Positions 1 to 64,000 of a stretch of 64,000 nt of DNA are shown one piece after another; positions within the stretch are counted from its first letter, which is position 1, and each line of letters starts with the position of its first letter. The DNA is from Humitalea rosea (GTDB lineage: Bacteria; Pseudomonadota; Alphaproteobacteria; Acetobacterales; Acetobacteraceae). The notes under the pieces were generated by a model. The model worked only from the letters and a program-made list of their open reading frames with translations. It was not told where the DNA came from and did no database searches. A program made the position numbers and the translations under genes. The DNA is taken from the NCBI RefSeq assembly GCF_003253705.1, contig NZ_QKYU01000011.1, forward strand, positions 62,001 through 126,000, written 5' to 3'.

Positions 1-2764
1 CAAATCGAACCACGCCGGCGAAATCGGCGATGTGACGCACAAGATGCCGGACTATCTGAAGCAGCGGGAGGACGCGACCGGCCGGCACTTCATCGGCATT
101 TCCACCGATGGCGCGCTCTTCCAGGCCTGGGAGTTGCGGGACGGCCGGCTGGAACCGCTCACGAGTTACAAGACCGACCCGCGCCGGCCGGAGGGTCTGC
201 TTGGCTGGCTCGCCGCCGCGGTGCTGGATCGGGACGATATGATCCCCGAGCCCCAGGCGATCGCCGATATCCTGGGCCGCAACAGCCTGACCTTCGCCCG
301 TGCCGCCGCGATCCTGGCCGAGCTTTGGACCGGGCTGTCCACCCATCCCGAGGTGAAACTGAAACGCGACCTGTGGGATGGGCTGCTGCGGGAGGTCTAT
401 GGCGATGACGTCGCCTCGGATGCGCTGTTCCTGCAACACACCTACCTCACGATCCTGGCGAAAACCATCGCCGCCGGGGTGCTGGAGGTGCCGGGCGCGG
501 ATGCGACCGCCATCCTCTCCGGCCGCGCCCTGGAGGAGCGGGGCATCCACGGCGCGGTGGAAGCCGATTTCTTCGACTGGCTGCTGGAACGGGAGGAAGG
601 CCACGATCTGGTCCGCCGCCTGGCCCGCCAAGCGGCGCGGTTCCGGCTGCGGGATGTTCAGTCGGATGTGCTGAAGGCGCTCTACGAGAGCCTGATCGAC
701 CCCGACCAGCGGCACGACCTTGGCGAATACTACACGCCGGACTGGCTGGCCGCGGCGGTGACCGAGGCCGCGGTGGAAAAACCACTGGAACAGCGGGTGC
801 TGGACCCTGCCTGCGGCTCCGGCACCTTCCTGTTCCATGCGATCCGGCGGCTGCGCGCCGCGGCACCGGATCGGACCGCTGCGGAACGGGTCGCGCTTTG
901 CACCCGACTGGTCCGAGGGCTGGATGTGCATCCGGTCGCGGTCATCATCGCCCGCGTCACCTGGCTTCTGGCGCTCGGCCCCGATGTCACGAGCCGCAGC
1001 GCGCCGCTGCATGTGCCGGTCTATCTGGGCGATGCGCTGCAATGGAACATCAGCCAGATCGGCGATGCCAAGGAGGTCCGCGTCGCGGTGCCGGGCGATC
1101 CGCCGCTGGTGGTGCCGGGCGGCTTTGCCGAAGATCAGCAGCTCTTCGATCAGGGCCTCGCCGCGCTGACGCGGGGGTTGGAACGCGACAGCACGCAAGA
1201 AGAACTGGGGCGGCAGTTGGCGCGGCTGGACGGGGCGACGCCGGAGGATGCGGCGAAGATGGCGGAGACCTATGGCCGGCTGCGTGCCCTGTTCAAGGCG
1301 CATCGGGATGGCATCTGGCCCTTCGTGCTGCGCAATCTCAGGCGACCGCTCTGGTTGTCGCGGCCGGATCAGCAGGCCGATGTGCTGCTGGGCAACCCGC
1401 CCTGGGTCGCCTTTCGCCATCTGTCGGCGCCGATGCAGCGGCGACTGCGGGAGGCATCGGAAGCCTTGAACCTCTGGGTCGGCGGGGTGCTGGCGACGCA
1501 GCAGGATCTATGCGCGCTGTTCGTGGCGCTGGGCGTGCAGCGGTATCTGCGGCCGGGCGGGCGGGTGGCGATGGTGCTGCCCTATGCCGTGCTGAATCGT
1601 CCCGCCTTTGTCGGGCTGCGCGCCGGGGATTTTCGCTCTGTCCAAATCGCCTGGGATGCGGCCTGGTCGCTGGATGAGAAGGTGCGGCCATTGTTTCCGG
1701 TGCCGGCCTGCGTGATGTTCGGCCATCGCGCACCGGCTGGGCGCCTGCCCGCGACGGTTCGGCGCTGGAGCGGCAGCCTGCCGCGCCGGGATGCGACGGC
1801 GGCCGAGGCGGCGCGGTTCGTCACATCGGTCGATGCGCCCTGGCCGCCGATGCCGACGCTGAACGGCGTCAGCCCGTATCGCGCGCGGTTCAAACAAGGC
1901 GCGACCATCGTGCCACGCCGGTTCTGGTTCGTGGAGCCGGTGGCGGCGGGCCGTCTTGGGCAGAACGCCGCGGCGCCAATGATGCAGGGCAAGGCGGGGG
2001 GGCAGGACAAGAAGCCGTGGCGCGAGTTGACCCCGCCACGCGGCCCTGTCGAGGCGCGGTTCCTCCGGCCGGTGCTGCTGGGCGAAAGCCTCGCGCCTTT
2101 TCGGGTCCTTGGGGCGTCGCTCGCGGTCTTGCCGCTGGATGACGGGGGGCATGTGCTCACGGCCCGGCAGGCCGGGCTGGACGGGTTCCCGCATCTGTCC
2201 GACTGGCTGCGAAGCTGTGAGACGCTGTGGAATGCCCATGCCAGCCGCACCGAAAGCGGCGCAACGAAGATGACCCTGGCCGCGAGCCTCGACCACATGC
2301 GGAAGCTGACGGCGCAGGTGCCGACACCGCCGTTGCGGGTTGCCTATGCCGCGTCTGGCCTTCTGCCGGCGGCCGCCGTGGTCGATGACGCGACAACGGT
2401 CGTGGAGCACGCCTGCTATTGGACCAGCGCCCGAAGCATTGGTGAAGCGCGATACCTCTGTGCGCTATTGAACAACGAACGTATTCGCGTGCTGGTCGAG
2501 CCGATGCAGCCCAAAGGCCAGGGCGGCGCGCGCCACTTCGACAATCTGATGTGGGAATTGCCGATCCCGGACTATGACCCCCGCGACCCGCTGCATATCG
2601 CCCTCGCTGGTCTGGCCGAGGAGGCCGAGCGCATCGCGGCCGCCGTGGCGCTGGTCCCTGGCGCCTATTTCACCACGCAGCGCCGCGCGATCCGCGATGC
2701 CCTGACCGCCGCCGGCCTGTCCGCGCGGCTGGATGCCGCGGTGGCCGCGATCCCGGGGCTGTAG
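1..2764 (+). CDS. Adenine-specific DNA methyltransferase of type IIG/Eco57I style, 5' end beyond the window
   Basis: The frame is open to the left edge, so the GTG at 32 is probably not the true start and the N-terminus is missing. The SAM-binding motif I (DPACGSGTFL) lies about 260 residues after that GTG. The catalytic motif IV NPPW, typical of N6-adenine (gamma-class) methylases, lies near residue 453. A YYTP motif just before motif I is also characteristic of these enzymes. The visible N-terminal stretch (HFIGISTDGALFQAWELRDG) resembles the end of the nuclease-like domain in type IIG enzymes, so a combined restriction-modification protein is plausible. The long part after NPPW would hold target recognition. 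The family assignment is firm, but the restriction activity is inferred. A methylase from a larger anti-phage cluster is the main alternative. Confidence 0.85.
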   Translation, partial: KSNHAGEIGDVTHKMPDYLKQREDATGRHFIGISTDGALFQAWELRDGRLEPLTSYKTDPRRPEGLLGWLAAAVLDRDDMIPEPQAIADILGRNSLTFARAAAILAELWTGLSTHPEVKLKRDLWDGLLREVYGDDVASDALFLQHTYLTILAKTIAAGVLEVPGADATAILSGRALEERGIHGAVEADFFDWLLEREEGHDLVRRLARQAARFRLRDVQSDVLKALYESLIDPDQRHDLGEYYTPDWLAAAVTEAAVEKPLEQRVLDPACGSGTFLFHAIRRLRAAAPDRTAAERVALCTRLVRGLDVHPVAVIIARVTWLLALGPDVTSRSAPLHVPVYLGDALQWNISQIGDAKEVRVAVPGDPPLVVPGGFAEDQQLFDQGLAALTRGLERDSTQEELGRQLARLDGATPEDAAKMAETYGRLRALFKAHRDGIWPFVLRNLRRPLWLSRPDQQADVLLGNPPWVAFRHLSAPMQRRLREASEALNLWVGGVLATQQDLCALFVALGVQRYLRPGGRVAMVLPYAVLNRPAFVGLRAGDFRSVQIAWDAAWSLDEKVRPLFPVPACVMFGHRAPAGRLPATVRRWSGSLPRRDATAAEAARFVTSVDAPWPPMPTLNGVSPYRARFKQGATIVPRRFWFVEPVAAGRLGQNAAAPMMQGKAGGQDKKPWRELTPPRGPVEARFLRPVLLGESLAPFRVLGASLAVLPLDDGGHVLTARQAGLDGFPHLSDWLRSCETLWNAHASRTESGATKMTLAASLDHMRKLTAQVPTPPLRVAYAASGLLPAAAVVDDATTVVEHACYWTSARSIGEARYLCALLNNERIRVLVEPMQPKGQGGARHFDNLMWELPIPDYDPRDPLHIALAGLAEEAERIAAAVALVPGAYFTTQRRAIRDALTAAGLSARLDAAVAAIPGL

Positions 2765-2799
2765 CCGCCCCACCAAAGCCGGCGCCAAGCGCGGCAGGT

Positions 2800-2820
2800 C
2801 CAGGAGCCGCTGGCTCCTGG
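2800..2820. terminator. Perfect hairpin between convergent genes
   Basis: A perfect 9-bp inverted repeat (CCAGGAGCC / GGCTCCTGG) with a 3-nt loop lies between the convergent methylase and glnD stops. There is no T-run, so it would act as an unusual or bidirectional terminator. Confidence 0.5.
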
Positions 2821-2866
2821 TGGGGGGAGCGCGAGGGGGGCGCGCAAAGCCCCTCTCGCAGGGCGG

Positions 2867-5809
2867 TCAGGCCGGCACGGGCACGACCGGCGCCAGCGCC
2901 TCCAACAGCGCCCCGCGCAGTTGCGCCAGCTTGCGCTCATTCTCGATCTTCAGCCCGAAGACGTCCTTCACGTAGAAGACGTCCACCGCCCGCACGCCAT
3001 AGGTGGTGATGTGCGCCGAGGAGATCTGCAGCCCCTGCTCGGTGATCGCATCGGTCACGTCATGCAGCAACCCCGGCCGGTCGCGGCCGTTCACCTCGAC
3101 CACCGTGTGGTTTGTGCTGGCGTGGTTGTCCACGACCACACGCGGCGGCACCGTCACCGCGCGCAGCCGCGCCGGTTCGCGGCGCACCTTCTGGATTTCC
3201 GCCTCCAGCCGCAGCCGCCCCGACAGCGCCTGTTCGATCAGCACCGCGAGCCTGGCCAGCCGGTGCGGCGCATCGAAGGCCCCGCCCGAGGCGTCCTGCA
3301 CCCAGAAGGTATCGAGCGCCATGCCATTGGTCATGGTGTGGATGCGCGCATCGACGATGCTCGCCCCGGCCACGGCCAGCGCGCCGGCGATGCGGCTGAA
3401 CAGCCCCGGATGGTCGCTGCACCAGACCGTCACCTCGGTCACGCCGCGAGACTCCTGCACGCGGGTACGGACGGTCAGGGGGGCCGCATCCACCTCCGCC
3501 TCATGGATCATCGCGGCGTGGCGGGCATGGGTCTCGGGGTCGAAGCTGAGCCAGTAGCCGGGGTAGCCGAGGGCGAGGAAGCTATCGACCTCCGCCTTCG
3601 GCCGGCCCTCCAGCATCGCGGCGGCGGCGGCGCGGGAACGGGCCACGCGCACATCGCGCTCCGGCACCGACAACCCGCCGGCCAGCACCTCGGCCACGCG
3701 CCAATAAAGCTCGCGCAGCAGGGTCGCCTTCCAGCCGTTCCAGACCTTCGGCCCCACGGCCCGCATATCGGCGACGGTCACCACCAGCAGCAGCCGCAGC
3801 CGCTCCGGCGATTGCACCACCTCGGCCAGATCCATGATGGTCTTGGGGTCGTCGATGTCGCGCTTGAAGGCGGTCTGGCTGATCAGCAGATGGTGCAGCA
3901 CAAGCCAGGAGACGGTCTCGGTCTCCTCGGGCGTCAGGCCGAGGCGGGGGCAGATCTCCTGCGCCATGCCGGCGCCGAGTTCGGAGTGATCGCCGCCACG
4001 GCCCTTGGCGATGTCATGCAGCAGCATCGCCACATGCAGCGCGCGCTTCGATTGGATCTGGCCGATCAGCTCGGAGGCGACGGGCGCGATCTCGCCCAGC
4101 TCGCCGCGTTCCATGCTGTCGAGCACGCCGACGGCATGGAGCGTGTGCTCCTCGACGGTATAGACGTGGTAGGTGTCGAACTGCATCAGCCCGACGATGC
4201 GCGCCCATTCGGGCAGGAAGCGCGGCAGGAAGGCGAAGGAATTCAGCATCCGCATCGAGCGGGCGGAATCCTTGCCCGTCAGCAGGTCGAGGAAGAGCGC
4301 ATTCGCTTCCGGGTCGCCACGCAGGCGCTGGGCGTCGCGGGCGTGGCGGATCATCGAGCGCTGTGCCAGCGGATGCAGTTGCAGGCCACGATCGCGCGCC
4401 GCGATCAGCAGCCGCAACATGATCGCCGGGTCCTCGCCAACCTTGCGATCGGGGGCGAAGAGCAGCTTGCCATCGGCCACCGCGATCCCCGCCGCGGTCA
4501 GCGCCGCATCCGGCGCCGCCTGCACCGCGGGCAGGCCAAGGGCGGCGCGCTCGATCGCCGGCTCCAGCAACCGGCACAGCCGCACCACCTCCCGCGCGGT
4601 GAGGAAGAGGTGCTTCATGAAGCGCTCGACGCCATCCTGCGAGCCATGGCGCGTGTAGCCCATGCGGGCCCCGACCACCGGCTGCAGGTCGAAGGTCAGG
4701 CGTTCCTCGGCGCGGCCGGTGACGTAGTGGAGGTGAAAGCGCACGGTCCAGAGGAAGTCCCAACAACGGCGGAACTGGCGGGCTTCCTGATCCGTCAGCA
4801 GCCCGCCGCCGGGCGCATCGGGGCCGACCAGGTCGGTCATGCGCTGGGCGGCGAAGGCCCAGCGCGCGAACCAGTACATGGTCTGCATGTCGCGCAGGCC
4901 GCCGCGGCCTTCCTTCAGATGCGGCTCCACCAGATAGGGGCTGTCGCCGTACCGCTTGTGCCGCGCTTTCCGCTCCGCGCGCTTGGCCGAGAGGAACTGG
5001 CCGAAGCCCCAGACCTTACGGGCGCGGGCGAAGGCATCCTGGAAGCGGACGAAGATCGCCGGGTCCCCGGCCAAGTGCCGCGCATCGACCAGCGCGGTCT
5101 GGATCGTCGCATCCCCACGCGCGTCATCGACGCATTCGGTGATGGTGCGGGTCGCGTGGCCGACCTTCAGCCCCAGGTCCCACAGAAGGTAGAGCATCGC
5201 CTCCACCGCCCGCCGCCCGCGCGGCCCGAGCGGATGGTCGGACAGGAACAGCAGATCCATGTCGCTGCTGGGCGCCATCACGCCGCGGCCATAGCCGCCG
5301 GTGGCCGCCAAGGAGAAGGGCCGTTCGGAGGGGGGGGTCATCCCGGCCTCGGCCAGCGGCTGCGCGAAGCGCGGGACCGCCGCGCGCTCGGCGGGCGAGG
5401 GGTAAGAGCGGTCGGAGAAGGGCCGTTCGGGGGAGGCCGGCATCGGCTGGCCTTCCGGCGCCTCGGCCATGACGCTCGCCAGGGTCCAGGCATGGGCACC
5501 GCGCGCGACGCCATCCATCAGCGCGGCAAGCCAGCGCGCCGCCGCCAGGCCCGAGAGGTGGTGCGCCTCGAACTCCTGCTGCACGCGGCCCTGGATGCGG
5601 GACAAATGGCGGCGCAGCACCGTCAGCGCCACCTCTCGCCCCACGGGACGGCCGCCTGGAAGCAGGTCGGCCAGAGGGTCACCGAAGCTTGGTTGGCTTG
5701 GCGTATTGGGGACGTGCGGTACCGGGCTGGCCTCGCCATCTGGCGAAGCGTCGCGGCCAGTCCGCGAGGGGGCGTCGTCTCCGCCCCACGCGGGAAGATC
5801 AGCGGTCAT
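2867..5809 (-). CDS. glnD: Bifunctional [protein-PII] uridylyltransferase / uridylyl-removing enzyme
   Basis: GlnD senses glutamine and adds or removes UMP on PII proteins, setting nitrogen assimilation. The nucleotidyltransferase motif GGYGRG followed by SDMDLLFL starts near residue 171. The HD phosphohydrolase motif (LLHDIAKGRGGDHSE) lies near 597, and two C-terminal ACT domains start near 790 and 900. The length of 980 residues is slightly above the usual 900-950. Part of the excess is a 34-residue segment just before the nucleotidyltransferase motif, bounded by repeated ERPFS. The gene lies 67 bp downstream of mutS on the same strand and ends convergent to the methylase. Confidence 0.97.
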   Translation of the reverse strand: MTADLPAWGGDDAPSRTGRDASPDGEASPVPHVPNTPSQPSFGDPLADLLPGGRPVGREVALTVLRRHLSRIQGRVQQEFEAHHLSGLAAARWLAALMDGVARGAHAWTLASVMAEAPEGQPMPASPERPFSDRSYPSPAERAAVPRFAQPLAEAGMTPPSERPFSLAATGGYGRGVMAPSSDMDLLFLSDHPLGPRGRRAVEAMLYLLWDLGLKVGHATRTITECVDDARGDATIQTALVDARHLAGDPAIFVRFQDAFARARKVWGFGQFLSAKRAERKARHKRYGDSPYLVEPHLKEGRGGLRDMQTMYWFARWAFAAQRMTDLVGPDAPGGGLLTDQEARQFRRCWDFLWTVRFHLHYVTGRAEERLTFDLQPVVGARMGYTRHGSQDGVERFMKHLFLTAREVVRLCRLLEPAIERAALGLPAVQAAPDAALTAAGIAVADGKLLFAPDRKVGEDPAIMLRLLIAARDRGLQLHPLAQRSMIRHARDAQRLRGDPEANALFLDLLTGKDSARSMRMLNSFAFLPRFLPEWARIVGLMQFDTYHVYTVEEHTLHAVGVLDSMERGELGEIAPVASELIGQIQSKRALHVAMLLHDIAKGRGGDHSELGAGMAQEICPRLGLTPEETETVSWLVLHHLLISQTAFKRDIDDPKTIMDLAEVVQSPERLRLLLVVTVADMRAVGPKVWNGWKATLLRELYWRVAEVLAGGLSVPERDVRVARSRAAAAAMLEGRPKAEVDSFLALGYPGYWLSFDPETHARHAAMIHEAEVDAAPLTVRTRVQESRGVTEVTVWCSDHPGLFSRIAGALAVAGASIVDARIHTMTNGMALDTFWVQDASGGAFDAPHRLARLAVLIEQALSGRLRLEAEIQKVRREPARLRAVTVPPRVVVDNHASTNHTVVEVNGRDRPGLLHDVTDAITEQGLQISSAHITTYGVRAVDVFYVKDVFGLKIENERKLAQLRGALLEALAPVVPVPA
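5312..5430. repeat. 17-bp direct repeats bounding an in-frame insertion in glnD
   Basis: The 17-bp sequence GGAGAAGGGCCGTTCGG occurs at 5312-5328 and again at 5414-5430. The period is 102 bp, exactly 34 codons, so the reading frame of glnD is kept. The segment encodes a Pro/Ser/Glu-rich stretch immediately before the nucleotidyltransferase motif, where other GlnD proteins are not known to need one. Confidence 0.7.
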
Positions 5810-5876
5810 CCGGATGACGATATGGCATCGCAGCGCGGCATGACAGCGGCTTACACCATCATTTCTCGACGATCTC

Positions 5877-8513
5877 TCATGGGACTGGCGTCGGCCTCAG
5901 CGCTTTGAGGGTGTAAATGGCCTCCAACGCCTCCCGTGGGGCGAGCGTATCGGGATCCAACGCGTCTAGCGCGGCGAGCAAAGGGTCCGGACTCGCCGTG
6001 GGTGGTGGCGGCGCGAAGAGCGGCAACTCCTCCGCGAGTGGGGTCAGCCCCCTCGCGCGTTGCTCCAGGGCCTTCAACACCGACTCGGCCCGCGCCAGGG
6101 TCGCGCGCGGCACGCCGGCGAGCCGCGCGACATGCAGCCCCCAGGAGCGTTCGGCGGCCCCGGGCGCCACGCTGTGCTGGAACACCACCTGGCCGCGATG
6201 CTCGCGCACCTGCATCGCCGCCGGGGCCAGCTCCGGCAGGCGGCCCGCAAGCGCGGTGAGTTCATGGAAATGCGTGGCGAAGATCGCCCGCGCGCGGATG
6301 CGGTCATGCAGCGCCTCCAGCACCGCCCAGGCGATGGCCAGCCCGTCCCAGGTCGCGGTGCCGCGGCCGACCTCGTCCAGCACCACGAAGCTGCGCGGCC
6401 CCGCCTGATGCAGGATGGCGGCGGTCTCGGTCATCTCGACCATGAAGGTGCTGCGGCCGCCGGCCAGGTCGTCGGCCGCGCCCACCCGGCTGAACAGCCG
6501 GTCCACGATGCCGAGCCGGGCCTCGGTGGCGGGCACGAACATCCCCGCCTGGGCCAGCACCACGATCAGCGCGTTCTGCCGCAGATAGGTGGACTTGCCC
6601 GCCATATTCGGCCCCGTCAGCAGGCAGAGCCGCCGCCCAGGAGACAGGTCGCAGTCATTCGGCACGAAGGCCGGCCCCTTGGCGCGGGCCAGGGCCGCCT
6701 CCACCACCGGATGCCGCCCGCCAAGCACGCAGAAATCGGTGCGCCCGGTCATGACCGGGCGGCACCAGCCACGGGCGGCGGCCATCTCGGCGGCGGCGGC
6801 CTCGACATCCAGTGCCGCGAGGGCAGCGGCCAGGGCCCAGATCGGCTCGGCCGCAGCCAGCACCCGCTCGCGCAAGGCTCGCAGCACCAGCGCCTCCCGC
6901 CGCGCCGCCTCGGCACCGGCCTCCGACAAGCGGCGGTCCAGGGCCGCGAGGGCGGTGCAGGTGAAGCGCACGGCACTGGCCATGGTCTGGCGATGGATGG
7001 GGGCATAGCCCTCGGCGGTCTTCGGCGGCGCCCGCAGCAGGGTTTCCGCCACCGCCGCCGGGGCCTCGGCCAGATAGCCGAACTGCTGGTGATGCCGGAT
7101 CTTGAGGCTGGCGATGCCCCAGGCCTGGGCGAGGTCCATCTGCATCGCGGCGATCGCACCCCGCGCATCGTCCCGCAGGCGCCGCAGCGCATCCAGCTCG
7201 CCATCATAGCCCGGGGCGATGCTGCCGGGATCATCCAGGCGCGGCGGCAAGGTCGCGGCCAAGGCGGCATCCAGCCCCAGATCCGGGGCGGCGCCGAGGC
7301 GGCCGCGCGCCGCCGCCAGCAAAGCGGGCAGCGGCGCCGCCCCCTCCGGGTCCAGCCCGCCGCCGATCCCCGGCCGCTGGCTCAGCGCCGCCTCCGCCTG
7401 CCCCGCGCGACCAATGCCATCGCGGATGGCGGCGAGGTCGCGGGGGGAGAAGCGGTCGAGCGCGATGCGGCCGATGGCGCGGGCCATGTCCGGCGCGCCT
7501 TTCAGGGCCTCCCGCAACAGCCGTCGTGCCGGTGGGGCGGCGAGCAGCCAGGCGACCGCGTCATGCCGCGCCTCGATCGCGGCCAGGCTGGTCAGCGGCG
7601 AGGCGAGGCGCCCGGCCAGTTCCCGCGCCCCGGCGGCGGTCAGGGTCCGGTCCACCGCCGCCAGCAGGCAGTCGCGCGGGGTGCCGCGCTCGCTATGGGT
7701 GATCTCCAGCGATTTGCGGGTGGCGGCATCCATGGCCAGCACCTCTTGCCCGCCCTGGGGGTCGGGCGGCAGCAGCCGCGGCATCCGCCCGCCCTGGCTG
7801 GCGGCGGCATAGTCGGCGGCCATGGCGGCGGCGGCGATCTCGCCCTCCGAAAAACTGCCGAAGCCATCCAGGGTGGCGACGCCCAGCAGCCTCGCCAGAT
7901 GCGCAGCCGGGGCGCTAGGCGGGATCGCCGGCCGGGCATCCTCGCGCGCCAAAACCACGCCGGGGCCGGCCAGCACCTCGGCGGGATCGATGCGCGCCAA
8001 CAAGGCACCGAGGCCATCCGCCCCCACCGCCTCGGTGCAGAAGGCGCCGGTGGAGACATCGAGCCAGGCGGCACCAAAACCCTCGCCATCCGCGACCACC
8101 GCCATCAGCCAGGCCGGGCGGCCGCCATCCAGCAGCGCCTCCTCCGTCACCGTGCCGGGGGTGATGAGGCGGACGACCTCGCGCCGGATGGTGGGCGCGC
8201 GCCGCTTCTTGGACTCCTCAAGCGATTCCATCTGGTCGCAGATCGCGACCCGGAAGCCGCGGCGGATCAGCCGCGCGAGATAGGCCTCGGCCGCGTGATG
8301 CGGCACGCCGGCCATCGGGATCGGCTTGCCGCCATGCTCGCCGCGATGCGCGACCGCGAGGTCCAGCGCCTCGGCCACCGCATGGGCGTCCTCGAAGAAC
8401 ATTTCGTAGAAATCGCCCATGCGGAAGAACAGCAGCGCATCCGGATGCGCGGCCTTGGCCGCGAACCATTGCGCCATCGCCGGCGTCGCACCTGTCGCAT
8501 CATGAGCATCCAT
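5877..8513 (-). CDS. mutS: DNA mismatch repair protein MutS
   Basis: MutS recognises mispaired bases and recruits MutL using ATP. The mismatch-binding Phe-x-Glu appears in MGDFYEMF near the N-terminus. The Walker A loop TGPNMAGKST lies near residue 630 and the Walker B/signature VLDEVGRGTATWDG near 708. The length of 878 residues is normal for the family. It starts at ATG 8513 and is followed by glnD after 67 bp, a pairing seen in other alphaproteobacteria, so the two may be cotranscribed. The divergent neighbour is malic enzyme, with about 130 bp of shared upstream sequence. Confidence 0.98.
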   Translation of the reverse strand: MDAHDATGATPAMAQWFAAKAAHPDALLFFRMGDFYEMFFEDAHAVAEALDLAVAHRGEHGGKPIPMAGVPHHAAEAYLARLIRRGFRVAICDQMESLEESKKRRAPTIRREVVRLITPGTVTEEALLDGGRPAWLMAVVADGEGFGAAWLDVSTGAFCTEAVGADGLGALLARIDPAEVLAGPGVVLAREDARPAIPPSAPAAHLARLLGVATLDGFGSFSEGEIAAAAMAADYAAASQGGRMPRLLPPDPQGGQEVLAMDAATRKSLEITHSERGTPRDCLLAAVDRTLTAAGARELAGRLASPLTSLAAIEARHDAVAWLLAAPPARRLLREALKGAPDMARAIGRIALDRFSPRDLAAIRDGIGRAGQAEAALSQRPGIGGGLDPEGAAPLPALLAAARGRLGAAPDLGLDAALAATLPPRLDDPGSIAPGYDGELDALRRLRDDARGAIAAMQMDLAQAWGIASLKIRHHQQFGYLAEAPAAVAETLLRAPPKTAEGYAPIHRQTMASAVRFTCTALAALDRRLSEAGAEAARREALVLRALRERVLAAAEPIWALAAALAALDVEAAAAEMAAARGWCRPVMTGRTDFCVLGGRHPVVEAALARAKGPAFVPNDCDLSPGRRLCLLTGPNMAGKSTYLRQNALIVVLAQAGMFVPATEARLGIVDRLFSRVGAADDLAGGRSTFMVEMTETAAILHQAGPRSFVVLDEVGRGTATWDGLAIAWAVLEALHDRIRARAIFATHFHELTALAGRLPELAPAAMQVREHRGQVVFQHSVAPGAAERSWGLHVARLAGVPRATLARAESVLKALEQRARGLTPLAEELPLFAPPPPTASPDPLLAALDALDPDTLAPREALEAIYTLKALRPTPVP

Positions 8514-8643
8514 GCGGCACTTCTAGAACAGCCACCGCGCGAGCACGATATCGCCGCCGGTTCTACCGCACCCGCGAAGCGGCCGTCTTGCGGGTCCTTT
8601 CGGTTCCTCCATGATGGCGGCAACCGAGGGAATAGACGTCGCC

Positions 8644-10944
8644 ATGGACAGCCTGCCGATCAAAGACGCGCGCCCCGCGCGCATCACCCGTGAAGAAGCC
8701 TTGGCGATGCACGCCGAAGGCCGTCCGGGCAAACTCGAAATCCGCCTGACCAAACCGCTCACCACCGCGCGCGATCTCAGCCTCGCCTATTCGCCCGGCG
8801 TCGCCGAGCCGTGCCTGGAAATCCATCGCGACCCCGCGACCGCCTATGACTACACGACCAAGGGCAACAGCGTCGCCGTCATCTCCAATGGCACGGCGGT
8901 GCTGGGGCTCGGCAATCTCGGCGCGCTGGCCTCCAAGCCGGTGATGGAGGGCAAGGCGGCGCTGTTCAAACGCTTCGCCGATGTGGACAGCGTCGATCTC
9001 TGCATCTCGACGGAGGATGCGGATGAGTTCGTGAACTGCGTGCGCTACCTCGGCCCCAGCTTCGGCGGCATCAACCTTGAGGACATCAAGGCGCCGGAGT
9101 GTTTCGTCATCGAGCAGCGGCTGCGCGAGCTGATGGACATCCCGGTGTTCCATGACGACCAGCATGGCACCGCCATCGTCGCCGCCGCCGGCATGATCAA
9201 TGCCTGCCACCTCACCGGCCGCGACCTCAAGACCACGCGCATCGTCATCAACGGCGCCGGGGCCGCCGCCATCGCCTGCGCCGAGCTGATCAAGGCCATG
9301 GGCATCCGCCCGGACAATGTCATCCTCTGCGATACCAAGGGCGTGGTCTATCGCGGCCGCACCGCGGGCATGAACCAGTGGAAATCGGCGCATGCCGCCA
9401 GCACGGAATGCCGCACGCTGAGCGAGGCGCTGGAGGGGGCCGACATCTTCTTCGGCCTGTCGGTGAAGGGCGCGGTCACGCCCGATATGCTGAAGCTGAT
9501 GGCGGACAGGCCGATCCTCTTCGCGATGGCGAACCCGGACCCGGAGATCACCCCGGATGAAGCCAAGGCGGCGCGGCCGGATTGCATCATCGCCACCGGC
9601 CGCTCCGACTACCCGAACCAGGTCAACAACGTCCTCGGCTTCCCCTTCATCTTCCGCGGCGCGCTGGATGTGCGCGCCAGCACCATCAACGATGCGATGA
9701 AGATCGCCGCGGCCGAGGCGCTGGCGACCCTGGCGCGGGAAGATGTGCCGGAGGAGGTGTCGGGCGCCGGCGCCGGGCGCTCGCTGCGCTTCGGGCCGGA
9801 GTACATCATCCCCAATGCCTTCGACCCGCGGCTGATCTCCCGCGTCTCGCCCGCCGTCGCCAAGGCGGCGATGGAAAGCGGCGTCGCGCGGCGGCCCATC
9901 GCGGATCTGGCGAAATACGCGCGCGGCCTGTCGGCGCGGCTCGATGCCGGCGTCGGCGCGCTGGAGAAGATCACCGAGGTGGTGCGCGAAAGCCCGCAGC
10001 GCGTGGTCTTCGCCGAGGGCGAGGAGGAGACGGTGATCCGCGCCGCCATCGCCTTCCGCAACGCGGGCTATGGCAATCCGGTACTGGTCGGGCGCGAGGA
10101 CCGCATCCACGCCATAGCCGCCGCCCTCGGCATCCCGCTGCCGGAGGGCATGGAGATCGCCAATGCGCGGCTCTCGGCCAAGAACCGGGTCTATGCGGAC
10201 TGGCTCTACGCCCGGCAGCAGCGGCACGGGATGCTGCTGCGCGACTGCCAGCGGCTGGTGAACCAGGACCGCAACGTCTTCGCCGCCTGCATGGTGGCCA
10301 ATGGCGATGCGGATGCGCTGGTGACGGGGCTGACGCGCTCCTATGCCTCGGCCCTGGAGAATGTGACGACGGCGATCGATCCGCGCCCGGACAGCGTGAT
10401 GTTCGGCGTGACCATGATGCTGGCGCGCCGCTCGGGCACCGTGCTGGTGGCCGATACGGCCATCCATGAGCGCCCCGATGCGACCACGCTCGCGGAGATC
10501 GCGGTGCAGACGGCGGGGCTGGCGCGGCGGCTGGGGCTGGCGCCGCGGGTCGCCTTCCTGTCCTTCTCCACCTTCGGCGATCCCAAGGGCAGCATCCCCG
10601 GGCCGATCCGCGACGCGGTGCGGCTGCTGGATGGGCGGGAGGTCGATTTCGAATATGACGGCGAAATGGCGGCCGATGTGGCGCTCGATCCGGCGCTGCG
10701 CTCGATCTACCCGTTCTGCCGCCTGACCGGGCCGGCGAATGTGCTGGTCATGCCGGGGCTGCATGCCGCCCATATCCTGACCAAGGCGGTGCCGCGGCTC
10801 ACCTCGGCCACCACCATCGGGCCGGTGCTGATGGGGCTGACCCGCCCCGTGCAGATCGTGCCGATGGGGGCCGGGGTGAACCAGATCCTGGATATGGCCT
10901 GCTACGCCGCCTATGCGGCGGTGGTGCACCAGGCCGCCGAATAG
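8644..10944 (+). CDS. maeB: NADP-dependent malic enzyme with C-terminal phosphotransacetylase-like domain
   Basis: The enzyme oxidatively decarboxylates malate to pyruvate. The N-terminal malic domain shows YSPGVAEPCLEIHRDP and VFHDDQHGTA. A Rossmann motif (INGAGAAAIACAEL) follows, and the phosphate acetyltransferase-like domain begins near residue 454 (VVFAEGEEETVIRAA). This long two-domain form of about 765 residues is the usual MaeB type. The ATG at 8644 gives the conserved N-terminus and has GAGGG 13 nt upstream. An in-frame ATG at 8611 would add 11 residues and cannot be excluded. Confidence 0.96.
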   Translation: MDSLPIKDARPARITREEALAMHAEGRPGKLEIRLTKPLTTARDLSLAYSPGVAEPCLEIHRDPATAYDYTTKGNSVAVISNGTAVLGLGNLGALASKPVMEGKAALFKRFADVDSVDLCISTEDADEFVNCVRYLGPSFGGINLEDIKAPECFVIEQRLRELMDIPVFHDDQHGTAIVAAAGMINACHLTGRDLKTTRIVINGAGAAAIACAELIKAMGIRPDNVILCDTKGVVYRGRTAGMNQWKSAHAASTECRTLSEALEGADIFFGLSVKGAVTPDMLKLMADRPILFAMANPDPEITPDEAKAARPDCIIATGRSDYPNQVNNVLGFPFIFRGALDVRASTINDAMKIAAAEALATLAREDVPEEVSGAGAGRSLRFGPEYIIPNAFDPRLISRVSPAVAKAAMESGVARRPIADLAKYARGLSARLDAGVGALEKITEVVRESPQRVVFAEGEEETVIRAAIAFRNAGYGNPVLVGREDRIHAIAAALGIPLPEGMEIANARLSAKNRVYADWLYARQQRHGMLLRDCQRLVNQDRNVFAACMVANGDADALVTGLTRSYASALENVTTAIDPRPDSVMFGVTMMLARRSGTVLVADTAIHERPDATTLAEIAVQTAGLARRLGLAPRVAFLSFSTFGDPKGSIPGPIRDAVRLLDGREVDFEYDGEMAADVALDPALRSIYPFCRLTGPANVLVMPGLHAAHILTKAVPRLTSATTIGPVLMGLTRPVQIVPMGAGVNQILDMACYAAYAAVVHQAAE

Positions 10945-10951
10945 GGTGCGG

Positions 10952-10969
10952 GGGGGCCGCCGTGCCCCC
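10952..10969. terminator. Short GC hairpin between convergent maeB and sod
   Basis: GGGGGC and GCCCCC form a 6-bp stem with a 6-nt loop in the 32-bp gap between two convergent stop codons. It is a plausible shared terminator but has no T-run. Confidence 0.45.
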
Positions 10970-10976
10970 TTCCCGA

Positions 10977-11708
10977 TCAGACCCTGAGCGTGCCGCCCAT
11001 GGCGCCGGCATAGCGCGCGGCGATCTTGTCCCAGTCCAGCACGTTCCACCACGCGGCCAGATAGTCGGCCCGCTTGTTCTGGTAGCGCAGGTAATAGGCG
11101 TGCTCCCACACGTCATTGCCCATCAGCACGCGCTGGCCCTCCATCAGCGGCGTGTCCTGCGCGGGCTTGGTCACCAGCGCCAGGCCGCCCGCCGGCGTCA
11201 CCGTGACCATGGTCCAGCCGCTGCCGAAGACGCGCATGCCATTGGCGTTGAAGTCGGTCTTCATCTTCGCGAAGCCACCGAGGTCGCGGTCGATCGCAGC
11301 CTTCAGCGCGCCCCCCGGCTCGCCACCCGCGCCACCCATGATCTGCCAGAACATGGAATGATTGGCATGGCCGCCGCCCATGTTGCGGACGGCGGTGCGC
11401 ACCGCCTCCGGCACCCGGGCAAGGTTCATCAGCAGCTCGTCGAGCGGCAGGGCCGCGAGTTGCTCCTGGTCCTTCAAGGCCGCGTTCAGCCCGGCGACAT
11501 AGGCGGCATGATGGCGGTCGTGATGGATCTCCATCGTCATCGCATCGATCGCCGCCTCGTTCTTGTTGGCGTCGTAGGGCAGCGGCGGCAAGGTGAAGGG
11601 GCCGGTGGGCGCCGCGGGCGCCGCGGCTTGGGCAAAGACGCGCCGGGGCATGGTGAGGGCGAGGGCCGCGCCCCCGAGCAGCAGGGAACGTCGAGCGGGC
11701 TGGAACAT
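10977..11708 (-). CDS. sodA: Exported Mn-type superoxide dismutase
   Basis: The protein dismutates superoxide. The iron/manganese SOD ligands are visible in HHDRHHAAY, GGGHANHSMFW and DVWEHAYY. GGxHxNHSxFW and the AQDTPL segment are features of the manganese type, so metal choice is inferred from these residues. The N-terminus is unusual: RRSLLLGGAALALTMP followed by AQA is a twin-arginine signal peptide, which predicts a periplasmic enzyme. The ATG at 11708 is chosen because AAGGAGGA precedes it. Longer reading to 11762 lacks a ribosome-binding site. The gene is monocistronic and convergent to maeB. Confidence 0.92.
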   Translation of the reverse strand: MFQPARRSLLLGGAALALTMPRRVFAQAAAPAAPTGPFTLPPLPYDANKNEAAIDAMTMEIHHDRHHAAYVAGLNAALKDQEQLAALPLDELLMNLARVPEAVRTAVRNMGGGHANHSMFWQIMGGAGGEPGGALKAAIDRDLGGFAKMKTDFNANGMRVFGSGWTMVTVTPAGGLALVTKPAQDTPLMEGQRVLMGNDVWEHAYYLRYQNKRADYLAAWWNVLDWDKIAARYAGAMGGTLRV

Positions 11709-11795
11709 GGGTGTCCTCCTTCGTACCGGGCGGTAGGGCCGCCGCCATGCCTCACATGGCATTGCCAGAACGAATCCGGAGGGGGTCCGGCCGGC

Positions 11796-12626
11796 CTATC
11801 GACGAAAGCGTGAGAAGAACCCGGCGATGATGGCGCCGGTGCCCTCCATCGGCAGATGCCCGGCACCGGCAAGCCGCAGCAGCCGGACGGCCACGCCCTC
11901 ATGGCAATCGGTGGCATCGCGCGCGTCCATCAGATCCTCGGCCCCCACGGCGCCGCAGCCGTTCCGCCGCGCGAAGACGGCCTGGCTGTCCGGTCGCGAC
12001 AGCATCCGGCCCCGTGCATTGGCGAAGCCGGCCCAGGGAAAGGTCGGGTCGCCATCGCCCGAGACGAACAGCACCGGCAAGGGCGGCCCCTCGGCGCAGG
12101 CGGCCGCCTGGGTGTCGGACACGCCCGCGCTGACCACCGCGATGGCGGCAAAGCGGCGCGGGGCCGCGCAGCCCGCCGTGACCGTCATCAGCCCGCCCAC
12201 CGAGAAGCCGGTCAGGAAGACCCGCGCCGGATCGGCCATGCCATCGGCCACCAGCCGCGTGACCAGCTTCTCCAGGAAGGCGAGGTCATCGACCGGCGCG
12301 CCATCGGGCATCGTCGCCGGCACAGCGGGGCCCCGCAGCAAGGGCGAGGCATATTGCCAGCGCCGGTTCACCCCGACCGGCCAGGCAACGGCGAAGCCCG
12401 CCGCCGTCGCCGGGCCGTCCAGGTTCAGCACGGCGCGAAACCCGTCCGGATCGTCGCCCGCGCCATGCAGGGCGAGGATCAGCGGCCAAGGGCCGGGGGA
12501 TGCATCGGGCGTGACCAGCCGCACCGGCCGGTCCAGCCCCTGGTTGTGCTGGACCAGCGTGACCTCGGCGGCCCACGCGGCCACCTGCGTGAAGAGGGCG
12601 CAGAACAGGCCGAGCCAAAGCCTCAC
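11796..12626 (-). CDS. Secreted esterase of the polyhydroxybutyrate depolymerase (LpqC-like) family
   Basis: This is an alpha/beta hydrolase with an N-terminal signal peptide (LWLGLFCALFTQVAAWA). It has LILALHGAGDDPDGF around the oxyanion region, the nucleophile elbow GFSVGG and a late GAGHLPM histidine segment. The family cleaves short-chain polyester or feruloyl-type esters, and the true substrate is not visible. The GTG at 12626 overlaps the stop codon of the upstream gene as GTGA, which implies translational coupling and is preferred over an upstream ATG at 12665. It is probably in one operon with the TctC-type protein and nth. Confidence 0.8.
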   Translation of the reverse strand: MRLWLGLFCALFTQVAAWAAEVTLVQHNQGLDRPVRLVTPDASPGPWPLILALHGAGDDPDGFRAVLNLDGPATAAGFAVAWPVGVNRRWQYASPLLRGPAVPATMPDGAPVDDLAFLEKLVTRLVADGMADPARVFLTGFSVGGLMTVTAGCAAPRRFAAIAVVSAGVSDTQAAACAEGPPLPVLFVSGDGDPTFPWAGFANARGRMLSRPDSQAVFARRNGCGAVGAEDLMDARDATDCHEGVAVRLLRLAGAGHLPMEGTGAIIAGFFSRFRR

Positions 12627-13612
12627 TCGGCCTTGATGCCGGCGGTTTCGATGACGCGGGTCCATTTGGCCGTCTCCGCGGAAATAAAGCTGGCGGTCGC
12701 TTCAGGGGTGCGTCCCTCGGGCGGCGGCACATCGACCCCGAGCCCGGCCAGCCGCTCCGCCAGCGCCGGATCGGACAGCGCCCGGCCGATCGCGGCCGAG
12801 AGCCCGGCAACCGTGGCGGGCGGGGTGCCGGCGGGGGCCAGGATCGCGTTCCAGGTGGTGGCGACGAAGCCAGGCACCGTTTCGGCCAGGGTCGGCACCT
12901 CGGGCAAGGCGGGGCTGCGCGCGGCGCCTGTGGTGGCCAGGCCGCGCAGCGTGCCGGCCCGCACGGGGGCCGCTCCGGTCGCCACGCTGTCCATGAGCAG
13001 CGAGATGCGCCCCCCCAACAGGTCCTGCAAGGCCGGCGCGGTGCCGCGATAGGGGATGTGCTCGGCCTGCACCCCGGTCATGGATTTCAGCAATTCGACG
13101 CCGAGATGCGACGATCCTCCGGTGCCGCTGCTGCCATAGGCGAGCGGCGGATTGGCGGCGCGCAGGGCCGCGAGCAGCGCCGGCATATCCGCCCAAGGCG
13201 CGCGGGGCCCGACCAGCAGCACCATCGGCACCACGCCGACCAGCGCCACCGGGGCGAAGTCGACGGCGGGATCGAAGGGCAGCCGCGCGCCCTGCAACGC
13301 GCGATGCACGGCATGGACCACGGTGGTGAAGAGCAGCGCCGAACCATCCTTCGGCGCATGGGCCACGGCCTCGGTACCGATCATCGCGCCGCCGCCCGCG
13401 CGGTTTTCCACCAGCACGCGCTGGGGCAGTTCGGCAGACAGGCGCTCGGCGAGCAGCCGCGCCACCACATCGGTGGGGCCGCCGGCGGCATAGGGCACGA
13501 TGAGGCGGATCGGGCGATCGGGGGCCCAGGTCGGCTGGGCCGCTGGCTGGGCGAAGGCGCGCCCCGCGAAAGCCAAGGCGGGTGCTGCCAGGATGATGCG
13601 ACGTGTTGTCAT
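12623..13612 (-). CDS. Bug/TctC-family tripartite tricarboxylate transporter binding protein
   Basis: This is a periplasmic solute-binding protein of about 329 residues. The signal peptide MTTRRIILAAPALAFAGRAFA is followed by PDRPIRLIVPYAAGGPTDVV, the hallmark start of Bug proteins, and VENRAGGGAMIG. A GGAGG lies upstream of ATG 13612. No TctA or TctB membrane subunit is nearby, as is common for the many orphan Bug proteins of these bacteria. The ligand is unknown. It starts 2 bp after the nth stop and overlaps the esterase start. Confidence 0.9.
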   Translation of the reverse strand: MTTRRIILAAPALAFAGRAFAQPAAQPTWAPDRPIRLIVPYAAGGPTDVVARLLAERLSAELPQRVLVENRAGGGAMIGTEAVAHAPKDGSALLFTTVVHAVHRALQGARLPFDPAVDFAPVALVGVVPMVLLVGPRAPWADMPALLAALRAANPPLAYGSSGTGGSSHLGVELLKSMTGVQAEHIPYRGTAPALQDLLGGRISLLMDSVATGAAPVRAGTLRGLATTGAARSPALPEVPTLAETVPGFVATTWNAILAPAGTPPATVAGLSAAIGRALSDPALAERLAGLGVDVPPPEGRTPEATASFISAETAKWTRVIETAGIKAE

Positions 13613-13614
13613 TC

Positions 13615-14373
13615 TTATTGTCCTCCCGCCGCAGCCTCGCGCGTCGCGCCGGGTGGGGAAAGAGGCGCCAGGACCTTGTCGGTGTAATTGCAGAACGCCA
13701 TTGCGACGCAGCGCCAGCATTCCGGCGCCCGCGCCTTGCAGACATAGCGCCCGTGCAGGATCAGCCAGTGATGCGCGGGGCCGATCAGCTCGGGCGGGCA
13801 GCGCGCCATCAACAGATCCTCGACCGCCCGAACCGTCTTGCCCGGCGCGAGCCCGGTGCGGTTGCCGAGGCGGAAGATATGCGTGTCCACCGCCATCGCC
13901 GCCTCACCGAAGGCGACGCTGAGGACGACATTGGCGGTCTTGCGGCCGACGCCCGGCAGCGCCTCCAGCGCCGCGCGATCGTTCGGCACCTGGCCGGCGT
14001 GGCGTTCCAGAAGCTGTGCCGACAGGGCCACGACATTCTTGGCCTTGGTGCGCCAAAGGCCGATGGTGCGGATATGCGCCGCGACGCCCTCCTCCCCCAG
14101 CGCCACCATCGCCGCCGGATCCGGCGCGGCGGCGAAGAGCCCGACCGTGGCGCGATTGACCGAGACGTCCGTTGCCTGCGCCGAGAGCGCGACCGCGACC
14201 AGCAAGGTATAGGGGTCGGAAAAGGCCAGTTCGGTCTTCGGCGTCGGGTTCGCCGCGGCCAGGGCCCGCAGGAAAGCCTCCGCCTGGGCCGCGCTCATGC
14301 GGCGGGCGCGGCGTGGGGTCGCGGCACTGCCGTGCAGCGCGGCTTTACGGAGGGGCTTTGGGGATACGGCCAT
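13615..14373 (-). CDS. nth: Endonuclease III (DNA glycosylase/AP lyase)
   Basis: This base-excision repair enzyme acts on oxidised pyrimidines. The helix-hairpin-helix LPGVGRKTANVV carries the catalytic lysine region, and VDTHIFRL carries the catalytic aspartate. The C-terminal iron-sulfur loop is intact as Cys-x6-Cys-x2-Cys-x5-Cys (CKARAPECWRCVAMAFC). The ATG at 14373 is preferred over a TTG at 14385. It is divergent from the DUF2244 gene and leads the genes for the TctC protein and the esterase. Confidence 0.96.
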   Translation of the reverse strand: MAVSPKPLRKAALHGSAATPRRARRMSAAQAEAFLRALAAANPTPKTELAFSDPYTLLVAVALSAQATDVSVNRATVGLFAAAPDPAAMVALGEEGVAAHIRTIGLWRTKAKNVVALSAQLLERHAGQVPNDRAALEALPGVGRKTANVVLSVAFGEAAMAVDTHIFRLGNRTGLAPGKTVRAVEDLLMARCPPELIGPAHHWLILHGRYVCKARAPECWRCVAMAFCNYTDKVLAPLSPPGATREAAAGGQ

Positions 14374-14450
14374 GGTCGAATCCAAGGGCTAAAGCAGTAT
14401 CGCCCCCGGTTGAAGGGAGAAGCGTTTCACGCCGCGATGAATTCGCCCTC

Positions 14451-14942
14451 ATGACCGAACCGGAGGCGCCCCTGTTCGAGGCCATCAGCACGCCGAATGC
14501 CAGCGTCACCCGTGGCACCCTGCTCGGCGTCGCGGGGGTGCTGGCGGCTGGGGCCGCGGCGACCAGCGTGCTCTTCCTCTGGATCGGCGCCTGGCCTGTG
14601 TTCGGCTTCCTCGGCATCGAGATGGCGGTGGTGCTGGGGCTGCTCCTGACCCATGCGCGCCGGTCTTCCCGTAGCTACGAACGCCTGCTGCTGGCCGAAG
14701 GGCGCCTGACGATCGAGCGCCGGGATGGGCGCGGCCGCAAGGAATCGCTGGCCCTGGACCCGTATTGGACGCGCATGGAATGGCAGGACGCGCCGGGGAC
14801 GCCGCTCCTGCTGTCATGCCGTGGGCAGCGTGTCGAAATCGGGCGCCATCTGAATGCGGCGGAGCGGCGCTCCCTGCATGGGGCGCTGGCGGCGGCGCTG
14901 CGGGCGTGGAAAACACCCGTCTTCAACAACCCACAGTTGTAA
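14451..14942 (+). CDS. DUF2244 membrane protein
   Basis: The protein has about 163 residues with two adjacent hydrophobic helices (residues about 24-60), then a cytoplasmic domain containing LTIERRDGRGRKESL and a conserved DPYWTRMEW-type segment. This is the layout of the DUF2244 family, found in alphaproteobacteria and without known function. The ATG at 14451 gives the family-like N-terminus. An upstream open stretch reaching 14172 overlaps nth antisense and is not credible. It faces the XRE regulator gene with 20 bp between the stops. Confidence 0.8.
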   Translation: MTEPEAPLFEAISTPNASVTRGTLLGVAGVLAAGAAATSVLFLWIGAWPVFGFLGIEMAVVLGLLLTHARRSSRSYERLLLAEGRLTIERRDGRGRKESLALDPYWTRMEWQDAPGTPLLLSCRGQRVEIGRHLNAAERRSLHGALAAALRAWKTPVFNNPQL

Positions 14943-14962
14943 ATTACGCTCGATGTGTGGGG

Positions 14963-15406
14963 CTACTCGGGCGGTGCCATCGCGCGGATGAGTTCGAAGA
15001 CCCGCTTGCGCACGGCCGGATCGGTGATGCGGTAATAGGCGCGGACCAGATCCAGGGTTTCGCGGCGATGCAGCGTGTCGTCCTCAAAGCCTTCCTGGGT
15101 CTCGGCGAAGCCGTTCATCAGCCGGCGGGCACCGGAGCCTGCCTCACCGGGCAGATCGTCGAAGAAGAAGCCGATCGGCACATCCAGGACCCGGGCCAGA
15201 TCGAACAAACGGCTGGCGCCGACACGATTAACGCCGCGCTCGTATTTCTGCACTTGCTGGAATGTCAGGCCAAGCGCCTCGCCCAGCTTCTCCTGGCTCA
15301 GCCCAAGCAAGGTCCGGCGCAGGCGCACGCGGCTACCGACATGCACATCGATAGGGCTGGGCCGATGCTCGCGCTCGGCCTTTTCAGGCGTCTCTTCCTT
15401 GGCCAT
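14963..15406 (-). CDS. XRE-family helix-turn-helix transcriptional regulator
   Basis: The 147-residue protein has an N-terminal Cro/CI-type helix-turn-helix (VRLRRTLLGLSQEKLGEALG, then QQVQKYERGVNRV). A C-terminal alpha-helical part ends in ITDPAVRKRVFELIRAM. This resembles the small XRE regulators that sit between lnt and metK in alphaproteobacteria. GGAGG precedes ATG 15406, which is preferred to a start at 15484. It is the last gene of the lnt block here, with no metK following. The target genes are unknown. Confidence 0.88.
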   Translation of the reverse strand: MAKEETPEKAEREHRPSPIDVHVGSRVRLRRTLLGLSQEKLGEALGLTFQQVQKYERGVNRVGASRLFDLARVLDVPIGFFFDDLPGEAGSGARRLMNGFAETQEGFEDDTLHRRETLDLVRAYYRITDPAVRKRVFELIRAMAPPE

Positions 15407-15511
15407 CGATGCCTCCGGTGCGAGAGTTTCCGGCGTCCTGCCTGATAGGGTACGAACGAGGGGCACCCCCGATTCCACTGCCACCGGTGGTAATCGAACG
15501 GAAAGAATCAG

Positions 15512-17068
15512 TCAACTCATTCGACTTATCTCTTTTTTGGTATTCGCCTGAGGCCGTGCCCGCCGGTGCAGCCACAACCCCAGGGCGCTCCCCAGCAGCA
15601 GCAGCACCCCCGGCGCGATAATCCCGGCTCGGGCAAAGACCGTCGGCGGCAGCGCCTGCGGCAGGGGCGCAATCAGCAGCCCGGCCTCGCCCAGCCCCAG
15701 CCGCCCCACCACACGTCCGCGCGCGTCAAAAACCGCCGAAATGCCGGTTTGCGCCGCACGCACCAGCGGCAACCCCTCCTCCACCGCGCGCAGGCGGGCG
15801 GCGGCGAGGTGCTGGTGCGGCCCCGCCGAGATGCCGAACCAGCCGTCATTGGTGACGTTCAGCAGCCAGCCCGGCCGCACGGCCCCGACCACGGCGCCGG
15901 GGAAGATCACCTCGTAGCAGACCAGCACACCGGCCGCGGGCAGGCTGGGCAGCGGCAGCGCCACCGGCCCTGGCCCGGCCGAGAAATCCCGGGCGCCATG
16001 CACGAGGCGGATCGGCAGGATGCCCCTGAGCGGCATGTATTCGCCGAAGGGCACCAGATGCGCCTTGTCATAGACGCCCACCACCTCGGCCTGGGCATCC
16101 ACCGCCACCAGGCTGTTGAACAGCGCGCTCAACTGCCCGCCCGCATCGAATTCCGCCCGCACCGAGCCCGCAAGCAGCAGCCCATCCTCGGGCAGGCTTT
16201 CCACCGCGAGGCGCCGGGCCTCGGGGTCCGAGGCCAGCAGGAAGGGGCTGGCGGTCTCCGGCCAGATCGCGACAGGGCGCGTGCCCGGGGGCACGGCGGC
16301 GATGCCGTCACGGGTCATCTCCAGATGGGTGCGGAAATTCGGCCAGCGGCGGTCCTCGCGCCACTTCGCTTCCTGCGGGATATTCGCCTGCACGATCACC
16401 AGCGAGACCGGCAGCGGCGGCGGCTCGGCCTGCCACAGCCGCGCGGCGCCGGCGGTCAGCACCAGCAGCAGCCCCAGCCCGCCTGCCAGGAAGGGCCGCA
16501 GCCCCAGGATCGGCAGCGCCGCGAGGACAATGGTCGCAAGGCCAAGCCCATGCACGCCAACCAGCGCCACCCCCTGCAACGGCACGGCATCGAAGGCCCA
16601 GACCGTCCCGATCAGGTTCCAGGGGAAGCCCGTGAACGCCACGCCCCGGACCATTTCCGCCACGGTCCAGGCGCAGGCAAAGCCCAGCACGCGGGCCCAG
16701 CCCGGCCGTGCCGCCCAGGCGACCAGCGCCGGCAGCACCAGGAAGGCCCCGAGCGGCAGCGACAAGGCGGGCACCGCGAGTGGCACCAGCCACCACCAGC
16801 TCGCGACATCGGTCAGCAGCGCATAGGTGATCCAGTAGAGCCCGGCGACGCAAAATCCCCAGCCGAAGAACAGCCCGCGCCATGCCGCCGACCGCCACCC
16901 GGCCGCCGCACCCAGCATCGCGAGCAGCCCGGGAATGGTCAGCCACAGCACCGGCACGGCGAAGACCGGCGGCAAGGCGGCGGCGGAGAGGGCGCCCAGG
17001 CCGAAGGCCGTGGCACCGGCGCGCCAACCGTGGCGCGCGGCGAGATGCGCGAGATAGCGGGAGAACAT
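15512..17068 (-). CDS. lnt: Apolipoprotein N-acyltransferase
   Basis: Lnt adds the third acyl chain to outer-membrane lipoproteins in the inner membrane. The N-terminal half has several hydrophobic helices. The nitrilase-like domain shows the catalytic triad Glu (WPETASPF, near 267), Lys (YDKAHLVPFGEYMP, near 331) and Cys (VCYEVIFPG, near 381), close to the E. coli positions. The length of about 518 residues is normal. The ATG at 17068 starts MFSRYLAHLA and is preferred to 17104. It lies 36 bp downstream of the CorC-like gene in the conserved miaB-phoH-ybeY-corC-lnt order. Confidence 0.97.
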   Translation of the reverse strand: MFSRYLAHLAARHGWRAGATAFGLGALSAAALPPVFAVPVLWLTIPGLLAMLGAAAGWRSAAWRGLFFGWGFCVAGLYWITYALLTDVASWWWLVPLAVPALSLPLGAFLVLPALVAWAARPGWARVLGFACAWTVAEMVRGVAFTGFPWNLIGTVWAFDAVPLQGVALVGVHGLGLATIVLAALPILGLRPFLAGGLGLLLVLTAGAARLWQAEPPPLPVSLVIVQANIPQEAKWREDRRWPNFRTHLEMTRDGIAAVPPGTRPVAIWPETASPFLLASDPEARRLAVESLPEDGLLLAGSVRAEFDAGGQLSALFNSLVAVDAQAEVVGVYDKAHLVPFGEYMPLRGILPIRLVHGARDFSAGPGPVALPLPSLPAAGVLVCYEVIFPGAVVGAVRPGWLLNVTNDGWFGISAGPHQHLAAARLRAVEEGLPLVRAAQTGISAVFDARGRVVGRLGLGEAGLLIAPLPQALPPTVFARAGIIAPGVLLLLGSALGLWLHRRARPQANTKKEISRMS

Positions 17069-17104
17069 GCCGCCCCCGCTAGCCGTGCCGCGCGATGGGC
17101 GCAA

Positions 17105-17998
17105 TCACTCGGCGGCTTGGGCCGTCATCCCCGGCCGCCGCACCCGCAGCCGCCGGATGCGCCGGGCATCCGCTTCCAGCACGCGGAACTCCAGCCCGGA
17201 GGAGGCGTGGCTCACCAACTCGCCCCGCGCCGGCACCCGGCCGGCGATGGTCAGCACCAGCCCGCCGACGGTGTCGATGTCGGCGCCACGCTCCTCATCG
17301 GTCAGCACCGGGCCCATCCGCTCCTCGAAGGCCTCGACCGGCATGCGGGCATCAAGGTCGAGGCTGCCATCGGGGCGTTCCACCGCCTGGGGCGGGGATT
17401 CCTCGTCATGCTCATCGGCGATGTCGCCGACGATGGTCTCGACCAGATCCTCGATCGTCACCAGCCCGTCGATCCCGCCGTATTCATCGACCACCAGCGC
17501 CAGATGCATCCGCGCCAGCCGCATCTGCAGCAGCAGGTCCAGCACCGGCACCGAGGGCACCACCAGCAGCGGCTGCCGCAGGATCGCCTGCAGGCTGAAG
17601 GGCGCATCGCGCCCGACCGCGGCGAAGACATCCTTGATGTGGATCATGCCGACCACGTCATCGAGGCTGTGGCGATAGACCGGCAGCCGCGAATGCCCCT
17701 CGCGCTGGATCAGGCGGATGGCCTGCTCCAGGGTCAGATCCTCCGGCATGGCCACGATATCGGCGCGCGGCACCATGACGTCATAGGCGGTCTTGCCGCG
17801 CATCCGCAGCACATTGCCCAGCAGCGCGCGCTCGCCGGCATCCAGCGCCTCGGCGCTGCCTTCCTCCGGCGGGCCGTCCTCGTCGCCCTCGACCAGCGCC
17901 TCGAATCGGTCGCGGAAGCTCGCCTTGCGGCGGCGGGACATCAGCCCTTGCAGACGGCGCAACAGCACGTTGCGGGCGTCGCCCTCGGTCTGGCTCAT
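17105..17998 (-). CDS. CorC/HlyC-family CBS-domain protein
   Basis: The protein has about 297 residues with a tandem CBS pair (MVPRADIVAMPEDLTLEQAI to the DEYGGIDGLVTIEDLVE motif) and a C-terminal CorC/HlyC domain (GGLVLTIAGRVPARGE). Members are linked to Mg/Co efflux or membrane integrity and have no transmembrane anchor in this short form. The ATG at 17998 overlaps the ybeY stop as ATGA, which supports that start over 18013. The position between ybeY and lnt is the standard one. Confidence 0.93.
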   Translation of the reverse strand: MSQTEGDARNVLLRRLQGLMSRRRKASFRDRFEALVEGDEDGPPEEGSAEALDAGERALLGNVLRMRGKTAYDVMVPRADIVAMPEDLTLEQAIRLIQREGHSRLPVYRHSLDDVVGMIHIKDVFAAVGRDAPFSLQAILRQPLLVVPSVPVLDLLLQMRLARMHLALVVDEYGGIDGLVTIEDLVETIVGDIADEHDEESPPQAVERPDGSLDLDARMPVEAFEERMGPVLTDEERGADIDTVGGLVLTIAGRVPARGELVSHASSGLEFRVLEADARRIRRLRVRRPGMTAQAAE

Positions 17999-18504
17999 GT
18001 CAGCCCCCGCCACGGGTTGGGGCGGCCGAGGCGGCGCATGACGCGCGCCTCCGCCTGCTCCATCCGCCGGGCCTCGCCCGCGTGGATATGGTCGTGACCC
18101 GCCAGATGCAGCACGCCATGGGCGACCAGATGCGCCAGATGGTCGGCGACGCGGCGGTTCGCGGCGCGTGCCTCGCGCCGCACGGTGCCGAAGCCCAGCG
18201 CCACGTCGCCCAGAACCCCCGGCACCCCGGCTGGAAAGGAGAGCACGTTGGTCGGCTTGGTCTTGCCGCGATGGTCGTGGTTCAGGCGCTTGAGCGCCCG
18301 GTCATCGGCCAATAGCACCACGATCTGGCCCTGAGCGGGCTGCCCGCGCGCGGCGCATTCGGAAAGCGCCGCGGCGGCTGCCTCTCGGACGATACGTTCG
18401 GGGTCACGCATGGCACCGCGCCAACCGGCGTCCTCCAGCATGACCTCCACAGCCAAAGGCCCGGCGGGAGTTGTCCCGCCGGGCAATCTACTTCCCGGTT
18501 CCAT
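17995..18504 (-). CDS. ybeY: Endoribonuclease YbeY
   Basis: YbeY is a zinc-dependent RNase needed for 16S rRNA 3' maturation and ribosome quality control. The three-histidine metal motif is present as HGVLHLAGHDH. The length is about 169 residues. A GGGAG lies just before ATG 18504, which makes the gene overlap the phoH 3' end by 17 nt. A GTG at 18507 is in frame. It lies between phoH and the CorC-like gene, overlapping both, so all are probably one transcript. Confidence 0.95.
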   Translation of the reverse strand: MEPGSRLPGGTTPAGPLAVEVMLEDAGWRGAMRDPERIVREAAAAALSECAARGQPAQGQIVVLLADDRALKRLNHDHRGKTKPTNVLSFPAGVPGVLGDVALGFGTVRREARAANRRVADHLAHLVAHGVLHLAGHDHIHAGEARRMEQAEARVMRRLGRPNPWRGLT

Positions 18505-19528
18505 CACTCTCCCTCATGCGGGGCCGCAGGCGAGCATTGCGCTCGCCAGACCCCACGTCCTGTTGTGCCTCGGCCCGAGCATAGGCCGAGACGATACGCT
18601 GCACCAACGGGTGCCGTACCACATCGCCCTCGGCGAAGCGACAGACGCCGATCCCCGGCACGCCGTCCAGGATCGACAGCCCCTCGACCAGCCCGCTGCG
18701 GGTGCCCTGGGGCAGATCGACCTGGGACGGATCCCCGGTCACGACCATCCGGCTGCCCTCGCCCATGCGGGTGAGGAACATCTTCATCTGGGCCGCGGTG
18801 GTGTTCTGGGCCTCGTCCAGGATGCAATAGGAATGGGCGAGGGTGCGGCCGCGCATAAAGGCCAGGGGGGCGATTTCGATTTCTCCGGACGCGATGCGGC
18901 GGGCCACCTGATCCGCCGGCAACATGTCGTGGAGCGCGTCGTAGAGCGGACGCAGATACGGGTCCACCTTCTCCTTCATGTCGCCCGGAAGAAAACCGAG
19001 CCGCTCGCCCGCCTCGACCGCGGGGCGGGACAGCACGATGCGATCCACCTTCTGCGCGAGCAGCAGCGCGACGCCCTGGGCCACGGCAAGATAGGTCTTG
19101 CCGGTGCCGGCGGGGCCGACGCCGAACACCATCTCATGCCGCGCCAACAGGTCGATGTAGCCGGCCTGGGCCGGGGTGCGCGGCTGGATCGCGCCTTTTC
19201 GGGTGCGGATCGCGGGCAGGTCGCCCATGGGCAAGCGCGGACCGTAGCCATCGGCAAAGCCCCCGGCGAGGGCCAGGGCAGCATCGACCTCCCCCATGGT
19301 GAGGCTCTCGCCCCGCTCCAATCGTTGCCACATTCGCTTCAAGGCGGCTTCGGCCATCTCGGTCGAGACGCCGGTGATGGCGATCTGATTGCCGCGAGCA
19401 GAGATACGGACGCCGCATTTCTGCTCGATCCGGGCCAGATGCCGGTCATGCTCACCCACAAGAAGGGGCAACAAGGCGTTGTCCGGGAATTCCAGGGTGG
19501 TGCGGTTGCGGGGCGGGGTGGGGGGCAT
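18488..19528 (-). CDS. phoH: PhoH-family ATPase
   Basis: This is a predicted ATPase with Walker A GPAGTGKTYLA near residue 139 and the Walker B segment ILDEAQNTT. An N-terminal KH-like part lies around RGNQIAITG. PhoH proteins are linked to RNA metabolism together with YbeY. The ATG at 19528 gives an N-terminus close to typical homologues (LEFPDNALLPLL). A TTG at 19567 overlaps the miaB stop as TTGA and is a credible alternative start that implies coupling. Confidence 0.94.
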   Translation of the reverse strand: MPPTPPRNRTTLEFPDNALLPLLVGEHDRHLARIEQKCGVRISARGNQIAITGVSTEMAEAALKRMWQRLERGESLTMGEVDAALALAGGFADGYGPRLPMGDLPAIRTRKGAIQPRTPAQAGYIDLLARHEMVFGVGPAGTGKTYLAVAQGVALLLAQKVDRIVLSRPAVEAGERLGFLPGDMKEKVDPYLRPLYDALHDMLPADQVARRIASGEIEIAPLAFMRGRTLAHSYCILDEAQNTTAAQMKMFLTRMGEGSRMVVTGDPSQVDLPQGTRSGLVEGLSILDGVPGIGVCRFAEGDVVRHPLVQRIVSAYARAEAQQDVGSGERNARLRPRMRESDGTGK

Positions 19529-19563
19529 CGCGCGGGCGGATGCGCGAATGAGGGCTGTGTTGC

Positions 19564-20985
19564 TCAAGCGGCTTGTTGCTCCCCGGTCTGGCTGTTTCCC
19601 ATGATTTCTGCGGCAAGGCTGTTGGGTTCGGCGCCCATGACGCGGACGCGGACCATCTGTCCGATGAGGCTTGCGGGCCCCGACAGATGGACGGGTTGCA
19701 GCCAGGGCGAACGTGCCGCGATCTGGCCGGGATAACGCGCGGTGCCGGTCACCAGCACATCGCAGACGCGGCCGACGCAACTCGCGTTGAACGCATCCTG
19801 CTGGCGGCGCAGCAGCGCCTGCAATTCCTGAAGCCGCGCCGCCCGTTCGGCCGGCGGCACCTGGCCGGGCTGGGCGGCGGCCGGGGTGCCCGGACGCTCG
19901 GAATAGGTGAAGGAATAGGCGATGGCGAAGCCGGTCTCGTCCACCAGCTTCATGGTGGCGCGGAAATCGGCCTCGGATTCGCCCGGATGCCCGACGATGA
20001 AATCGGAGGACAGCGCGATATCCGGCCGCGCCGCCTTCACCTTGTCCACGATGCGCCGAAAATCATCGGCGGTATGGCCGCGGTTCATCGCCCGCAGCAC
20101 GCGGTCCGAGCCGGACTGCACCGGCAGATGCAGGAAGGGCATCAGCGCCGGCAGGTCGCGATGGGCGGCGATCAGGGCGTCATCCATGTCGCGCGGATGG
20201 CTGGTCATGTAGCGCAGCCGGGCGAGCCCCGGCACCTCGGCCAGCCGCGCCAGCAGCCGCGCCAGGCCCCAGACCGCCCCATCCGGCCCCTGGCCGTGAT
20301 AGGCGTTCACATTCTGCCCGAGCAGCGCGATCTCCCGCGCCCCAACCGCGACCAGCCTCTCGGCCTCGGCCACCACGGCGGAGACCGGGCGGGAGACTTC
20401 GGCGCCCCGCGTATAGGGGACGACGCAGAAGGAGCAGAACTTGTCGCAGCCTTCCTGCACCGTGAGGAAGGCAACCGCCCCCTGCGCGCCCCGTGCCTGC
20501 GGCATGAGGTCGAACTTGGTCTCGGCCGGGAAGTCGGTGTTGATCTGCAGCCCGGCGGCGCGATGCGCACGGGCCACCATCTCCGGCAGGCGGTGATAGG
20601 ATTGCGGCCCGACGACCATATCCACCCAAGGCGCGCGCGCGGCGATCTCCGCGCCCTCGGCCTGGGCGACGCAGCCGGCGACGGCGATGATGGTGGGCAG
20701 CCCCTCGGCGGCCCGCGCCGTCTTCATGTCGCGCAGCCGGCCCAGGTCGGAGAACACCTTCTCCGTCGCCCGTTCCCGGATATGGCAGGTGTTGAGCAGC
20801 ACCATATCGGCGTTCTCGGGCGCATCGATGGGCGCGTAGCCGAGCGGGGCGAGCAGCTCCGTCATCCGTTCGCTGTCATAGACGTTCATCTGGCAGCCCC
20901 AGGTCTTCACATGAAGACGGCGCAGGGGGGGGCGGACCACGGCGGTGCCGGCGTCAACAGGTTCGATGGGGCCAGTGGCGGTCAC
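19564..20985 (-). CDS. miaB: tRNA-2-methylthio-N6-dimethylallyladenosine synthase
   Basis: MiaB is a radical-SAM methylthiotransferase acting on ms2i6A37 in tRNA. The first iron-sulfur cluster cysteines appear in [17 protein letters not shown] and [10 protein letters not shown]. The radical-SAM motif CDKFCSFC (Cys-x3-Cys-x2-Cys) lies near residue 182. A C-terminal TRAM-like part ends the 473-residue protein. It is the first gene of the phoH-ybeY-corC-lnt block, with 218 bp upstream before the plsC stop where its promoter should lie. I saw no distinctive element there. Confidence 0.97.
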
Positions 20986-21203
20986 TGAGAAAGGGTCATG
21001 GAGCGGGTCATCCCAAGCGGCCGCATCACGCGCGGCTCTTGAGGCAGATGCGGTGCACCTTGGCCCGGGTCAAGCGACGCCGGGGCAAGCGATTCGAGGG
21101 GGGTGAAGATTCGCCATGGCAGGCATCGGACCGGATAGGGGCCCGGCCGGTCAAGGAAAGAGACGCGCCAGAGGCGAATTGGGCCGAAATAGCACGGCGG
21201 TCC

Positions 21204-22139
21204 TCACTCGGCCGGCACCGGCACGCCGCCGGAGCCGACCCGCAGCGGCCGCGCCGGGCGGTTCTGGCGCAGCGCCGCCGCCCCTTCGGCCACCACGCCG
21301 CCGACCGCGGCGGTCAGCGCCTTGCGATCCGCGAATTCCGCGGGCTTCACGACCTCATGCAGCAGCACCGTCGCCCGCGCCCCGGGCCGCCGCGCCAGGC
21401 GCCAGAAATGGCTCGCGATATCCATGTCGCCGTACCAGGCGAAGAGCGGCCGGTCCCGGCGGCAGGCCGGCAGGCCGCCCAGCCGGTCATAGACCACCGA
21501 CACTGGCTGCACCGCGCGGGCGGCATCGGCGATCGAGAGGAAGGAGGAACGGAAGGGCAGCACCCGCGTGCCGTCGCTGCTGGTGCCCTCGGGGAACAGG
21601 ATCAGGCTGTCGCCCGCCTTCAGGCGATCGCGCATGCTGCCCGCCTCGGCCCCGGTGCGGCTGCGCTCGCGGCTGACGAAAACGCTGCGCCCGAGATGGG
21701 CGACCCAGCCGATCACCGGCCATTCGGCAACATCGCCCTTGGCGACGAAACAGCCCTCCAGCACCGAGCCCAGCACCAGCACATCGAGCCAGGAGGTATG
21801 GTTGGAGGCGAAGAGCACCGATCCGCCCGGCGCCGCCTCCCCCACCACCTGCACCCGCAGCCCGATCAGGCGGCAGAGGACGCGGTGGTAGGTGCGGGCG
21901 AAGGAGATCTTCGCGCGCCCCGGCAGCCGGATCAGCACGGCCTGGATCGGCAGCGCGATCAGGGTCCAGAGCGCCACGAACACCATCCGCCGCACCGCGC
22001 GGATCCGGCCGCCAAGCGGGCGCGGGTCCATCACATCGCGGAACAGGGAGCCGGGCAGCACCGGCTTGAACCGCAGCGGCCCCTTCCGCTGCGGGCGGCG
22101 GGGCAGGGCGGGTTCGGCGGCGTTGACGACGGCGTTCAT
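21204..22139 (-). CDS. 1-acyl-sn-glycerol-3-phosphate acyltransferase family protein
   Basis: This is a PlsC-type enzyme of phospholipid synthesis, anchored by a hydrophobic helix (MVFVALWTLIALPIQAVLI). The catalytic motif is NHTSWLD (NHx4D), the acceptor motif is FPEGTSSDG, and GWVAHLGRSVFVSRER lies between them. About 311 residues from ATG 22139. Longer reading to 22226 lacks support. It may act on lysophosphatidic acid or on ornithine-lipid precursors, which the sequence does not decide. A 230-bp gap upstream holds its promoter and no visible gene. Confidence 0.9.
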   Translation of the reverse strand: MNAVVNAAEPALPRRPQRKGPLRFKPVLPGSLFRDVMDPRPLGGRIRAVRRMVFVALWTLIALPIQAVLIRLPGRAKISFARTYHRVLCRLIGLRVQVVGEAAPGGSVLFASNHTSWLDVLVLGSVLEGCFVAKGDVAEWPVIGWVAHLGRSVFVSRERSRTGAEAGSMRDRLKAGDSLILFPEGTSSDGTRVLPFRSSFLSIADAARAVQPVSVVYDRLGGLPACRRDRPLFAWYGDMDIASHFWRLARRPGARATVLLHEVVKPAEFADRKALTAAVGGVVAEGAAALRQNRPARPLRVGSGGVPVPAE

Positions 22140-22369
22140 GACAGAGGGGTTAGCGCCGTGACCGCGACGGGGCAATGAATGTGACGTTGCAGTCGCATGA
22201 CGCCTGACCTCCCACCCGCCTTGCACGACGCGGCTTTTTCCGCCGCCTCCGGCGCTTTCGGGAAGGATGCAATTCCCGAACCCTCCGGCCGGCGCCCGCC
22301 GTCCCTCATTACACTGTCACCCATGATATATGGCAAGCTGGATGGCGTGCCGGACAGGCGAGGCGGTGG

Positions 22370-23113
22370 TCAGGATGCCTTGCCGGGCTCCAGCCCGGCC
22401 AGCGCCCGGCCCAGCGACTCGGCCAGCCCCTGGCTCGGCGTCGGCGCCGGGCGCGGCGGACGGGTTCGCGGATGGCGGGCAGCCGCTTCCTTCAACAGGC
22501 AGTCCAGACTGTCCAGCACCGGCACCGGGGCGGTCACCATCTCCGCCATGCCTGCGAGGCCGGCGCCGCCCAGCACCACCGCCCCTGCCCCCGCCTCCGC
22601 CGCGGCCTGCGCCTCGGCCGAGAGCAGCACGGCGGCGGCGGCGGGGTCGCGCGCGATCAGATCGCCGGTCGGCGGGATGCTGCGGATATCCACGACCTCC
22701 CGCCCCGCGCCGCGCAGGGCGCAGAATTCGCGCAGCATCGGCACCCAGGCGGCCCCGCCGGTCAGGAAGGCGATGCGCGGGGCCAGGCGCAGGGCAAGGG
22801 TCAGCGAAGCCTCCGCCATGCCGGTGACGGGTCCGGGGAAGATTTCGCGCACGGCCTCCAGCCCCGGATCACCGAAGCAGGCGATGGCCACGGCGTCGAA
22901 CTGGCCGAAATGCTCGGCCACCGCCTCCAGCACCGCATGGGCCGCGATCGCGGCCGAGGCGCGGCTTGCGACATAACGGGCGCCGAAGCGCGCGGTCGCC
23001 GGCACCAGGGCGACCTCGGTATGGCCAAGCCCGTCCAGCACCACCCTGGCCCGCCGCGCGAGGGTGCGGGTGATCGCCGGGTCGGTGTTTCCGTTCAGAA
23101 GCAGCAGTCGCAT
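22370..23113 (-). CDS. Asp/Glu/hydantoin racemase-family protein with one catalytic cysteine replaced
   Basis: The 247-residue protein starts LLLLNGNTDPAITRTL (the family LNxNT motif). It has the first cysteine in IACFGDPGLEAVRE. At the second catalytic site, where the family has VLGCAGM, it reads VLGGAGLAGM. The codon is GGC, so the cysteine is Gly. Two-base racemisation would be lost, and decarboxylase-like (arylmalonate/maleate isomerase-type) or another chemistry is possible. It stands alone, divergent from the SYLF gene, with no hydantoinase or carbamoylase nearby. Confidence 0.82.
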   Translation of the reverse strand: MRLLLLNGNTDPAITRTLARRARVVLDGLGHTEVALVPATARFGARYVASRASAAIAAHAVLEAVAEHFGQFDAVAIACFGDPGLEAVREIFPGPVTGMAEASLTLALRLAPRIAFLTGGAAWVPMLREFCALRGAGREVVDIRSIPPTGDLIARDPAAAAVLLSAEAQAAAEAGAGAVVLGGAGLAGMAEMVTAPVPVLDSLDCLLKEAAARHPRTRPPRPAPTPSQGLAESLGRALAGLEPGKAS

Positions 23114-23237
23114 CGGAGGGAGCCTGACTCAGCCGGGGCCGCGCCGGAAGCCCCCCCGATCAAGCCGCACGGGCAACCTTTCAGCTCTTTGGGCGTTGCG
23201 CTCCTCGAATGCCCGTCCCGGTCCAAGGAGATCATCC

Positions 23238-23804
23238 ATGTCCATCCTGTCCCGCCGCAGCCTCGCGCCCTATCTCGCGATCATTCCCCTCGCCATCGCC
23301 GCGATGAAGCCGCAGAGCGCGGAAGCCGCGACCCGCAGCGAGATCGACCGCGAGGTCGCCTCCGCCGTCGCCACCCTGCACGGCATGGACAATGCCCGTC
23401 CGCTCTTCGCCCAGGCGCAGGCCGTGCTGGTCTTCCCGAAGATCCTGAGCGGGGGCTTCATCATCGGTGGCCAGTACGGCGAAGGCGCCCTTCTGCGCGG
23501 CAGCAATACCGAAGGCTACTACAACATCGCCGGCGCCAGCTTCGGGTTGCAGATCGGCGCACAGGTCGCCGGGCTGGCCATGTTCTTCATGACCAATGAC
23601 GCGCTGGCCGCGCTGATGCGCGCCGATGGCTGGGAAATCGGCAGCGGCCCGTCCGTCGTCGTGCTGGATCGTGGCGTGCAGGCGAATGTCTCGGCGACGA
23701 CGCTGCGCGAGCCGGTCTACGCGATCAGCTTCAGCCAGGAAGGGCTGATGGCCGCCTTGGCGCTGAACGGCACCAAGATCACCAAGATCACGCCCGCCGC
23801 ATAG
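23238..23804 (+). CDS. SYLF (Ysc84/DUF500) domain protein, exported
   Basis: The 188-residue protein has an N-terminal signal (RRSLAPYLAIIPLAIAA with cleavage near AEA). One SYLF domain follows: AQAVLVFPKILSGGFIIGGQYGEG, then SFGLQIGAQ. SYLF proteins bind lipids, and bacterial members are periplasmic or outer-membrane associated with unclear roles. AAGGAG precedes ATG 23238. The 3' end overlaps the convergent ScfR-type regulator gene by 17 bp. Confidence 0.9.
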   Translation: MSILSRRSLAPYLAIIPLAIAAMKPQSAEAATRSEIDREVASAVATLHGMDNARPLFAQAQAVLVFPKILSGGFIIGGQYGEGALLRGSNTEGYYNIAGASFGLQIGAQVAGLAMFFMTNDALAALMRADGWEIGSGPSVVVLDRGVQANVSATTLREPVYAISFSQEGLMAALALNGTKITKITPAA

Positions 23805-25206
23805 CCTTCGCCCCGGGCTTGGGGGCGAAGCGGTAGGGCGCCGCACTTTCCTCCAGCGGGTCCACCGCCAGCCGGTGTTCCAGCGGGGGGAAGGCGCGGC
23901 TGCGGCAGTCCTCCCGGTCGCAGAGCCGGCAGGACAGGCCGATGCCGACGACCGCCTTCTCCAGGTCCAGCCCATCGGCATAGACGACCTCGGCCGCGCG
24001 GCCGATGTCGCAGCCCATGGCGACGACATGGATCGGGGGCGGTTCGCCCCATTTGGCCGGCGCCCCCTGCACCGTGCGCGCGAAACACAGGAAGGTCGCG
24101 CCATCGGGCAGGGCCGCGAGCTGCACCCGCATCATCCCCGGCGTCGCGAAGGCGCCATGCACGATCCAGCGCGGACAGGACCCGCCGTAGCGCGCGAAGG
24201 GAAACCCCGCGGCCGAAAACCGCTTGCCGACATTCCCCGCCGGGTCCAGCCGCAGGAAGAAGAAGGGCAGCCCGCGCGCGCCCTCCCGTTGCAGCGTGGA
24301 CAGCCGGTGGCAGGCCTGTTCGAAGGACACGCCGAAGCGCGCCGCCAAAGCCTCCATGTCATGCCGCAGCGCCCGCGCCTGCGCGAGATAGGGCGCATAG
24401 GGCAGCAGCAGCGCCCCCGCCGCATAGTTCAGCAGCCCGACCCGCAGCAGGGCGGCGGCCTCCGTGGTGCTCGGCGCGGCCTGGGCGATGATGCTCTCCA
24501 CCGCCTCCCGCGCCTCCAGCAGCATCAGGTGGAAGGCCATCTGGAAGCCGCGGCTTTCGCGCGGCAGGCTGTCCGAGAGGTGCAGCCGGCGGGTCGCGGC
24601 ATCGTAGCGGCGATGGGACTGCTCCATCGGCCCGACCTGCACCACGATCCCATGCTCGCCGCGCAGCCGGGCGGCGATGGCGTGGTTCATTTCGGAGGGT
24701 GCGGCACCCAGACGGGCGCCCACCCGCTCGGCCGCCTCCTCCAGGCTCGGGAAGTGGTTGGCGCGATCATGGAAGATGTCGCGCACCTCCTCGGTCGGCA
24801 GCAGCAGGCGGCGGCCGGTGGGCAGCGAGATGCCGCTCGCATCCTCCCGCGCCACGCGCCAGGCGCGGTAGAGCGCCAGCATCGCCCGCCCCGCATTGGG
24901 GGCTGAGCCGGCCAGGGTCTCGACCTCATCCTCCGGCACCGTCTCCAGCCCCAGCAGCGGATCGGCCAGGACCTCGCGCAGCCCGGCCTCCATCAGCCGT
25001 TCCTGATGCCCCGAGAGGGTGGCGAGATCGGCCCCCAAGGCCTCCGACAGCTTGATCAGCAAGGCGGCGGTGACGCCGCGCTGATCATGTTCGATGAGGT
25101 TGAGGTAGGACGCCGAAATGCCAAGCCGCACCGCCAGCGCCATCTGCGCCTCGCCGCGCTCGGTCCGGAGACGACGAATGGTGCGGCCGATCCTGGGGGC
25201 TGCCAT
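23788..25206 (-). CDS. Short-chain fatty acid / glyoxylate-type regulator (ScfR/RamB/MccR family)
   Basis: The 472-residue protein has an N-terminal XRE helix-turn-helix (QMALAVRLGISASYLNLIEH). A central ImmA/IrrE-like region follows (FQMAFHLMLLEARE, where the usual HExxH is absent). A C-terminal DUF2083 domain ends in a cysteine cluster CRLCDREDCRSRAFPP. Relatives (RamB in actinobacteria, MccR/ScfR in proteobacteria) control isocitrate lyase or the methylcitrate pathway according to short acyl-CoA levels. It is divergent from aceA with 156 bp between the starts, which supports control of that gene, but the binding is inferred. Confidence 0.9.
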   Translation of the reverse strand: MAAPRIGRTIRRLRTERGEAQMALAVRLGISASYLNLIEHDQRGVTAALLIKLSEALGADLATLSGHQERLMEAGLREVLADPLLGLETVPEDEVETLAGSAPNAGRAMLALYRAWRVAREDASGISLPTGRRLLLPTEEVRDIFHDRANHFPSLEEAAERVGARLGAAPSEMNHAIAARLRGEHGIVVQVGPMEQSHRRYDAATRRLHLSDSLPRESRGFQMAFHLMLLEAREAVESIIAQAAPSTTEAAALLRVGLLNYAAGALLLPYAPYLAQARALRHDMEALAARFGVSFEQACHRLSTLQREGARGLPFFFLRLDPAGNVGKRFSAAGFPFARYGGSCPRWIVHGAFATPGMMRVQLAALPDGATFLCFARTVQGAPAKWGEPPPIHVVAMGCDIGRAAEVVYADGLDLEKAVVGIGLSCRLCDREDCRSRAFPPLEHRLAVDPLEESAAPYRFAPKPGAKAMRRA

Positions 25207-25362
25207 ACTTTACAACTTTCACGGATTGTCGAAGGGCCGCGTCAAAACCACCACGCGATTGCGGTGCGGGGCGCAGAATGAGGGCTGCATTTCGCGGCCG
25301 CAAGGTGAATTCTTCACACAGGCGACGGGGCAACCCGACGCGCATCGTTGAAGGAACCCAGC
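25207..25362. promoter_or_regulatory. Divergent control region between the ScfR-type regulator and aceA
   Basis: This 156-bp segment must hold both promoters. It is less GC-rich than its surroundings, with a TACAACTTTCACGG stretch near the regulator start. A palindromic CGCGGCCGCA and a TGAATTCTTCA segment lie nearer aceA. The aceA ribosome-binding site AAGGAA ends the region. No operator can be assigned by eye. Confidence 0.5.
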
Positions 25363-26661
<1,299 letters not shown>

Positions 26662-26675
26662 GGGGAGGCAGAGAC

Positions 26676-26858
26676 ATGAACACGCAGGATTTCGACGACG
26701 GCCTGGTCCATGGTCATCCCTGGATGAGCGAGCCGCCCCGCAGCGGGCAGATGCCGATCCGCCTCACACCTCCCACGACAGTGGAGGCCGATTATGATGA
26801 CGGGCTGGTCCATGGCCATGGCTGGGCTTGCAGCGAGCGCGGCCAGCCGGCGGGCTGA
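26676..26858 (+). CDS. 60-residue protein with two DDGLVHGHxW motifs
   Basis: I do not recognise a characterised family. The gene starts 14 bp after the aceA stop with a strong GGGGAGG ribosome-binding site and ends before a good terminator, so it is very likely translated with aceA. The protein is built of two copies of one motif, FDDGLVHGHPWMSE near residue 6 and YDDGLVHGHGWACSE near residue 40, joined by a proline-rich linker. The His/Asp content could suit metal binding, but this is speculation. There is no signal peptide or membrane segment. Confidence 0.75.
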   Translation: MNTQDFDDGLVHGHPWMSEPPRSGQMPIRLTPPTTVEADYDDGLVHGHGWACSERGQPAG

Positions 26859-26865
26859 CGGGACG

Positions 26866-26886
26866 GGGGGGCGCCGGTCGCCCCCC
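26866..26886. terminator. Strong GC hairpin between the aceA operon and the DUF1345 gene
   Basis: A perfect 8-bp stem, GGGGGGCG paired with CGCCCCCC around a 5-nt loop, lies between convergent genes. It could terminate transcription from both sides. Confidence 0.65.
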
Positions 26887-27506
26887 TACCCCGCTAGCCC
26901 CGCCGCGATATTCACCGCCGCGGCCAGGATCACCGCGTTGAAGGCGAAGGCCACCAGCGAGTGCAGCAGCACCACCTTGCGGATCGCCGGGCTGTCGGTG
27001 GTCACATCGCTGACCTGGGCGGTCATGCCGATGGTGAAGGCGAAATACAGGAACTCGGAATACTCGGGCGTGCCGTCGCCGCCTGGAAAATCGATCCCGC
27101 CGTCGGAGCTCCAATACTCATGCGCATACTCATGCGCGAAGAGCATGTGCACGAAGAGCCAGGAGAGCAGGATCGTCGTGCCCGTCAGTATCGTATTCGC
27201 CGTGGTCGGCGGACCGCCCACCGCCGCGTCCCAGCCGACCCCGGCGACCGAGGCGACCGCGGCGGTCAGGGAGAGGGCAAAGACGGTCCATCGCCGCTCG
27301 GCCAGCACCTCCGCCCGGCGGCGCATGGTCTCCGCATCGGCGGCCCAAAGCCGGTGCAGCATCAAGGATGTGTAGATCACGACAAGCACGCACCAACCCG
27401 CCAGCACCGGCGCGACCCCACGCAGGCCGCCGCCGAACGCGGCGCCGCCCGCGACCATCCCGCCCCCCAGCGCCCAACCCAGAACGGGCCGGCGCAGGGC
27501 CATCAT
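26886..27506 (-). CDS. DUF1345 integral membrane protein
   Basis: The 206-residue protein has about five hydrophobic helices and the family motif FAHEYAHEYW in a loop, followed by EYSEFLYFAFTIGMTAQVSDV. The function of DUF1345 is unknown. The ATG at 27506 overlaps the stop of the upstream dehydratase as ATGA (the sequence reads ATGATGG), so it is coupled to the D-amino-acid operon. This supports the short start over a reading to 27776. Confidence 0.85.
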   Translation of the reverse strand: MMALRRPVLGWALGGGMVAGGAAFGGGLRGVAPVLAGWCVLVVIYTSLMLHRLWAADAETMRRRAEVLAERRWTVFALSLTAAVASVAGVGWDAAVGGPPTTANTILTGTTILLSWLFVHMLFAHEYAHEYWSSDGGIDFPGGDGTPEYSEFLYFAFTIGMTAQVSDVTTDSPAIRKVVLLHSLVAFAFNAVILAAAVNIAAGLAG

Positions 27507-28459
27507 CCAGCCAAGGCGCGGGCGAAGACGGCGGGATCGACATTGCCGCCGCTGATGACCAGGCCGATGCGGCGGCCCCGGACCGGCACCTTGCCCGCCA
27601 GCACCGCGGCCAGCGCCACCGAGCCACCGGGTTCGGCGACGATCTTCAGATGCTCGAAGGCGAAGCGCATGGCGGCGAAGACCTCGGCCTCCGTCACCGA
27701 GACGCCACCCGCGAGGCGCGGCGCATTCACCGCGAAGGTGATCTCCCCCGGCCGGCGCGAGAGCAGCGCGTCGCAAAGCAGATCGCCCGTGCCATCATTG
27801 GCGATGCGGGTGCCGGCGCGCAGCGACTGGCCGTAATCATCCCAGCCCTCGGGTTCCACCGCCCAGACTTCGGTGCCGCTGCCCTCAAGCGCCAGCGCGA
27901 CCCCGGCGACGAGCCCACCGCCGCCGGTGCAGACCAGCATGGCGTCGAGCGGGGCGCCCGCATCCTCCATCAGCTCCAGCGCCAGCGTGCCCTGGCCGGC
28001 GATGACATGCGGATGGTCGAAGGGCGGGATGACCGTCAGCCCGCGCTCCGCGCCGAGGCGCTCGGCCAGGGTCTCGCGATCGGTGGTCGCGCGGTCGAAG
28101 GGCAGGATCTCCGCCCCCCAGGCGCGCGTGGCCGCGACCTTGATCCGCGGCGCATCCGCCGGCATCGCGATCAGCGCCGGAATGCCGAGGGCGGCTGCGG
28201 CGCAGGCGATCGCCTGGCCGTGGTTGCCGGAGGAATGCGTCACCACGCCGCGCCCGCCCGGTGCCAGTTGCAGCAAGGCATTGGTGGCGCCGCGGAACTT
28301 GAAGGAGCCGGTGCGCTGCAAGGGCTCGGGCTTGACGAAGATCTCCCCGCCCGTGACCCGGTCCAGCGCCGCGTGGCGCAGCATCGGCGTGCGGATGACG
28401 CGGCCCGCGAGGCGGATCGCGGCCGCGCGCACATCGGCATGGGTCGGAAGCGCGCTCAT
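27503..28459 (-). CDS. PLP-dependent threonine/serine dehydratase-family enzyme
   Basis: This is a fold-type II PLP enzyme of 318 residues without an ACT domain. The Schiff-base lysine is in TGSFKFRGA, SSGNHGQA binds the substrate carboxylate, and GGGGLVAG binds the cofactor phosphate. Close relatives are catabolic threonine dehydratases, serine racemases and hydroxyaspartate dehydratases, which cannot be separated here. It overlaps the upstream DauA-like gene by ATGA and the downstream DUF1345 gene by ATGA. A role in hydroxy-amino-acid breakdown to keto acids is likely. Confidence 0.88.
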   Translation of the reverse strand: MSALPTHADVRAAAIRLAGRVIRTPMLRHAALDRVTGGEIFVKPEPLQRTGSFKFRGATNALLQLAPGGRGVVTHSSGNHGQAIACAAAALGIPALIAMPADAPRIKVAATRAWGAEILPFDRATTDRETLAERLGAERGLTVIPPFDHPHVIAGQGTLALELMEDAGAPLDAMLVCTGGGGLVAGVALALEGSGTEVWAVEPEGWDDYGQSLRAGTRIANDGTGDLLCDALLSRRPGEITFAVNAPRLAGGVSVTEAEVFAAMRFAFEHLKIVAEPGGSVALAAVLAGKVPVRGRRIGLVISGGNVDPAVFARALAG

Positions 28460-29571
28460 CCGCGGAACCGCATCGGATCGACCATGGGCACGATGTGCTT
28501 CAGATCCTCCGGCACCGCGCCCAGCACCAGCCCGGCCAGCAGCCGCCCGGCCGCGGGCGCCGTCTGGATGCCATAGCCGCCCTGCCCCACCGCCCAGAAG
28601 AAGCCCCGGTGGTCGGTGTCCTCGCCGAGCACGAAGGAGCGGTCCGGCGCGAAGGTGCGCAGGCCGGCCCAGGAATGCTCGACCCGCCGGACCTCGATGT
28701 TGAAGGCCTGCTGGAAGCGATCGACGGTGATGGCGATGTCCAGCTCATCCGGCTGGGCGTCGGTGGGCTCGGAATCGGTCTCGTCGGCGGGGCTGACCAT
28801 CAGCTTCCGCCGCGCTTCCGGCCGCGCGTACCAGGTGTGCGCGACATCGCCGAGCAGCGGCCACTCCGCCACATCATGCCCACCGGGGTCGAGCACGATG
28901 GCGGTGCGGCGCTTCGGCTGCAGGCCGAGGGGACGCAGGCCGGCGAGGGTCGCGATCTCATCGCCCCAGGCGCCGGCGGCGTTGATGAGGATGGGCGCGC
29001 CCAGGGTCTCGCCCTGGCTGGTCTCGACCCGCCACATCTCGCCCTGCTTCCAGATGCGCCCGGCGCGGGCGCGCAGCGCGATCTCGCCCTTATTCGCCCG
29101 CACCATGCGGAGAAAGCCCTGGTGCAAGGCGGCGACATCCATGTCGAAGGATTCAGGCTCGATGGCGGCGGCCACGGCGTAATCGGGGCGCAGGCCAGGG
29201 GCCATGGCGACCACATCCGCGACGCTGATCTCCTGGATCGTGCCTTCGCTGGCGGCGATCTTCAACGCCAGCTCGGCTTCCTCTCCCGGCGGGGCCAGAT
29301 GGACCACCGCGCGGCGCTGCATCAGCGGCACCTCGGCGAAGCCCTCGGGTGGGGCCTCGAAGAAGCCGCGGCTGGCGCCGGTCATGGCGCGCACATCGGG
29401 GGGGCCGTAGTTCAGCATCCAGATGGCGGCGGAGCGGCCGGTGGTGTGATAGCCGGCGGTCTCCTCCTGCTCCACGATGGCGACCCGCAGGTCCCCCGCG
29501 AGCTGTGCTGCGACAGTGGCGCCGGCCATGCCGGCACCCACGATGATTACGTCAAAGCGATGAGAGTCCAT
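28456..29571 (-). CDS. DauA-like FAD-dependent D-amino-acid dehydrogenase
   Basis: The 371-residue DAO-family flavoprotein begins with the FAD dinucleotide motif VIIVGAGMAGATVA. It is strikingly like Pseudomonas D-arginine dehydrogenase, as I recall that sequence: AGYHTTGRSAA, LNAAGAW-type (INAAGAWGDEIA), RPLGLQPKRR, HSWAGLRTF and GQGGYGIQTAPA. DauA oxidises D-Arg, D-Lys and other D-amino acids to imino acids that hydrolyse to keto acids. The substrate here is inferred. It is the first gene of a three-gene, ATGA-coupled operon. Confidence 0.87.
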   Translation of the reverse strand: MDSHRFDVIIVGAGMAGATVAAQLAGDLRVAIVEQEETAGYHTTGRSAAIWMLNYGPPDVRAMTGASRGFFEAPPEGFAEVPLMQRRAVVHLAPPGEEAELALKIAASEGTIQEISVADVVAMAPGLRPDYAVAAAIEPESFDMDVAALHQGFLRMVRANKGEIALRARAGRIWKQGEMWRVETSQGETLGAPILINAAGAWGDEIATLAGLRPLGLQPKRRTAIVLDPGGHDVAEWPLLGDVAHTWYARPEARRKLMVSPADETDSEPTDAQPDELDIAITVDRFQQAFNIEVRRVEHSWAGLRTFAPDRSFVLGEDTDHRGFFWAVGQGGYGIQTAPAAGRLLAGLVLGAVPEDLKHIVPMVDPMRFRG

Positions 29572-29624
29572 GCCGTAGTGTCGCGTTGCCCGAGGCCGGC
29601 GACAAGGCGCCCGCCGCGTTTCCG

Positions 29625-30032
29625 TCAGGCCATGTGATGGCCAAGCTGGGCCAGCACGCTCCGCCCCTCGCCCAGGTGCTCATCCAGTGTGATGACCATG
29701 CCTATTTGCTCGCCAAAGCGTTGCAGGGATTTCTGCCCCTCAAGCGGCAAGGGGATGGCCTGCTCGTCGCAGAAGGCGATCAGCGCCTGCATCAATTCTT
29801 CACCATCCAGCGAGACCCGGATCAACTCGGCGCAGCCCTCCCCGCGCGGCAGGGCGCGGCTGGGGTCGATCACCAGACAGAAGCCGGGGCCGCGCGTGCG
29901 CGTGGCGGCTTCGACGAAGCACTCCACGACATCGCCCTGGGGCAGGTTGCGTCGGGTGCGTCGGGCGTGGTCCAGCAGCGCACGGGCGGCTTCCGCGGGG
30001 CGGAACAGAATCTGCCGGATTTCCGAGGGCAT
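29625..30032 (-). CDS. Hypothetical cytoplasmic protein, 135 residues
   Basis: I do not recognise this family. The gene is supported by AAGGAGG 8 nt before ATG 30032. The product is soluble with alternating hydrophobic strands and helices (VVECFVEAATRTRGPGFCLVID, then IGMVITLDEHLGE) and no signal peptide. It stands between pip and the DauA operon on the same strand with 53-64 bp gaps, so it may be a separate transcript. Confidence 0.7.
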   Translation of the reverse strand: MPSEIRQILFRPAEAARALLDHARRTRRNLPQGDVVECFVEAATRTRGPGFCLVIDPSRALPRGEGCAELIRVSLDGEELMQALIAFCDEQAIPLPLEGQKSLQRFGEQIGMVITLDEHLGEGRSVLAQLGHHMA

Positions 30033-30096
30033 GGCGCCAATCCTCCTTCAGTAAAACGAGGATGGCCGCTTTCCGGTTGCCAAAACGTGAACAGGC

Positions 30097-31044
30097 TCAG
30101 CGCCGCCGGAAACGCTCCACGGCCGCCACCAGCGCCATGCGGATGCCCGGTTCCAGCGCCGAATGCCCGGCATCGGGGATGATCGTCAGCCGCGCCCGCG
30201 GCCAGGCGGCGGCGAGGTCGAAGGCGGTCTCGGCCGGGCAGATCATGTCGTAGCGGCCCTGGATGATCTCGGCCTGGATGTGGCTGACCGACTCCATATG
30301 CGCGAGCAGCCCGCCTTCGGGCAGGAACAGCATATTGGCGAAGTAATGCGCCTCGATCCGCGCGAGGCCGAGCGCGGTGCGGTCCTGCGCGAAGGTCGCG
30401 ACCGTGTCCGGCGAGGGCAGCAAGGTGGAGCAGGAGCCCTCATAGGCGCTCCAGGACCGCGCCGCGGGCAAATGCACGGAGGGATCGGGATCGGTCAGCC
30501 GGGTCAGATAGGCGGTGAGCAGGTCGCCCCGCTCCGCCTCCGGCACATGTTCGGCGAAGGCGGCCCAGGCATCGGGGAAGACCCGGCGCAGCCCGTAGAG
30601 GAACCATTCCACCTCGGCCGGCCGGCCGAGGAAGACGCCCCGCAGCACCGCCCCCATCACCCGGTCCGGATGCGCCTGGGCATAGGCCAGCGCCAGGGTC
30701 GAGCCCCAGGAGCCGCCGAACAGCAGCCATTGATCGACGCCGAGGAAGCGGCGCAGCACCTCGATATCGGCGACCAGATGCGGCGTGGTGTTCTCGCGCA
30801 GATCGCCGAGCGGGCGCGAGCGGCCGGCGCCGCGCTGGTCGAAGATGACGACGCGATAGGTCTGCGGGTCGAAGAAGCGGCGATGCACCGCCCCCGCCCC
30901 CGCCCCGGGCCCGCCATGCAGGAACAGCACCGGCTGGCCGCGCGGATTGCCCACCTGCTCCCAATACATGACGTGACCGCCGCTGAGCGGCAGCAGGCCC
31001 GTCTCATAGGGGGCGATATCGGGGAACAGGTCACCACGCGGCAT
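30097..31044 (-). CDS. pip: Proline iminopeptidase
   Basis: This alpha/beta hydrolase of peptidase family S33 releases N-terminal proline. It has LFLHGGPGAGAG (oxyanion region), VIFDQRGAGRS, the nucleophile elbow GGSWGS and the late catalytic histidine in DAGHSALEPG. The length of 315 residues matches the family. It is divergent from the zinc-ribbon gene, with 67 bp between starts. Confidence 0.95.
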   Translation of the reverse strand: MPRGDLFPDIAPYETGLLPLSGGHVMYWEQVGNPRGQPVLFLHGGPGAGAGAVHRRFFDPQTYRVVIFDQRGAGRSRPLGDLRENTTPHLVADIEVLRRFLGVDQWLLFGGSWGSTLALAYAQAHPDRVMGAVLRGVFLGRPAEVEWFLYGLRRVFPDAWAAFAEHVPEAERGDLLTAYLTRLTDPDPSVHLPAARSWSAYEGSCSTLLPSPDTVATFAQDRTALGLARIEAHYFANMLFLPEGGLLAHMESVSHIQAEIIQGRYDMICPAETAFDLAAAWPRARLTIIPDAGHSALEPGIRMALVAAVERFRRR

Positions 31045-31111
31045 GGTGACAGCTTCGCAAGCCGCGCGGGGTCGTGCAACCTTGCCGAAGTGATCCTATC
31101 TTGGATCGGTC

Positions 31112-31870
31112 ATGGCGCTCCCTCCCCCCTCCCAGGCCGGCACTCGGCAGAACCAGTCCAGCCTGGTCAAATGCGGCGTCTGCGGCACCGAAAGCCGGCA
31201 GCCGGTCTTCCGCGCGCAGCCGCCCGAACAGGCCCCGGACCTGGACCTGCGACCCGGCGAGCCCGTGCGCGGCACCATGCGGCGCTGGCTGCAGGAATGC
31301 CCGAACTGCGGCTATGCCGCCCCGGACCTCGCGCAGGCGCATCCGGCGGTGCCGATGGTGATCGCCGCCGCCCCCTTCCGCGCGCTGCGCGCCGATGGCG
31401 GCACCCCGCCGCTCGCCCGGCGGTTCCTCTCCTGGGCGCATGTGCTGGAGGAGACCGGCGCGCTGCATGCCGCCGCCGAGGCGACGCTGCATGCCGCCTG
31501 GGTCGCCGACGACCTCGGCCATGACGAGCTGGCACGGCAATGGCGGCTGGATGCGGTGGCGCTGTGGCGCGGCGGGCCGCCGATGGAGACCGAGCAGAAG
31601 GTGCGCAGCCTGGACGCGCTGCGCCGCGCCGGCGTCTGGGACGATGCCGCCGCCACCGCCGCCGCGATGGCCGAGGAAGGGATCACCGGCCCGGTCGCGC
31701 AGGTGATCGCGCTGGAGGCCCGGCTGATCGCCGGCTTCGACGCCGGCCGCCACACCGTCGCCAGCGCCCTGCCGCCGCCCGCCCGTCGCCCGCATGTGAC
31801 CCACGGCAAGACCCGGCGTGGGCTCGGCGACGGCGCCTTCGGCTGGCTGCGGCGGCTGTTCCGGCGGTAG
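31112..31870 (+). CDS. Zinc-ribbon protein related to DUF2225
   Basis: The 252-residue protein has two CxxC pairs near the N-terminus (CGVCG about residue 21 and CPNCGYAAPDL about residue 63), typical of a split zinc ribbon. A helical, alanine-rich repeat-like domain follows that could be TPR-like. This layout resembles DUF2225 proteins, whose function is unknown. Its 3' end converges on the aminopeptidase P gene with only 5 bp between the stops. Confidence 0.78.
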   Translation: MALPPPSQAGTRQNQSSLVKCGVCGTESRQPVFRAQPPEQAPDLDLRPGEPVRGTMRRWLQECPNCGYAAPDLAQAHPAVPMVIAAAPFRALRADGGTPPLARRFLSWAHVLEETGALHAAAEATLHAAWVADDLGHDELARQWRLDAVALWRGGPPMETEQKVRSLDALRRAGVWDDAAATAAAMAEEGITGPVAQVIALEARLIAGFDAGRHTVASALPPPARRPHVTHGKTRRGLGDGAFGWLRRLFRR

Positions 31871-31875
31871 CCAGG

Positions 31876-33630
31876 CTACAGCGGCCGGCAGGCCTCCAGC
31901 AGCCAGTCCCGCACAGCGCCCTCCAGCAGCGGCGCGACCTCGGCCGCCACGCGGGCGTGGTAGGCATCGACCCAGGCGCGTTCCGCCTCGGTCAGCATCC
32001 CGACCTCGATCAGCGCGCGGTCGTAGGGGGCGAGGGTCAGCGTCTCGAAGGCCAGGAACCGCGGCGTGGCGGGGGCGACGAGGAGCAGGTTCTCGATGCG
32101 GATGCCGTAGTGGCCGGGGACGTAGAAGCCCGGCTCATCCGACAGGATCATCCCCGGCTCCAGCGGCACGATCCGCGCGGCGCGGCTGAAGGCCGCCGGC
32201 CCCTCATGCACCGACAGGAACGAGCCGACGCCATGGCCGGTGCCGTGGTCGTAATCGAGCCCCGCATCCCAGAGCGGCCGCCGGGCGATCGCATCCAGAT
32301 GCGGCCCCGCGACACCTTTGGGAAAGTTCAGGCTGGCGAGCGCGACATGGCCGCGCAGCACCCGCGTCGCATGGTCGCGCACCCCGGCGGGCGCCGGGCC
32401 GGGGCCGGTCCACAGCGTACGGGTCACATCCGTGGTGCCATCGCGATACTGCCCGCCCGAGTCGAGCAGGAAGACCTCCCCCGGGTGGATCGCCCGGTTG
32501 GTCTCCGGCGTCGCGCGGTAGTGGATGACGGCGCCATGCTCGCCGGCGCCCGCGATGGCGGGGAAGGATTCGGCGACGAACAGCGCCTCCTTGCCGCGTT
32601 CCTCCAACAGCCGGGCGGCGGCGGACATCTCGGTCTGCCCGCCGCCCGGGGCGGCGCCGGCGAACCAATGCAGGAAGCGCGCGAGGGCGGCGGCGTCGCG
32701 GTGATGCGCGCTGCGGCTGCCCGCCTGCTCGACCGTGTTCTTGATGGCGCGCGGCAGGCGGCAGGGGTCCTCGCCCGCGACCACCTGCGCCCCGGCGGCG
32801 CGCAGCCGGGCGGCGAACCAGGCGGGGGTGGTGTCGGCATCGACGCGCACGCTCTGCCCCGCCAGCGCATCCAACGCCGCGCCAAGCTCCGACCGTGGCG
32901 CGACCGAGACGGCATTGCCCAGATGGGCGGCCGTCTCCGCGCCGATCCGCGCGGGGTCGAGGAACAGCGTCACCGAGGCATCGTCGCGCAGCAGCGCGAA
33001 GCCCAGCGCCAGCGGGGTATGGGGCAGGTCCCGGCCACGGATGTTCAGCAGCCACGCCACCGAATGCGGATCGGCCAGCACCACCGCGGCCTGCCCGGCG
33101 GCGCGCAGCACGCGGGCCGCCTCCTCGCGCTTGGCCGCGGCCTCCCGGCCGGCGAAGCGGATCGGATGCACCTCGACCGCGGCAGCCGGCGAGGCGGGGC
33201 GATCGACCCAGGCGAGGTCGAGCGGATTGGGTGAAAGCGGCACCAGCACCGCGCCCGAGCCTCTGAAGCGCGTCAAAGCCGCTTCAGGATGCAGCCAGGG
33301 ATCGTAGCCGATCCGCAGGCCGGTGGCATGGGCACGGAGCCAGTCCTGGGGCGGCGCCTCGGTCAGATGCTGCCGCTCCCACAGCACCGGATCGGTCTCG
33401 GCGGCAACCTGGGTGGTGTAGCGGCCATCCGTGAAGATCACGGCGGCATCGGCCAGCACGATGGCGATGCCGGCCGAGCCGGTGAAGCCGGTCAGCCATG
33501 CAAGCCGGTCGCCTGACGCGGGGACGTATTCCCCGAGATACTCATCCGATCGGGGGATCAGCAGGCCCTCGACCCCCGCCTCCACGAGCCTGGTGCGAAG
33601 GGCGGCGAGACGGTCTGCGGCATGTGTCAT
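31876..33630 (-). CDS. Xaa-Pro aminopeptidase (aminopeptidase P family, M24B)
   Basis: This is a metallopeptidase of 584 residues, the long form with two creatinase-like N-terminal domains and a C-terminal pita-bread catalytic domain. Metal ligands are visible as LLDSGGQYRDGTTDVTRT (two Asp), GTGHGVGSFLSVHEGP (His) and the later glutamates in SDEPGFY and IRIENL. It removes N-terminal residues before proline. With pip nearby, proline-peptide turnover is represented twice. Confidence 0.95.
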   Translation of the reverse strand: MTHAADRLAALRTRLVEAGVEGLLIPRSDEYLGEYVPASGDRLAWLTGFTGSAGIAIVLADAAVIFTDGRYTTQVAAETDPVLWERQHLTEAPPQDWLRAHATGLRIGYDPWLHPEAALTRFRGSGAVLVPLSPNPLDLAWVDRPASPAAAVEVHPIRFAGREAAAKREEAARVLRAAGQAAVVLADPHSVAWLLNIRGRDLPHTPLALGFALLRDDASVTLFLDPARIGAETAAHLGNAVSVAPRSELGAALDALAGQSVRVDADTTPAWFAARLRAAGAQVVAGEDPCRLPRAIKNTVEQAGSRSAHHRDAAALARFLHWFAGAAPGGGQTEMSAAARLLEERGKEALFVAESFPAIAGAGEHGAVIHYRATPETNRAIHPGEVFLLDSGGQYRDGTTDVTRTLWTGPGPAPAGVRDHATRVLRGHVALASLNFPKGVAGPHLDAIARRPLWDAGLDYDHGTGHGVGSFLSVHEGPAAFSRAARIVPLEPGMILSDEPGFYVPGHYGIRIENLLLVAPATPRFLAFETLTLAPYDRALIEVGMLTEAERAWVDAYHARVAAEVAPLLEGAVRDWLLEACRPL

Positions 33631-33758
33631 CCAGCCACCATAGACGGGGCGGGTCCGGGCCGAAATCGGGGCGGCCAGTTACAGACCGTTGATGAACGCA
33701 TCATTCCACAGGCATTCATGCGGTTCACGCATGTCTCCCTGAACCCCTTGGCGCTACA

Positions 33759-33782
33759 AGAACCTTTGCCCCTCGCTATGTT
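33759..33782 (+). promoter_or_regulatory. Possible EcfG-like (general stress) promoter upstream of the DUF1127 gene
   Basis: AGAAC and GTT are separated by 16 nt, 60 nt before the DUF1127 start. This resembles the alphaproteobacterial EcfG consensus GGAAC-N16/17-CGTT with one mismatch in each box. It is a weak, eye-found match. Confidence 0.25.
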
Positions 33783-33842
33783 CCCGTCAGCGAACAAACA
33801 GCGGCCACATCGGCTGCGACGCAGGAAAACAGGATTACTTTC

Positions 33843-34208
33843 ATGGACGCCCGCACCACCCAGACCGACATCGCCGGCATGGCCACGATTGCCCGCCCGC
33901 GCGACGCGGTCGTGGCGCAGGACATTCAGCTGGCCGCCGCCCGTGCCCGGGACGAAGCCGTCAGCCGTGGCATCACCGAAGCCTTCACCTCCGTCGGCCA
34001 CGCGCTCCGCGCCCTGACGACGATGATGGCCTCGATCGGCGCACGTGCCCGCGCCGAGCGCGAATTGCGTGGCCTGACCGACCGCGAACTGGCCGACATC
34101 GGCCTGACCCGTGGCGACATCCCCGCCGTGCTCGCCAATGATGTCGCCCCTGCCGCCCGCCCCGGCGCCGATCGCGCCCCCATGGGCAACTTCGCCCGCG
34201 CGGCCTGA
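33843..34208 (+). CDS. DUF1127 domain protein
   Basis: The 121-residue protein carries the short arginine-rich DUF1127 motif at its C-terminal half (RELRGLTDRELADIGLTRGDI). The N-terminal half is alanine-rich and helical. Short DUF1127 proteins bind RNA or affect phosphate and carbon control in other alphaproteobacteria. This longer form is common but not characterised. The gene is monocistronic with 212 bp upstream and hairpins after its stop. Confidence 0.85.
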   Translation: MDARTTQTDIAGMATIARPRDAVVAQDIQLAAARARDEAVSRGITEAFTSVGHALRALTTMMASIGARARAERELRGLTDRELADIGLTRGDIPAVLANDVAPAARPGADRAPMGNFARAA

Positions 34209-34246
34209 ACCCGTCGCCTCCCGCCGCAGGGCGGGGGGATGACGTC

Positions 34247-34268
34247 ACGGCGAAGAGATCCTCGCCGT
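34247..34268 (+). terminator. Hairpin after the DUF1127 gene
   Basis: ACGGCGA and TCGCCGT form a perfect 7-bp stem with an 8-nt loop, 38 bp after the stop codon. There is no T-run directly behind it. Confidence 0.45.
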
Positions 34269-34274
34269 CGCCTG

Positions 34275-34313
34275 CCCATCGCGGCCTTTTGCCCCCCCAG
34301 GCGCCGCGATGGG
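34275..34313. repeat. 11-bp perfect inverted repeat in the intergenic region
   Basis: CCCATCGCGGC and GCCGCGATGGG are exact complements separated by 17 nt that include TTTTG. It may be a second terminator after the DUF1127 gene or a REP-like element. Confidence 0.5.
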
Positions 34314-34445
34314 CGGGACTTCTTCCGAAGCGCCGTTAACCCTTCGTTCGGAACTTCCCTAACACTCTGCTAAGACCCCTGCGTCCGGGACGACCGGATG
34401 GCCAGGATGGCCAGGCCTGTTCGCCTTGCCGGCCTGGGGTCCGTC

Positions 34446-35948
34446 ATGTCCGACGATCAGCATCTTGCAGCACTGCTCGGCCTCTCGGCCGCCGCCTTCA
34501 ACGGCGGTGACGGGCGGCCCATGATGATCAGCGTCGCCTTCGCGCCCGACGGGTTTTCCCCCGCCCAGCAGGCCTCGGCCCGCGCGGCGCTGGCGGCCTG
34601 GGCCGGCCCCACCGGGTTATCGGTGCAGGACGTGCCCGATCCCGCCGGGGCCGATCTCGTGTTCCGCCTTGGCGCGCTGGACGGTCCCTGGACCACCGGC
34701 ACCACCGCCTATCTCGACGACCGTACCGAGATCACCCTCTCCCGCAGCATCTACGGCGGGGACAGCCTCGCCCCCGGCCGCCGTGGTTTCGAGACGCTGC
34801 TGCATGAAATCGGCCATGCCCTCGGCCTCGGCCACCCCTTCGAGGGTCCAGGCGCCTTTCCGGCCACCCGGGATGACAGCGTCATGGCCTATGACCGCGG
34901 GCTCCTCGGCATCGCCAGCGCACCGCGCCCGCTGGACGTCGCGGCGGCCATCACCCTGTGGGGCACCGCGGCCGATGCGGCGGCGGGGCCGCTGCGCTGG
35001 TGGGATGGCAGCGTGATCCACCACCAGGGCGAGGGGCTGCTGCGCGGCACCGCCTGGCAGGATGCCATCCTCGGCGGCCCCGGCGACGACATCCTGGAGG
35101 GGCGCGGCGGCAGCGACTGGCTGGCCCCGGGCGCCGGCGCGGATCGCGTCGATGGCGGCAGTGGCCACGACACGCTGCGGCTGGAGGTTTTGGCGCGCGA
35201 CCTGGTGCTCGACCTGCGCCCCGATCCCTCCGGCGGCTGGGCGGGAACGGCCGGGCCGGTCCGCTTCGCCTCGATCGAGGCCATCGACCTGCCGGATGGC
35301 CGCCTCGCGCTCTCGGCGGCGGACCCGGTGGCGCTGGCCGCGCGTATCCTCTTGGGCCTGCCTCCCCACGGCACTGAGGCGCTGGGCGAAACCGCCTTCG
35401 CGCTGCTGCGCGGGGCGGTCCCCCCTGTCCTGGCCGATCTCGCCACCCTCGATATCGACGCGCTCTACGCGACGCTGCTGCATCGCGCGCCGGAGCCGGG
35501 CGCCCTCGACTACTGGACCCAACGCGCCCTGGCCGATGGCGCCGGCGCCACGCTCGCCGCCATCGCCGCCAGCGAGGAGGCCATCGCCGCCAATCCTGTG
35601 ACGCAGCTTTGGGCGGCGCGGCCCGAGGCACTCGGGATCGACCGGCTCTACCAGACAGCGTTCGGCCGCCGCGCCGAGGCGGAAGGGCTGGAGTTCTGGG
35701 CCACGGCGGCGGCGGACCGGCTGACGGTGGCCGAGGGCCTCGCCGCCAGCGCCGAATTCGCACCCGTGGCGCAGGCGGGGTTGCTGGCGGCCCTCTACGA
35801 CCACGCCTTCGGCCGCGCGCCCGATACGGCGGGGCTGGCCTTCTGGCAGGGGGCGCTGGATGCGGGGGCGATCACCGGCGCGGGGGTGATCGAGGCCCTC
35901 GCCGGCAGCGCCGAACGCGCGGCGCATTGGGATGCGATCATCGCCTGA
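34446..35948 (+). CDS. Serralysin-like metalloprotease with DUF4214 domains
   Basis: This is a secreted-type zinc protease of about 500 residues. The metzincin motif HEIGHALGLGH lies near residue 120, with the Met-turn SVMAYD after it. A short RTX-like segment follows (GGPGDDILEGRGGSDWL, near 215). Several DUF4214 repeats fill the C-terminal half (ALYATLLHRAPEPGALDYW, LYQTAFGRRAEAEGLEFW, LYDHAFGRAPDTAGLAFW). There is no Sec signal, as expected for type I secretion, but no exporter genes are in the window. The start is uncertain (34446 or 34398). Its stop codon lies inside a tandem repeat array. Confidence 0.85.
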   Translation: MSDDQHLAALLGLSAAAFNGGDGRPMMISVAFAPDGFSPAQQASARAALAAWAGPTGLSVQDVPDPAGADLVFRLGALDGPWTTGTTAYLDDRTEITLSRSIYGGDSLAPGRRGFETLLHEIGHALGLGHPFEGPGAFPATRDDSVMAYDRGLLGIASAPRPLDVAAAITLWGTAADAAAGPLRWWDGSVIHHQGEGLLRGTAWQDAILGGPGDDILEGRGGSDWLAPGAGADRVDGGSGHDTLRLEVLARDLVLDLRPDPSGGWAGTAGPVRFASIEAIDLPDGRLALSAADPVALAARILLGLPPHGTEALGETAFALLRGAVPPVLADLATLDIDALYATLLHRAPEPGALDYWTQRALADGAGATLAAIAASEEAIAANPVTQLWAARPEALGIDRLYQTAFGRRAEAEGLEFWATAAADRLTVAEGLAASAEFAPVAQAGLLAALYDHAFGRAPDTAGLAFWQGALDAGAITGAGVIEALAGSAERAAHWDAIIA

Positions 35949-36028
35949 CCTGCCCCTGCTGACCTGCCCCTGGTGACCTGCCCCTGGTGACTTGTCCCTG
36001 GTCGCTTGCCCCTGGTCGCTTGCCCCTG
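35945..36028 (+). repeat. Six tandem 14-bp units over the protease stop codon
   Basis: Units of the form CTGACCTGCCCCTG (later copies GTGACCTGCCCCTG, then GTCGCTTGCCCCTG) run head to tail. The first unit contains the TGA stop of the protease gene, and a degenerate seventh unit follows. Confidence 0.9.
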
Positions 36029-36074
36029 GGCGCGTCCCCCCGCACCCTCGCCGCAAAACAGGGGGGAGCGGCGC

Positions 36075-36974
36075 ATGATCGGGGTCGATTGGGGCACCAC
36101 CAATTTCCGCGCCTGGTGGCTCGGGCCGGATGGCGGCATCCGCGACCACCTCGCCTCGGGCGACGGGCTGCTGAGCACGCCCGCCGATGGCTTCGCCGCC
36201 ACCCTCGCGCGCAACATCGGCCCCTGGCTGGCGCAGGGCGAGACCCGCATCCTGCTCTGCGGCATGGTCGGCAGCCGGCAGGGCTGGCGCGAGGCGCCCT
36301 ACCTCGGCTGCCCCGCCGACGCCGCCGCCATCGCCGCCGCCAGCATCGCCGTGGAGTTCCCCGGCGCGGAGGCGCGGATCATCCCCGGCCTCACCACGCG
36401 GGACGCCGATGGCTGCCCCGATGTGGCGCGCGGGGAGGAGACCAAGGCGGTGTCGCTGCTGGCCCGCCTCGGCCTGGGGCGGGCGGTGCTGGTGCTGCCG
36501 GGCACGCATTGCAAATGGATCGGCATCGAGGCCGGGCGGATCACCGGCTTCACCAGCCACATGACCGGCGAGGTTTTTGCTACCCTCGCGCGGCACAGCA
36601 TTTTGGGCCGCACACTTGAGGAGGGGGCGGCGCATGATGCGGCCGCCTTCGCCCGCGGCGTGGTGCGGGCGCGGCAGGCGGGCGGCGTGCTGCATCATCT
36701 GTTCGGCGTGCGGGCCATGGCGCTGGTGGATGGGCTGGACCCCGCCGCCTCGGCCAGCTTCCTCTCGGGCCTGCTGATCGGGCATGAGATCCTGGCCGCG
36801 ATGCCCGCGACGCGTGCGCCGCTGCATGTGCTGACGGAGAGCATGCTCGGCGCCCGCTATGCCGAGGCCTTCGATGCGCTCGGCATTCCCCACACCGTCG
36901 AATCCGGCGATGTGACGCCGGGCGGGCTGGTCGCGCTGTCCCGCCTGATCTGGACCACGGAGGAGGCCCCATGA
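36075..36974 (+). CDS. dgoK: 2-dehydro-3-deoxygalactonokinase
   Basis: This kinase phosphorylates 2-keto-3-deoxygalactonate in the De Ley-Doudoroff route. It begins with the ASKHA-type phosphate motif VDWGTTNFRAW, followed by LLCGMVGSRQGW, LPGTHCKWIGIE and FTSHMTGEVFA, all typical of DgoK. It has 299 residues from ATG 36075, with GGGGGGAG upstream. Its stop overlaps the aldolase start as ATGA. DgoD dehydratase and galactose dehydrogenase are not in the window. Confidence 0.95.
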   Translation: MIGVDWGTTNFRAWWLGPDGGIRDHLASGDGLLSTPADGFAATLARNIGPWLAQGETRILLCGMVGSRQGWREAPYLGCPADAAAIAAASIAVEFPGAEARIIPGLTTRDADGCPDVARGEETKAVSLLARLGLGRAVLVLPGTHCKWIGIEAGRITGFTSHMTGEVFATLARHSILGRTLEEGAAHDAAAFARGVVRARQAGGVLHHLFGVRAMALVDGLDPAASASFLSGLLIGHEILAAMPATRAPLHVLTESMLGARYAEAFDALGIPHTVESGDVTPGGLVALSRLIWTTEEAP

Positions 36975-37597
36975 CCCTGCACGACTGGCTGTCCCGCTGC
37001 CCCCTCGTCGCCATCCTGCGCGGCCTCACCCCCGAGGAGGCGCTGCCGGTGGGCGGGGCTTTGGTCGAGGCGGGGTTTGCCGTGATCGAGGTGCCGCTGA
37101 ATTCGCCCGACCCCATCGAGAGCATCCGCCGTCTCGCCGCGGCCTTCGGCGATCGCGCCCTGATCGGCGCGGGGACGGTGCTGGATCCGGCGGATGTCGC
37201 GCGGATCGCCGCGGCGGGCGGGCGGCTGATCGTGACCCCCCATGCCGCGGTCGATGTGGTGCGCGCGGCCAAGGCGGCGGGGCTGATCGCCCTGCCCGGC
37301 TGCTTCACGCCCACCGAGGCCTTCGCGCTGCTCGCGGCCGGCGCCGATGGGCTGAAGCTGTTCCCGGCGGAGGCCGCCTCGCCCGCCGTGATGCGCGCCA
37401 TGCGGGCGGTGCTGCCGCCGGGCACCGCGATGCTGCCGGTCGGCGGCATCGGCGCGGGCAACCTCGCCGCCTGGGCCGAGGCGGGGGCGGCGGGCTTCGG
37501 GATCGGCTCCTCGCTCTATCGCCCCGGGGATGCGGCGGTCGTGGTGGCGGAACGGGCACGGGCGCTGATCGCCGCCTGCCCCGCCCGAAGCGCTTGA
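36971..37597 (+). CDS. dgoA: 2-dehydro-3-deoxy-6-phosphogalactonate aldolase
   Basis: This class I aldolase of the KDPG/KDPGal family cleaves the dgoK product to pyruvate and glyceraldehyde-3-phosphate. The general-base glutamate is in VIEVPLNSP and the Schiff-base lysine in DGLKLFPAEAAS. It has 208 residues and is ATGA-coupled to dgoK, which favours the galactonate over the gluconate substrate. Its TGA stop lies in the first copy of a second 14-bp tandem repeat array. Confidence 0.95.
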   Translation: MTLHDWLSRCPLVAILRGLTPEEALPVGGALVEAGFAVIEVPLNSPDPIESIRRLAAAFGDRALIGAGTVLDPADVARIAAAGGRLIVTPHAAVDVVRAAKAAGLIALPGCFTPTEAFALLAAGADGLKLFPAEAASPAVMRAMRAVLPPGTAMLPVGGIGAGNLAAWAEAGAAGFGIGSSLYRPGDAAVVVAERARALIAACPARSA

Positions 37598-37645
37598 ACG
37601 GAAACGCTTGAACGGAAACGCTTGAACGGAAACGCTTGAACGGAA
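37591..37645 (+). repeat. Tandem 14-bp units over the aldolase stop codon
   Basis: CGCTTGAACGGAAA is repeated three times exactly (37591-37632). A 13-bp copy follows, then a partial fifth copy from 37646. The first unit includes the TGA of dgoA. Confidence 0.9.
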
Positions 37646-37736
37646 CGCTTGAACGCTGGGGCCGGGCGGTGCAGATGCGGAGGGACGGCCGCGGCGCGTG
37701 AATGACCGTGGCGAAAGTTTGGGGGATAACCGACCG

Positions 37737-38780
37737 ATGATCCGACGCCGCGCCCTGCTGCCCCTCGCCGCCGCCCTCGCCGCCCCGGCGCTGGTGCGCC
37801 CCGCCCATGCGCAGACGGTCACCCTGCGGCTGCATCATTTTCTGCCGCCGGTCGCCAATGTGCATCGCTACTTCCTCATGCCCTGGGCGCGGAAGGTGGA
37901 GGCGGAGAGCAATGGCGCACTCAAGGTCCAGATCTTCCCCTCCATGCAACTCGGCGGCGCGCCGCCGCAGCTGTTCGACCAAGCCAAGGATGGCGTCGTC
38001 GACATCGTCTGGACCCTGCCCGGCAACACGCCCGGCCGCTTCCCCAGGATCGAGGTCTTCGAACTGCCCTTCGTCGCGCACAAGCGCGGCGTGCCGAATG
38101 CCAAGGCGGTGCAGGACTTCGCCCAGACCCACCTCCAGGAAGAATTCAGCGAGGTGCATCCGATCTGCGTCTGGGCGCATGACGGCGGCACCATCCATTC
38201 CAAGCGCGAGGTGCGCCGCATGGAGGATATGCGCGGGCTGAAGCTGCGCTTCCCGACCCGTCAGGCCGGCGAGGCGCTGCGCGCGCTCGGCGCCAGCCCG
38301 ATCGGGATGCCGGTGCCGCAGGTGCCGGAGGCGCTGTCCCAGGGCGTGATCGACGGCGCGGTGGTGCCGTGGGAGGTGGTGCCCTCGATCCGCCTCGCCG
38401 AGCTCGTGCGATTCCACACCGAGATTCCGGGGACGCCGACGCTCTATACCGCCACCTTCATCCTGGCGATGAACAAGGCCCGCTACGCCGGGCTGCCGGG
38501 GGAGCTGCGCGCGGTGATCGATGCCAATTCCGGCCAGCCGGTCGCCGAACTCGCCGGCCGCGTCTGGGACGAGCAGGGCCCGCCGGTCGAGGCGGCGGTG
38601 CGCCAGCGCGGCAACCAGATCATCACCCTCTCCCAGGCCGAGACCGAACGCTGGCAGGCCGCCACCCGCCCGGTGGTCGAGGCCTGGATCGCGGCCTCGC
38701 GCGAACGCGGCTTCGATGGCGCGGCGCTGCTGGCCGATGCGCGCGGGCTGGTCGCCAAATACGGGCAAGGCGTCGCCTGA
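37737..38780 (+). CDS. TRAP transporter substrate-binding protein (DctP family)
   Basis: This periplasmic binding protein of about 347 residues has an RRR-containing signal peptide ending PAHA. The DctP hallmarks are RLHHFLPPVANVH, GALKVQIFPSMQLGG and the carboxylate-binding arginine region GLKLRFPTRQAGEAL. It leads a complete DctP-DctQ-DctM set. The ligand is probably an organic acid. The preceding dgoKA genes suggest a sugar acid, but that is inference from position. The ATG at 37737 is preferred over 37698. Confidence 0.92.
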   Translation: MIRRRALLPLAAALAAPALVRPAHAQTVTLRLHHFLPPVANVHRYFLMPWARKVEAESNGALKVQIFPSMQLGGAPPQLFDQAKDGVVDIVWTLPGNTPGRFPRIEVFELPFVAHKRGVPNAKAVQDFAQTHLQEEFSEVHPICVWAHDGGTIHSKREVRRMEDMRGLKLRFPTRQAGEALRALGASPIGMPVPQVPEALSQGVIDGAVVPWEVVPSIRLAELVRFHTEIPGTPTLYTATFILAMNKARYAGLPGELRAVIDANSGQPVAELAGRVWDEQGPPVEAAVRQRGNQIITLSQAETERWQAATRPVVEAWIAASRERGFDGAALLADARGLVAKYGQGVA

Positions 38781-38860
38781 TCCCGCCCGCGCCGGCGGTG
38801 CGCGCCGCCGGCCTCTTCGGCGCCGCTGGCGCGTGATCCCCGGCCGGAGGCGCCACCGCC

Positions 38861-39394
38861 ATGTCTGACCCGGCACGCGAAGACGACGACGCGCCCCCCG
38901 GCCCGCCGCCGGGTGTGATCGGCCAGATGTCACGCCTCGCGGCCATGGCCGGGGGCGCGATGCTGATCGCGACCGCGCTGTTCACCACCATCTCGGTGCT
39001 GAAGCGCTGGCTGACCAATGACAGCATTCCCGGCGATTTCGAGCTGGTGCAGATCGGCTCCGGCCTCTCCGTCTTCGGCTTCTTCGCTTATGGGACCTTG
39101 ATGAAATCCAATATCCTGGTGGACAGCTTCACCGGCTGGCTGCCTGCCCGGCTCACCGATTGGATGGATGCCTTCTGGACGCTGGTCTGGGCGGGGGTGA
39201 TGCTGGTGCTCGCCGAACGCATCAGCATCGGCGCGCTGGAGATGCGCCGCAACAACACCGAGACCATGGTGCTGGCGATGCCGCTCTGGTGGGCGGTCGG
39301 CCTCGGTGCCCTCGCCTTCGGGATGACCGGGATCGTGGCGCTGTGGTGGGTGCGGCGCCTGCTGGGCGGCCAGGACTTGGGCGGCCAGGACTGA
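38861..39394 (+). CDS. TRAP transporter small permease (DctQ)
   Basis: The 177-residue protein has four hydrophobic helices and the DctQ segment LKRWLTNDSIPGDFELVQIG. GGAGG lies upstream of ATG 38861. The C-terminus is GGQDLGGQD, encoded by a perfect tandem 15-bp duplication ending at the stop. The stop overlaps the dctM start as TGATG. Confidence 0.92.
   Translation: MSDPAREDDDAPPGPPPGVIGQMSRLAAMAGGAMLIATALFTTISVLKRWLTNDSIPGDFELVQIGSGLSVFGFFAYGTLMKSNILVDSFTGWLPARLTDWMDAFWTLVWAGVMLVLAERISIGALEMRRNNTETMVLAMPLWWAVGLGALAFGMTGIVALWWVRRLLGGQDLGGQD
39363..39392 (+). repeat. Perfect 15-bp tandem duplication at the dctQ stop codon
   Basis: TGGGCGGCCAGGACT occurs twice without a gap (39363-39377 and 39378-39392). 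The second copy runs into the TGA stop and adds a second GGQD to the protein. Confidence 0.9.
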
Positions 39395-40716
39395 TGGCGC
39401 CCGAATTCTTCCAGGCGGCGGTCGGCTTCACGGCCCTGCTCGCGCTGATCGCGTTGCGCGCACCGATCGGGCTGTCGATGTTGGTGGTGGGGGCGCTCGG
39501 CTATGTCCAGATCCTCGATTGGGCGGCGCTCGGGAACTACCTCAAGACCACGCCCTTCCATCTCTTCGCGAACTACACCCTGTCGGTGATCCCGCTGTTC
39601 ATCCTGATGGGGGCGCTGGCGGAACGGGCGGGGCTGGCGCGGGACCTGTTCGCCGCGGCGAATGCGGTGCTGGGGCGCAAGCCCGGCGGCATGGCGATGA
39701 GCGTGATCGGCGCCTGCGCCTGCTTCGGCGCAGTCTGCGGCAGCTCGGTCGCGACCACCGCGACCTTCGGCCGCGCGGCGCTGCCGGAACTGCGCCGCTA
39801 CGGCTACGACCCGGGCTTCGCCACCGGCACCATCGCGGTCGGCGGCACGCTCGGCATCCTGATCCCGCCTTCGGTGATCCTGGTGATCTATGCCATCAGC
39901 ACCGAGCAGAACATCGCCAAGCTGTTCATGGCGGCGCTGGTCCCCGGCATCCTGGCCACCCTGTTCTACATCCTTGCGATCTGGCTGACGGTGCGGGCGA
40001 AGCCGCATCTGGCACCGCCCGGGCCCGCAGTCGGCCCGGCGGCACGGCGCCAGGCGTTCCTGAACGTGATTCCGGTGATGCTGATCGCGATCGTCGTCGT
40101 CGGCGGCATCTATGGCGGCGTGTTCACGCCGACCGAATCGGCGGCGGTGGGCTGCATCGCGACGCTTGGCGTCGGGCTGGCGCGCGGCACCCTCGGCTGG
40201 AAGCGGATCGGGCAGAGCCTGCAAGGCACCGCCGAGACCACGGCGATGATCTTCGCGATCCTGCTGGGGGCGGAGGTGTTCAACGCCTTTCTCGCACTGA
40301 CCCAGGCGCCGGTGCTGCTCGCCTTCTGGATCGCCGATCAGGGCTTCACCCCGATGGTGGTGATGTCGCTGCTGCTGCTGTCCTACATCGTGCTTGGCGC
40401 GGTGATGGATGAGCTGGCGATGATCCTGCTGACGCTGCCGGTGTTCTTCCCGGTGGTGACCGCGCTCGATTTCGGATTGCCGCCGGAGGAGACCGCGATC
40501 TGGTTCGGCATATTGGTGCTGATCGTGGTCGGCATCGGGCTGACCGCGCCACCGATCGGGCTGAATGTCTTCGTGATTTCATCCCTGGCGAGGGACGTGC
40601 CGATCACCCGGACCTATCGCGGCGTGCTGCCCTATCTCGGGATGGATCTTGCCAGATTATTGCTGTGCCTGGCCTTTCCCGCTATCTCCCTGTGGCTCGT
40701 GCGACTGTTGACCTGA
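39394..40716 (+). CDS. TRAP transporter large permease (DctM)
   Basis: The 440-residue membrane protein has about twelve helices. Family features are LRAPIGLSMLVVGALG, GSSVATTATFGRAALPEL, GGTLGILIPPSVILVIY and ESAAVGC. It forms the translocation unit with DctQ. The ATG at 39394 overlaps the dctQ stop as TGATG, which settles the start against a longer reading to 39160. Confidence 0.96.
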   Translation: MAPEFFQAAVGFTALLALIALRAPIGLSMLVVGALGYVQILDWAALGNYLKTTPFHLFANYTLSVIPLFILMGALAERAGLARDLFAAANAVLGRKPGGMAMSVIGACACFGAVCGSSVATTATFGRAALPELRRYGYDPGFATGTIAVGGTLGILIPPSVILVIYAISTEQNIAKLFMAALVPGILATLFYILAIWLTVRAKPHLAPPGPAVGPAARRQAFLNVIPVMLIAIVVVGGIYGGVFTPTESAAVGCIATLGVGLARGTLGWKRIGQSLQGTAETTAMIFAILLGAEVFNAFLALTQAPVLLAFWIADQGFTPMVVMSLLLLSYIVLGAVMDELAMILLTLPVFFPVVTALDFGLPPEETAIWFGILVLIVVGIGLTAPPIGLNVFVISSLARDVPITRTYRGVLPYLGMDLARLLLCLAFPAISLWLVRLLT

Positions 40717-40809
40717 TGCCGCCGCAAGCATCTCCGCTTGTGCCGTAGGCGACAGGCGCATAACGCTGCGTCAGGCGCGGTCGCGTCAAAGGACAAGGCG
40801 TAGTATCAT

Positions 40810-41970
40810 ATGTTCCTTCCTCTTCCGATTCTCGGGCGCCAGGCCTTCCTGGCGCATGTCCTGGTCGAGGGGCCGGAGGAAGCGCCTCCCGTTTTGTTGC
40901 TTCATAGCATCGGCACAACCCTGCATGTCTGGGACCCGCAGGCGGCGGTATTGGCCCGCCGATTCCGCGTCATCCGCCCGGATATGCGGGGGCACGGGCT
41001 GAGCGAGACCGTGGCCGGCGACCACAGCATGTCGGATTTCGCCGCTGACCAGGCCGCGCTGCTGGATGCGCTCGGCATCGCCTCGGCGCATGTCATCGGG
41101 CTGTCGATCGGCGGGCGCATCGCCCAGGCCATGGCGGCCGAACATCCTGACCGCGTCGCCTCGCTGCTGCTGCTCGATACGGCACTGGAATTCCCGCCGC
41201 TCGACCTGTGGCAGGGCCGCATCGACGCCGTGCGCACGGAGGGCACCGCCGCGCTGGTGGAGGCGGTGATGCCGCGCTGGGTCGTCGATCCCCAAGCGCA
41301 TTCCTCGCGCGGGCTGCGGCAGATGCTGCTCGCGACCTCCGGCGAAGGCTATGCGGGCGCCGCGGCGGCGCTGCGTGATGCCCGGGCCAGCCAGGTGGTG
41401 GGGCGCATCACCGCGCCGACGACGATCGTGGTCGGAACGCTCGACCCCGCCTCCCCGCCCGAGGCGGCGCAGGAACTGGCCGCCACCATCCCGGGCTCGG
41501 TGGTGCGGATGATCGAGGGCGCGTCGCATATCCCGACCTTGGAATTTCCCGAGCTGACCACCGCAGCTCTGCTCGCCCATCTGGATTCCCAATGGACGCC
41601 GCCGGCCGATTCCTTCGCGGCCGGCATGGCCGTGCGGCGCGCGGTGCTGGGTGCCGCCCATGTCGCCCGCGCCGAGGCGGGGCGCACCTCGATGGATGCG
41701 GCGTTCCAGGACTGGATCACCCGCCATGTCTGGGGCGGCGTGTGGACCCGGCCGGGCCTCGCCCGCCGCGACCGCAGCCTGCTGACCCTGGCGATGATGG
41801 CAGCCCTGGGCCGGCACGAGGAATTCGTGCTGCACGTCCGCGCCACCCGCAACACCGGGGTCACCCCGGAAGAAATCTCCGAGATCCTGCTGGCGGTGGC
41901 AGCCTACGCCGGCGTGCCCGTGGCCAACCACGCGCTGAAACTGGCCAAGGACGCGCTTGCGGCCGGCTGA
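40810..41970 (+). CDS. pcaL: Fused 3-oxoadipate enol-lactonase / 4-carboxymuconolactone decarboxylase
   Basis: The 386-residue protein joins two steps of the protocatechuate branch of the beta-ketoadipate pathway. Residues 1-255 form an alpha/beta hydrolase (PVLLLHSIGTTLHVWD, nucleophile elbow GLSIGG, late GASHIP). Residues about 270-386 form a carboxymuconolactone decarboxylase domain (FQDWITRHVWGGVWTRPGL, RHEEFVLHVRATRNTGVTPEE). Natural PcaD-PcaC fusions are called PcaL. No other pca genes are in the window, so it is isolated, 93 bp after the TRAP genes. Confidence 0.93.
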   Translation: MFLPLPILGRQAFLAHVLVEGPEEAPPVLLLHSIGTTLHVWDPQAAVLARRFRVIRPDMRGHGLSETVAGDHSMSDFAADQAALLDALGIASAHVIGLSIGGRIAQAMAAEHPDRVASLLLLDTALEFPPLDLWQGRIDAVRTEGTAALVEAVMPRWVVDPQAHSSRGLRQMLLATSGEGYAGAAAALRDARASQVVGRITAPTTIVVGTLDPASPPEAAQELAATIPGSVVRMIEGASHIPTLEFPELTTAALLAHLDSQWTPPADSFAAGMAVRRAVLGAAHVARAEAGRTSMDAAFQDWITRHVWGGVWTRPGLARRDRSLLTLAMMAALGRHEEFVLHVRATRNTGVTPEEISEILLAVAAYAGVPVANHALKLAKDALAAG

Positions 41971-41976
41971 GCCGGA

Positions 41977-42123
41977 TCAGGACACCGCATAGGCGAGCAA
42001 CATGCCGATGATCGCCAGGGTGAGCGACACGGACAGCATGATCCAGACGACCCCAAGCCTCTTGCCCTGACGGACGCCGGTCGGGGAATCGGGTGCGTGA
42101 ACGGGTTCGGGCGGATTTGGCAT
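41977..42123 (-). CDS. 48-residue single-helix membrane protein
   Basis: The frame runs from ATG 42123, preceded by GAAGGAAGAG, to TGA at 41977. It encodes a proline-rich start (MPNPPEPVHAPDSP) followed by one strong transmembrane helix (VVWIMLSVSLTLAIIGMLLA). The ribosome-binding site and the helix make it likely to be real. Function is unknown. Confidence 0.6.
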   Translation of the reverse strand: MPNPPEPVHAPDSPTGVRQGKRLGVVWIMLSVSLTLAIIGMLLAYAVS

Positions 42124-42189
42124 CACCTCTTCCTTCGAGCTGATGCATCCAAACGCGGCGCGGGGGCCGGAGTTTCCCCCGGCCGGATG

Positions 42190-42648
42190 TTATGGACGGG
42201 GCGCGGGGACGGCGGGCGCAGCGGCGGCAGGCGCCGGCGCAGCGGAGCCGGGTGTGGCGGGGCCGGGCGTCGCGGCGGGCTCGGCCAGCGGCGTCAAGGT
42301 TTCCGTCCCCGTGCCATTCGCGCCGATCACGCTCCAGGTCCCTTCGAGCGTCCCATCCGGGCGCAGCTGGTAAAGCCCCATCCCCGGCTGTGACGTCGCG
42401 CCATAGGCCACGGCGAAGCTGTGGCCGGAGACGATGCCGACGCCACGGACTTCCGTGCCGCCCACACGCCAGATGATGTGAAAGGAAATGGTGCCGACCT
42501 GCTGCAGCATGGCCGCGCCCTCATAAGCGGAGCCATCGAGGTTGGTGCCAGCCACCCGGTAGGGGCCGGACCGCTGCGCCAGCGCGGGCGTCGCGGTCAG
42601 GGCGAGCAGGAATGAAAGGCAGGCGGCACGCTTGAAGAAACGGGACAT
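42190..42648 (-). CDS. Exported protein of unknown function with Pro/Ala tail
   Basis: The 152-residue product has a clear signal peptide (RAACLSFLLALTATPALAQ). A compact domain follows with YRVAGTNLDGSAYEGAAML, WRVGGTEVRGVGIVSG and YQLRPDGTLEGTWSV, and then a low-complexity Pro/Ala tail from about residue 125. Similar small secreted domains occur widely in alphaproteobacteria without assigned function. It lies 60 bp downstream of pyruvate kinase on the same strand. Confidence 0.75.
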   Translation of the reverse strand: MSRFFKRAACLSFLLALTATPALAQRSGPYRVAGTNLDGSAYEGAAMLQQVGTISFHIIWRVGGTEVRGVGIVSGHSFAVAYGATSQPGMGLYQLRPDGTLEGTWSVIGANGTGTETLTPLAEPAATPGPATPGSAAPAPAAAAPAVPAPRP

Positions 42649-42708
42649 CAGGGTTCTCCGATGCCCCGTCAGGTGCCCCCGCCGGGCTGCCGCGTCAACC
42701 GAGCAGCG

Positions 42709-44370
42709 CTACTTCACGGTGGCGACACGCAGGGCATTGGTGGTGCCCGGGGTGCCGAAGGGCACGCCCGCGGTCACCACCACCTCGTCGCCCTGCTTGG
42801 CGAAGCCCTCGGTCACCGTCGCGCGGATCGCCTTGCTGACCATGTCGGTCATGCTATGCGCCTCGGGGGTCATCACCGGATGCACGCCCCAGATCACCGC
42901 CATCCGGCGCGAGGTCTCGACCGAGGTGGTCAGCCCGAGGATCGGGCAATCGGGCCGTTCGCGGGCGACGCGCAGCGTGGTGCTGCCGGTGGCGGAGAAG
43001 GTCGCGATCGCCTTGGCCTCGATGGTATGGGCGACCTGGCGGGCGGCGGCGGCGATGGCGCCCGCGCTGTTGCGCTCGGGCGCGGGGCGGGCGGCATCGG
43101 TGATGCGGCGCCAGTCGGAATCCTGCTCCACCCGCGCCACGATGCGGTCCATGATCGAGACGGCCTCATAAGGGTATTGCCCGGCCGCGGTCTCGGCCGA
43201 GAGCATCACCGCATCGGCGCCGTCGAACACCGCGGTCGCGACATCCGATGCCTCGGCGCGGGTCGGGGATGGGGCGGAGATCATGCTCTCCAGCATCTGG
43301 GTCGCGACCACCACCGGCTTGCCCAGGGCACGCGCGGCGCGGACGATCCGCTTCTGGATCAGCGGCACATCCTCGGTCGGCATTTCCACGCCGAGATCGC
43401 CGCGCGCGACCATCACGCAATCGGTGAGGGCGAGGATGGCATCGAGGTTCTCGACCGCCTGCGGCTTCTCCATCTTCACCATGACCCAGGCGCGGCCATT
43501 GCAGATGGCCTTGGCCTCGGCCACGTCCTCGGCGCGCTGCACGAAGGACAGCCCGATGTATTCGACGCCGAGCGGCAGCACGAAGTCGAGGTCGGCGCGG
43601 TCCTTGGCGGTCAGCGCCGGGATCGGCAGCGCCACATCGGGGACGTTCACGCCCTTGCGGTCCGAGAGCGGACCGCCGAGCACGACCTCCGTCTCCAGAT
43701 GATCGTCGCGCTGGCGCAGCACCCGCAGCTTCAGCTTGCCGTCATCCAGCAGCAGATGCGTGCCGATGCCGGCCGCGGCCAGGATCTCGGGATGCGGCAA
43801 TTGCACCCGCCGCACATCGCCCGGGGTGGGCGAAAGGTCGAGGCGGAAATGCTGCCCGGCCTGCAACTGCACCCGCCCGGCCTGGAACTTTCCGACGCGC
43901 AGCTTCGGGCCCTGCACATCGGCCAGGATGCCGATGGGGCGGCCCATCCGGGCCTCGATGCCGCGGATGATGCGGATGCGCTCGGCGTGGTCCTCATGGC
44001 TGCCATGGCTGAAGTTCAGCCGGAAGACGTCGGCGCCCAGATGGAACAGCTTGGTGATCTGCTCGACGGTCGAGGAGGCCGGGCCGAGCGTCGCGATGAT
44101 CTTGGTCCGTCGCCGGCGACGCAGCGGAATGCGGGAGGTCATGCGGATCGCTCCATCGGAGGTGGGTCTGTCGGCCCGCATGGCGGCGGCCTCAAGGTCG
44201 GGGCGCAGGGCCGTGGGCTCCAGCCCGAACAGGCGGCTCACCTCCTCCACCCGCTCAGCAGGCACGCGGCGCCATTGGCTGACCGCGGCGGTTGAGATGC
44301 CGAGGGCACCGGCGATGCGGGTGACGGCGCCACGGCGGGCGAGGATATCTTCGAGAGCAGGATCACGCAT
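42709..44370 (-). CDS. pyk: Pyruvate kinase with N-terminal YdaS/Cro-type helix-turn-helix
   Basis: Residues 77-553 are a normal full-length pyruvate kinase: TKIIATLGPASS, RLNFSHGSHEDH, VMVKMEKPQAVEN, VARGDLGVEM and ATQMLESMI. Residues 1-76 are a separate DNA-binding domain (ILARRGAVTRIAGALGIS, TAAVSQWRRVPAERVEEV, ending LRPDL) like the YdaS family of Cro-type repressors. The frame is continuous. Two starts look usable: ATG 44370 with AAGG 8-11 nt upstream, giving the fusion, and ATG 44142 with GGAG 8 nt upstream, giving kinase alone. It lies 60 bp downstream of glycerate kinase, as in tartrate-type ttuD-ttuE pairs. Two operator-like repeats precede it. Confidence 0.93.
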   Translation of the reverse strand: MRDPALEDILARRGAVTRIAGALGISTAAVSQWRRVPAERVEEVSRLFGLEPTALRPDLEAAAMRADRPTSDGAIRMTSRIPLRRRRRTKIIATLGPASSTVEQITKLFHLGADVFRLNFSHGSHEDHAERIRIIRGIEARMGRPIGILADVQGPKLRVGKFQAGRVQLQAGQHFRLDLSPTPGDVRRVQLPHPEILAAAGIGTHLLLDDGKLKLRVLRQRDDHLETEVVLGGPLSDRKGVNVPDVALPIPALTAKDRADLDFVLPLGVEYIGLSFVQRAEDVAEAKAICNGRAWVMVKMEKPQAVENLDAILALTDCVMVARGDLGVEMPTEDVPLIQKRIVRAARALGKPVVVATQMLESMISAPSPTRAEASDVATAVFDGADAVMLSAETAAGQYPYEAVSIMDRIVARVEQDSDWRRITDAARPAPERNSAGAIAAAARQVAHTIEAKAIATFSATGSTTLRVARERPDCPILGLTTSVETSRRMAVIWGVHPVMTPEAHSMTDMVSKAIRATVTEGFAKQGDEVVVTAGVPFGTPGTTNALRVATVK

Positions 44371-44377
44371 GACGCTT

Positions 44378-44437
44378 ACCTTATAAGTCGTAAGGTGGAG
44401 CGCAAGTAAAAATTGAACGACTTATATTTGCTAAGTC
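44378..44437 (-). promoter_or_regulatory. Two 19-bp operator-like inverted repeats upstream of the HTH-pyruvate kinase
   Basis: The first is ACCTTA-N7-TAAGGT at 44378-44396 and the second is GACTTA-N7-TAAGTC at 44419-44437. Both fit nnCTTA-N7-TAAGnn and share 11 of 19 positions. Their centres are 41 bp apart, about four helical turns. The first lies 8 nt before the start codon and overlaps its ribosome-binding site. The second spans the stop codon of the glycerate kinase gene. The stretch is AT-rich in a GC-rich genome. Confidence 0.6.
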
Positions 44438-45708
44438 ACCAGGAAGGCGCGGATGTCATTCACATTGGTCAACGTCGGCCCGGTGGTGACCAGATCCCCC
44501 AATGCGCCGAAAATGCCGAAGGAATCATGCCGGGCCAGGCGGCCGCGCGGGTCCAGCTTCGCCGCCCGCGCCAGGGTCGTCGGCGTCGCGATAGCCCCCG
44601 CATTGTCCTCCGAGCCATCGATCCCGTCGCTGTCGCCCATCAGCGCCCAGATACGCGGATGCCCTGCCAGCGCCAGGGCCGCGCCCAGCAGGCATTCGCC
44701 ATTCCGCCCGCCCCGGCCGCCGCCACCGCCTTGGCCAAGCGTCACCGTCGTCTCGCCGCCCGAGAGCAGCACGCAGGGGGCCGCCAGCGGATGGCCATGG
44801 GTCGCCGCCGAGATGGCGATGCCCGCCAGTACCTGCCCGACCACCCCCGCCTCGCCTTCCAGCGCATCGCCGAGGATCAGCGAGGCCAGCCCTTGCGCCC
44901 GCGCGGCGGCGGCGGCGGCTTCCAGCGCCATCCGCGGGGTCGCGATCATGCGGTAATCGGCGCGGGCCAGGCGGGGATCGCCGGGCTTGGGCGTCTCCTC
45001 CGCCGCCGCGGCCAGATGTGCGGCGACGGCCGGGGGCGGGGTGATGCCGTAGCGCGCCAGGATCGCCTGGGCTTCGGCAAAGGTGCTGGGGTCCGCAACG
45101 GTGGGGCCGGAGGCGATCACCGTCGGGTCATCCCCCGGCACATCGGAGATCGCCAGGGTCACGACCTGAGCGGGGAAGGCCGCCGCCGCCAGCCTGCCGC
45201 CCTTGATCGCCGAGAGGTGCCGGCGGATGCAGTTCATCTCATGGATGGTGGCGCCGCAGGCGAGCAGGGCGCGGTTGACCGCCTGCTTGTCCTCCAGGGT
45301 CAGCCCCGGGGCCGCCAGCGCCAGCAAGGCCGATCCGCCGCCGGAGATCAGCGCCAGCACCAGGTCATCCGCGCCCAGCCCCTGCACCATCGCCAGCATC
45401 CGCGCCGCCGCCGCGGCACCGGCGGCGTCGGGCACGGGGTGGGAGGCCTCGATGACCTCCACCCCCGTGGTCGGGTAGCCATGGCCATAGCGGGTGACGA
45501 CCAGGCCGGTCGCCTCGGGCCAGACCGCCTCGACCGCCGCCGCCATGACGGCGGCGGATTTGCCGGCGCCGACCACCACCACCCGCCCCTTCGGGCGCGG
45601 CGGCAGATGGGCGGCCAGCACGATCCTGGGATCGGCGGCAGCGACGGCGGCGTCGAACAGGGCGCGCAGCGTCGCGCGGGCAGAGGCATCATCCATGACG
45701 GCAAGCAT
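44431..45708 (-). CDS. ttuD: Glycerate 2-kinase, MOFRL family (hydroxypyruvate reductase/TtuD-like)
   Basis: The 425-residue protein has an N-terminal glycerate kinase domain (RVVVVGAGKSAAVMA, ALISGGGSALLALAAPGLTL, KGGRLA) and the C-terminal MOFRL domain (CVLLSGGETTVTLG, GGRNGECLLGAALALAG, DSDGIDGSEDNAGA). It turns glycerate into 2-phosphoglycerate, which reaches pyruvate through enolase and the neighbouring pyruvate kinase. The start is ATG 45708 or 45696. TtuD was once described as a hydroxypyruvate reductase, but kinase activity is the accepted role. Confidence 0.9.
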   Translation of the reverse strand: MLAVMDDASARATLRALFDAAVAAADPRIVLAAHLPPRPKGRVVVVGAGKSAAVMAAAVEAVWPEATGLVVTRYGHGYPTTGVEVIEASHPVPDAAGAAAAARMLAMVQGLGADDLVLALISGGGSALLALAAPGLTLEDKQAVNRALLACGATIHEMNCIRRHLSAIKGGRLAAAAFPAQVVTLAISDVPGDDPTVIASGPTVADPSTFAEAQAILARYGITPPPAVAAHLAAAAEETPKPGDPRLARADYRMIATPRMALEAAAAAARAQGLASLILGDALEGEAGVVGQVLAGIAISAATHGHPLAAPCVLLSGGETTVTLGQGGGGGRGGRNGECLLGAALALAGHPRIWALMGDSDGIDGSEDNAGAIATPTTLARAAKLDPRGRLARHDSFGIFGALGDLVTTGPTLTNVNDIRAFLVT

Positions 45709-45795
45709 GGCGCGATGGCGCCCGCGCGTCATCACCCCAGGCTTGAGCGGCACCGGCCCCGCGCCCATTTGTCGGCCGACAGCAGGAGGACGACC

Positions 45796-46143
45796 ATGCC
45801 CGATCCGCAAGCCGAAGCCGACCTCGCCCTGGGCGCTGCCGCGACGCTGGACCCCGCCGCGCGCGAGAAGATCGAGGCCGCGGCCTTCCGCAAGCTGGTG
45901 GCGCATCTGCGCAGCCGCACCGATGTGCAGAACATCGACATGATGACCCTGGCCGGCTTCTGCCGGAACTGCCTGTCGCGCTGGTACCAGGAAGCGGCCG
46001 CCGATGCCGGGCTGGCGCTGGCCACCCCGGCGGCGCGGGAGATCATCTACGGCATGCCCTATGCCAACTGGCAGGCCGCACACCAGACCGCAGCGACCCC
46101 GGCGCAAAAGGCCGCCATGGTCGCGGCCAACCCGGAGCACTGA
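45796..46143 (+). CDS. DUF1244 family protein
   Basis: The 115-residue protein has the highly conserved core FRKLVAHLRSRTDVQN, DMMTLAGFCRNCLSRWY and AREIIYGMPYANW, which identifies DUF1244. The CxxC pair (CRNC) may bind metal. Function is unknown, and the family is widespread in proteobacteria. GGAGG lies upstream of ATG 45796. It converges on the antiporter gene with 6 bp between the stops. Confidence 0.92.
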   Translation: MPDPQAEADLALGAAATLDPAAREKIEAAAFRKLVAHLRSRTDVQNIDMMTLAGFCRNCLSRWYQEAAADAGLALATPAAREIIYGMPYANWQAAHQTAATPAQKAAMVAANPEH

Positions 46144-46149
46144 TGGGCC

Positions 46150-47832
46150 TCAGCCGGTGGCGGGTTCCGCCCCCGGCTTCGGGTGCAGGGCCAGGCCGAG
46201 CATGCCCAGGGCCAGTTCCCGCTCCCCCATCACGATCTCATCCGCGCCTTTTTCGCGCAGATAGGTCACCTCATCATCGGAGTGGGCGCGGGCGATGATT
46301 CGCAGGCCGGGGCTCGCCAGCCGCGCCTGTTCGACGATCTGCCCCGCCTCGAAGCCGTTGGGGATCGCGACGAAGAGCAGCGCGGCCAGCGGCAGGGCAG
46401 CGGCGGCCACCACCGTGGGTGAGGCCGCATTGCCCACGATCACCTCCCACCCATCGGTGCGGGCACGCGCGGCGCGACCAGTGTCGTCCTCCAGGATGAG
46501 GACAGGCCCCCCCGCCTCCCGCATCCCCTCGGCGATGACCCGCCCCACCCGACCATAGCCGATCACCACCGCATGCGCCGTAAGCAGCGTCGGGACCAGA
46601 TCGGTCTCCTCCTCCGGCTCCGGTTGGGCCGGGGCCGAGACGGTGGTGGCCGGCAGGGTGATGAAGCGGGCGACCAGGCCGAAGACCAGCGGGTTCAGCA
46701 GGATCGAGATGATGGCCGCGGCCAGGATCAGATCCCGCCCCGCCTCCGGCAGCAGCCCCAGCGTGACCCCGAGCCCGGCCAGGATGAAGGAGAACTCGCC
46801 GATCTGCGCGAGGCTGGCCGAAACCGTCAGCGCCGTCGCGACCGAATGGCGGAACAGGCGGATGATGATGAAGGCGGCGATGGATTTTCCGACCAGGATG
46901 ACCGCCACGGTCGCGAGCAGCGGCAGCGGCCGCTCCACCACCACCGCCGGGTTGAACAGCATCCCGACGGAGACGAAGAACAGCACCGCGAAGGCGTCTC
47001 GCAGCGGCAGCGTTTCCTCGGCGGCGCGATGGCTCAGCTCCGATTCCGCCAGCACCATGCCGGCGAAGAAGGCGCCGAGCGCGAAGGAGACCCCGAACAG
47101 GAGCGAGGAGCCGAACGCGACCCCGAGCGCCACGGCCAGCACCGCCAGCCGGAACAGCTCGCGTGAGCCGGTATGGGCGGTGTAGTGCAGGACGAAGGGG
47201 ATCACCCGCCGGCCGATGATCAGCATGAAGGCGACGAAGGCCACGACCTTGCCCAGCGTCGTGGCCAGGACCATCCAGAGCGGCCCCGCGGCACCATCCA
47301 CCCCGTTGATCGACTGCGCCAGCACCGGCAGCAGCACGAGGGCGATGACCATCGCCAGATCCTCGACGATCAGCCAGCCGACCGCGATCCGCCCGCGTTC
47401 CGTCTGCAGGATGCGGCGTTCCTGCAAGGAGCGCAGCAGCACCACGGTGCTGGCGACCGAAAGCGCCAGCCCGAAGACCAGCCCCGCCGCCCAGTTCCAG
47501 CCGAAGGCCCAGCCCAGCCCCATGCCCATCAGCGTCGCCGTCGCCATCTGCGCGATGGCGCCGGGGATGGCGATCATGCGGACCGAGAGCAGGTCCTTCA
47601 GCGAGAAATGCAGCCCGACGCCGAACATCAGCAGGATCACCCCGATCTCCGCCAATTCGCCCGCCAGGGCCGCATCGCCGACGAAGCCGGGGGTGAAGGG
47701 GCCGAGCACGACACCCGCGAGCAGGTAGCCGACCAAGGGCGAGATCCGCAGCCGGTGGGCGATGATGCCCATGACGAAGGCGAGGGCGAGACCGGCGGCG
47801 ATCATCGCGATCAGGGGGGTGGGGTGGTGCAT
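46150..47832 (-). CDS. ybaL: YbaL-type monovalent cation:proton antiporter with RCK domain
   Basis: The 560-residue protein has about twelve helices of the CPA2/Kef type (LAEIGVILLMFGVGLHFSL, GWLIVEDLAMVIALVLLP) and a C-terminal TrkA-N domain (AVVIGYGRVGRVIAEGM). It probably exchanges K+ or Na+ for protons, gated by a nucleotide. The ATG at 47832 (MHHPTPLI) has GGAGG upstream and is preferred to 47847. The VIT-family gene lies 57 bp upstream on the same strand. Confidence 0.93.
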   Translation of the reverse strand: MHHPTPLIAMIAAGLALAFVMGIIAHRLRISPLVGYLLAGVVLGPFTPGFVGDAALAGELAEIGVILLMFGVGLHFSLKDLLSVRMIAIPGAIAQMATATLMGMGLGWAFGWNWAAGLVFGLALSVASTVVLLRSLQERRILQTERGRIAVGWLIVEDLAMVIALVLLPVLAQSINGVDGAAGPLWMVLATTLGKVVAFVAFMLIIGRRVIPFVLHYTAHTGSRELFRLAVLAVALGVAFGSSLLFGVSFALGAFFAGMVLAESELSHRAAEETLPLRDAFAVLFFVSVGMLFNPAVVVERPLPLLATVAVILVGKSIAAFIIIRLFRHSVATALTVSASLAQIGEFSFILAGLGVTLGLLPEAGRDLILAAAIISILLNPLVFGLVARFITLPATTVSAPAQPEPEEETDLVPTLLTAHAVVIGYGRVGRVIAEGMREAGGPVLILEDDTGRAARARTDGWEVIVGNAASPTVVAAAALPLAALLFVAIPNGFEAGQIVEQARLASPGLRIIARAHSDDEVTYLREKGADEIVMGERELALGMLGLALHPKPGAEPATG

Positions 47833-47889
47833 CGGCCTCCAGACCATAGGCGAGGGAAGAAAAGGCGGGACCGCGGCCCCTTGAGCGTC

Positions 47890-48657
47890 TCAACCGCCCA
47901 CGGCGCGCGCCACAAGGAAGGCGACGCCGGCCGCGAGGCCGCCGATGCCGAGGGTCTGAACCGCCCCGCGCAAGGGCGGCAGCCCGGTCGCCCGCGCCTT
48001 CAGCCAGCCGAACCCGGTCAGCGCGAGGGCCGTCATCACCGCGGACAGGGTCAGGGCGGGCGGCGTCTCGGCAAAGAAAAAATAGGGGGAGAGCGGGATC
48101 ATGCCGCCCACCACATAGGCGCCGCCGATCGCCACCGCCGAGCGCCTCGCCCGGTTGGCTTCGGGTTCGGCGAGTTCCAGCTCGAAGCGCATCATGAAAT
48201 CGACCCAGGCCTGGCGGTCGGCGCAGATGGCGTTGGTGGCGGCGGTCAGCACCTCCCCGCGCAGGCCCTGGCGATGCAGAATCGCCATGACCTCCCAATG
48301 CTCTCGCTCGGGCCAGTCGTGGGTTTCCTGCTCCTCCCGCCGGCGTTCGGCGGCGTAGTGGTCAGCGTCGGTGCGGGCGGCGAGGTAGCCGCCCAGGCCC
48401 ATGGCGACGCAGCCCGCGGCGATTTCGGCCAGCCCCGCCGTCACGATCAGCGGGTTGGCCGCGACCGCCCCGGCCAGGCCCGCCGCCAAGGCGAAGGGCA
48501 CGGTCAGCCCATCGGCCATGCCGATGACGATATCCCGCACAGTCTGGCTGCCGGCGAAATGGCCCTCGGGCGCGGGGCCGGGGGGTGGCGGGGGCAGCCC
48601 GTCCCGCCAGGCGGGGCGAAGGGGCTCGGCGGCGGCGGGAGCATTGTCGTTCGGCAT
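47890..48657 (-). CDS. VIT1/CCC1-family transporter
   Basis: The 255-residue protein has five hydrophobic helices. It carries the family features GMADGLTVPFALAAGL, EIAAGCVAMGLGGYLAA and GGAYVVGGMIPLSPYFF. Members move Fe2+ or Mn2+ out of the cytoplasm in plants and fungi. Bacterial substrates are usually inferred. The acidic/His loop (DADHYAAERRREEQETHDWPE) is where this family binds metal. It is divergent from tkt with 159 bp between. Confidence 0.92.
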   Translation of the reverse strand: MPNDNAPAAAEPLRPAWRDGLPPPPPGPAPEGHFAGSQTVRDIVIGMADGLTVPFALAAGLAGAVAANPLIVTAGLAEIAAGCVAMGLGGYLAARTDADHYAAERRREEQETHDWPEREHWEVMAILHRQGLRGEVLTAATNAICADRQAWVDFMMRFELELAEPEANRARRSAVAIGGAYVVGGMIPLSPYFFFAETPPALTLSAVMTALALTGFGWLKARATGLPPLRGAVQTLGIGGLAAGVAFLVARAVGG

Positions 48658-48816
48658 GACGTGAGATTAACCCGAAAAGCCTGCTGCATGGCAGCATCCA
48701 GCGGCATCATTCCTGACGAAGCGTGGAGGTCGCGGCGCGCCCATCGCCCGCGACGCGGTTGCCCCTCCGCCTCCCCCACCTTATAGCGGCCGGGCACAGC
48801 CATTGGATGTCCCCGC

Positions 48817-50868
48817 TTGGCCGCCCTGCCTCCTGCCGACCCCACTGCCGCCAACCCGGCCCTTGCCGCCCAGGCCGTCCTGCTCGCCAGACCGGTGACC
48901 GAGGCGCGTCGCATGGCGGATGCCATCCGTGCCCTGGCGATCGACGCCGTGGAGGCGGCGAAATCCGGCCACCCCGGCATGCCCATGGGCATGGCCGATG
49001 TCGCGACGGTGCTCTGGACCCGGTTCCTGAAATTCGACGCGGCCGATCCGCGCTGGCCCGACCGCGACCGCTTCGTGCTGTCGGCCGGGCACGGCTCGAT
49101 GCTGCTCTATGCTCTGATCCATCTGACCGGCCATGCCGGCATGGGGATCGAGGATCTGAAGCAGTTTCGCCAGCTGCATTCCGTCGCCGCCGGCCATCCG
49201 GAATACGGCGAGCATCCCGCGATCGAGACCACGACCGGCCCGCTCGGCCAGGGCCTGGCCACCGCCGTCGGCATGGCGCTGGCCGAACGCCATCTGGCGG
49301 CGCGCTTCGGGCGTTCGCTGGTCGATCACCGCACCTGGGTCATCGCCTCGGACGGCGACCTGATGGAGGGCATCAGCCACGAGGCGGCCTCCCTCGCCGG
49401 GCATATGAAGCTGAGCAAGCTGACGGTGCTGTGGGACGACAACGGCATCTCGATCGACGGCGATCTGTCGATCTCCTCCTCCGAGGATCAGCTCAAGCGC
49501 TTTGCCGCCTATGGCTGGGCGGTGAAGCGGGTGGATGGGCATGACCCGGACGCCGTGGCCGCCGCCTGCGCCCAGGCCGTGCGCGCGAGCAAGCCGACCC
49601 TGATCGCCTGCCGCACCATCATCGGCTTCTCCGCGCCTACCAAGGCCGGCACCGCGGGCAGCCACGGCTCGCCGCTCGGCGGGGCCGAGGCCGCGGCGGC
49701 CAAGGCCGCCCTCGGCTGGACGCATGCGCCCTTCGAGGTGCCGGAGGATCTGCGCGCCCTTTGGGCGACGGCCGGCGCGCGCTCAAGCGGCCCGCGCCGC
49801 TCCTGGCTCAAGCGCTTGGCCAAGCATCCCCAGAAGGGCGAGTTCGACCGCGCCATCCAGGGCCGCCTGCCCGATGGCTGGACGGATTCGCTGAACGCGC
49901 TCCGTGCCTCGATCGCCGAGAACAAGCCGAATCAGGGCAGCCGCATTTCCAGCCAGAAGGCGCTGGAAGCTTTGGTCCCCGCGGTGCCCGAGATGATCGG
50001 CGGCAGCGCCGACCTCACCGGCAGCAACAACACCAACGTCAAGGGCATCCCCGCGATGAAGCCCGGCGATTACGCCGGCCGCTTCGTCCACTGGGGCATC
50101 CGCGAGCATGGGATGGCCGCCGCGATGAACGGGATGGCGCTGCATGGCGGCATCATCCCCTATTCGGGCACCTTCCTGATTTTCGCCGATTACCTGCGGC
50201 CGGCGCTGCGGCTCGCCGCGCTGATGCAGCAGCGCGTCATCCATGTGCTGACGCATGACAGCATCGGCCTCGGCGAGGACGGCCCGACCCACCAGCCGGT
50301 GGAGACGCTCGCCAGCCTGCGCTGCATCCCGAATGTCTCCGTCTTCCGCCCGGCGGATGCGATGGAGACGGCGGAATGCTGGGATCTGGCCTTGCGGCGC
50401 AATGACGGCCCCTCGGTACTCGCGCTGTCGCGCCAAAACCTGCCGACGCTCAGCACCGAGACGGGGGAAAACCGCTGCGCCCGCGGCGGCTATGTGCTGG
50501 CCGAGGCCTCCGGCCCCCGCCGCGCGACCTTCATCGCCACCGGGTCGGAAGTGCAGCTCGCCATGGCGGCGCGCGACATGCTGGAGGCCGAGGGCCTGCC
50601 GGCGGCCGTCGTCTCCCTGCCCTGCTGGGAATTGTTCGCGGCCCAGGATCCCGCCTATCGCGAGGCAACCCTGGGCTCCGCCCCGCGTATCGGCATCGAG
50701 GCCGCGGTCAGCTTCGGCTGGGACCGCTGGCTGGGGCCGGAGGGCGCCTTCATCGGCATGACCGGCTTCGGCGCCAGCGCCCCGGCCGAGCAGCTCTATC
50801 GTCATTTCGGCATCACCGCCGAGGCCGCGGCACAGGCCGCGCGCAAGCGCATCACCACCAACGCGTAA
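48817..50868 (+). CDS. tkt: Transketolase
   Basis: This thiamine diphosphate enzyme transfers two-carbon units in the pentose phosphate pathway. Family features are [29 protein letters not shown], the cofactor motif [19 protein letters not shown], and [19 protein letters not shown] in the pyrimidine domain. The length of 683 residues from TTG 48817 fits the family, and ATG 48913 is an alternative short start. It leads a tkt-gap-pgk operon with 15- and 21-bp gaps. Confidence 0.97.
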
Positions 50869-50883
50869 AAGGGAATAGCTGCC

Positions 50884-51900
50884 ATGGCCGTGAAGGTCGC
50901 GATCAACGGGTTCGGACGCATTGGGCGCCTTGTGCTGCGCGCCATGATCGAAAGCGGGCGCAGCGATGTGGAATGCGTCGCGATCAACGACCTCGGCTCG
51001 GTCGAGGCGAACGCGCATCTGTTCCGCTATGACAGCGTGCACGGCCGCTTCCCCGGCGAGGTCGCCGTCGATGGCAACAAGCTGCTGATCACCGCCAATG
51101 GCCGGAGCTATGCGCCGATCGTGGTCAGCGCCGAGCGCGACCCGACCAAGGTGCCGTTCCAGGGCGTCGATGTGGCGATGGAATGCACCGGCATCTTCAC
51201 CGCCAAGGACAAGGCCTCCGCCCTGCTGACCGCGGGCGCGCGAAAAGTGCTGATCTCGGCCCCGGGCGAGAACGCGGATGCGACCATCGTCTATGGCGTG
51301 AACCACCAGGTGCTGACGAAGGAGATGACGGTCGTCTCCAACGCCTCCTGCACCACCAACTGCCTGGCGCCGATCGCCCAGGTGCTGCACCAGGAATTCG
51401 GCATCCTGCGCGGCTACATGGTCACCATCCACGCCTATACCGGCGACCAGAACACGGTGGACACGCTGCACAAGGACCTGCACCGGGCCCGCGCCGCCGC
51501 CGTCTCCGCGATCCCGACCAGCACGGGTGCGGCCAAGGCCGTCGGCCTCGTGCTGCCGGAGCTGAAGGGCAAGCTGGACGGCACCGCCATCCGCATCCCG
51601 GTGCCGAATGTCTCCCTGGTCAGCCTGGACTTCGTCCCGGCCAAGGAGAATGTGACCAAGGAGCAGGTGAACGCGGCGATGAAGGCCGCGAGCGAGGGCC
51701 GCCTGCGCGGCATCCTCGACTACAACACCGCGCCGCTGGTCAGCATCGACTTCAACCACAACCCGGCGTCCTCGACCTTCGACGCCACCCAGACCCAGGT
51801 CGTCGATGGCGCGCTGGTCCGGGTGATGTCCTGGTACGACAACGAGTGGGGCTTCTCGAACCGCATGAGCGATACGGCCGCCCTGTTCGGCAGCCTTTAA
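50884..51900 (+). CDS. gap: Type I glyceraldehyde-3-phosphate dehydrogenase
   Basis: The enzyme oxidises glyceraldehyde-3-phosphate to 1,3-bisphosphoglycerate. It begins [13 protein letters not shown] (NAD-binding), has the active cysteine in [12 protein letters not shown] and the histidine in HAYTGDQN, and ends [12 protein letters not shown]. The length of 338 residues is normal. The gene lies 15 bp after tkt and 21 bp before pgk. Confidence 0.98.
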
Positions 51901-51921
51901 TACCCGCCGGAGCAGATACGC

Positions 51922-53112
51922 ATGGCCCGCACCCTCGATGACCTCACCGATGTGGCGGGCAAGCGTGTCCTGCTTCGCGCCGATCTGAACGTGCCGACCT
52001 CGGACGGCAAGATCACCGACCGCACCCGGATCGACCGCCTCTGCCCCACCATCCGCGAACTCGCCAACAAGGGCGCGCGGGTGGTGGTGTGCAGCCATTT
52101 CGACCGCCCCCGCGGCAAGCGCGTGCCGGAAATGTCGCTGGCGCCGATGGCGGAGGCGCTGTCCGACGCGCTGGAGCGCCCCGTGGGTTTCGCCGATGAC
52201 TGCATCGGCCCGGTGGCCGAGGCCGCCGTCGCGGCGCTGAAGGATGGCGAGATCCTGCTGCTGGAAAACACCCGCTTCCACGCCGGCGAGGAGAAGAACG
52301 ACCCGGCCATGGCAGCGGCGCTGGCGAAGCTCGCCGATGTCTATGTGAACGACGCCTTCTCCGCCGCCCACCGCGCCCATGCCAGCACCGAGGGCGTCGC
52401 GCATCTGCTCCCCGCCTATGCGGGCCGGCTGATGCAGGCCGAGCTGGATGCGTTGCAGGCAGCCCTCGGCAAGCCCGCGCGCCCGGTCGTGGCGATCGTC
52501 GGCGGCGCCAAGGTCAGCACCAAGCTTGACCTGCTCGGCAATCTGTCGGGCAAGGTCGATGTGCTGGTGATCGGCGGCGCCATGGCCAATACCTTCCTCG
52601 CCGCGCAAGGCGCCGCCATGGGCCGCTCGTTGCAGGAAGCCGAGATGCATGCGACGGCGCTCGATATCCTTGAGACCGCCAAGGACAATAATTGCGAGGT
52701 GCTGCTGCCGGTCGATCTGGTCGCGGCCGAGCGCTTCGAGGCCGGTTCCCCGCATCGCACCGTCTCCGCCATGTCGGTGCCAGAGGATATGATGGCGCTC
52801 GACGTCGGGCCGGAGACGGTCAGAATGATTGAGGCGCGGCTGCGCGGCGCGAGCACGCTGGTCTGGAACGGCCCGCTCGGCGCCTTCGAGATCCCCCCCT
52901 TCGACACCGCGACCGTGGAAGTGGCGGCGATGGTTGCCTCGCTGACCGCATCGGCGGGGCTGGTCTCCATCGGCGGCGGGGGTGACACCGTCTCCGCCTT
53001 GCGCCACGCCGGGGTGCTGGACCGGATGACCTACGTCTCCTCGGCCGGCGGGGCCTTCCTGGAATGGCTGGAAGGCAAGACGCTGCCAGGGGTCGCGGCG
53101 CTCGGCGGCTGA
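51922..53112 (+). CDS. pgk: Phosphoglycerate kinase
   Basis: The enzyme makes ATP from 1,3-bisphosphoglycerate. The signature [11 protein letters not shown] is near the N-terminus. [17 protein letters not shown] and GGGDTVSAL follow, and the end is [19 protein letters not shown]. The length of 396 residues is normal. GGAG precedes ATG 51922. It is the last gene of tkt-gap-pgk, and 170 bp follow before the next likely gene. Confidence 0.98.
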
Positions 53113-53282
53113 ACGCTGAATTTTTCGTAAACAAGGCGGATGCAACCGGCGGTGGGTTGAGTGTTAACGGGGCGTAAACGCATGGTTCGTGCATGCGTAT
53201 CGCCCCGCTTTCCCCCACCCGCAGCCCCGCCATCGCCGCACGGCGGCGCTTGCCGTTCACCGCCGATTTACGTCTCTCGGCC

Positions 53283-53504
53283 ATGATCGCCAGCATGATC
53301 ACGACCAACGCTCTCGCCGCCTTCTCCCAGGATGTGTCCCGCACCGGCGGGGTCGGCGCCGCGACCCCGGTGCGCGATGTGCAGACCGCCAGCGGCCGGT
53401 CGGCCGCCTCGGCCTTGGCCGGGCCGCAGCGCACCCTTGGGGCGGTTCCGCCGGCACCCAGCCAGGCTCCGCCGCGCGGATCTTTGCTCGACCTGCGGGT
53501 CTGA
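53283..53504 (+). CDS. Small protein of unknown function with conserved-looking C-terminus
   Basis: The product has about 73 residues: TTNALAAFSQDVSRTGGVGA, ATPVRDVQ, then a Pro-rich linker and PRGSLLDLRV at the end. I do not recognise the family and there is no signal peptide. The frame is open from 53193, and starts at 53193, 53283 or 53295 are possible without a clear ribosome-binding site. Confidence 0.45.
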   Translation: MIASMITTNALAAFSQDVSRTGGVGAATPVRDVQTASGRSAASALAGPQRTLGAVPPAPSQAPPRGSLLDLRV

Positions 53505-53555
53505 ACCGAGCCGCTGCCGCTTGCGCCACGGCGCGCGCATGGCCACCCTATAGGT

Positions 53556-54119
53556 ATGACTTCCGCCGATCCGCCCCGTTTTATCCGCCGCATCCCCGAG
53601 GGGGATGACCGCGAACGGCTGACCTGCCTGGACTGCGGCCACGTCGCCTACGAAAATCCAAAGATCGTGGTCGGCAGCGTCGTGGAGCTGGAGGGCGGCG
53701 TCCTGCTCTGCCGCCGGGCGATCGAGCCCCGCCGCGGGTTCTGGACGCTTCCGGCCGGCTACATGGAAATGCAGGAAACGGTCGAGGAAGGCGCCCTCCG
53801 CGAAGCCTGGGAGGAAGCCCGCGCCCGGCTCACGCTGGAGGGCGTGCTCGCGGTCTATTCCATCGCGCGACTGGGACAGGTGCAGGTGATCTTCCGCGCC
53901 CGGCTGGCGGAACCCGGCTTTGCGGCCGGGCCGGAAAGCCTGGAGGTCCGCCGCTTCGACTGGGACGAAATCCCCTGGGATGCGCTGGCGTTCCCCTCGG
54001 TCCACTGGGCGCTGCAGACGTGGCGCGAGGGGGCCGGCGCGCCGCTTGGCGCACCCGCCGGCAACCCCGGCACGGACCCGCGCGGCGCCACGCCTTTGCC
54101 AGGGGGGGTCGCATTATGA
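53556..54119 (+). CDS. NUDIX hydrolase with N-terminal zinc ribbon
   Basis: The 187-residue protein begins with a half zinc ribbon ([13 protein letters not shown]). The NUDIX box follows in correct order, Gx5Ex7REUxEE ([21 protein letters not shown], given in two parts: GYMEMQE and [14 protein letters not shown]). Such zinc-ribbon NUDIX proteins hydrolyse nucleotide diphosphate compounds such as NADH or ADP-ribose, but the exact substrate is unknown. The stop overlaps the next start as ATGA. Confidence 0.92.
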
Positions 54120-55111
54120 CCAAGGGACCGGGACCGCGCTGGGCGAGCTGGATGCTGGCCCTGGCACTGGCGCCAGCCTGCGCCATGGGGCAGGCGCGGG
54201 CCCAGGCGAGCGATGCGGCGACGACAGCCGCGCCCGAGCCCGCCACGCGACGTATCCAGCTCACACCGGTGGAACCGCGCGGGAGCGCCATCCGCCGCCC
54301 CGCGACCCCGGGGGCACCGGATGTGCCATCGGCGCAGCCGCCGGTGGTTCAGGCTCCGGTGGTTCAGGCTCCGGCGGCGCCGGCCCCGGTGGCTCAGGCC
54401 CCGACGGTTCAAGCCCCGACGGTTCAGGTCCCGGTGCTTCAGGCCCCAGTGGTTCAGGCCCCAGTGGTTCAGGCCCCAGTGGTTCAGGCCCCAGTGGTTC
54501 AGGCCCCAGTGGTTCAGGCCCCAGTGGTTCAGGCGCCGACGGTTCAGGCCCCGGCGGTTCAGGCCCCGGCGGCCGTGCGCCGGCGCCAGGCCGCAGCCCA
54601 TCCCCCCACCGCGACCGGAACCCCGGCCTCGCGTCGCCGGGCCGCGGCGCCTGTGGCGGCTCCGGCTGCCACGCCGACGCCCGCGCCTCGGCCACCCTCG
54701 CTGCGCCCAGCCGCCCGGCCCTCCGGCCCGCCCTATCCGGTCGGCACCGCCGGGGAGGCGGGCACACCCGACACGCCCCGCGCATCCGCGCCGCAGCGCC
54801 CGGGCCGCGCCCGCCCCGCCGCGCGCAATCGCGCCGCACCGCCGCCGCCACCGCCCCCACCGGTCGCGCCCTGGGACCGCAGCGCCCGGCCGGGCCTCCC
54901 CGGTGAGCCGGCGCCCGTCCCCAACCGCGGCCTGGACCGCCCGGAGATCTCGGCACCGCCGAGGGCGCGCCTGACCCCGAGCCTGATCGGGCCGCATGCC
55001 ACGCCCGATGGCGCGGCGGCGACCGGGCCAGGCCATCTCGCCCTGCGCGAGGAACGGCTGTTCACGGAACCCGCCGCCGGGGCGATGCTGCGGCTGCCCT
55101 TCAGCTACTGA
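54116..55111 (+). CDS. Secreted Pro/Ala-rich protein with PVVQA repeats
   Basis: The 331-residue product has an N-terminal signal peptide ([18 protein letters not shown]). Fifteen five-residue repeats of the PVVQA type follow (residues about 76-150), then a long Pro/Ala/Arg-rich region ending in LRLPFSY. Function is unknown. Such linkers often span the periplasm. It is ATGA-coupled to the NUDIX gene and preceded by AGGGGGG. Low-complexity composition leaves all six frames open here, so the choice of frame rests on the signal peptide and coupling. Confidence 0.7.
54341..54565 (+). repeat. Fifteen tandem 15-bp units in a coding repeat
   Basis: The unit is CCAGTGGTTCAGGCC or a close variant. 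Five adjacent copies from 54446 are identical and a sixth (54521-54535) differs only in its last base. Since 15 is a multiple of three, copy-number change would keep the reading frame. Confidence 0.95.
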
Positions 55112-55118
55112 GGCGGCG

Positions 55119-55919
55119 CTACCGCCCCGCCCGGCCCTTCGCCCAGACCTGATCCGGGGCGCGCCACACCGTCTCGCCGCGGGCCAGCCTGGCCACCGCC
55201 TCGGCCATCGCATCCAGGATCGCCTCACCCTTGGCCGCCGTTGAGGGGCGCGGATCGCCGCGCACCCCGGTCCCGGGCGCGCGCTCGGCAAAGGACCAGA
55301 AGCGGAAGGCGCCGGGCGGCTCGCTGCCGACCGATGGCGCGTTGGAGAAGGCGGCGCCGAGGTTGTCCATCCGCACCTGGCCTGGGTCCATCGCCATCCA
55401 GGCCGAGGTCTCCGCCTCGCAGGCATGCATCATGCCGCTTTGGGTTTCCATCACCGCCCCCAGCGCGGATTCGGCCATCTTGGAGGGGGTGGCGACGACG
55501 ATCGGCATCGCGAGTTCCACCGCCAGTTCCCGCGCCGCGACGGCGAGCGGATCGATGTTGCCGCCATGGCTGTTCACCAGCATCAGCCGGTCGAAACCGC
55601 AGGCCAGCACCGACCGCGCGATGCAGCGCAGCACCGCGGAGAAGGCGGCGTAATCGAGGCTGATGGTCCCGCCGAAGGGCAGGTGATGCTCGCTCATCCC
55701 CATCCACATCGGCGGCAGCACGATGGCATCGCCGAGCTTGGCCGCCGCGCGCAGGCAGGTCTCATGGCCGATGGCGCTATCGGTCCAGACCGGCAGATGC
55801 GGGCCATGCTGCTCCAGGCTCGCGACCGGCAGGATCGGCAGGGCGCCGCTCCCGGCCAGGGCCAGCAGCTGGGGGCCGGTCTGGCGCTCCCATCGGTAGG
55901 CGTCGAAGCGTTCGGTCAT
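55119..55919 (-). CDS. Creatininase-family amidohydrolase
   Basis: The 266-residue protein has the metal-binding motifs SLEQHGPHLPVWTD (Glu, His, Asp), LVNSHGGN and a later glutamate in CEAETSAW. The family includes creatininase, the mycofactocin peptidase MftE and riboflavin-pathway FAPy deformylases. Nothing nearby decides between these. AAGGAG precedes ATG 55919. Longer reading to 56447 is unsupported. It converges on the PVVQA gene with 7 bp between. Confidence 0.9.
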   Translation of the reverse strand: MTERFDAYRWERQTGPQLLALAGSGALPILPVASLEQHGPHLPVWTDSAIGHETCLRAAAKLGDAIVLPPMWMGMSEHHLPFGGTISLDYAAFSAVLRCIARSVLACGFDRLMLVNSHGGNIDPLAVAARELAVELAMPIVVATPSKMAESALGAVMETQSGMMHACEAETSAWMAMDPGQVRMDNLGAAFSNAPSVGSEPPGAFRFWSFAERAPGTGVRGDPRPSTAAKGEAILDAMAEAVARLARGETVWRAPDQVWAKGRAGR

Positions 55920-56049
55920 GCATCGGTACTCCTTGTGGGGGTGGGGACGCTCCGACCGCCGCCGCCGCCGGTCAAGCACCCCCACCATTCTTGCCCCCGT
56001 GCCATCGGGCGCGCGATGCTGGGCCGAACCTGTCGAGGATGCCCGCCCG

Positions 56050-56748
56050 ATGGTCGCCCTGCTCAAGCCTGTCCTCGGCGCCCTGTTCCTGGCGGGCGGG
56101 CTGGCGGTGTCCGCCTTCGGCGCGCAGCCGGACGGCTGCGCGGCACCGCCGGCCCTGGCGCAGCCGCTGGACCGCAGCGCCTGGATCGACCTGCTGATGG
56201 GCAATGCCTTGGTCGCGGGCGAGCTGTCCGGCAGCGGTCGCGGCGCCCTCGGCACGCTGCTGCTGCGGCAGAGTGCCGAGACGGTCGCGGAAGCGCTCCT
56301 GGCGCTGTCGCCCGGCGATGATCCGGCGCTGGAGGGCATCGCCGCCTTGGGCATGGCGCAGGAGGGGCTGGCGCGGATCATCGCCGCCGCCATGCTCGCC
56401 GATGCGCTGCCGCAGGATCCGGCGGCGCGGCGAGTGGGGCGGGCCATGGCGCTGCTCGACCGCTCGCGCCAGGATTACGCGATGGCCACAGGCTGCGGCG
56501 TGGTGGCCGATGCCGTGGCCGCGGCCGAGGCGCGGGGCGCCCTGCTGCGGGCCGAGGCGCTGCTGCGCGACGCCTTGCCCGCGCTCCGCGAGGTCGTGGC
56601 GGTGCGGGAGACGGCGGCGGCGCTGGAGATGCTGCTCGCGGCCCTGCCCGCGACGCCCGAGGCCGACAGTGCCGCCGACCCAGCCCCCGCCGCCTATGCG
56701 GCGCTGGTGGAGACGGCCCGGCAGGCCGCCGAGCCGCTGCTGCCTTAA
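56050..56748 (+). CDS. Exported alanine-rich helical protein, unknown function
   Basis: The product has about 232 residues with an N-terminal signal-like helix (LLKPVLGALFLAGGLAVSAFG). An all-helical, Ala/Leu-rich body follows with one cysteine near the start and one in ATGCGVV. I do not recognise a family. The start at ATG 56050 is the best in-frame choice but has no clear ribosome-binding site. Its stop overlaps the convergent ftsY stop by 4 bp. Confidence 0.55.
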   Translation: MVALLKPVLGALFLAGGLAVSAFGAQPDGCAAPPALAQPLDRSAWIDLLMGNALVAGELSGSGRGALGTLLLRQSAETVAEALLALSPGDDPALEGIAALGMAQEGLARIIAAAMLADALPQDPAARRVGRAMALLDRSRQDYAMATGCGVVADAVAAAEARGALLRAEALLRDALPALREVVAVRETAAALEMLLAALPATPEADSAADPAPAAYAALVETARQAAEPLLP

Positions 56749-58007
56749 TCCAGCCCCACCAGGCTGCGGGCAAAATCCCGCGCTTCGAAGGGCCGCAGAT
56801 CGGCGGCCTTTTCCCCGACGCCGACGGCATGGACGGGCAGCCCGAAGGCCTCGGCCAAGGCCACCACCACGCCGCCCTTGGCGCTGCCATCGAGCTTGGT
56901 GACCACGAGCCCGGTCACATCCACCATGTCGCGGAACACGCGGACCTGGTTGACGGCGTTCTGACCGGTGGTCGCGTCCAGCACCAGCAGCACGCTATGC
57001 GGCACCGCCGGGTCGATGCGCTTCAGCACGCGCACGACCTTGCGCAGCTCATCCATCAGCGCGGCCTTGTTGTGCAGCCGGCCGGCGGTGTCGATCAGCA
57101 GGATCTCCGCCCCTGCGGCGCGCGCCTGGGTCAGCGCGTCATGCGCGAGGCCGGCGGCATCGGCCCCCTGCTTGGCCGGGGCAACCACCGGGCAGCCGGT
57201 GCGCTCGCCCCAGACCTGAAGCTGCTCGACCGCGGCGGCGCGGAAGGTGTCGCCGGCCGCCATCCAGACCGCGCGCCCTTCCTCCCGCCAGCCCTGGGCG
57301 AGCTTGGCGATGGTGGTGGTCTTGCCGGTGCCGTTGACGCCGACCACCAGCACGACATGGGGCTTGAGGCCGCGGTCGATCTCCAAGGGGCGCGCGACCG
57401 GGGCCAGGATGGCGGCGATCTCCTCGGCCAGCGCCGTCTTCACCTCGATGTCGGTGACTTCGCGGCCGAAGCGGGTGGCGCGGAAGCGCGCGACGATGCG
57501 GCTTGCCACCGGCAGCCCGAGGTCGGCGGCGATCAGCATCTCCTCCAGCTCCTCCAGCGCGGCATCATCCAGCCGGCGCTTGGTGAAGACGGCGGCGATG
57601 CCATCGGTCAGCCGGGCGGTGCTGCGCGACAGCCCGGCCCGCAGACGGGAGAAGAAGCCGCCTCGCTGCGGGGCCGCGGCGGTGGCCGGGGGTTCGGGTA
57701 TCGGTTCCGGCGCCGGATCGGGCATCGGCCCCGGTATCGGCCCTGGCATCGGCTCCGGCGCCGGAGCCGGCTTCAGCACCGGAAACGGGGTGGGGATCGG
57801 CGCCGCCATCGGCGTCGGGCCCGGGCGCTGGACCGGCGCCGGGATGGGCAGGGTAATCGGGCTGGACGGCAGATCCGGCGCCACCTCCGGGCTCGGTTCC
57901 GGCGTCGGATCGGGCAGCGGCGGTGGCGGCACGATGTGGGAGGGCTCGGCCTTGGCCGCTTCCTCCTTCCGTCCCGAGAGCCGTCCCCAGAGGTCTTTCA
58001 GTGCCAT
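56745..58007 (-). CDS. ftsY: Signal recognition particle receptor FtsY
   Basis: FtsY docks SRP-ribosome complexes at the membrane. The GTPase G1 motif [18 protein letters not shown] lies near residue 220, with DTAGRLHNK and [10 protein letters not shown] following. The N-domain starts near 125. The N-terminal A region is unusual: instead of the common acidic stretch it is a proline-rich string ([34 protein letters not shown]). Length is 420 residues. It starts 4 bp after the mtaB stop, in the conserved dapF-mtaB-ftsY order. Confidence 0.97.
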
Positions 58008-58011
58008 TCCG

Positions 58012-59217
58012 CTACGCCGCCTCGGCCAAAAGCCCGTCCGGGCCGATTCCGGTCACCCGCGCCGACACCACCCGCCCGCGCCCGCCGGGCACCGGGTGCA
58101 GCAGCCGCACGGCCGCGAAATGCTCGCTGTGGCCGCGATCCTCGGCCTCCAGCAGCACGTTTTCCTGCACGCCCAGGCGCGTGCCCAGGAAGCGCGTTGC
58201 CCCCTGCTGCCCGGCCGCGCGCAGCCGCGCCGCCCGTTCCCGGATCAGCGCATGCGGCACCTGCGGCATCCGCGCCGCCGGCGTGCCGGGGCGGGGCGAA
58301 TAGGGGAAGACGTGGAGGAAGGAGAGCCCCGCCTCCGCCACCAGATCGAGCATCGCGGTGAAGGCCGCCTCATCCTCGGTCGGGAAGCCGGCGATCAGGT
58401 CGGCGCCCAGCGCGACATCCGGGCGCAGCGACCGGGCGCGCCGGGCCAGGGCCAGCAGGTCGGCGCGGCTGTGGCGCCGGCGCATCCGCTTCAGCATCAG
58501 ATCGTCGCCATGCTGCGCCGAGAGATGCAGGTGCGGCAGCAGCCGCGGCTCCTCGGCCAGCAGCCGCCAGAGCGTCGCATCCATCGCCGCCGGGTCCAGC
58601 GAGGACAGCCGCAGCCGCCCAAGATCGGGCACCCCCGCCAGCACCGCCGCGACCAGATCGCCGAGGCGCGCCTCGCCAGGCCCGGTCCAGGAGGCGATGT
58701 CCACGCCGGTCAGCACGACCTCCGCGACCCCGCTTGCGGCCAGGGTCGCGATCCGCGCCACCACCCGCTCGGCGGGTAGCGAGCGGGAGACGCCGCGCCC
58801 CTGCGGGATGATGCAGAAGGTGCAACGGTGGTCGCAGCCCTGCTGCACCTGCACCAGCGCGCGGGTGCGGCTGCCGGTCTCGGCGGCCATGTCCTCGGGC
58901 GGGGATGTGGCACCCCAGGCCTCGGGGCGCAGCTTTTCCGCATTCGGGACGACGCGGATGACGTTGGGCAGCCCGGCCCAGGCCTCGGGTCGGATGGTGG
59001 CGGCGCAGCCGGTCACCACGATCCGCAGGCCCGGATCGGCGCGGGCGGCACGGCGCAGCGCCTGGCGGGCCTGGGCCTCGGCCTCGGTGGTGACGGCGCA
59101 GGTGTTCACCAGCAGCATCTCCGCCCCCGCCCCGCCCGCCTCCGCAAGCCGCGCCATGGCGGCGGTCTCGGCGGTGTTGAGCCGGCAGCCGAAGCTCAGG
59201 GTCCGCGGCGCCGTCAT
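58012..59217 (-). CDS. mtaB: tRNA t6A37 methylthiotransferase
   Basis: This radical-SAM enzyme makes ms2t6A37. The cluster cysteines are in SFGCRLNTAE, LVNTCAVTTEAE and VTGCAATI, with the radical-SAM motif CDHRCTFC. It has 401 residues from ATG 59217, which overlaps the dapF stop as ATGA. It is a paralogue of miaB at 19.6 kb. The missing Q in CRLN (MiaB has CQMN) is normal for MtaB. Confidence 0.94.
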   Translation of the reverse strand: MTAPRTLSFGCRLNTAETAAMARLAEAGGAGAEMLLVNTCAVTTEAEAQARQALRRAARADPGLRIVVTGCAATIRPEAWAGLPNVIRVVPNAEKLRPEAWGATSPPEDMAAETGSRTRALVQVQQGCDHRCTFCIIPQGRGVSRSLPAERVVARIATLAASGVAEVVLTGVDIASWTGPGEARLGDLVAAVLAGVPDLGRLRLSSLDPAAMDATLWRLLAEEPRLLPHLHLSAQHGDDLMLKRMRRRHSRADLLALARRARSLRPDVALGADLIAGFPTEDEAAFTAMLDLVAEAGLSFLHVFPYSPRPGTPAARMPQVPHALIRERAARLRAAGQQGATRFLGTRLGVQENVLLEAEDRGHSEHFAAVRLLHPVPGGRGRVVSARVTGIGPDGLLAEAA

Positions 59218-60047
59218 GCCGCGCGCAGGGCCGCCAGGTCGAGCGTGCCGAGATAGGCGGTCGCGACCGGGCCGGTCATGGCGACCTGGCCATCCGGGCG
59301 CCATTCCACCCGCAGCGTGCCGCCCGGAAGCTCCACATCCGCCGCGCGATCGGCGAGGTCCCGGCGCACCGCATTGACCAGCGCCGCACAGGCGCCCGAG
59401 CCGCAGGCCAGGGTCAGCCCCGCCCCGCGCTCCCAGACCACGAGCCGCAGCCGGTCCCGCGCCAGCACCTGCACCACGCCGATATTGGCGCGTTCGGGGA
59501 AGATCGGGTCGGTTTCCAGCAGCGGCCCCAGCACGCCCAACCCGATGCGGCTGAGGTCCGGCACGAAGAAGGTCGCATGCGGATTGCCCATGGAGCAGGC
59601 CGCCGGATCCGCCAGCGGCCCGCGCTGGAGCGGCAGATGCAGCGTATCCAGCGCCTGGGCCAGCGGCACCTCATGCCAGCCGGTGCGCGGCACGCCCATC
59701 AGCACCGTGACCGTGCCATCGGCATGCAGGTGGGACGGCAGGTCGCCCGATATGGTGCGGACCACGACGTCCCGGCTGCCGGTTTCGGCCGCGATCAGGC
59801 TGGCGACGCAGCGCGTGGCATTGCCGCAGGCGCCGGCCTCCGACCCATCGGGGTTGCGGATGCGCATGAAGACATCGGCCCCCTCCCCCGGCGGTTCGAG
59901 GATGATGATCTGGTCGCAGCCGATGCCGCGATGCCGGTCCCCGATCGCGCGGGCGACCTCGGGGCCGATCGGCAGGGCGGCGTGGCGCGCGTCGAGCACC
60001 ACGAAGTCGTTGCCAAGGCCGTGCATCTTGCGGAAGGGGGTCATCAT
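59214..60047 (-). CDS. dapF: Diaminopimelate epimerase
   Basis: The enzyme converts LL- to meso-diaminopimelate for lysine and peptidoglycan. The two catalytic cysteines are present, in ACGNATR (near 70) and ACGSGACA (near 217). The N-terminus FRKMHGLGNDFVVLD is typical. ATG 60047 or the adjacent ATG at 60044 gives the family start, and 60089 adds a non-conserved extension. It is the first of three coupled genes, with mtaB and ftsY following. Confidence 0.96.
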   Translation of the reverse strand: MMTPFRKMHGLGNDFVVLDARHAALPIGPEVARAIGDRHRGIGCDQIIILEPPGEGADVFMRIRNPDGSEAGACGNATRCVASLIAAETGSRDVVVRTISGDLPSHLHADGTVTVLMGVPRTGWHEVPLAQALDTLHLPLQRGPLADPAACSMGNPHATFFVPDLSRIGLGVLGPLLETDPIFPERANIGVVQVLARDRLRLVVWERGAGLTLACGSGACAALVNAVRRDLADRAADVELPGGTLRVEWRPDGQVAMTGPVATAYLGTLDLAALRAA

Positions 60048-60095
60048 CGCATCGATATGCGCCGTGGGGCGCGGCAGTCCAAGCCCCACAGCACT

Positions 60096-62258
60096 TTAAG
60101 CAAAAAGGATGCCGAAGAAGGCCGGGTCGGTGTTGGCGATGTCGGGGCCAGTCAGGGCCATGTGCTCCGGGCTTTCGCTGAAGGCGAGCATTACGGCCGC
60201 GCGGGTATTGCCCGCATCCAGTGCGGCGGACCAGCTGGCGATGCCCGCCGCATCCCCCGCCCGGTCCAGCGCGTTCCAATACAGCCGCTCGGTGAAGCCG
60301 CGGTTGTCCAGCGCGCCATAAGTGGCACGGAATTCGGCGCTGCCGGCGAAGATCGCGCCGAGGGTCTCCAGGCTCAGCCCCCCGGCCGCCACCTGCCCCT
60401 GCCAGAAGGCGAGCCCGTTCAGCTCGGGCACCCGGCCAAGCGCGGTATCGTAGATGCGGGCGATGGTCGCGGCCGTGGCATCCAGCTCCCAGACCCCGGG
60501 CGTGACCAGCGGCGCGGTCCGCGCCATATTCTCCTGGCTCTCGGAGAAGGCCACCAGCAGCCCGTCGCGCGTCAGCGCCCCCCTGGCCAGGATGCCGGTC
60601 CAATAGGCGAGCCCGGATGCCTCGGCCTCGCGCCCCAGCACATTGTGGTAGAGCTGATTGACGAAATCCGGGCCGCCAAGCCCACGGCCGAAGCGCGCGG
60701 CGAATTCATCGCTGCCGAGGAAGCCTTGCGCCACCTGGTCGAGCCGCCCGCCCGCGGCCAGCGCGTGGCTCCAGGCGTGCAGCCCGCCCGGGTCGGGCAT
60801 CCGGTGCAGGGCCGCCTGGTAGAGGCGCAGGATCTGGGCCGCGGGCGAGTCGGCCCCGAGCCAGAGGCGGCCATCCACGAAATCCAGCGCCTCGATGCCA
60901 CGGCCGGTATCGATCTCGCCGCCCCGCGCCACCCTGATCTCGCTGCCGACGAGGCTGACGCCGGTGCCGCGGCGACCGACATCCAGCAGGCCGATGTCGA
61001 AGCCCGCGCCGCCATCGAGCAGATCGCTGCCCGCGCCGCCCCGCAAGGTGTCGTCGCCGTTGCCGCCGAAAAGCTGGTCGTTGCCGGCATTGCCGACGAG
61101 CCAGTTGGCGAGGTCATTGCCCCGCAGCGTGTCATTGCCGGAACCGCCGATCGCATTCTCGATCAGCGAGCGCGGATCGTCCTGGAACATCAGCGCGTTG
61201 TAGACCGTCCCGTGCGCCTTCACCCCGGCGCCGAGATTGGCGCGCTGGGCTTCCGAGGTGATGCTCCAGCCGCCGGGCGCGAGGTCCAGGACCACGGCCG
61301 TGGTGTAGTTCGACAGGTCATAGACATCGGCGCCACCCCCATCCCAGATGGTCAGGAAGACGCGGTTGCCGCCCGGGGTGCCCTGGCCGATGCCATCGAC
61401 CGACATCTCCCCGGTCGCGGGATTCCAGCGATAGGTCGTGTTGCCGGCATGGGTCGCGTAATCGGCGCCATACATCACCTGCAAGGCGAGGATGTCGTAC
61501 ATCATCAGCGTCTGCGGCGCGCCCCATTGCTCGAAGGTGTAGGGGGTGGCGGGCCCGCCCGGATAGGAGCGGTAGGTCATGACGGTGAATTCGAGCCCGT
61601 CACGATCCGTCGGCATCGCGACATTCGCCACCCCACCCGTCTCGTGCCCGTGCTTCAGCCCCAGCGCATGGCCAAGCTCATGAATATAGGTGTGGTAGGC
61701 GTAGCTGCCGGCGACCGGCGTGCGGTAATCGAGGGAGGTGCCGACATGACCCGTCCCGAACCAGGCATCGCCGCCGGCGCCATCGGCCGGGAAATAGGCA
61801 TAGGCGGTTCTGGGCACCGAGGATTCCGCCAGCCGGATGTCCCCACCCGCGTTCAAGCCCCCATTCTGCGTCTGCCCCACCGGGGTAAGGATCAGGCTGG
61901 CGACACTGCCATAGGTGATCACCCCCCTCGCCCCGGTCAGGGTGTAGCCGCCCAGGATCGCACGGGTCGCCTCCATGGCTTGCAGGGTCAGGGGGCGGAA
62001 ATCCGTGGTGTTCTCACCAGAGCCATAGCTCACGCCATAGTCTCTGCCGGCCTGGGGGAAGCTGAAGGCGAAGCCGCTTTCCCAACGGGAGCCACGCAGC
62101 AGCCCGTCGATATAGCGGTTGCCGGTGGCGCCCTGCGACACGGCGCTCGCATCCTGCCCCCCGTCGCCGAGCACGGACGCGGCGTCCGCAAGCGAGGAAG
62201 CGGCATCGCCGTTCGCGCAGGCCGGGCAATTACAAAAAGGTAGCAGCCACGCCGACAT
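60096..62258 (-). CDS. Serralysin-family RTX metalloprotease with DUF4214 domains
   Basis: This is a secreted-type zinc protease of about 720 residues. The metzincin motif HELGHALGLKH lies near residue 191, followed by the Met-turn VMTYRSY. The M10 C-terminal region and RTX calcium repeats come next (GGSGNDTLRGNDLANWL, GGNGDDTLRGGAGSDLL, GGAGFD). Then come at least four DUF4214 units (LYQAALHRMPDPGGL, LYHNVLGREAEASGL, IYDTALGRVPELNGL, LYWNALDRAGDAAGI). The C-terminus NTDPAFFGILFA matches its neighbour and may be the type I export signal. No Sec signal is seen. The exporter is not in the window. Confidence 0.92.
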   Translation of the reverse strand: MSAWLLPFCNCPACANGDAASSLADAASVLGDGGQDASAVSQGATGNRYIDGLLRGSRWESGFAFSFPQAGRDYGVSYGSGENTTDFRPLTLQAMEATRAILGGYTLTGARGVITYGSVASLILTPVGQTQNGGLNAGGDIRLAESSVPRTAYAYFPADGAGGDAWFGTGHVGTSLDYRTPVAGSYAYHTYIHELGHALGLKHGHETGGVANVAMPTDRDGLEFTVMTYRSYPGGPATPYTFEQWGAPQTLMMYDILALQVMYGADYATHAGNTTYRWNPATGEMSVDGIGQGTPGGNRVFLTIWDGGGADVYDLSNYTTAVVLDLAPGGWSITSEAQRANLGAGVKAHGTVYNALMFQDDPRSLIENAIGGSGNDTLRGNDLANWLVGNAGNDQLFGGNGDDTLRGGAGSDLLDGGAGFDIGLLDVGRRGTGVSLVGSEIRVARGGEIDTGRGIEALDFVDGRLWLGADSPAAQILRLYQAALHRMPDPGGLHAWSHALAAGGRLDQVAQGFLGSDEFAARFGRGLGGPDFVNQLYHNVLGREAEASGLAYWTGILARGALTRDGLLVAFSESQENMARTAPLVTPGVWELDATAATIARIYDTALGRVPELNGLAFWQGQVAAGGLSLETLGAIFAGSAEFRATYGALDNRGFTERLYWNALDRAGDAAGIASWSAALDAGNTRAAVMLAFSESPEHMALTGPDIANTDPAFFGILFA

Positions 62259-62410
62259 CGGGTCTCGGGCTCCAATCCGCTTGGCCGGCGGCATCGGCCA
62301 GGTTCGAAGCACGGCACGCGCGATCAGTCCGCCGCAGATATGAATCTAGATATCAGGAGCGGTTGGGTAAAGCGCCATTTCCGGCAGTGTGCATCTGCCC
62401 GATGCGCCGA

Positions 62411-64000
62411 TCATGCAAAGAGGATGCCGAAATGGGTTGGGTCGGGATTGTTGATGTTGGCGGCGGTCAGCTCGGCGTGTTCGGCGCTCTCGCTGAAGGG
62501 CACGACCATCGCCGCGCGGCTGAGGCCGGAGTCCAGCAGCCCGGTCCAATAGGCGACGCCCCCGGCCTCCCCCGCCCGGTGCAGCGCGTTCTGGTAGATC
62601 AGCTCGACGAAGGCGCGGTTGCCGAGCGCGCCATACACCGCCTGGAACTCGGGGCTGTTTGTGAAGACGGTGGCGAGGTCGGTGAGGGTCTGGGTGCCCG
62701 CCTCGATATTGGTCTTCCAGTAGCCGAGCCCGCCCACATCGGGCAGCCGGCCCAGGGCAGTGTCGTAGAGCCGCGCGACGGCGGCGGCATTCTCGTCCAG
62801 GTCCCAGATGCCGGCGCTGACGACATCGGCGGTGGCCGCGCGGTTCTCATCGCTTTCGGAAAATGCCACGAGGACGCTCGCCCGGCTCACCCCGTCATAG
62901 AGCAGCGAAGAGGTCCAGTATTGGAGGCCGCCGTGGTCGCCCTCCCGCCCGAGGACGTTGCGGTAAAGCTGGGCCACGAAATCGGCCTCGCCGAGCCCGG
63001 CGCCAAACCGTGCCGCGAACTCCGCGCTGCCGAGGAAATCCGAGGCCAGCGCCTCCAGCCGCACCTCCGCGCCCAGGGCGCCGATCCAGTAATTCAGCCC
63101 GGACTGGTCGGGGGCGCGTTCCAGCGCGGCCTGATAGAGGCGCAGGACCTGGGCCGCGGTGGAATCGGCACCCGTCCAGAGCGTGCCATCGGCGAAGTCC
63201 AGCCGCTCGACGTTCTGCACCCGGTCGGTCTCCGCGCCGTGAACCAGGTGCAGCGCGCCCTCGCCAAGAGTGATCTGCACCCCGCGCCGCCCAAGACCCG
63301 CCATCTCCACCCGATCGGTGCCGGCGCCGCCATCGATCAGGTCGCTGCCCGCACCGCCCAGCAGGGTGTCATCGCCCTCGCCGCCGAACAGGCTGTCGTT
63401 GCCGCCCCGCCCCTCCAGCCAATCCGCCCCGGCACCGGCGGAGAGGGCGTTGGCCGCCTCGCTGCCGAGCAGACGATCCGCGCCATCGCCTGAGGTGACC
63501 GCCTCGATCCCCACCAGCGTATCGCTGCCGATATCCGCGCCGGTGGCACGGCCGAGGCCGAGATCGACCGCAACCCCATGCAACGCGCTGGTATAGGTGA
63601 CGCTGTCCCAGCCGCCGCCGCCGTCGTAGCGGTCATCGCCATTGCCGCTGCCGCCGACGAAGGTCGCATCCCCGGCGCCATCGAACAGCGTGTCATCGCC
63701 ATCACCGCCCACGAAGACGCCGCCCCAGCCCTCCTCGCGGCGGTCGATCACGTCATTGCCGGCGGTGCCGATATGGTCGAGGGCGCCGGTGACGCTCGCG
63801 GAGATCTCGCGCGCCACGCCATCGAGGATGGTATCGACCAGCGCATCCACCACGATCCCGCCGAAGCCCACCGCCAGCGCCGCCATGTCGCGCCCGACGA
63901 GGCCGAGCACGGCCGCGGAGAAATCGGACAACAGGCGGATATGCTGGTCGCGGTAGTCGCCCTCGACGTAGCTTGTGACGATGGTGGCGAGATCCTTGAT
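62411..64000 (-). CDS. RTX/DUF4214 secreted protein, N-terminus beyond the window
   Basis: The frame stays open through the right edge (a TTG at 63931 is only an internal codon), so the gene is partial at its 5' end. The visible 530 residues hold an RTX calcium-binding block (GGDGDDTLFDGAGDATFVGG, GGEGDDTLLGGAGSDLIDGG). After it come DUF4214 units closely matching the upstream protease (LYQAALERAPDQSGL, LYRNVLGREGDHGGL, LYDTALGRLPDVGGL, IYQNALHRAGEAGGV). It ends NPDPTHFGILFA. A catalytic domain, if any, lies outside the window. Confidence 0.9.
   Translation of the reverse strand: MKDLATIVTSYVEGDYRDQHIRLLSDFSAAVLGLVGRDMAALAVGFGGIVVDALVDTILDGVAREISASVTGALDHIGTAGNDVIDRREEGWGGVFVGGDGDDTLFDGAGDATFVGGSGNGDDRYDGGGGWDSVTYTSALHGVAVDLGLGRATGADIGSDTLVGIEAVTSGDGADRLLGSEAANALSAGAGADWLEGRGGNDSLFGGEGDDTLLGGAGSDLIDGGAGTDRVEMAGLGRRGVQITLGEGALHLVHGAETDRVQNVERLDFADGTLWTGADSTAAQVLRLYQAALERAPDQSGLNYWIGALGAEVRLEALASDFLGSAEFAARFGAGLGEADFVAQLYRNVLGREGDHGGLQYWTSSLLYDGVSRASVLVAFSESDENRAATADVVSAGIWDLDENAAAVARLYDTALGRLPDVGGLGYWKTNIEAGTQTLTDLATVFTNSPEFQAVYGALGNRAFVELIYQNALHRAGEAGGVAYWTGLLDSGLSRAAMVVPFSESAEHAELTAANINNPDPTHFGILFA

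Follow-up and report, generated by a model that had tools for sequence, protein, structure and literature searches.

The window, which is the whole 64,000-nucleotide stretch of DNA analysed here, carries an isocitrate lyase gene, aceA, with a regulator gene divergent from it and a small open reading frame (ORF) just behind it. The features of this locus are the following.

23788-25206, minus strand: RamB/ScfR-type regulator, divergent from aceA, with HTH, Peptidase_M78 (IrrE-like) and ScfRs domains
25208-25230, no strand assigned: operator box A, at the regulator end, predicted from sequence; CTTTACAACTTTCACGGATTGTC, tandem, consensus CTTTACAnnnTTTACAnnTTTAC
25300-25319, no strand assigned: operator box B, at the aceA end, predicted from sequence, 92 bp from box A; GCAAGGTGAATTCTTCACAC, consensus GCAATGTgAATtATTcAC
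25363-26661, plus strand: aceA, isocitrate lyase (NF011645, 730 bits, cut-off 562); the motif forms its C-terminal tail in many relatives
26662-26668, plus strand: ribosome-binding site GGGGAGG, 7 nt 5' of the small-ORF ATG
26676-26858, plus strand: small ORF of 60 codons for a two-motif peptide (architecture B below), from its translation and homologues
26691-26723 (core 26694-26723), plus strand: motif copy 1, FDDGLVHGHPW, followed by M where A is usual
26793-26828 (core 26796-26825), plus strand: motif copy 2, YDDGLVHGHGWA
26865-26887, plus strand: GC hairpin with no T-run, 3' of the small ORF and within a larger stem

The small ORF encodes the 60-residue product MNTQDFDDGLVHGHPWMSEPPRSGQMPIRLTPPTTVEADYDDGLVHGHGWACSERGQPAG. 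The first-pass annotation had described it as lying 14 bp behind aceA, with a ribosome-binding site, and ending before a strong hairpin. This agrees with the aceA stop at 26661, the GGGGAGG that follows it and the larger stem around the hairpin (-46.3 kcal/mol, z -2.7), although an intrinsic terminator was not called there, the T-run being absent. The description of the protein as essentially one motif twice was right on the two copies, both of which fit [YFH]D[DE]GLVHxHxW[A], but overstated, as the motif accounts for about 24 of the 60 residues. The 24-bp cores of the copies differ at four bases, all of them synonymous, and the whole 4.97-Mb genome has only these two motif matches, both inside the small ORF.

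The motif was found in the AceA tail or at most 300 bp 3' of aceA at 29 of 29 aceA loci, and because these loci had been chosen by AceA similarity and not by the motif, the small ORF is far beyond chance. Frameshifts in close relatives, or absence from them, were looked for and the claim of a genuine gene stood; synonymous variation, synteny and conservation rule out a chance ORF or annotation noise. The peptide family appears to be new, in that we found no described family, structure or literature account: the 60-residue peptide had no Pfam-A or NCBIfam match at E up to 10, no match in the PDB (the only hits were at E 0.09 and 0.8) and no relatives in plasmid and viral collections, and literature searches returned no mention of 'DDGLVH' and no description of an isocitrate lyase tail peptide.

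Distribution and conservation of the motif

A search for the motif and its gene neighbours, as the first-pass annotation had proposed, found it in 97 of 220 Acetobacteraceae genomes. In a class-wide draw of 385 genomes the window's own genome was the sole match (0 of the 384 others). A pattern scan of named genomes gave at least 118 loci with the motif; among the matches listed, almost all belong to Acetobacteraceae and to relatives labelled Rhodospirillales, and the few in other taxa look like chance. Judged from these searches, the DDGLVH-type motif is frequent among Acetobacteraceae and almost restricted to them.

In 36 aligned AceA sequences D-G-L-V-H-x-H-x-W-A is invariant and the linker before it is variable. 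Every motif residue is encoded by several synonymous codons. Outside the search pattern, the position before the motif is aromatic or His in 208 of 212 cases and the position after it is Ala in 200 of 212. This mixture of synonymous codons, together with the conservation of the flanking aromatic/His and Ala positions, demonstrates at the level of sequence that the motif is under selection as protein. Some AceA genomes without the strict pattern have variants (DDGLVHAHNYA, DHGIDHAHDWAR, DDGQVHNHEW), and DDGLIHNHSWA was found in a genome initially scored as motif-free.

In related genera (loci L253, L255, L262, L263 and L270) the AceA tail has diverged to D[DH]GIDHxHxWAR, in which the spacing and HxHxW are kept and LV is replaced by ID. 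Many one-motif peptides (L007, L008, L046, L039/L280, L375) carry near the C-terminus a second conserved stretch, [RT]xPSTxxxDD (e.g. IPTPSTAYHDDKLEG, RTPSTVHQDEHIHPC), in the place of the second DDGLVH copy.

Architectures, regulator and operator

In a search of 40 relatives the motif proved to be fused to the AceA C-terminus in some genomes and to form a separate small ORF in others. Across the family it occurs in these arrangements.

Architecture A: C-terminal tail of AceA; common and widespread among AceA
Architecture B: separate ORF just 3' of aceA, with one or two motifs; the window, Roseomonas sensu lato, Siccirubricoccus and others
Architecture C: aceA absent, motif ORF directly divergent from the regulator, on aceA's promoter; Acidocella-like genomes and others
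Architecture D: motif ORF immediately 5' of a PRK06498-type isocitrate lyase gene; Roseomonas mucosa-type genomes
Architecture E: relocated copies, e.g. near phaR or a 3-hydroxybutyryl-CoA dehydrogenase gene

Fused and separate forms interchanged at least eight times on the regulator tree, so that we are dealing with a linear motif that moved repeatedly between an enzyme tail and a free peptide. At the other end of the enzyme a leader, M[RH]xxxTPxFAPDG, begins 110 of the 125 Acetobacteraceae AceA with a readable start and none of 23 AceA from outside the family, and at 24 AceA loci of other alphaproteobacterial families we found neither leader nor tail. We could recognise no APDG leader in the AceA of the window. 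Of 33 architecture C peptides, 22 have the AceA leader [AS]P[DE]G at the N-terminus and the tail at the C-terminus, the enzyme core being gone; hence both ends outlived the catalytic domain, in a gene that lost its core and usually kept its two extremities. The same kind of leader stands on most PRK06498-type isocitrate lyases of Acetobacteraceae, and the form xN[YF][AS]P[DE]G is common to the two distant lyases in this family only (AceA, e.g. L143 and L125; PRK06498-type, L295-L319). This shared N-terminal leader may be a second docking motif.

AceA proteins without the motif tail often end in -AAE or similar small residues (window 26650-26658; L339, L341, L343, L345, L351, L360), which could be a C-terminal degron. 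In an Asaia metagenome-assembled genome (L054, 5359-5424) the AceA tail stands apart as a 21-residue frame, whereas it is fused in the relative L177; either the split is very recent or the sequence contains an error. The gene aat, found 3' of architecture C peptides, was set aside as a neighbour in one clade and not a functional lead.

The regulator at 23788-25206 scores 206.7 bits for ScfRs (cut-off 24), 79.1 for Peptidase_M78 (22) and 32.2 for HTH_31 (27). Against the RamB equivalog NF038139 it reaches 397 bits, below the NCBIfam cut-off of 700, and we therefore class it as a RamB-like member of the ScfR family and not as the RamB equivalog. It is homologous to the crystallised MtPrpR, which carries a [4Fe4S] cluster (PMC6765138), and is related to the RamB protein of Paracoccus denitrificans, through which CoA esters govern the glyoxylate cycle (PMC10370305); it has the same domains as these two proteins. 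It also resembles the RamB/ScfR family, whose members regulate the metabolism of acetate and short-chain acyl-CoA, in standing divergent from an isocitrate lyase gene with a conserved multi-box operator between them; the parts of the two papers that we consulted mention no small peptide or isocitrate lyase tail. At nearly all family loci that have aceA or an architecture C peptide and enough upstream DNA, the regulator is divergent.

Boxes A and B recur upstream of 195 regulator loci, including those of architecture C, mostly 91-93 or 81-83 bp apart. With a box A matrix trained on regulator upstream regions, 14 of 15 relocated motif genes had an upstream site outscoring all of 430 control windows drawn from the same loci (p = 2e-11), and box A also lies 5' of several PRK06498-type isocitrate lyase genes. 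Nearly all forms of the motif are preceded by a predicted RamB/ScfR-type operator. In 18 genomes searched with up to two mismatches, 6 of 6 operator sites were at the regulator divergon or a motif gene and the control gave 0; with three mismatches 12 of 19 were at such genes (coordinates read by eye), the other 7 equalling the 7 matches of the reversed control. Since near-exact sites were found only at regulator, lyase and motif genes, the predicted regulon looks minimal, comprising regulator, lyase and peptide. The box A of the window itself has diverged and was missed by the operator search patterns, so weaker sites may exist.

Among the 220 genomes, 97 have the motif, 108 AceA and 134 a regulator orthologue. 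The regulator is found in 94 of the 97 motif genomes, the three exceptions being incomplete assemblies. Sixteen motif genomes have no full-length AceA: 12 have a PRK06498-type isocitrate lyase, about 28-33% identical to AceA, two a partial AceA (at contig ends or in split loci), and two are incomplete. In some lineages regulator and isocitrate lyase are retained with no motif that we could recognise, and three genomes with the regulator and no isocitrate lyase are also devoid of the motif. The tie to aceA and to the glyoxylate shunt that had been proposed has strong support, as the motif often lies within AceA, tracks the operator when it moves and is confined to genomes with an isocitrate lyase.

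Candidate partners and role of the peptide

What these comparisons demonstrate, as far as genome sequences can, is co-regulation by operator sequence, interchange between cis and trans forms, persistence of the motif where the AceA core has been lost, and its joint occurrence with regulator and isocitrate lyase. On this basis the peptide is probably a co-regulated, trans-acting linear motif of a RamB-isocitrate lyase module, a reading we favour with some reserve. The motif [YFH]D[DE]GLVHxHxWA would dock on a partner present in all motif genomes and, when supplied in trans, would act as a protein-level signal that the glyoxylate shunt is switched on. Two motifs per peptide could allow bivalent docking on an oligomeric partner.

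CP12, PirC and the glutamine synthetase inactivating factors are small protein regulators of central metabolism, and a CP12-like domain occurs both alone and fused. The peptide may work like them, being short, probably disordered, co-induced with a pathway and endowed with conserved motifs. It has no sequence relation to CP12 (no CP12 domain was found in Pfam at E up to 10), and, unlike all these regulators, its motif is also the tail of the pathway enzyme itself. With one regulator, one enzyme and one peptide motif, the module is small and testable, and the motif offers a clean marker by which dozens of small ORFs that have been overlooked can be annotated.

The regulator is our tentative first choice as the single partner, with feedback of a gene product on its acyl-CoA-sensing part. 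It ranks first on two grounds: no well-sampled motif genome is without it, and we recognise nothing else under its control. Next come isocitrate lyase and enzymes of the branch point, isocitrate dehydrogenase for example. A bolder and rather doubtful extension is that the AceA tail turned into a transferable reporter, the regulated genes delivering DDGLVHxHxWA and the motif feeding back on the regulator. If so, the regulator would sense, in addition to acyl-CoA, the proteins that its own regulon produces, and this would be why the signal persisted after the loss of the enzyme core to which it had originally been attached. The joint absence of motif and lyase in three genomes with the regulator is not required by a purely regulator-directed role, and one linked deletion explains it. 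In a covariation test with few independent losses, the conserved regulator columns were not lost in motif-less lineages and no AceA column tracked the presence of the motif; hence no receptor surface is indicated in either protein. The AlphaFold model of AceA built with 58 diverse sequences had a mean pLDDT of 83.6, with most of the core above 90, and left both leader (37) and tail (about 46-51) unplaced in the monomer; with 36 close sequences the mean was only 48.6. Both tests are weak, as they lack complexes and many independent losses.

The first-pass annotation had suggested a small binding partner or a metal-binding peptide. The motif might indeed bind isocitrate lyase instead, as an extra subunit or an active-site lid, and tune its activity or assembly, the tail acting in cis and the peptide in trans. 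We regard this as unlikely, if still worth weighing. It fits the wide occurrence of the fused form among AceA, the restriction of the motif to genomes with some isocitrate lyase, the position of the R. mucosa-type ORF directly upstream of a PRK06498-type lyase gene, and the APDG leader common to both lyase types in Acetobacteraceae. Yet two lyases of about 28-33% identity would have to be served, no AceA column tracks the motif, and the monomer model places neither leader nor tail. Binding that depends specifically on the AceA surface is disfavoured in particular, because the motif persists after AceA has been swapped for a lyase this distant.

It is improbable that isocitrate dehydrogenase (or malate synthase) is the target, inhibited or tethered by a peptide that stands in at the isocitrate branch point for the missing isocitrate dehydrogenase kinase/phosphatase, AceK. 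AceK was absent from all 220 family genomes, under a search that detected the E. coli positive control, which is weakly consistent with its replacement but may mean little, having been counted in Acetobacteraceae only. Such a peptide would be expected exactly when isocitrate lyase is made, as the predicted operator implies; however, neither icd nor malate synthase showed a genomic link to the motif. Whichever protein it is, the identity of the partner would show how an AceK-less bacterial family controls entry into the glyoxylate shunt.

Still less probable is a metal-binding peptide in which D, D/E, H and H would be the ligands and which would deliver or sense Mg, Mn, Fe or Zn for isocitrate lyase or for the probable iron-sulphur cluster of the regulator. 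Isocitrate lyase requires a divalent metal. The D, H and H residues are invariant, with W after them, and the related MtPrpR has its [4Fe4S] cluster (PMC6765138). But Gly, Leu, Val, Trp and Ala are conserved as strictly as the candidate ligands, a pattern more like that of a docking epitope, and in the AlphaFold model the 11 residues of the motif adopt no independent fold. Finally, it is very unlikely that the motif marks AceA for degradation or localisation and that the separate ORFs are remnants in decay: the motif does sit on a flexible C-terminal extension, but such remnants would not stay intact, duplicate, move with the operator and be kept after loss of the core, as the separate copies do.

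The relocated motif genes of three genomes (L288, L290, L095) lie a few kilobases from phaR, and two of them are also near a PhaC-like gene, a neighbourhood hinting at a link with polyhydroxyalkanoate metabolism.
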